Below are positions 1 through 22,064 of a stretch of DNA of 22,064 nucleotides, one piece after another. The notes below the pieces were generated by a model that saw nothing but the letters and a program-made list of their open reading frames with translations, searched no databases and was not told where the DNA came from. Source of the DNA: a virus; IMG/VR virus record IMGVR_UViG_3300008120_000360, positions 1 to 22,064 of that record, one strand, 5' to 3'. A program made the translations under genes and the position numbers. Positions within the stretch are counted from its first letter, which is position 1. The number at the start of each line of letters is the position of its first letter.

Positions 1-1827
1 CTCGGCGCTGGTCGTAAACTCAAGGTCGAGGTAGGTCGCCTTGCAGCGGAGAGGGGCTTTGAGTGTGTAGTCTTCTTGTTCTTCGGTGGTGTTTGCCAAG
101 GTGGCGACGGTGAAATTGGCGTCGTAGTCCGTGGTAAGGGCGTGGAGCTCGCAGGCTCCGGTGCCCGGCAAAAGCACTGAGGCTTTGGCACGCAACAGGC
201 GTTTGCTGTTAAGGCTGCCGAATCCGTAGCGGCGCGTTAGCAGGTAGCCTTCGACGGAGGTGTAGGCGTCCTCCTCGTTGGCGTAGGGCACATCGTCGCC
301 GCGCTCTTGCTCGTCGAGCAGGAAGAGGGTGCCGCTGCGGCTGGCGGCAAAGAGGCGGCGCTGGCTGTTGTAGGCGGCGACGAGAAGCTCGTCGAGGTTC
401 ACCGCGTAGGTGTCGCGGCTTTCCCATGCCTGGTTGAGGGCGTTGTAAACGAAGAGAGTGTTGTTGGCCTCGGCGTCTTCGCCTACCGGGCAGGCGAGGT
501 GGTAGCGGTTGTTCCACCATTTTCCCACGCTGAGGTAGGCGTAGTCGGAATTGATCTCGGCGATCTGGTCGGCGATCTGGTCGCTGAGTGGTGTGGTATT
601 GCCGCGCAGCTTGAGGTCGAGCTGGGTGTCGAGGCGGAAAATGCCCGAGTCGGAGAGGAAAAACACATACTGACCGGCGGTGACAATCGAGCGCCGGGCC
701 ACGCAGCCGATCTCGTCGGTGAGGAGTTGGAGCTTCGACACGGCGGTATCCACCGTGAAGTCGGTGGCGGCGGCATTTGCTGAGTCCGAGAGTGCGGCGA
801 GCCAGATGCTGTTCCGCATGAAGACCAGCGCCTGCCCTTCCACCCACGGGTGGATGCCCACGAGGTAGTCGTTGGAGCCTTGGTTGGCTCGGAAGGATTG
901 GAAAAATGGGTCGTAGAGGTCGGGGTCCAGCACATCGCTGATGGCCACGGTGTCGCGGCCGTCTGGCAACCAGAGGCGGTTATTGAGGTAGGTCGCCCAG
1001 CCGGTCGAGCGGTGGGTGCGGAAGGACGCACCAGTGGCAGGCACTCCCGCATCGGCGCGGACAAACTCTGCGGTGGAGCCATCCCACCAGAGCGGCGGCT
1101 TGACGCGGCGTATGGCGATGCCAGCGGTGGCATCCGGCGCAGTGCCTGCGGGCACGGCGATGGTGAAGCTATTGGCAGTGGCGGAGAGGATGTCGTATTC
1201 ATGCCCGGCGAAGGCCGCCACCGTCTCGCTCTCCTCGATGCGCACGCACTGGCCTGCCGCATAGCCGTGGCTGGTAATGTGGACCGTGGCCGTGCCGCCA
1301 GAAACCGTAATGCCGCTGGCGGTGGTGTATTTCCATCCCCAGCCTGGCAGCGTCATGTCGGCCTCGCGCAGGAGGTAGAATCGGTTGAACGCCTGCACGC
1401 AGGAGGCTTCGTCTGTGTAGGCGAGGATTTCGTCGGCGGCGGATCCCGTGGCGGGGTAAGGAATCTCCTCGATGGGCTCGTCCTGTCGCCAGAGGAAGGC
1501 CGAGGTCGGGCCGCAGAGGACGATGTATTCATTCGCATCCTCGTAGCTGGGAGAGGAAAAGACGCCGCTTGCCAAGATGCCGCCGTCATAGACCGAGCGA
1601 ACCTTGGTATTCGCATCGAGAACAAACGGCATCACAATCGGCTGAGTGCCTGCAGCGATCTCATCGCCGAGGCGTTTGGCCCCCTTGCGAGTCTGCGCCA
1701 CGCCGCGATCCAGCCGCATGTTCTCGACGAGTTGGCACATGCCAGGCTGGAGCTGGAGCGGGTTGAGACGCGACGCCATGCCGAGGAATCCGGCATCGCC
1801 TTCAATGATTGTCGCGTCGTCTGGCAT
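1..1827 (-). CDS. Tail nozzle / tail tubular protein B-like (3'-truncated by window edge)
   Basis: An open frame runs from ATG at 1827 to the left edge, 609 codons without a stop, so the C-terminus lies outside the window. The first 55 residues carry a glycine-rich stretch, then LNPLQLQPGM and a VENMRLDRG...TRKGAKRLG segment. This is the N-terminal signature I associate with tail nozzle, tail tubular B or P22-gp10-like stabilisation proteins of podoviruses. Residues about 170-230 (TVSGGTATVHITSHGY...NSFTI) look like the small beta domain called E1_FCCH-like, which is often inserted in phage tail proteins. The rest is rich in Tyr, Trp and Asn with beta-propeller-like WL/VFFLSD segments. The start is 8 nt after the upstream stop, with no clear ribosome binding site. 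Several high-Arg/Pro frames on this strand here are shadows of this gene. Family is inferred from N-terminal pattern and context; a tail-fibre or other stopper protein is the alternative. Confidence 0.7.
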   Translation of the reverse strand, partial: MPDDATIIEGDAGFLGMASRLNPLQLQPGMCQLVENMRLDRGVAQTRKGAKRLGDEIAAGTQPIVMPFVLDANTKVRSVYDGGILASGVFSSPSYEDANEYIVLCGPTSAFLWRQDEPIEEIPYPATGSAADEILAYTDEASCVQAFNRFYLLREADMTLPGWGWKYTTASGITVSGGTATVHITSHGYAAGQCVRIEESETVAAFAGHEYDILSATANSFTIAVPAGTAPDATAGIAIRRVKPPLWWDGSTAEFVRADAGVPATGASFRTHRSTGWATYLNNRLWLPDGRDTVAISDVLDPDLYDPFFQSFRANQGSNDYLVGIHPWVEGQALVFMRNSIWLAALSDSANAAATDFTVDTAVSKLQLLTDEIGCVARRSIVTAGQYVFFLSDSGIFRLDTQLDLKLRGNTTPLSDQIADQIAEINSDYAYLSVGKWWNNRYHLACPVGEDAEANNTLFVYNALNQAWESRDTYAVNLDELLVAAYNSQRRLFAASRSGTLFLLDEQERGDDVPYANEEDAYTSVEGYLLTRRYGFGSLNSKRLLRAKASVLLPGTGACELHALTTDYDANFTVATLANTTEEQEDYTLKAPLRCKATYLDLEFTTSAE

Positions 1828-1835
1828 TACTTTTA

Positions 1836-2258
1836 TTATGGGGCAAGCGTGTCAAGCAGGGCGCGGATGGCGGTGGCTTTGATGCGGGGCTCGCCTCTCC
1901 AACGGCAGCGGTCAGCGATGTCGCTGGCGGATCGGCCTCGGTAGCGCAGGCAAGTTTGGCGCACGCGGTCGAGGAGGTCGGCGGGGATGCCAGGCACGGC
2001 GCGGGCGGGTTGCTCTTTGGTTTTGGCTTGCGGCTTGCCGGTGATTTGGCGGTAGCCGGTTTGGTAGAGAAGTTGGCGGCTGCCTGGTTGCCAGTGGGGG
2101 AAAGTTTGCTTCTCCACCAATCCATCGCGGATGGCGCTGGCGAGGATTTTGGGGACTTCGTTCGGCTCGCAATCCAGGTCGGCGCTGATGTCTTCGGCGG
2201 TGCTCCAGCCGGGCGGGAGGGAGTTGGTTTTGCGGGCGAGGGTTTTCCAGTTGCTCAT
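1836..2258 (-). CDS. Small winged-helix/HTH-like protein, function unknown
   Basis: A 140-aa protein. Residues about 17-55 (GWSTAEDISADLDCEPNEV followed by ILASAIRDGLVEKQ) read like a winged-helix DNA-binding fold: helix, turn, recognition helix, then a Gly-Leu-Val turn into a wing. A basic, Lys/Pro-rich linker follows, and a second helical part has RYRGRSASDIADRCRWRG. The start ATG overlaps the metallophosphoesterase stop (ATGA), so translation is probably coupled. It sits among late virion and lysis genes just before the nozzle gene, where it could be a regulator or a minor virion component. I do not recognise the family. Confidence 0.6.
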   Translation of the reverse strand: MSNWKTLARKTNSLPPGWSTAEDISADLDCEPNEVPKILASAIRDGLVEKQTFPHWQPGSRQLLYQTGYRQITGKPQAKTKEQPARAVPGIPADLLDRVRQTCLRYRGRSASDIADRCRWRGEPRIKATAIRALLDTLAP

Positions 2259-3262
2259 AAATAAATGGGCGCGGTCATGGTGCGTCCGCGTTTCTTGTCG
2301 AGGAGGAAGTAGGTCTGCGTGGGGGGCTCGAAGGAGGCTTTGATGCTCAGGGCGTAGGCGTTGTAGCCGATGAGGCTGCCGTTGCAGAGCCAGTGCCGGT
2401 TTTGCTGGTATTGGTGCCAGTGCCCAAAGAGATCAAGGTCGGCTCGGTTCGGGCTCTTATTCCATGAAGCGATTGCCTTTTCGGTCGGGATGGTAAGGCC
2501 ACCGATGCCGCCTTGAAATTTGAGCCCATCCCCATGGTGAAAGCGCAGGCGGCGGCCATACACTTCCATGAAATTAAAATAGCTGTCGGCGATCTGAAAC
2601 TCGATTTGCTGGTCGTCGGCAAAGCGGCCTTCGAGGATGCGGTAGAGCAGCCACTCGTAGCTGTGCGCGGCTCCGGTGGCGTGGCGCGGCTTTTGCGTGG
2701 TGCGGCCGTGGTTGCCGTAGCTGGTTGGAATGAGGATGCGCTTGAAGTGGGGCTTGAGCGTGGCGAGGCCGTCGGCGATGCGGTCTTGGAGCCACAGGAT
2801 GACTTGCGTGGGGGTCTTGCTGTTCGATTCGGCGAGTTCCTCGTGGATCATCCCCGTCATCAAGTCGCCTCCCAACCACAAAACCAGGTCGTCGATCTTG
2901 GCTCCGTGGCGCTCGATCTCGGTGAGGCGGGCGATGGTGCTGAAAAATTTCTCGATGCGCGTCTTGGCAATCGGCAGCCGGTATTCGTTGAGGCCATTGA
3001 CGCTGGCGGCTTCGACCGTTTCCTCGACATGCCAATCGCTCGCCATGGCGATGGCGACGGCCTCGGCTTTGTCGTTCATGCTGACCAAGAGCGGGTGCGG
3101 GCGGATGCGGGTTTTGCCGAGCGAGAGGGCGATGCCGAGTTGTTTCTCCAGCGACTCCACGCTGGCGGCGTATTGGGCGAGTTTGGCTTTGAGGGCGTCC
3201 ACTTCGGTTTTGTGGGCCTTGTCCGCTTGCTCGCGGGCGATGGCGCTCCAGGATGTTTTCAT
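2255..3262 (-). CDS. Calcineurin-like metallophosphoesterase
   Basis: A 335-aa protein. Starting at ATG 3262, which overlaps the upstream stop (ATGA), all five metal-binding motifs of the family are visible in order: SDWH (75-78), GGD (131-133), GNH (183-185), HHGD (242-245) and GHWH (280-283). Residues 1-45 form a charged, probably coiled-coil leader. Such enzymes hydrolyse phosphodiesters or phosphomonoesters with two metal ions; phage members are usually annotated as phosphoesterases or Mre11/SbcD-like nucleases. The substrate cannot be told from sequence. An in-frame upstream extension (13 residues, Arg/Gly-rich) overlaps the previous gene and is not likely used. Its place between the lysis and nozzle genes suggests late expression, unlike replication-linked nucleases. 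Confidence 0.85.
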   Translation of the reverse strand: MKTSWSAIAREQADKAHKTEVDALKAKLAQYAASVESLEKQLGIALSLGKTRIRPHPLLVSMNDKAEAVAIAMASDWHVEETVEAASVNGLNEYRLPIAKTRIEKFFSTIARLTEIERHGAKIDDLVLWLGGDLMTGMIHEELAESNSKTPTQVILWLQDRIADGLATLKPHFKRILIPTSYGNHGRTTQKPRHATGAAHSYEWLLYRILEGRFADDQQIEFQIADSYFNFMEVYGRRLRFHHGDGLKFQGGIGGLTIPTEKAIASWNKSPNRADLDLFGHWHQYQQNRHWLCNGSLIGYNAYALSIKASFEPPTQTYFLLDKKRGRTMTAPIYL

Positions 3263-3501
3263 ACCTCTTCCTCCTCTTCGTCGTCGGCCTCGATGGGCCA
3301 CAGAATTTCCTCAGCGTCTCGGGCGAGAGCCCGGGCCGCGTGGGAATTTCCGAATTTGAAATCCATGTCAAAGGTGGTGCCCGCGTCCTCCCAGCTCACA
3401 ACGCACACGCCGACCTCGAAATGTTCGGCGAGGATTTGGCGGACCTGTGTCATCACGGCCTCGCGGTCTGGCGGTGGGGAGGATTTCGATTTGCGGCTCA
3501 T
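3259..3501 (-). CDS. Small acidic protein, unknown
   Basis: An 80-aa protein beginning MSRKSKSSPPPDRE. The middle (VGVCVVSWEDAGTTFDMDF) looks like a short beta sheet and the C-terminus ends in a run of glutamates (DDEEEEEV). ATG 3501 overlaps the stop of the L,D-transpeptidase-like gene (ATGA), and its own stop overlaps the phosphoesterase start, so it is locked into the operon. A longer in-frame version starting at 3588 would lie wholly over the upstream gene and is rejected. No family recognised. Confidence 0.65.
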   Translation of the reverse strand: MSRKSKSSPPPDREAVMTQVRQILAEHFEVGVCVVSWEDAGTTFDMDFKFGNSHAARALARDAEEILWPIEADDEEEEEV

Positions 3502-4043
3502 GCAAAATCCTCCGTGAGCAAGTAGGGAATGGTCTTCTGATTGGCGCGGTCCATTTCGGAATACACCAGGGAAACGAAAGCCTCCCACTGGCTCGGGTAG
3601 ATGGTCTGGCAGCCTTCGCTGCTGGTGGTGCGGTAGCCGCCCTTGTGGATGTTGATGGCGATGCCCATGCTGTCGCCTTGGCCGTCGCGGGTCACAGGGA
3701 GGCTTTCGGCGGGGTTGGCGGGGCGGAGGGCTGGGTAGCCGCCGCCAGGCTTGCTGAGGCCGTGCTTTCCTTTTCGGTATCTGTGAACGCCGGGCTTGAG
3801 AACTGCGATGCCTTGGCGTTTCACCGAGGGATCGGTGTTGGCGTTGAATGTGGCGTAGGCGTTTGGCGAGATGAGGAAAATGGCGTCGTCGTAAATGCCC
3901 CGGTCGTTCTGGCCGACCTCGCCCATGGTGTCGCGGTAGTAGCCTCGCACGCCCACCAGCGCGACCTCATCGGCCACGCGGGCCTTGGTGAGCAGGGCTT
4001 GCGTTTTGGACTTGGCTTGTTGTGGGCGGGCGGCGGGGAGCAT
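3498..4043 (-). CDS. L,D-transpeptidase-like (YkuD-fold) enzyme, candidate endolysin
   Basis: A 181-aa protein. Near the C-terminus it has NIHKGGY at 131-137 followed by TTSSEGCQT (139-147). The spacing of His133 and Cys145 in an S-x-G-C-x-T context matches the L,D-transpeptidase catalytic pattern, where the Cys attacks peptidoglycan stem peptides. Upstream blocks (VRGYYRDTMG, NDRGIYDDA, AYATFNANTDPS, GVHRYRKGKHG) are ones I recall from phage proteins of this type. The position directly after two small membrane proteins and a lipoprotein makes this the likely cell-wall enzyme of the lysis cassette. There is no signal peptide, so a holin would be needed for export. ATG 4043 overlaps the upstream stop by one base (TAATG). 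Whether it cuts or cross-links peptidoglycan is not decided by sequence. Confidence 0.75.
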   Translation of the reverse strand: MLPAARPQQAKSKTQALLTKARVADEVALVGVRGYYRDTMGEVGQNDRGIYDDAIFLISPNAYATFNANTDPSVKRQGIAVLKPGVHRYRKGKHGLSKPGGGYPALRPANPAESLPVTRDGQGDSMGIAINIHKGGYRTTSSEGCQTIYPSQWEAFVSLVYSEMDRANQKTIPYLLTEDFA

Positions 4044-4204
4044 TATTTATCTTTCAGTGCGGGGATTTCGGGCAGCGTGTAGCTGAACCTGCCGTAGTCT
4101 GTCTCGAGCGAGACCCCGAGGGTTTCGCAGCCGGTGAGAAACGCGCTAGCGATCAGGACCCAGCCGAGGATCAATGCGGAGGCGGCGATTTTCGCTGGGC
4201 TCAT
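4043..4204 (-). CDS. Small lipoprotein, possible outer spanin
   Basis: A 53-aa gene of the size usually missed by ORF callers. Translation gives a basic start (MSPAKIA), a hydrophobic stretch of about 17 residues (ALILGWVLIASAFLTG), and a lipobox LTGC with Cys26, then a short mature part ending ALKDK. This is a type II signal peptide. ATG 4204 overlaps the stop of the holin-like gene (ATGA), and its stop overlaps the next ATG (TAATG), so the gene is locked in place. In phages a short lipoprotein in a lysis cassette is typically the o-spanin (Rz1-like) that helps disrupt the outer membrane. That would imply a host with an outer membrane. No separate i-spanin is evident unless the 96-aa membrane/coiled-coil protein two genes upstream serves. 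Confidence 0.75.
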   Translation of the reverse strand: MSPAKIAASALILGWVLIASAFLTGCETLGVSLETDYGRFSYTLPEIPALKDK

Positions 4205-4368
4205 TTGCGCTCGTTGCGAACGATCTCGATGAGACCGAGCACCGCCACGGTGGCCGCTGCGATGCTATCGGTCATTTGGGGGGAAATTTTTACTCCGACC
4301 AGGGCGAGGATCAGGGCGAGGCCGCGAAAGGTGGAGGGTTGTTTGAGTTGGGAGATGATGTTGTTCAT
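4201..4368 (-). CDS. Small membrane protein, holin-like
   Basis: A 55-aa protein with two hydrophobic segments, roughly residues 17-29 (LALILALVGVKI) and 34-49 (DSIAAATVAVLGLIEI), separated by a short polar turn, and a charged C-terminus (VRNERK). Length, topology and neighbours (lipoprotein and cell-wall enzyme downstream) fit a small holin. The start ATG 4368 overlaps the previous stop (ATGA). An in-frame longer version from 4545 overlaps the upstream gene and is not needed. Holin assignment is by topology and context only. Confidence 0.65.
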   Translation of the reverse strand: MNNIISQLKQPSTFRGLALILALVGVKISPQMTDSIAAATVAVLGLIEIVRNERK

Positions 4369-4655
4369 ATTTTGTCGAGCTTGGTTTCGAGCCGATCCAT
4401 GAGGTGAATCGCTCGGGTGGTGGTTTGTTGGTTTTGCGAAATGACGGTGAGCATTTCTTGGTTGGCGGTCTTGAGGTGGTGGATGAATTCCGAGCTCTGG
4501 TGATCCATCTTGTTTTCGACTCGTTCCAAGCGCGCCGTGAACCAACGAAAGAGCACGCTCACGGCGACGATGCCGATAAACACAAGCGCCACGAGGTGCC
4601 AGGTCTGGTCTTGCTTTGCGGCGTGGCTGATGGTTTCGAGGATGGCTTGTTCCAT
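4365..4655 (-). CDS. Membrane-anchored coiled-coil protein (holin or inner-spanin candidate)
   Basis: A 96-aa protein. Residues about 20-38 (HLVALVFIGIVAVSVLFRW) form one transmembrane segment. The remaining residues 40-96 are polar, with heptad-like spacing (LERVENKM, FIHHLKTANQEML, IHLMDRLETKLDKI), suggesting a long coiled coil. This layout suits an XhlA-type holin partner or an i-spanin (Rz-like: one N-terminal TM plus a periplasmic coiled coil). With the lipoprotein two genes on, an i-spanin role is attractive but unproven. ATG 4655 lies 4 nt after the previous stop with no clear ribosome binding site. Confidence 0.65.
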   Translation of the reverse strand: MEQAILETISHAAKQDQTWHLVALVFIGIVAVSVLFRWFTARLERVENKMDHQSSEFIHHLKTANQEMLTVISQNQQTTTRAIHLMDRLETKLDKI

Positions 4656-4659
4656 GGCT

Positions 4660-5064
4660 CTACGAGAGCGCGGCGGCGATTTGGGCTCCGGTCGTCTCGA
4701 CCGTGCTGACCTGTGCGAGTCGGGTGGTGTTGAGGGCCGAGACTTTGGCCAGCTCGGGCGAAAGCTCGGTGCGGACGGAGGCGGCGATGCCGGTGGCACT
4801 GGGGATGCTGCCTCCGGTGGCGGGGAGGATTTCGGCAGAGCCGTCCCACCGGATCGAGCCCGAGCCGACATTCTCCCCGGCGGCGCGGAAAAGGATTTGG
4901 TAATCGCCTGCGGCCCCGGCCATGTGGCCGGTGTAATACGCGGTGCTCCCTACCTCGGTCAGCGAAATGGCGGTGCCGCTGGCGATGCCGTTTTGGTAGA
5001 GCTGGCCGGTGACGCTCAAGCCGGTCTGGCTTTGTGCCAGGGAGATGTTCAGTTCGTTGGCCAT
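4660..5064 (-). CDS. Virion/tail-fibre associated protein with shared C-terminal tail
   Basis: A 134-aa protein. Residues 1-75 look like a small beta domain (LSVTGQLYQNGIASGTAISL, YYTGHMAGAAGDYQILF). The last ~45 residues (IAASVRTELSPELAKV...LNTTRLAQVSTVETTG) match the end of the gene just upstream (5067-6386), which has the same blocks with about 26 extra residues between them. It is therefore likely to be part of the same fibre assembly. The start is two nt after the upstream stop (TAA CC ATG) with no Shine-Dalgarno, so reinitiation is likely. No enzymatic motif is seen. Confidence 0.6.
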   Translation of the reverse strand: MANELNISLAQSQTGLSVTGQLYQNGIASGTAISLTEVGSTAYYTGHMAGAAGDYQILFRAAGENVGSGSIRWDGSAEILPATGGSIPSATGIAASVRTELSPELAKVSALNTTRLAQVSTVETTGAQIAAALS

Positions 5065-5066
5065 GG

Positions 5067-6386
5067 TTAGCTATTCGCTTGGGCTAAAAGATTTCCAACG
5101 ATTTCGGTGGTCGAAACCTGTGCCAATCGCGTCGTGTTCAACAGGTCTGTCTTATTTTTGATGGCCGTGATGTCTGAGGTCGGGATGTTGGCCGGGGTCG
5201 CACGGGTTGAGATGGCGGCGTCCACTCTCCCAAGCTCAACCGAAAGCTCCGTTCTCACCTGTGAAGCGATGGCGCTCGCGGAGGGCACGCTCGGCGCGTT
5301 GGTAAGGGTAGTCACCGTGGCCAGCGTGCCGCTTGGAGCGAGGCGGCTGCTCACCGTGGCATCGAGGTTGTCCAAATTCCCTGCCCGGGCGGTGGTGAGT
5401 CCCTGCGCGGTGAGCGCGGATTGGACATTGGCGAGGGTTAGCACGGCCGTGCCCGTGGTGTTATCGACGGGGACCCCGAAAGCCACCGAGTTTGCGGCTG
5501 GCACTGCCAGCACGCCCGTGGCCGATCCATAAACAACCCCAGAACGGACATCCGTCACCGCTGGAGCGAGGCCGGTGTTGTCGGCGGTGAACATATTGAC
5601 ATAGGTTCCCGTTCCGTTGAGCGCGTATTGAGTTTTTGCGGCGGTTGGCGTGGTGCCGAGTATAAATTTCGGCGCATAAATTGGCACTGTGCCGTTTGCG
5701 GAAAAAATAAAATTTCCGCTCGCCCTGACGGTGCTGCCTGCTGAGGTTGATGTTATTGCAGGGGAATCATTCAGTGCAGTTAATTCGCCATTCCATACAA
5801 TAGTCCCAGTCGATGCATTCGATATGGCTCGGCCTACATTGGTTCCGTTTACATTTATTGTTCCAACTGAGGAATTGTTAATCACTGACGCGCTTGCCCC
5901 GCTGGTTTGAGACAACAAGCCTGTAAAATTTACAATGCCTGCGCCGGAATTTAATATTCCAACAGCAGATGACCCGCTCAAGTTATTTCTAAAAATAGAA
6001 GCGTTTATATTCAGCGTGCCTGTATTTGAATTAGTAACAACTGCATTGGTTCCACTAGGAAGCGTTTCGCTAATGGTAAGAGTCGCGCTTGCCGGTGAGG
6101 CTTGGGAGAATTGAACAACTGATACGGAGGAGGTTGCCACAATTGTTGTTGCCGCAAGCGTTACTCCGTTTTGAAGCACAAAACTCCCACCGGCAGTTCC
6201 ACCATAGGTAGTGCTGTTGGTGAGGTTGTCACAAGTCGCATTGGCGGTGATTGTCACCGTGCGGTTGTTGGCAATGGCATTGTCGCCAGCGACGGGAACG
6301 GATGCGCCGGGCGATCCAGCGGCGGTCGTTGACCATGTTGCGGTGTCGTTGAAGTTGCCAGAGGCAACGGCGAATCGGTTGGCCAT
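5067..6386 (-). CDS. Tail fibre / beta-solenoid-like virion protein
   Basis: A 439-aa protein. The N-terminus (NRFAVASGNFNDTATWST, then PVAGDNAIANNRTVTI) is a pattern I associate with phage tail-fibre and receptor-binding proteins. Residues about 115-229 hold about five imperfect 20-25-residue units of the type NS-x-x-G-x-(I/L)-N-(V/I)-N-G, rich in Asn, Ser, Thr and Gly, as in a parallel beta solenoid. The C-terminal ~70 residues share blocks with the next gene (VRTELS-x-EL and LNTTRLAQVST). A good ribosome binding site (AAAGGA) lies 8 nt before ATG 6386, inside the end of the previous gene. The region coding the solenoid is visibly more AT-rich than its surroundings, suggesting separate acquisition of the receptor-binding part. 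No His/Cys catalytic set is seen. Confidence 0.7.
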   Translation of the reverse strand: MANRFAVASGNFNDTATWSTTAAGSPGASVPVAGDNAIANNRTVTITANATCDNLTNSTTYGGTAGGSFVLQNGVTLAATTIVATSSVSVVQFSQASPASATLTISETLPSGTNAVVTNSNTGTLNINASIFRNNLSGSSAVGILNSGAGIVNFTGLLSQTSGASASVINNSSVGTINVNGTNVGRAISNASTGTIVWNGELTALNDSPAITSTSAGSTVRASGNFIFSANGTVPIYAPKFILGTTPTAAKTQYALNGTGTYVNMFTADNTGLAPAVTDVRSGVVYGSATGVLAVPAANSVAFGVPVDNTTGTAVLTLANVQSALTAQGLTTARAGNLDNLDATVSSRLAPSGTLATVTTLTNAPSVPSASAIASQVRTELSVELGRVDAAISTRATPANIPTSDITAIKNKTDLLNTTRLAQVSTTEIVGNLLAQANS

Positions 6387-6388
6387 GA

Positions 6389-6670
6389 TTAGAGTCCTTT
6401 CGCGGAGATGTAGGCTTGGAGAGCGGCTTGGATCGCGGCGACGGCCTGCTGCGTGGCGGCGTCCGCACCTGCCAGCGATCCGAGGACGATGCCGATTGCG
6501 GCCTCGTCTGCGGTGATGACTTCGCCGTTTTCGATGCGGCTCGGCACAAGGCGCATGGCGACATTGGCGTCTGAAGAACCATCGCCCAGATACCGGCCCG
6601 TTATGGCCAAATTGAGCGAGTATTTGTCGTGGGATTTTCCGTTGATTTCGATGGGGTTGGTAGCGTTCAT
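6389..6670 (-). CDS. Small structural-module protein, unknown
   Basis: A 93-aa protein starting MNATNPIEINGKSHDKYSL. A middle block (AITGRYLGDGSSDANVAMRL) looks like beta structure, and the C-terminal 35 residues are Ala-rich and helical (ADAATQQAVAAIQAALQAY). The chosen ATG at 6670 removes an 83-residue Pro/Arg-rich upstream extension that overlaps the previous gene and is clearly a shadow. The leader is 19 nt long and has no Shine-Dalgarno. Context says virion or tail accessory; family not recognised. Confidence 0.6.
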   Translation of the reverse strand: MNATNPIEINGKSHDKYSLNLAITGRYLGDGSSDANVAMRLVPSRIENGEVITADEAAIGIVLGSLAGADAATQQAVAAIQAALQAYISAKGL

Positions 6671-6689
6671 GGTTTTTGGATTTTTGGGT

Positions 6690-7082
6690 TTAGGTGTAGG
6701 AAAGTGAGGCGCGATTTGACCATGCGCCGGTGGCCGTGGCGGAGGCGGTGACGGTGCCATCCGCATCGGTGGTGATGCGGTGGATTGTCCAGCCGGTGGC
6801 GCTTTCGGCGGTGCCGGCAACGGCGGATCCGTAGTAGTGGTAGGGGGAGGCCCATGCGGCGCGGGCGATGTTGGATCCGCCCTCGGTGAGGGGGACGGGA
6901 CTCCAGGCGCTGCCGTCATAGACTAAAATGTCTCCGGTTTCCGCCCCCGCGCCGGAGAGGCGGGAGGGAGGAACCAGAACGGGGATGACCGCCCAGCGCG
7001 ATCCCGTCCATTTCCAACTCCGATTGCCGGAGGTGAAAATGTCGTCAAGGGACGGCGAGGATGGAAACGCGAGGGCGGCCAT
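6690..7082 (-). CDS. Small tail-fibre-like protein built from modules shared with neighbours
   Basis: A 130-aa protein. Its first 35 residues (MAALAFPSSP ... SGNRSWKWTG) are clearly related to the start of the upstream 288-aa fibre (MAAISFPSSP ... VGSRSWQYNG). Residues 51-63 (DILVYDGSAW) form a common phage fibre motif. Residues about 82-129 carry the Y-x-Y-x-G ... W-x-I-x-R ... G-x-V ... AW-x-x-R ... SY module that also occurs in the genes at 8309-8803 and 8800-9750. It begins 9 nt after the previous stop with a C-rich leader and no Shine-Dalgarno. Probably a minor tail or baseplate decoration protein. Confidence 0.6.
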   Translation of the reverse strand: MAALAFPSSPSLDDIFTSGNRSWKWTGSRWAVIPVLVPPSRLSGAGAETGDILVYDGSAWSPVPLTEGGSNIARAAWASPYHYYGSAVAGTAESATGWTIHRITTDADGTVTASATATGAWSNRASLSYT

Positions 7083-7091
7083 GGGTGGGGA

Positions 7092-7958
7092 TTATTGTTT
7101 GTCGAGTTCGACCCAGGCTCCGTTGTAGGAGAGGTATTCGGTCATGTCGTTGGAATCGACCCAGCGCAGTCCTTCGGTGTGCGAAGGCGCGGTGGCGCTG
7201 ACGACATCCTTGATCTGTTTGCCGTCGAGGGCGGTTTGGGCGGCGCTGCTGACTGGTTTGTTCGCATCGCTGGTATTGTCTGCGTTGCCGAGGCCGACTT
7301 GGGCTTTGGTGACGCTGTGCGGGTTGTTGGTCGCGGCGACATGGCCAGAGAGGGTTCCTTCGGCAGTAGTCACACGGCCAGCAAGCGTTGTCGCGGCGGA
7401 CTCGATGGCATTGATGTCGCTCTCGGCTGTGTCGAGGCGCGAATCCAAGGCCGAGTCGGCTGCTTCACGCGCCGAAGTCTCGGCGGCGAGGCCGGAAGAG
7501 GCGCTGGTAGCGAGGCTGGTGATGGCACCGTTGAGCGAGGAGTCGGCGGCTTGGAAGGCGGTGACGACTTCTGTCAACGAATCGAGCGAGCCAGCGGTGG
7601 TGTTGGCAAGGACATTGTCGATGCGAGTGCCGAGGGCGGCTTCGGCTGCGGTGGCGCGGGTGATTTCCGAGGAAAGACCGCCTTCTGCCGTGGTCACACG
7701 ACCGGCCAATGTGCTGGCGGCGGACTCGATAGCGGTGATGTCGCTCTCGATGGCGGTGGCGCGGCTTTCCAAGCCGGTGACGGCTGGGGCCGAGGCGACG
7801 CGGGCGTTGGTGAAGTAGAGGTTGGAACTGCCCTCGACGACCGCATCGGTGGTGCGGGGGACGAGTTTCCATGCGGTGCCGTTGTATTGCCAGCTTCTGC
7901 TGCCAACGGTGTGGACTTGGTTGTTAGTCGGTGAGGACGGGAATGAGATAGCTGCCAT
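7092..7958 (-). CDS. Tail fibre protein with internal duplication
   Basis: A 288-aa protein. The N-terminal 35 residues match the next gene. Residues 63-96 and 171-204 are a near-identical 34-residue duplication (both contain ESAA-(S/T)-TLAGRVTTAEG). The segment between is an Ala/Ser-rich, probably coiled-coil, shaft. Residues 210-235 (NNPHSVTKAQVGLGNADNTS) are the classic phage tail-fibre repeat motif. The last 30 residues (GLRWVDSNDMTEYLSYNGAW) resemble the end of the neighbour at 7974-8309. This is a standard trimeric fibre layout; the role would be adsorption. The start lies 15 nt after the upstream stop without a Shine-Dalgarno. Confidence 0.75.
   Translation of the reverse strand: MAAISFPSSPTNNQVHTVGSRSWQYNGTAWKLVPRTTDAVVEGSSNLYFTNARVASAPAVTGLESRATAIESDITAIESAASTLAGRVTTAEGGLSSEITRATAAEAALGTRIDNVLANTTAGSLDSLTEVVTAFQAADSSLNGAITSLATSASSGLAAETSAREAADSALDSRLDTAESDINAIESAATTLAGRVTTAEGTLSGHVAATNNPHSVTKAQVGLGNADNTSDANKPVSSAAQTALDGKQIKDVVSATAPSHTEGLRWVDSNDMTEYLSYNGAWVELDKQ
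7347..7448 (-). repeat. Tail-fibre duplication, copy 2 (codes residues 171-204)
   Basis: Second copy of a 34-codon unit in the fibre gene. It pairs with 7671-7772, offset by 324 bp. Both encode LxSRxxxxESDIxAIESAA, then TLAGRVTTAEGxLS. Confidence 0.75.
7671..7772 (-). repeat. Tail-fibre duplication, copy 1 (codes residues 63-96)
   Basis: First copy of the 34-codon unit duplicated in the fibre gene; see 7347-7448. The DNA is similar but not identical, with differences mostly at third positions, so the duplication is old or under protein-level selection. Confidence 0.75.
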
Positions 7959-7973
7959 GATATTAGGTGGTGT

Positions 7974-8309
7974 TTAGTTGTTGTTGGGTTTTTCGACCCA
8001 ACTTCCTGCGAACCATTCGTAGGTTGTGAGGTCAAAAGGGGTGGTCCACCGCTGGCCTTGGTAGGGGTGGGCAGGCGGGGTGTCGGAATAAGTGGTAGGG
8101 AGGTCGGCGGCGGGGGTGTAGGTAGTGGCGTTCCAGCGGTATGGCAGGCCGGAATCTTGCGCGATGTAGAGGCGTTTGTCCTTGCCGACGCCGGGAAAAT
8201 TTTCGGCGGAGCTGTATTCGACAACGCCGAGCGAGTCCTCCGGCAGCACGATGGTGAACTGCGAGAGATCGAGCTGCTGAGTGATATTTGTCTCGGTGAT
8301 CGTTGTCAT
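7974..8309 (-). CDS. Small virion protein with fibre-type modules
   Basis: A 111-aa protein. Residues 37-64 (ENFPGVGKDKRLYIAQDSG ... YRWNATTY) form a short beta module often seen in phage fibres, where a parameter-like NFP-x-x-G-x-x-x-x-x-LYIA-x-D block precedes a Y-x-W motif. Residues 80-106 (HPYQGQRW ... YEWFAGSWVE) resemble the C-terminus of the 288-aa fibre. The start overlaps the previous stop by one base (TGATG). Probably a minor tail or fibre-attachment protein; no enzyme motif. Confidence 0.6.
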   Translation of the reverse strand: MTTITETNITQQLDLSQFTIVLPEDSLGVVEYSSAENFPGVGKDKRLYIAQDSGLPYRWNATTYTPAADLPTTYSDTPPAHPYQGQRWTTPFDLTTYEWFAGSWVEKPNNN

Positions 8310-8803
8310 CAGGCGTAAGTGGCGGTCTCCCGGTTAGTCCACGCGACATCGGTCGCCTTGGCGGTGGCTGTGATGGTGCCGTTGGTGCTGAGTGCGGAGC
8401 GGGTGATGATCCATTTGGCCACGGCGGCGGGGGAGCCGACGGCGGGGATGTCGGAGTTGAGGAGCAGGCCGTAGTAGCTGAAGGTGCCTGCGGTGTTGAG
8501 GGCGAAGGAGTGGAGGTAAAGATCGGGGTCGCGCTGGGTGACCATGCTGTAGAGGCCGAAAGCGACGACGACGATTTTGGCGTTGTTCGGGATGGGCGTG
8601 GAGAAGGTGATGGTGCCTGCGCCTTGGTTGACGAGGTAGTCCACGGTGGGCTCTTGCATCACGCCGTTGATGGCGACTAGGACATGGTTGGGGTCGGAGG
8701 ATTTGAGGCCCGAGACGGTAAAGGTTTTGAGCGTGCCGTTGCCCGTCAAGCGCGTCTTGGCGCTCGATACGCTGAGTTGCTTTGGGATCGGGGTGGCGTT
8801 CAT
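8309..8803 (-). CDS. Virion protein, probable tail/fibre component
   Basis: A 164-aa protein. The N-terminal 85 residues (LTGNGTLKTFTVSGL, HVLVAINGVMQEPTVDY, GTITFSTPIPNNAKIVV) form a beta-rich domain that I recall from many phage structural proteins, where a V-x-V-x-I-(N/D)-G-V-x-Q-x-P-x-x-D-Y block is typical. The C-terminal ~55 residues hold the W-x-I-x-R ... NG-x-I ... AW-x-x-R ... TY module shared with two other genes here. ATG 8803 overlaps the upstream stop (ATGA). Confidence 0.7.
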   Translation of the reverse strand: MNATPIPKQLSVSSAKTRLTGNGTLKTFTVSGLKSSDPNHVLVAINGVMQEPTVDYLVNQGAGTITFSTPIPNNAKIVVVAFGLYSMVTQRDPDLYLHSFALNTAGTFSYYGLLLNSDIPAVGSPAAVAKWIITRSALSTNGTITATAKATDVAWTNRETATYA

Positions 8804-9750
8804 CGAAAGTCGAATTTCGCGGAGTAGTGGCGGACCTCGCCTTTGCGGAGCCAGATGTCGTCGCGGAGCTTGAGGAGCAGCCCCTCGGCGCGGAGGAGTT
8901 GGAATTGGCTCTTATCCATCTGGCCATCCTCGGCGAGCGTTTCGGCGAGGGCGGAGGTCTTGAGGTAGTCGGCGAGGAAGGTCGGGATGCGGTGGCGGAG
9001 CCAGTATTCCTCGTTCGTCGGTGCGTTGCCGGTGGTGGCTTGCAGAGCCTCGTAGCAGTCGCCGGTCGGGGCGTGGTAAACCAAATCCTCGGCGGCGTAG
9101 GCGGTGTTGGCGGCGTAGGCCGTGGCGGTGAATTTGGGGACCGGGAGCTGAAATTTCACATACACCGGGCCGCCCGCATATCGCTCGTCGGTGATAAAAA
9201 CAGTGTCGGCGGTGGTGACAAAATCGTAGCTCTGGGTGATTCGCGTGTCGCTCGGGGCGTCGGAGTAAATGGCGAGGACTTCGCCAATCGGCAGCTTGCC
9301 TGCAACAACCAGGGGGAAATACGGAATGATGTCGGAGGGGTCGTTGGTCGAGTCCTCCACATAGGTGGCGCTGGTGCGGGAGTCCCACGCGACATCGAGG
9401 GCGGTGTCGATATTGAGCACTTGGCCATCGGCGGTGGTGGTAACGCGCTTGATGCGCCAGACGGGCTCAGAGAAAAGCGAGCCCTGCGGAGCGCGGCCAA
9501 TGTAGGAGACGGTGCCTTGGTAGTCGGCTTCGTAGGTGTATGCGCCTTCGGTGAAGCCCTCGCCGAGCACGATGCGTTGCTCGGTGTGGGTGATCTGGGG
9601 CCACTCATCGAAATTCCAAGCGAAGGTGGCGGCGCTGGTGAGGTATTCCGCCAGCGCCGAGCCCTGCGAGGGCAAAAGCGGTTGGGCGGGGTCAATGCCC
9701 ATGCGGGTGAGCACGCCATCGCGGACGGTCTTGTAAGGAGTCGTCTTCAT
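8800..9750 (-). CDS. Neck/tail protein (head-tail adaptor candidate)
   Basis: A 316-aa protein starting MKTTPYKTVRDGVLTRMGID at ATG 9750, which overlaps the portal stop (ATGA). A long in-frame Arg/Pro-rich extension across the portal gene is a shadow. Residues about 1-70 are helical with WNFDEWPQIT. Residues 98-130 hold the module WRIKRV ... DG-x-V ... AWDSRTSATY shared with two downstream genes. Residues about 215-255 (AYAAEDLVYHAPTGDCYEAL ... EEYW) resemble a small carbohydrate-binding (CBM5/12-like) module. The C-terminus is helical. Its position directly after the portal suggests an adaptor or gatekeeper joining head and tail, with surface-binding insertions. No firm family match. Confidence 0.65.
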   Translation of the reverse strand: MKTTPYKTVRDGVLTRMGIDPAQPLLPSQGSALAEYLTSAATFAWNFDEWPQITHTEQRIVLGEGFTEGAYTYEADYQGTVSYIGRAPQGSLFSEPVWRIKRVTTTADGQVLNIDTALDVAWDSRTSATYVEDSTNDPSDIIPYFPLVVAGKLPIGEVLAIYSDAPSDTRITQSYDFVTTADTVFITDERYAGGPVYVKFQLPVPKFTATAYAANTAYAAEDLVYHAPTGDCYEALQATTGNAPTNEEYWLRHRIPTFLADYLKTSALAETLAEDGQMDKSQFQLLRAEGLLLKLRDDIWLRKGEVRHYSAKFDFR

Positions 9751-11822
9751 GGCTGGCCTCCTTGCTGGGCCATTTTCTGAAGCGCGGGCTGGGCTCCGAC
9801 GCGGCCGATCTTGGCGTTTTGTTGCTGCTGGAGGGCGAACGAAAACGCCTGCATGCGGGCGTCGAGCATGGATTTGAAAATCTCGTCCTGAGCGTATCGT
9901 TGCTGCACGGCCGGGTTTGACTGCACGATCTGCTGCAGGGTTTGCAGGCGGAGCTGGGCGTTTTGGCCGTCGCTCTTGAGTTGAGGCTCGGTGCCGGCGG
10001 CGATCTTGGTGAATTGCAGCTGCTCGTCTTCGATTTCCTGCTGGGAGGCGGCTTCGACATCCTTGATGAGGAATTCGGCCATGCCCGGATCGATGGCGCT
10101 GAAAAGAAATTTGACGAGGCCGACGCGGTCCACGACGCCCATGACATCCAGCGGGAGGAGCTCGATCATGCCCTTGATTTTGACCTGGAGGGCTTCGGAA
10201 TCGAAGGTGCGGGCGTCGAAGTCGAGGCGCATGTCGAACTTGCCTTGGATCTCCTGACGGGAGGCGCGGAAGGGCATGGGCATGCCGCCGGCGATTCTTA
10301 CGAATTGGACATCGTCGAGGTATTGCTGCGCGAGTTGGAAGGTCTGCCCGAGGATGAGGGAGCAATCGGAGAGCCAGCTATCCACGAGGTCTTGCTGGGC
10401 GAGCGCGGACCGCTGGGGAGCGAGGTCGGCGCGAGGGATGCCGAAATACTCATCCACATCGCGGCGGGTGGCGGCCTCAATCTCAATCGTGCCTTGATCG
10501 AATGGCGGTGGCGTCATCCATTGGAATTCGCCGGGCCGGCGCTCGGGGAGCTGCACGGCAGGGCCGAGGACGATGTTGAGTTTGCCCCTGTTCGCCGGAC
10601 AGCGAAGGGGTGGAATTATGGACAGAGAGGCGCGATCACTACGGTAGTCGCGCTGCGTTTTGATTTCCGTCTGATGAGTGGAAAGCAGCTCGGGAACACC
10701 TCGGGACTCGACGAGCGGGCGGGAGGTGCGCTCCAGCGGTAGCTCGACAAATGGATATTGGCCGTGCGCGTAGTTCATGGCCTCGCTCTTGGCAACGCGG
10801 TCTACGACGCTTGGATGGATGATGGTGCAGAGCACCTCCATGGCGCCGAGGGACTCGTTCCACTTTTTGCGGTAAACGCGCCAGACTTCGATGAGGTCGC
10901 GGTCGTCGGTGAGTAAAATGGAATCGGTGGCGCGGTAGTGGTTCCGACCGCTGCGGGCGCTGACGCCTTTGTGTTTCACCGCTTCTTCAATCCACTTCGA
11001 GTCGTAGTCCTCGGTGACCTCTCGCTCGCGGAGCTCGTCCTCGCGGAGAAGCTCGCGGCAGGCGATAAATGGGGCGCGCTGGAGGTCGTAGGTGCTTGGA
11101 GGGAAAATGATGTCCTCCCAGGGCTCGTAAGCCTGCCAATCGGGGAGGTTTTCAAAAATGTAGGGCGAGTCGTATTCAAAGAATCCTTGCTCGCGGAGGC
11201 GGCGGACATTGGCGGTGGTGCCTTGGCCTGGGAGGAGCATCTCCATCTCGCGGGCGACGGCCTCTTCCTGCGTGGGATCGAGGATGGCCTCGATGATGAG
11301 GGCGAGATTCGGATCGCCGGTCTCGGCGAAGGTTTGCTGGAGCGAGTCGAGGCGGAAGGTGAGGACTTCGTTGCGAGTCGTGCGGCGCCAGAAGACGCCC
11401 ATGATGGCGAGGCCGTAGGTCTCACGGATGTTGGCGGCGAGCTCGATCTCGCGCTTGGTCATGGCCGCGCAGTGCGAATTGAGGAGCCACTTGATAACGG
11501 TCTCGACCTTGCGGCCGGCCTGCATGTCGGTGCTCTCGGTCGGCAGGATCGACATGCGGGATTTCGCGAAGGAGTTTTTGAGCATCCGCACGCGCTCGTT
11601 GATGATCATGTCCGCAAGTCGGATTTTGCTGTCGCTGGCGCCATCCCACGGGAACGCGGGCTTGCCGAGCACGGAGGAGATTTTGCGGCCCGATTCATCC
11701 TGGCCGGCCCACAGGCAGTAGCGCAGGTTGTAGTTGAGATTTTTGCGGGACCAATAGGTCGCGGCATCGACCTCGGCCTGCTCGACGAGGCCAATGAGTT
11801 CAGAGACTTCGGCAGACTTCAT
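9747..11822 (-). CDS. Portal protein
   Basis: A 691-aa protein, large for a portal but normal for podovirus-type portals. The N-terminal half contains YWSRKNLNYNLRYCLWAGQ, FPWDGASDSKIRLADMIIN and a long all-alpha region. A portal-like core follows, with FENLPDWQAYEPWEDIIFPP, HGQYPFVELPLER and RGVPELLSTHQTEIKTQRDY. This last block, a lipid- or helix-rich wing followed by a helix with T-x-x-D, is typical of large portals. The C-terminal 120 residues are Gln/Ala-rich, as in the barrel. It forms the dodecameric ring through which DNA is packaged. It overlaps both neighbours by ATGA. Unusually, it lies downstream of the major capsid gene rather than after the terminase. Confidence 0.8.
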   Translation of the reverse strand: MKSAEVSELIGLVEQAEVDAATYWSRKNLNYNLRYCLWAGQDESGRKISSVLGKPAFPWDGASDSKIRLADMIINERVRMLKNSFAKSRMSILPTESTDMQAGRKVETVIKWLLNSHCAAMTKREIELAANIRETYGLAIMGVFWRRTTRNEVLTFRLDSLQQTFAETGDPNLALIIEAILDPTQEEAVAREMEMLLPGQGTTANVRRLREQGFFEYDSPYIFENLPDWQAYEPWEDIIFPPSTYDLQRAPFIACRELLREDELREREVTEDYDSKWIEEAVKHKGVSARSGRNHYRATDSILLTDDRDLIEVWRVYRKKWNESLGAMEVLCTIIHPSVVDRVAKSEAMNYAHGQYPFVELPLERTSRPLVESRGVPELLSTHQTEIKTQRDYRSDRASLSIIPPLRCPANRGKLNIVLGPAVQLPERRPGEFQWMTPPPFDQGTIEIEAATRRDVDEYFGIPRADLAPQRSALAQQDLVDSWLSDCSLILGQTFQLAQQYLDDVQFVRIAGGMPMPFRASRQEIQGKFDMRLDFDARTFDSEALQVKIKGMIELLPLDVMGVVDRVGLVKFLFSAIDPGMAEFLIKDVEAASQQEIEDEQLQFTKIAAGTEPQLKSDGQNAQLRLQTLQQIVQSNPAVQQRYAQDEIFKSMLDARMQAFSFALQQQQNAKIGRVGAQPALQKMAQQGGQP

Positions 11823-12208
11823 GCGGTGGCGAGGCCGGGATTGATGATGGTTGGGGCGGTGGTGGATTGGACGCGGGTGTGGGGATTCGCTTTGGCGAAT
11901 TCCTCCCGGAAGCCTTTATCCCGCCAGCAACCGGGGAGCTGCTGGTTCCAGAAAATGTAGCTGTCGTAATCGACGCTCATGGTGTGCTGCCCGATGCCTT
12001 CGACCGTGCGGCGGGCATCGGCGAGGCGGTCGCTGGCGGCCTTGATTCGGCGCTGGCGCATCTCGGCATTGACCATGCTGGCGTGCCAACCGGTGCGGAG
12101 TTCCTCGGTCACAAAGGGAGCGAGGTCGCCTAGATCGGCTTCGAGTTCGGATGCGTCGTGAACCACAATTTGTTTTTTTCTGTAACTGCGGAAAATGGGT
12201 GACTCCAC
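11819..12208 (-). CDS. Small protein between capsid and portal genes, unknown
   Basis: A 129-aa frame from a GTG at 12208. Residues about 20-85 are charged and helical (ASELEADLGDLAPF, MRQRRIKAASDRLADARRTV), followed by SYIFWNQQLPGCWRDKGFRE. Its stop overlaps the portal ATG (ATGA), which supports the 3' end. The start is uncertain: no ATG or Shine-Dalgarno is present near it, and a second GTG at 12166 (residue 15) follows an A-rich tract and is equally possible. It lies directly after the hairpin that follows the capsid gene. Position suggests a capsid or portal accessory protein. Confidence 0.55.
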   Translation of the reverse strand: MESPIFRSYRKKQIVVHDASELEADLGDLAPFVTEELRTGWHASMVNAEMRQRRIKAASDRLADARRTVEGIGQHTMSVDYDSYIFWNQQLPGCWRDKGFREEFAKANPHTRVQSTTAPTIINPGLATA

Positions 12209-12217
12209 AAGCCCGTG

Positions 12218-12251
12218 GGCTCGGCGGCGGGAGTCGGATCGCCGCCGAGCC
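12218..12251 (-). terminator. Strong hairpin after the major capsid gene (terminator or mRNA-stabilising)
   Basis: A perfect 11-bp inverted repeat, GGCTCGGCGGC (12218-12228) and GCCGCCGAGCC (12241-12251), with a 12-nt loop, starts 11 nt after the capsid stop codon. No T-run follows on the minus strand, so it is not a textbook intrinsic terminator. It could be a partial terminator or a stem protecting the abundant capsid mRNA, since the next genes need read-through. Confidence 0.6.
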
Positions 12252-12262
12252 GGGCGCGCGGG

Positions 12263-13276
12263 TTAGGCTGTGGCAGAGAATTTGCCGAGGCCGAGAGGCG
12301 ACTTGACGCACAGGGCGCAGATCGCATCGACGATGCCGCGAGGGCCACCGCCACGGTCCTCAAGCTCCTGGAAGCGGGGCTTGCGGTTGTAGCGGAGCTC
12401 GATCATGTCCATATCGAGGACATAACCGCGGGCGAGCTGGACGGCGCTGGTTCCGCCGGCAGCCAGGAAGAGCGATGGGATGAGCTCGAGAGTGCCGAAA
12501 TCACCTTCAAAAATATCCACCGTGTTGGTGAATTTTTTGTCTTCCGCATTGCTGTTCAGAGTGCGGATGGCGGCGGCGACATTCGTGCTCGCGAACTGGG
12601 TGCGTGTGAAGTTGGTGAACGCACGCTTCAACGCCGGACCGGCGATGAGGCTGTAGGTTTGCACCTTGCCGGTCTGGAGATAGATGCTCTGGAGCAAGTC
12701 CTGAACATTCGTCTCGGTGAGCGAAGCGGTGACGGTGGTGTTGATGGAGGCTGTCGGAGTGCGGTAGCCAGCAGCAACGGGGAGGTCGGTCTGGGCTCCG
12801 TTTTGGATCCAAGCACCAAGACCGCGGGTCTTGTAGGGATTCACGCCGGACTGCTCTGCGGACTCTTGGTCGGAGCAGAATGCAGCTTCCATCGAGCGTT
12901 TGATTTGCTCGAGGGATTTCGTGACGGCACGGGCCATTTCCTTCTTTTTGCCGACGCCGGCAACTTCAGAAATGTTCTGCGCGAGATCGTCCACCGAAGG
13001 CACTTCGCGGAACTTCTGAACGCGGGCGCTCAAGATTACGCGGTTCGCGGCGTTGTCGATGTAATCGCTGGCAGCGATGTCGGTATTCGAGAGGACTCCG
13101 GCAGGGAGCGTGGTCGAATTAAACGCATCGGCTTGCCATTGCGTGGTTGGGTTGATGGGTTCGGACCCCTTCTTCGCGGTGGAAACAACGGGGCAGGATT
13201 TGGCATCGACGACCGCGATGAGATCGCTGAGGTCTTGGCGGATGCCGGTTTGGGAAGTGATAAGTGTAGCGGGCAT
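12263..13276 (-). CDS. Major capsid protein, SU10/DUF5309-like
   Basis: A 337-aa protein that forms the icosahedral shell. Characteristic blocks: TTQWQADAFNSTTLPAG near residue 43, a DNAANRVILSARVQKFREVP segment near 75, then the long spine helix region EVAGVGKKKEMARAVTKSLE-QIKRSMEAAF with SDQES and RGLGAWIQN. The order W-x-x-D / R-x-x-x-x-x-x-x-V / KK-x-E-x-x-R-x-x-E-x-x-F / GL-x-x-x-I is what I know from the SU10/DUF5309 (HK97-fold) capsid family. A scaffold gene lies directly upstream (18-nt gap) and a hairpin directly downstream. The leader TCCCAACCAACCAAAATT has no Shine-Dalgarno, which is odd for the most abundant phage protein. Confidence 0.8.
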   Translation of the reverse strand: MPATLITSQTGIRQDLSDLIAVVDAKSCPVVSTAKKGSEPINPTTQWQADAFNSTTLPAGVLSNTDIAASDYIDNAANRVILSARVQKFREVPSVDDLAQNISEVAGVGKKKEMARAVTKSLEQIKRSMEAAFCSDQESAEQSGVNPYKTRGLGAWIQNGAQTDLPVAAGYRTPTASINTTVTASLTETNVQDLLQSIYLQTGKVQTYSLIAGPALKRAFTNFTRTQFASTNVAAAIRTLNSNAEDKKFTNTVDIFEGDFGTLELIPSLFLAAGGTSAVQLARGYVLDMDMIELRYNRKPRFQELEDRGGGPRGIVDAICALCVKSPLGLGKFSATA

Positions 13277-13294
13277 AATTTTGGTTGGTTGGGA

Positions 13295-14320
13295 CTACAG
13301 CGCTCCTTCTAGGAAGGCGGCGATGTCGTCGGATTTAAGGGCTGATGCACGCGAGAAGAGTGCTTTGGCTCTGTCGCGGGTTTCGATGTCTTTGGCAGGG
13401 ACTTTGGAACCTTTGGCCGGTGAGGGCGGTGGCGAGGCTTTCGCAGGAGTTTTCGACTCGGACGGGGCGGAGGACTTTTTGGCGGCCATTTGCTGGCGGG
13501 CGAAGCGGAGCTTCTGGCCCTCGATGGCATCGCCGACGATCATTTCGAGGTTCGGCAAGCCTTTCAGCGAGGGATAGGCGCGGAGCGTCTCTTTATACAT
13601 GGCTTGCTCGGGCGATCCGGCTTGGAAGAGCGCAGGATACGCGGTGCGGGCCTCGGTGAGGACGGCGTGGCGCTCGGAGATCCATTTCTCGCGCTTGGGA
13701 GCGTGCTCGGTGAGCACCTCGTCTGCATTGGCGAGATATTGGCGGACCTGGGCGGGCTCGTGGTAAACCTCTTCGCCGGCTGCGTTGGTGACCGTGCCGC
13801 CTTCGAGATTTTCGATGGCCCATTTGCGGACCTTCTTGGCGATGGCGATGCGTTCGGCGAGTTGATCCGGCGTCTCCACATCGGCGAGCGGGTCGCTGGG
13901 GGTGGGGAGTATTTGCACCGGTGTGGAGGCGTCGAGTTTGGCTCGGAGATCGGAAATTTCGCTCTCGAGTGTCTCGGCTCGCTCCTCGGCCTCGCGGCGC
14001 TTGGCGGTGATCTTATCGATCCGCTTCAGTAGCTTCTCGGCGGTGTGATCGGCGGGCTTTTCCTCCTCGGTTTTTTCGTCCTCGGTGGTGTCGTCGTCTT
14101 CGGCTGAGGATTCCTCCTCGGTCGAGTCGTTTTCCTGTGAAAGATCGGCTTCCGATTCAGACTCGGTGATCTCCTCGGTGGCGGCCTCATTGTCTGGCGC
14201 CTCCTCGGTGGTCTCCTGGGTGTCTGTCGGAGTGGTTTCCTCAATCGCGTCGAGCGTGAGCCCCATTTCTGTGGCCAGATCGGTGAGATTGAGCAGTGGT
14301 TCGGTTTGTTCTTGCGTCAT
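13295..14320 (-). CDS. Scaffold / capsid assembly protein
   Basis: A 341-aa protein, highly charged. Residues 1-95 are strongly acidic (runs of Glu, Asp, Thr such as TEEEKP and SAEDDDTTEDE). Residues about 97-130 form a coiled coil (KLLKRIDKITAKRREAEERA). Near residue 165 there is LAERIAIAKKVRKWAIENL. The basic, Lys/Pro/Ser-rich C-terminus (KSSAPSESKTPAKASPPP) and final helices would contact the capsid protein. Acidic N-terminus, coiled coil and basic helical C-terminus, directly before the capsid gene, are the usual scaffold layout. ATG 14320 has a GGAA 4-5 nt before it and is preferred to an in-frame TTG at 14329. Confidence 0.75.
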   Translation of the reverse strand: MTQEQTEPLLNLTDLATEMGLTLDAIEETTPTDTQETTEEAPDNEAATEEITESESEADLSQENDSTEEESSAEDDDTTEDEKTEEEKPADHTAEKLLKRIDKITAKRREAEERAETLESEISDLRAKLDASTPVQILPTPSDPLADVETPDQLAERIAIAKKVRKWAIENLEGGTVTNAAGEEVYHEPAQVRQYLANADEVLTEHAPKREKWISERHAVLTEARTAYPALFQAGSPEQAMYKETLRAYPSLKGLPNLEMIVGDAIEGQKLRFARQQMAAKKSSAPSESKTPAKASPPPSPAKGSKVPAKDIETRDRAKALFSRASALKSDDIAAFLEGAL

Positions 14321-14420
14321 GGTTTCCAACCAAGTGGGTCAGCGTTTTTGGACGAGGGCGCAGAAACTCGATGCGCTCCCTATGCGGCCCAGCGCGCAAG
14401 AGGGGAAGAGGGTCGCGGCC

Positions 14421-14459
14421 AAACCAACCGCAACTAAACGAAACCAACCGAAATCAACC
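14421..14459. repeat. Short direct repeats in scaffold leader
   Basis: AAACCAACCG occurs at 14421-14430 and again at 14441-14450 (20-bp period), with a degenerate AAATCAACC at 14451-14459. On the transcribed strand these read as GGTTGGTTT units. They lie in the 133-bp gap (14321-14453) before the scaffold gene. I see no gene or convincing promoter in the rest of the gap. Confidence 0.7.
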
Positions 14460-14735
14460 TACTTTGCTGGCCTCATCGATGCTCTGGAGCAGGTCGGCGC
14501 GGAGATTGCTCAACGCATCCAAGCCGCCGGCGCAGTGCGCGATGGTGCCTTGATTCTGCGCGCTCTGGAGGGTGCGGACGAGCTCAATGGCGTCCTCGAT
14601 GTGATCATCGATCTTTTGCAGGAGCGCCAGCACGACGAGGGGCTTCGTGCCGGGCATGCACAGCGCGGTGCGCATGTCGTCCTCGTCGAGGCGCTCGGGT
14701 TGCATGTAGCGGATGGTTTTTTTTATGGTGATCAT
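14454..14735 (-). CDS. Small helical protein downstream of queD, unknown
   Basis: A 93-aa protein, mostly helical: LDEDDMRTALCMPGTKPLVV, then LLQKIDDHIEDAIELVRTLQ and LDALSNLRADLLQSIDEA. Its ATG overlaps the QueD stop (ATGA), so it is translated with the modification cassette. It is the last gene before the leader repeats and scaffold gene. No family recognised; a role with QueD/DpdA is only suggested by linkage. Confidence 0.65.
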   Translation of the reverse strand: MITIKKTIRYMQPERLDEDDMRTALCMPGTKPLVVLALLQKIDDHIEDAIELVRTLQSAQNQGTIAHCAGGLDALSNLRADLLQSIDEASKVG

Positions 14736-15112
14736 ATTTCGTAGATGACTGATGTGGTTGGTGTTTCAAAAAGTTCGACGGCGTAAAGCTGCGGGAGCTT
14801 TGGCGCGATTTCATGGCCAAGCCAAAAAGCGAGGTTTTCGGCGGTGGTCTCAAAATCGAACGAGTCGTTGAGAAATGTGTGGTCGAGCTTTTGGACAACG
14901 GGCCGCACAACGCCAGCGATGTCAGCGTAATCGACGACCCAATCCCGCTCGGGGTTGAGCTTGCCCTGGCAATGGACTCGCAGTTTGTAGCTGTGGCCGT
15001 GGAGTCGGCCGCATTGGTGGCCGACCGGCACTTTGGTGAGTTGGTGGGCGGCTTCAAATGTGAAGTCCTTCCAGAGTTTGAAGTTTGCGCTGAGGCGTTG
15101 TTTTTTATTCAT
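14732..15112 (-). CDS. queD: QueD, 6-carboxy-5,6,7,8-tetrahydropterin synthase
   Basis: A 126-aa protein, the usual length of QueD. It converts 7,8-dihydroneopterin triphosphate to 6-carboxytetrahydropterin, the second step toward preQ0. All expected features are visible: FTFEAAH (zinc His23), GHQCGRLHGH with catalytic Cys34 and zinc His38/His40, the WVVDYADI segment, LDHTFLN with Asp77-His78, TTAENLAFW, and VELFETPTTSVIYE with Glu117. It aligns by eye along its whole length with E. coli QueD. ATG 15112 overlaps the DpdA-like stop (ATGA), so both are co-translated. FolE, QueE and QueC are not in this window and must come from the host or from elsewhere in the genome. Confidence 0.93.
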   Translation of the reverse strand: MNKKQRLSANFKLWKDFTFEAAHQLTKVPVGHQCGRLHGHSYKLRVHCQGKLNPERDWVVDYADIAGVVRPVVQKLDHTFLNDSFDFETTAENLAFWLGHEIAPKLPQLYAVELFETPTTSVIYEI

Positions 15113-15744
15113 AGAAATTGAAGTTGCGGGCGCTTGTCGCCGTTTGTGCTTTGGGAGAGGTAGCGGCGTAATTCCACGAGTCGTTCATCGCCGGCCCGCA
15201 GCCACCCGGTGCCGTCGCAGGATTGCGCTCCGGCTTCGTGCGCCATCCAGAGGAGGCGCTCCGAGTTGACCCGCCCGACATGCACATTCGGGAAATTGTC
15301 AGTCCATGTCCGGAGGTTGCGCCATTTCCACTCGGTCGTTCCTCCGATAAAGATGACCTCGGCATCGGCGGGAACATGGCGAGGGGTCATGCCGTCCTGG
15401 ACTGCGAGGGCCAATGGAGTATTTGGTCGGGCGGCTCGCACTTGCGGCGCCCACTCCTGCCAAGAAATTAGTGTGGCGTCGGCATCGGCGACCACATCAG
15501 GACAGACGATCCAGAGAGGGCGGTGCGCCACCTTGGATTTTTCAAGCAAATGCAGAAACGCTACAGGGTCCCAAGGGCGATCATTCACGAATGCTCCATA
15601 AGCTCCGTTGTCGAGGGCGTATGGCATCCAAGCCGGTGGTTTCCGCCAACCATCAGGCGAGATCAGCCAACCAATGCGGCCATCGAACTTGCCAGCGAGG
15701 TAGCCGACTTCGAGTCCCGAGTTATTGGTTGGCATAACCATCAT
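15109..15744 (-). CDS. DpdA-like (TGT-related) 7-deazaguanine DNA base-exchange enzyme
   Basis: A 211-aa protein. Its motifs follow the order of a tRNA-guanine-transglycosylase-like barrel: ALDNGAYGAF (43-52), VCPDVVADADAT (80-91), LALAVQDGM (111-119), IFIGGTTEWKW (131-141), HVGRVN (155-160) and SCDGTGW (175-181). These match what I recall of phage and bacterial DpdA-family proteins, which swap guanine in DNA for a preQ0-type base. VQDG and SCDGTG would correspond to the VQGG and catalytic-Asp loops of TGT (inference). No CxCxxC zinc site is seen. QueD follows with a 4-nt overlap, which supports the pathway strongly. ATG 15744 overlaps the HTH stop by one base; nearby ATGs at 15741 and 15735 are possible starts. 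Confidence 0.72.
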   Translation of the reverse strand: MMVMPTNNSGLEVGYLAGKFDGRIGWLISPDGWRKPPAWMPYALDNGAYGAFVNDRPWDPVAFLHLLEKSKVAHRPLWIVCPDVVADADATLISWQEWAPQVRAARPNTPLALAVQDGMTPRHVPADAEVIFIGGTTEWKWRNLRTWTDNFPNVHVGRVNSERLLWMAHEAGAQSCDGTGWLRAGDERLVELRRYLSQSTNGDKRPQLQFL

Positions 15745-15932
15745 TACAGCTCGAATTTTTTGATGATAGCTGTGAGGGAAAACACGCGGCGCTTGCCGGC
15801 GCGGCCTGCGATGGGCTTTAGCAGCCCGGCGTCGAGGTAGGTCTTGTAGGTCTGCTCGGAGATGCCGAGCAGGTCCATGACATCGCGCTTGTAGCCGGTG
15901 AGGGCTTTAGTAGCTGCCGCCGCCTGTGACAT
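15744..15932 (-). CDS. Small MerR/AlpA-like helix-turn-helix protein
   Basis: A 62-aa protein from ATG 15932, which lies inside the last 26 nt of the large terminase gene. Residues about 13-35 (RDVMDLLGISEQTYKTYLDA) form a helix-turn-helix, followed by GLLKPIAGRAGKRRVFSL, which looks like the wing plus a basic patch of a MerR/excisionase-type fold. A longer in-frame form (Pro/Ser/Arg-rich N-terminus) is a shadow of the terminase. It starts the accessory cassette and could regulate it or act on DNA ends. Confidence 0.7.
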   Translation of the reverse strand: MSQAAAATKALTGYKRDVMDLLGISEQTYKTYLDAGLLKPIAGRAGKRRVFSLTAIIKKFEL

Positions 15933-17517
15933 TGAGCTTGCCGTCCTCGATGTTTGTGACGCCGGAGGTGAGGAGATACCGGAGGCAATCGACGGGGTCT
16001 TTGCTGGCGCCTTTCTGGCCGTCGGATCCGGTCCACTCTTTGAGTGCCCAGATCGTATTGGTGCAGCGCTCGGAGATGTAGAGCCGGGGCGCGTTCGTGT
16101 GGTCGATGGGTGCGGTTTCATCATAAAATAGTGCGTCGTTAATGAGGCTCACGCCTTCTTCGATGTTTTCGCCAGGGCAGGAGCGGAAACTCATGCCGGC
16201 GTCCTCTAATTCCTCAAGGAGGGTGGTGGCGTGCTCGCGGGTGCCGGCGACGGTGGTATTCGCATAGCGGGAGTCGATCCACCGCTCGAAGACTTTGACG
16301 CCGTCGAGGGTCTCCAGACGCTCGATCTCGGACTTGTAGGCGAGCAAACCAAATCCAAAGGACTTTTGGCCCTCGCCGGGGTCGCCGTCGGCCTTTTTCC
16401 CGCTGCTTGTGGCCCACGGCCCGGGGTGCCCGACGCCCTCGATGTAGGTATCGACCTGGGGCCACTCGCGGTAGACCCATGCGCGCTCGGCGGCATCGAT
16501 GCGGACCCAGAGCATGAACCAGTTTTTCCCGCCGGCGGGGTCCACAAAGAGGTAGTTCGTGCCGGATTGGGGAATCTGGTCGGATTTGACGACATGGACG
16601 GTGTCGCGGAACCGGGGGAAGCGGGTGGCGGTGGCCTTGACGGGGACTCCGTAGGCGCGGCAGAGGATTTTCTCGCGGGGCTGGCGGTCGAGCTCGACTT
16701 TCAAGCGCTCGTAGCCGGCCCAGGGGTTGTTTTTTGTGTGGAAATAGTAGATCGCGGCCCTGCGGGTGGTGGATTCTTGGAAAATGGGGACTTTCTCGAA
16801 GCCGCGGCCGTTTTTATTGGCCAAAAGCTCGGCATCGACCTCCTCGATAGACCGGGCGCCCTGCAAGTAGTTCTTCACCGTGGGCGAGTAGCCCTCCACT
16901 GGCGTAAAAGTTACGATAAGTATGCCGTTGCGGTCCACCAATCGGAACCGGAGGGTCTCCAGCCAATCCAATGGGACCAACTCGTCGCACCAGGCGAGGT
17001 CGATCTCTCCGCCCTCGATGGTGGAGACATCCTGCGCGTAGTTGCGGAACCAGCACTGGGACTTATTTGGGAGGACAAATGTGTTTTCGCTGAAGCCGTT
17101 CTTTTGCGTGTAGCTGATATTGGTGACCTTGCCGCGCTTGGCGGTGCGGAGGCGCTGGGGCATGAAGTTCCAGAGGATCGGCTGCTGCATGCTGATGCTG
17201 TTGTCGTTCGTGGTCTGGAAGCACCACACGCGGGCCTCGGGCTTTTCGAGGAGGGTGCGCATGGCGAGCTTGCCGGCCCAGGTGGATTTACCGGAACGGT
17301 TGCCGCCCATCACAAGGATCTCGCGGTATTTTCGCGCAATCTCGGTGGATCGCTGCCAATGCGGCGGCTCGTAGCCGTAGGTGAGCGGGTCGAGCTTCTC
17401 CCGGGCGATGTGCTCCTCGCGGGCGCAGATGAGTTTCCGAGCGCCATCGGGGTCGCGCACTATGTGCTCGGCGGAAATGATGGGGATCAGCGGGTGCGGG
17501 CTTTGGGCAAAACTCAT
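15907..17517 (-). CDS. terL: Terminase large subunit
   Basis: A 536-aa DNA packaging motor. ATPase domain: Walker A GGNRSGKST at 71-79, Walker B IDLAWCDE at 172-179 with catalytic Glu179, and a coupling-motif region LIVTFTP near 200-206. Nuclease domain (RNase H-like): first acidic FVDPAGG with Asp326, second WIDSRYA with Asp414, third region KDPVDCLRYL with Asp507/Asp510. The length is typical. It starts 4 nt after the previous stop and is followed by the HTH gene starting within its 3' end. It works with a small subunit (candidate at 18106-18891) and the portal. A 463-aa frame on the opposite strand is a mirror of this gene. Confidence 0.92.
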   Translation of the reverse strand: MSFAQSPHPLIPIISAEHIVRDPDGARKLICAREEHIAREKLDPLTYGYEPPHWQRSTEIARKYREILVMGGNRSGKSTWAGKLAMRTLLEKPEARVWCFQTTNDNSISMQQPILWNFMPQRLRTAKRGKVTNISYTQKNGFSENTFVLPNKSQCWFRNYAQDVSTIEGGEIDLAWCDELVPLDWLETLRFRLVDRNGILIVTFTPVEGYSPTVKNYLQGARSIEEVDAELLANKNGRGFEKVPIFQESTTRRAAIYYFHTKNNPWAGYERLKVELDRQPREKILCRAYGVPVKATATRFPRFRDTVHVVKSDQIPQSGTNYLFVDPAGGKNWFMLWVRIDAAERAWVYREWPQVDTYIEGVGHPGPWATSSGKKADGDPGEGQKSFGFGLLAYKSEIERLETLDGVKVFERWIDSRYANTTVAGTREHATTLLEELEDAGMSFRSCPGENIEEGVSLINDALFYDETAPIDHTNAPRLYISERCTNTIWALKEWTGSDGQKGASKDPVDCLRYLLTSGVTNIEDGKLNVTGGGSY

Positions 17518-17521
17518 AGGG

Positions 17522-17701
17522 TCACAGGTGGTAGGTCAACTCGTCCAAGTGGAGGACTAGCCAGGCGACGGCCTTCCCCGAATCGCCGACATCATCGACA
17601 TCGACGCACTCGTCGGAGATGACGCCGGCGTCTTGCAGGAGATTCAGCGCGTGGGTGGCGTTGATTTTTTTCAAGGTCAGGTAATCGCGCAGGCTATTCA
17701 C
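17522..17701 (-). CDS. Small protein, unknown
   Basis: A 59-aa protein from GTG 17701, whose GTGA overlaps the upstream stop and which has GGGGAGGG just ahead as a ribosome binding site. The sequence is helical and acidic (LRDYLTLKKINATHALNLLQ, SDECVDVDDVGDSGKAVAW). An upstream in-frame extension of 16 residues lies over the neighbour and is rejected. It lies immediately before terL; a packaging role is possible but not shown. Confidence 0.65.
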   Translation of the reverse strand: MNSLRDYLTLKKINATHALNLLQDAGVISDECVDVDDVGDSGKAVAWLVLHLDELTYHL

Positions 17702-17970
17702 TGCCCTCCCCTGAGCAGGGCGTTGGTCTTCGGCGCCACATCCACCCACTCCAGCCCGCGGAGCTCCACGCGCATCTTCTCGCCGCTGCGGTAAAAGCTA
17801 TTGTCCCGCACCGTCACAAGCCGCTCGCCATCCTCGCCGTCAATAGCCGCCCAGATTTTCCGGCGGTTGAGGGTCGGGCGCTTGGCGCGGGCGTCTCGTA
17901 TACCCTTCTCTGGCTCGGCAGGGCGTGGATTTGGCAGTTCTAACTGGTTGGATTTGTTCGTTTTTTTCAT
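17698..17970 (-). CDS. Small basic protein, unknown
   Basis: A 90-aa protein. The first 38 residues are basic and Pro-rich (MKKTNKSNQLELPNPRPAEP, then RAKRPTLNRRK). The rest looks like a compact beta domain (IWAAIDGEDGERLVTVRDNS, MRVELRGLEWVDV). It begins the terL operon after a 135-bp gap. The leader lacks a strong Shine-Dalgarno (AAATTTT before ATG). No family recognised. Confidence 0.65.
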   Translation of the reverse strand: MKKTNKSNQLELPNPRPAEPEKGIRDARAKRPTLNRRKIWAAIDGEDGERLVTVRDNSFYRSGEKMRVELRGLEWVDVAPKTNALLRGGQ

Positions 17971-18105
17971 AAAATTTCTCGGCGGCTGGACGAGTAGGGG
18001 GTAAAAAGCTGGCGGCGACCGACCACCCCCCTCCCCCCCTGTCCGAGCCTATAACTTCCTATAAGCATACTTTCCGATAGTGGGCCGTCATTGATTTGCA
18101 ATTGG
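17971..18105. other. Intergenic region with G-tract and imperfect repeats, possible late promoter
   Basis: A 135-bp gap between the small-terminase-like gene and the terL operon. Read on the minus strand it holds an AT-rich stretch near 18051-18080 with two imperfect units (TATCGGAAAGTATGCT and TATAGGAAGTTATAGG), then a run of seven G, A, six G, T, two G at 18023-18039. A TTGCAA at about 18095-18100 with TATCGG 16 bp on is a weak sigma70-like pair. Suggestive of a regulatory region, but no element is certain. Confidence 0.3.
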
Positions 18106-18891
18106 TTACACATTGTCGTCGGTTTCCTCGTCGTTTTCACCCGTGTTATTGAGACTGAGCCCACCCAAATCACCGGCTTTTGCGGGAGCGGTCTGGCTGC
18201 CGCTACTAGTCTCCGGAGCCGGAAGCGGGGTGAATTCCCCCTCGATGGTCTCGGCCTTGGGGATGGACGCCAATAGCTCCTCGACGCTGAGGTGCATGAC
18301 CTTCTGCTCGATGCTCACCGATATCTGCTGCATCTCCTGCTTCGAGAGCTTGTCGTCAGCAGTTCCCGCAAACATATTCAGATCAAATGCCTTGAGCTTC
18401 TTGAGTTCCTCGGGGTCTTGGAGTTTGTCTGTCATCGCCGAGATGGCGAGGCGCCGGATGCGTTGCCAGCCACGGGTCGCGTAATCCTGGTCTTTGTCTT
18501 TGGTGAGAGGATGGTTCTCGATGATGCGGTTGATCACTGGGGTGGATAGACCGAGGATTTTGTGGATCCGGCTGATCGAGATGCCATCGATGTGCAGGTC
18601 AGCCACGACATCGCACATGTGGCGGAAGTCATCGCTCATCTCGCTCCACTTGGCCGTTTCTTCGCACGAGGATGCCTCTTTTCGCGCTTTGTCGTATCGG
18701 TTGAGGGTTCCAGCCGTCTGCGACATGATCGACGATTCTGCGACCTTCTGGCGTTTCCACTCGGCCGCCTCATCAAATGTCGTCATCGGGCAGCCGGCAT
18801 CAAACCACTGCAGCGCCGTTTCGGGCGCCACATTAAATTCCTTCGCGAGTTCCTTTGCCAGTGCCCACCGTTTCGTTGGTTCTTTCTTCAT
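18106..18891 (-). CDS. HTH protein, probable terminase small subunit
   Basis: A 261-aa protein. Residues 8-47 (ALAKELAKEFNVAPETALQW, FDAGCPMTTFDEAAEWKRQK) look like the winged-helix start of Nu1-type small terminases, where a short HTH is followed by G-(C/M)-P and a W-K segment. A second HTH-like unit lies near 103-125 (GISISRIHKILGLSTPVINR). The middle contains helices (IRRLAISAMTDKLQDPEELK) and an EQKVMHLSVEELL segment; the C-terminal 45 residues are acidic and disordered. It is encoded upstream of terL with two small genes between. The small terminase binds packaging sites on DNA. The alternative is a transcription regulator. Confidence 0.55.
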   Translation of the reverse strand: MKKEPTKRWALAKELAKEFNVAPETALQWFDAGCPMTTFDEAAEWKRQKVAESSIMSQTAGTLNRYDKARKEASSCEETAKWSEMSDDFRHMCDVVADLHIDGISISRIHKILGLSTPVINRIIENHPLTKDKDQDYATRGWQRIRRLAISAMTDKLQDPEELKKLKAFDLNMFAGTADDKLSKQEMQQISVSIEQKVMHLSVEELLASIPKAETIEGEFTPLPAPETSSGSQTAPAKAGDLGGLSLNNTGENDEETDDNV

Positions 18892-18892
18892 G

Positions 18893-19102
18893 TTAGTTTT
18901 CGAGGGTCTTCATCACCTTCTTGAGCCACGCCTGTTTGTCTTTCTTCGCCCGCTTGCGTGGCCGATTTGGGTAGGTAAATTGAAACCTCTCCGTCACCAC
19001 CTCATCGGTCGTGAATTTGTGCCCTGCCCTGCACAACCGCCGGCGAGCCGATCCCCGCTTCTCGGTCACGATGGTATCCTCTTGGCAATGCGGGCACTTC
19101 AT
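18893..19102 (-). CDS. NrdR-like zinc-ribbon protein
   Basis: A 69-aa protein: MKCPHC, then RRRLCRAGHKFTTDE, and a basic C-terminus (NRPRKRAKKDKQAWLKK). The CxxC ... CxxxH arrangement followed by KFTTDEVVTER copies the N-terminal zinc ribbon of NrdR (usually CxxC ... CxxC, R-FTT-x-E), but with the last Cys replaced by His and with no ATP-cone. It is therefore a stand-alone DNA- or RNA-binding ribbon. ATG 19102 has GGAGG 5 nt upstream and overlaps the previous stop (ATGA), which fixes the start; a 70-residue upstream extension is a shadow. Confidence 0.75.
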   Translation of the reverse strand: MKCPHCQEDTIVTEKRGSARRRLCRAGHKFTTDEVVTERFQFTYPNRPRKRAKKDKQAWLKKVMKTLEN

Positions 19103-19344
19103 CGTTTCCTCCATCCGCTCGCTTCGACGACCAGGCGCTTGCTCTCTTCGAGGAACTGGTAAAACACCTCCATCTCCGTGATATCGCGCCGGTATTCGGG
19201 CGGCTCCACATGCTTCAGCGCCCAGCGCAGATGCTCCGCCAGCGCCACGGTTAGTTTGCAGCAATGCTGCACGCCCGGGTGGTCCTGCCATTCCCTTCCG
19301 CACGCTTGGCATGTGATCTTCGGGTCTTTCGTCGTATCCAGCAT
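19099..19344 (-). CDS. Small protein with Cys/His cluster, unknown
   Basis: An 81-aa protein from ATG 19344 (a TTG at 19362 is less likely). The N-terminus has TCQACGREWQDH followed by VQHCC, a likely CxxC ... H/C zinc finger. Residues 30-75 are helical (LTVALAEHLRWALKHVEPPE, EVFYQFLEESKRLVVEA). Its stop overlaps the NrdR-like gene. It is the first gene after the repeat-rich gap. No family recognised. Confidence 0.6.
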   Translation of the reverse strand: MLDTTKDPKITCQACGREWQDHPGVQHCCKLTVALAEHLRWALKHVEPPEYRRDITEMEVFYQFLEESKRLVVEASGWRKR

Positions 19345-19350
19345 AATTCT

Positions 19351-19512
19351 ATTTTGCGGCAATCAGGGTTGGAAATGACGACGCCGAAAAATAACGAAGT
19401 GCCGCACAACACCACCCTTTATAGGGTGGTTTTGCGGCAGTTATTTTGCGGCAGTCATCCATGTGCCGCAGATTTGTTATTCTGCGGTAATTCTGCGGTA
19501 ATTTTGCGGCAC
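19351..19512. repeat. Cluster of eight TGCGG-type short repeats (iteron- or operator-like)
   Basis: The motif (T)TTTGCGG(C/T)A recurs in this gap between the replicative ATPase and the next gene. TGCGG cores start at 19355, 19433, 19447, 19483, 19494 and 19505 on the plus strand; inverted copies (CCGCA) lie at 19402-19406 and 19466-19470. The last three forward copies are spaced exactly 11 bp, about one helical turn. The gap is AT-richer than its surroundings. Such arrays bind replication initiators or regulators. A 61-codon frame crosses it, but the 11-bp period does not fit codons. Confidence 0.65.
19411..19430. promoter_or_regulatory. Perfect palindrome inside the repeat cluster
   Basis: ACCACCC, TTTATA, GGGTGGT: two 7-bp arms around a 6-bp AT centre. 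Directly followed on the plus strand by a TTTTGCGG repeat. It has no adjacent long T-run in either direction, so an operator or origin element fits better than a terminator. Confidence 0.5.
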
Positions 19513-19530
19513 TTGTTTTCATGCTCAGTC

Positions 19531-21045
19531 TCACGCCGCCTTTTGGGTTTCAGTTGAGTTCTTCGAGCGCCGCAGGATCCGCTCAATCGTGTCACGCGAC
19601 ACCCCGTATTTCGCCGACATCTCCCCGTAGAAACCCCGAGCCCCAGGCGGCCACACCGCATGCTTTGCGATGATCTCAGCCTCCTCCAGCGGGCTGATCT
19701 TCGGCGCGCGGCCCGCCTTGCCCTTCGCCTTGCCCTCTTCCTCGGGCTCCTCCGGCAGCTCCGCCGGCTCCCAGTGCAAACCCTTAGCCGCATGCTTGAT
19801 GATGATATCCGTCGTCGGGTGCCCATGCTCATCCACCACCGCAGCCCGGTTCCCACGCTTCGCCAGCAGCACCTTGAAGATCCCGTCGTGCTTCGTCGTC
19901 TGCAGCACGCAGATCGCCCGCGCCCAGTTCGTCAACTCGCTCGATCCCAGCCCGATGTAGGCGTAGTCATTTGCATTCCAATGCGCCCGGCTCTTGCTAT
20001 CGCTCTGCGGCTTCCCCGTGTGGTGACTCCACACCCACGCAAAGTTATGCTCGAAGGCCAGCGGATTGCAGAGTTCCCGCAGGAAATGCGACGCCACCGC
20101 CTGCTGCGAAATATCGTCGCCGATGAAAGACAGCAGCGGATCCCCGTAGACCAGGTCAAACGGCCCGTGCCTCGCGATCAGCTCCCGCACCACCTCGATG
20201 AAAGCCTCCCCCGTCTGCGCCGTCACCCGCGCCACCACAATATTGCGCTTCAGCTCATCCAGCGCCACCCGTTGGATCATCTTGCTCCCAGCCACCACAT
20301 ACGCCATCACGCCCTGCACCACCTCAGCCATGTCCCCCATGTCATTCTCCGCTTGTATGATCAGGCTCCGCAGCGGCCTCCGCGGCTTCATTCCGAAAAA
20401 CGGCATCCCCAGCGCCCAAGTCATAGCCTGCTGCAGAGTGTAAGAGGATTTGCCGATTCCCGACTGCCCCAGCAACAATAGCTGCCCGCCGCGGCACAGC
20501 CACCGATCCCCCACCAGCGTGCTCGCGTCATCCTCTGGAGTGTAGCCAAAGAGCTGCTCAAAGGTATGGATCTCCACGCCCGCCATCGCCGCCCTCGGCT
20601 TGGCCAGCAGCTTCAGCTCCTGCAGCGCATCCGCCACCGCCATCGAGCCATCCGCCAGCCCCTGCCCCACCTTTACCGCCTTCCGAGTCGCCGCCGCCGC
20701 CGCGATATCCGCCAGGTATTCCGACACCACCGCGCCACCCGATGGGTTGAAGCCCAGCGAGGTATCCGCCATCACCATCCCATCCTGCCACGAGATCATC
20801 CCCGCAGCCTTCGCCTCCGCCTCCGCCAGCTTCAGCCAATACGGCTCCCGCTCGATGGCCTCCAGAATCGTCGTCGCCACCACCGCCTTGCCCGCATGGT
20901 GCAGCCGGTGCGCCGCCGCGTAGTAGAGACCGTTCAGCACACTGCTGAACGCCTCCGGCTCCACCACCGCCGACTTCGGCACGCCGGCAAAGCCGTTCAT
21001 GCTCAGGTAGCCGACGACGGCGCTTTCTTTCTCAGGATATTGCAT
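19531..21045 (-). CDS. Replicative ATPase, RepA/DnaB-like helicase
   Basis: A 504-aa protein. Residues about 1-150 resemble a DnaB N-terminal domain (EKESAVVGYL, then AHRLHHAGKAVVATTILEAI). The RecA-like core follows: Walker A GQSGIGKS at 193-200, a LIIQAEN strand near 228-234, Walker B FDLVYGD near 296-302, and WSHHTGK near 339-345, which is the AAA_25/RepA pattern. The C-terminus has a charged linker (EEPEEEGKAKGKAGRAPK) and a helix-turn-helix near 482-493 (YGVSRDTIERIL). It would unwind or load at the phage origin. ATG 21045 lies within the 3' end of the methyltransferase gene, with AGAGG about 10 nt ahead. The fused HTH could bind the repeats just downstream of this gene. Confidence 0.85.
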   Translation of the reverse strand: MQYPEKESAVVGYLSMNGFAGVPKSAVVEPEAFSSVLNGLYYAAAHRLHHAGKAVVATTILEAIEREPYWLKLAEAEAKAAGMISWQDGMVMADTSLGFNPSGGAVVSEYLADIAAAAATRKAVKVGQGLADGSMAVADALQELKLLAKPRAAMAGVEIHTFEQLFGYTPEDDASTLVGDRWLCRGGQLLLLGQSGIGKSSYTLQQAMTWALGMPFFGMKPRRPLRSLIIQAENDMGDMAEVVQGVMAYVVAGSKMIQRVALDELKRNIVVARVTAQTGEAFIEVVRELIARHGPFDLVYGDPLLSFIGDDISQQAVASHFLRELCNPLAFEHNFAWVWSHHTGKPQSDSKSRAHWNANDYAYIGLGSSELTNWARAICVLQTTKHDGIFKVLLAKRGNRAAVVDEHGHPTTDIIIKHAAKGLHWEPAELPEEPEEEGKAKGKAGRAPKISPLEEAEIIAKHAVWPPGARGFYGEMSAKYGVSRDTIERILRRSKNSTETQKAA

Positions 21046-22064
21046 TAAAAAGTTCCTCTGTTAAAACGCGAAAAGCTCGTTCTGCTGTTGCTGGCACGAC
21101 TCCGTTGCCGAGGAGGCGCAGTTCGTCAGTTCGATTGTCACAGGAGATGCACAACTCGGCATAACCCAGCCAATCGGAAGGCCCATCAGCGTCTCGACCC
21201 AGCGAGGGTTGAGTTTCGCTGATTTGTTCCCGTCCGCAGCATGATCCCTCAACTTGTATTTCCCCGCGCAACCCTCTCTCATCTCCATCACTCCGCCCTC
21301 GCCGTCCGAGGCTCCCGGCGTGCGCCAGTCCACCCACAACCCTTGGCGGCTCCCATGCGTGCTGGGGTTCGCCGGGGCGGCTTGGCCATGCCTGAGTTGT
21401 TCCGCAGCCACTTGCGTTCGCAATCTCTGGTCTGATGTCTTGGGCCGCTGTCCATTGGCCCACATCACTACCGCTTCTTGAGTGCTGCCCGTCACATCTC
21501 CCGATTGTGGAGTCAGCCAGTTCGCGGCCTCCTGCGTCACCACCGCGCACAGGTAGTGCTTGCCCAGCATGTGGTCGTGGCACTTGGAGCCAACCGGCCC
21601 CACATCCTTGTATTCCGAGGCTCTTATCGTAGGCCAATTCTTCTCCGCTACAGCCATTCCAAGGCTGTGACCTCGAGTCTGACCTACTGATGGCGGAACT
21701 GAATTGACAGAATCCTTCCAATCCCTGGCGTTTGTCGTAGGCCAAGATAAAGACCCGCTTGCGCTGGTGCGGTGCGCCGACTTCAGACGCGCTGAATATT
21801 CCCCACGCCGTCTGGTAACCGATTGATTCCAGCTCTCCAATGACTTCTCGGAGTCCAAGGCTGATGTGTCCTTCGACATTCTCAAAGAAGCATAGTCGAG
21901 GTCGAATAACTCGTATTGATCTGGCGATGTGAGGCCAGAGGTGGCGAGGATCTTCTGTGCCGAGTCGCTTTCCGGCTGCGGAAAATGGCTGGCAGGGGTA
22001 ACCGGCCACAAGGAGGTCCACTCGGTCACGAAAGTCCTCGCATGGGAAGGTCTTAATATCCGTC
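21032..22064 (-). CDS. dcm: DNA (cytosine-5) methyltransferase, 5'-truncated by window edge
   Basis: The frame is open to the right edge, so the N-terminal SAM motif lies outside; 343 codons are visible. Numbering from a GTG at 22021: motif IV GYPCQPFS (7-14, catalytic Cys10), motif VI FFENVEGH (45-52), motif VIII GAPHQRKRVFILA (82-94), and motif X LLGNGVVPATAERAF (303-317). These define a C5-cytosine methyltransferase. The target-recognition region (about 95-290) is unusual: low-complexity, Gly/Arg-rich, with LAYDK, LAYDK, LADST, IANAS and LAHAG units. Target sequence unknown. Likely role is protection of phage DNA from restriction. It overlaps the ATPase start by 14 nt, and nearly all of it is overlapped by another open frame. 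Confidence 0.92.
   Translation of the reverse strand, partial: TDIKTFPCEDFRDRVDLLVAGYPCQPFSAAGKRLGTEDPRHLWPHIARSIRVIRPRLCFFENVEGHISLGLREVIGELESIGYQTAWGIFSASEVGAPHQRKRVFILAYDKRQGLEGFCQFSSAISRSDSRSQPWNGCSGEELAYDKSLGIQGCGAGWLQVPRPHAGQALPVRGGDAGGRELADSTIGRCDGQHSRSGSDVGQWTAAQDIRPEIANASGCGTTQAWPSRPGEPQHAWEPPRVVGGLAHAGSLGRRGRSDGDERGLRGEIQVEGSCCGREQISETQPSLGRDADGPSDWLGYAELCISCDNRTDELRLLGNGVVPATAERAFRVLTEELFNAIS
21061..22064 (-). CDS. Overprinted frame inside the methyltransferase gene, candidate second protein
   Basis: A same-strand frame, one base shifted from the methyltransferase, is open from the right edge to a TAA at 21061 (322 residues from a GTG at 22029). Unlike the Arg/Pro-rich shadows elsewhere, it has recurring motifs: WPTTNARDWKD (96-106), WPTIRASEYKD (132-142), WLTP (171), WRTPGASDGEGG (235-246) and LNPRWVETLMGLPIGW (273-288), plus RRRGEYSARLKSAHRT (73-88). 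I recall this W-x-T-P / LNP-x-WVE-x-LMG-x-P-x-GW pattern from database entries called hypothetical or methyltransferase-related in phages. Expression is not shown. Alternatives are a non-expressed reading of a repeated target-recognition region, or a product reached by frameshift. Confidence 0.5.
   Translation of the reverse strand, partial: RILRPSHARTFVTEWTSLWPVTPASHFPQPESDSAQKILATSGLTSPDQYELFDLDYASLRMSKDTSALDSEKSLESWNQSVTRRRGEYSARLKSAHRTSASGSLSWPTTNARDWKDSVNSVPPSVGQTRGHSLGMAVAEKNWPTIRASEYKDVGPVGSKCHDHMLGKHYLCAVVTQEAANWLTPQSGDVTGSTQEAVVMWANGQRPKTSDQRLRTQVAAEQLRHGQAAPANPSTHGSRQGLWVDWRTPGASDGEGGVMEMREGCAGKYKLRDHAADGNKSAKLNPRWVETLMGLPIGWVMPSCASPVTIELTNCASSATESCQQQQNELFAF

Follow-up and report, generated by a model that had tools for sequence, protein, structure and literature searches.

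Two overlapping frames of a viral C5-cytosine methyltransferase gene as candidate catalytic and target-recognition halves of one enzyme

The window analyzed here, 22,064 bases long, is an entire IMG/VR virus record, in which terminase, major head protein and replication genes are present. Its right end holds two minus-strand reading frames that share about 1 kb; both are cut by the contig end at 22064, which leaves each open at its 5' side: frame A (21032..22063; 343 aa), the apparent catalytic subunit of a C5-cytosine methyltransferase, and frame B (21061..22062; 333 aa), which is shifted by +1 relative to A and is proposed here to be a target-recognition/motif IX subunit. That two frames of the same strand look protein-coding at this place had been remarked in a sequence-only reading, and the remark is borne out, frame B being open to an extent far beyond chance.

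Frame A carries PCQPFS (motif IV, 21980..21997), ENVEG (VI) and HQRKRVF (VIII) in the order expected for PF00145, and LGNGVVP (21092..21112) agrees with the GNxVxP form of motif X in that family. The Pfam DNA_methylase profile matches frame A at 5e-29 over profile positions 49-168 of 324 only, up to about motif VIII, and the HhaI/HaeIII match likewise covers the IV-VIII part only; the C-terminus of A matches the end of phrog_1008 (positions 293-320). Motif I is cut off in the window, and full-length relatives have an LCAGYGG-type motif I, including one (L007, with WCAGYGG) that is 100% identical over the part present in the window. A target-recognition (TRD) region and motif IX were not found in the same chain in frame A, the corresponding block, LNPRWVETLMGLPIGW, sitting in frame B. 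The earlier description of frame A as a canonical C5 methyltransferase thus holds for motifs IV, VI, VIII and X, and does not hold for a complete enzyme, since motif IX is missing.

Frame B contains the WPT units and the LNPRWVETLMGLPIGW block that had been pointed out in it. The units (WPTTNARDWKD, WPTIRASEYKD, WLTPQSGD and WRTPGASDGEG) occupy a module region at 21214..21744, over which frame A is open and shows no amino acid constraint by dN/dS, and LNPRWVETLMGLPIGW follows at 21166..21213. The usual wording of motif IX in C5 methyltransferases is LTPREaaRLqGFPdGW. LNPRWVETLMGLPIGW aligns with it free of gaps, and can be compared with RRLTPREAARLMGFP and LTPRECARLM, which stand in frame in sampled viral methyltransferases; by this alignment it looks like a motif IX. 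The block is present in frame B of 64 of the 78 relatives fetched by frame A, and is preceded in frame B by zero to eight WPTP-like modules (median 3; 235 relatives), which may be exchangeable target-recognition units. Frame B matches phrog_1008, "DNA methyltransferase," at 2.9e-20 (positions 43-237); no Pfam match and no PDB match were found for B alone. AlphaFold2 modeling of B (mean pLDDT 51) and of a fused relative (L347; 54) gave structures too poor to show the small domain of a C5 enzyme. The only confident element of the B model, built for L007, is a predicted long helix at residues 130-162, which overlaps the VI-VIII region of A and is a candidate contact with A.

The division of constraint between the frames was estimated by a home-made, OLGenie-like count over pairs 2-25% apart. 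The pairs share ancestry and the strict set for VIII-X is small, and the following figures are to be read as indicative: dN/dS of A is 0.28 from the start to motif IV, 0.19 over IV-VIII, 2.2 over VIII-X and 0.05 over the stretch that begins just ahead of motif X and runs to the end; for B the values are 0.40 (0.22-0.66), 0.71 (0.46-1.24), 0.10 (0.03-0.24) and 1.0; and the +2 control frame lies at 1.0-1.75 throughout. Over VIII-X, a looser alignment filter put A at 0.89 and B at 0.64 (0.55-0.73). Constraint is thus divided, with A carrying motifs I-VIII and X, and B the target-recognition region and motif IX, where A looks unconstrained. This split suggests that the two frames divide the enzyme between them. 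Over IV-VIII the constraint on B is weak by this measure, yet stops are absent there.

Three architectures are found among the relatives, which may be called fused, split and overlapping. The fused type is seen in a Pelosinus sequence (L200) and a UViG (L347), where I-VIII, WPTP modules, LNPDWVECLMGFPIGW and X follow each other in one frame and the other frames are closed. Residues 1-171 and 301-349 of the fused L347 match frame A of Paenibacillus phage Bloom, residues 204-289 match Bloom frame B (50%, 7e-23), and the profile of B from the window clade also matches L347 in that TRD-IX part (97%, 4e-11). In the split type (Brevibacillus L152/L317, Alicyclobacillus L185, L268 and Streptomyces phage phiBT1), A ends after VIII, and B has the modules, IX and X. 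The overlapping type, that of the window, makes up most of the loci surveyed; few relatives were found on plasmids. Since fused and split relatives carry the homologous part, B most likely represents the target-recognition/motif IX subunit of the same enzyme, and not an unrelated overprinted gene.

Two further phages deserve mention. The record of phiBT1 describes gene 9.1 (L365; NC_004664.2 27120-28200) as a methylase that "may be inactive"; the gene appears to be the catalytic half of a split-type enzyme, and the un-annotated +1 frame after it carries modules, a motif IX-like block and motif X. By inspection, gp54 of Mycobacterium phage Babsiella (L002) has LLPTP repeats, WMMGWPAGWV and GNGV all in the catalytic frame, and its +1 frame, annotated as gp55, has further LPTP repeats, so that the locus resembles a mosaic of the fused and overlapping forms.

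We consider it very probable, on these sequence comparisons, that this DNA is read in two frames to make two proteins, which together form a single C5-cytosine methyltransferase. Frame A would yield the catalytic half, with AdoMet binding, motifs I-VIII and motif X, and frame B the target-recognizing half, with the variable module region and motif IX; an active enzyme would result from their assembly in trans, which is on record for M.EcoHK31I. We infer that B is translated, binds A and reads the target, and the phage would presumably use the methyl mark against host restriction.

The other roles that could be imagined for B are those of a separate protein overprinted on dcm, be it an anti-restriction factor, a methyltransferase regulator or a DNA-binding partner. 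The missing Pfam and PDB matches for B alone would fit such a protein, as would its N-terminal half, which is without counterpart in the fused enzymes, and the helix at residues 130-162, the one confident part of its model. However, the C-terminal half of B corresponds to the TRD-IX part that the fused enzymes carry in frame, and among the matches listed in the survey described below B goes together with an A that is without motif IX and is absent where A has that motif, which makes a separate role improbable. The same homology bears on the idea, put forward from the sequence alone, of recurrent overprinting on phage dcm genes: both frames are under selection, and the arrangement recurs in several clades on dcm-like genes, but overprinting by an unrelated protein is not supported, as other methyltransferases carry in frame a homologue of the C-terminal half of B. 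Only the N-terminal part of B, over motifs I-VIII, may be true overprinting.

In the window clade B starts at an ATG that is kept at nearly all of the 72 start sites examined, giving the N-terminus MWILPKQLHT or MTWILPKQLHT in L007 and others, and A starts at GTG or ATG, 2, 5 or 8 nt downstream of the start of B; the start contexts of the pair read ATGTGG, ATGACATGG or ATGGACACATGG. With starts so close together, A and B could share one ribosome site; about half of the loci in the window clade showed no clear Shine-Dalgarno sequence ahead of B. For the other clades, the usual position of the B start is 7-22 codons ahead of motif IV; there B is often preceded by a strong Shine-Dalgarno sequence lying within gene A, such as TAAGGAGgcgttttATG in L155, and would be served by this ribosome site of its own.

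A single chain might instead arise by programmed frameshifting, from A to B after motif VIII and from B back to A before motif X, placing I-VIII, TRD, IX and X in one polypeptide. That order does exist in one frame in the fused L200 and L347 and, by inspection, in Babsiella gp54, and constraint changes frame at the same two points. Against this, the chain would need two shifts, and a shift after VIII requires neither the separate, conserved start of B nor the absence of stops ahead of VIII in the B frame of 95 genes. The conserved start, together with the Shine-Dalgarno sequences for B inside gene A in other clades, speaks for separate initiation of B rather than for frameshifting, which we regard as disfavored and improbable. 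Two separately initiated subunits remain the reading that we prefer.

Whether frame B is a coding sequence at all was approached through its stop codons. The first homologue set, of 78 relatives, was gathered with frame A alone, so that frame B could not bias the sample, and expected stops were obtained by shuffling synonymous codons in a way that preserves both the protein and the codon usage of A. Frame B is stop-free over about 300 codons in 73 of the 78, where 4.35 stops per gene are expected, whereas the +2 control frame has 14.1 observed against 13.7 expected and is never open. A further set of 95 genes was fetched with either frame; two loci with a later B start (L003, L006) and three with one frame disrupted or with B running beyond A (L063, L114, L133) were set aside from it. 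From the start of B to motif X these 95 genes have no stop in frame B, against about 547 expected, and the absence extends to each part (234 expected from the start to IV, 134 over IV-VIII and 178 over VIII-X). Past the end of B itself, the same frame has 133 stops against 92 expected. Among 86 neighboring ORFs, taken as a negative control, 1122 stops were observed against 1180 expected and none was open, and in a second clade, that of E. coli phage K1ind2, 35 genes have one B stop where 106 are expected. Judged by these counts, frame B is under selection as a coding frame.

That B is a mere shadow, open and seemingly conserved only through frame A and base composition, has in its favor a GC content of 52-63%, which promotes long shadow frames, and an IV-VIII part that copies conserved codons of A with a dN/dS in B not clearly below 1, but it is extremely improbable, a compositional origin being ruled out by the hundreds of stops that synonymous shuffles predict and that are absent in B, by the +2 frame and neighboring genes, which match expectation, by the closure of B in methyltransferases with an in-frame motif IX, and by the split relatives, which depend on B for IX and X. 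The sequence-only reading had named common second-frame stops in close methyltransferase homologues, or unreduced synonymous variation in the overlap, as the signs of a shadow; stops proved to be essentially absent and nonsynonymous change in B is reduced, and these checks did not refute a coding frame B. Of the loci set aside, L133 has a short A and an intact B, and in L063, as in L064, the frames are displaced; sequencing errors or decaying copies may account for these.

The distribution of the two-frame arrangement was surveyed in viral contigs sampled by the DNA pattern of motif IV only. Among the matches listed, B is open from IV to X in 52 of the 53 genes that have motif X and are without a canonical in-frame motif IX, with a single B stop against 165 expected, whereas it is open in none of the six genes with a canonical in-frame IX (43 stops against 40 expected). 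Among the matches listed, an open frame B and a canonical motif IX in the catalytic frame are therefore mutually exclusive. Sorted by motif, the 76 matches listed include 31 clear cases of the overlapping type, 15 others in which an open +1 frame has a variant motif IX, and nine that look split, some of them cut by a contig end; the sample was not thinned for relatedness and these fractions are approximate. Most cytosine methyltransferase genes among the viral-contig matches listed seem to be built as two-frame genes. More generally, we think it likely that the usual phage C5 methyltransferase comes from a two-frame gene, with the target-recognition half in the hidden +1 frame, that the window clade superimposes two full-length proteins whose starts are 2-8 nt apart, and that most lone "Dcm" annotations describe the catalytic half only.

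In the window the second ORF lies inside the first in another frame, and the same is reportedly true of M.EcoHK31I (YGGCCR), where Lee, Kam and Shaw are said to have described in 1995 a small-subunit gene inside the large one. By motif layout, as taken from its description, M.EcoHK31I is the closest known enzyme, with the same split as the window: one polypeptide has motifs I-VIII and X, the other IX (PMC3404938). The TRD of M.EcoHK31I is assigned to the large subunit, whereas constraint and the fused and split relatives place it in frame B here, and in the window clade the two starts are 2-8 nt apart, the overlap extending over the entire gene. In the split M.AquI, one polypeptide has I-VIII and a second the distal variable region and IX-X (PMC3404938), an order shared by the split relatives L152/L317, L185, L268 and phiBT1, where motif X is on the small subunit; the window differs in having motif X on the catalytic frame and reading frames that overlap almost completely. 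A hidden HNH endonuclease is known to lie out of frame inside a phage methylase gene, as the ShiLan domain (PMC11855218), but that protein is a homing endonuclease within an insertion and no part of the methyltransferase, and an insertion of this type is ruled out for frame B, in which no HNH or other Pfam match was found.

Both frames are already annotated in Bloom (BLOOM_56/57) and K1ind2 (ORF29/ORF28), as two methyltransferases or as an "Mte8-like protein," and the link between the halves is not stated; other phage records annotate frame A only. The matches of B and of the C-terminus of A to phrog_1008 are as expected if split-type B proteins that have motif X belong to that family, whose record does not mention an overlapping frame. 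In a search of mainly open-access literature on overlapping or alternative-frame cytosine methyltransferases, we found no account of such a family or of a general phage feature.

Cellular and dsDNA phage genomes seldom contain long overlaps on one strand in which both frames are backed by evidence, and the two-frame methyltransferase appears to recur across many phages and prophages, up to the extreme of two nearly superimposed full-length proteins. If the two-subunit reading is true, many phage methyltransferases are misannotated, with half of the enzyme unrecorded or, as for phiBT1 9.1, the gene called inactive, and A cloned alone would show no activity and reveal no target site. With its fused, split and overlapping forms, the enzyme would offer a natural system for studying the origin of overlapping genes and the division of constraint between them, and it is a potential natural two-part methyltransferase for targeted-methylation tools.

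Elsewhere in the window, at 14732-15744 on the minus strand, a QueD-like gene (phrog_2389) adjoins a phrog_15826 gene, and this pair possibly represents a pathway for 7-deazaguanine modification of DNA or RNA, in addition to the methyltransferase.
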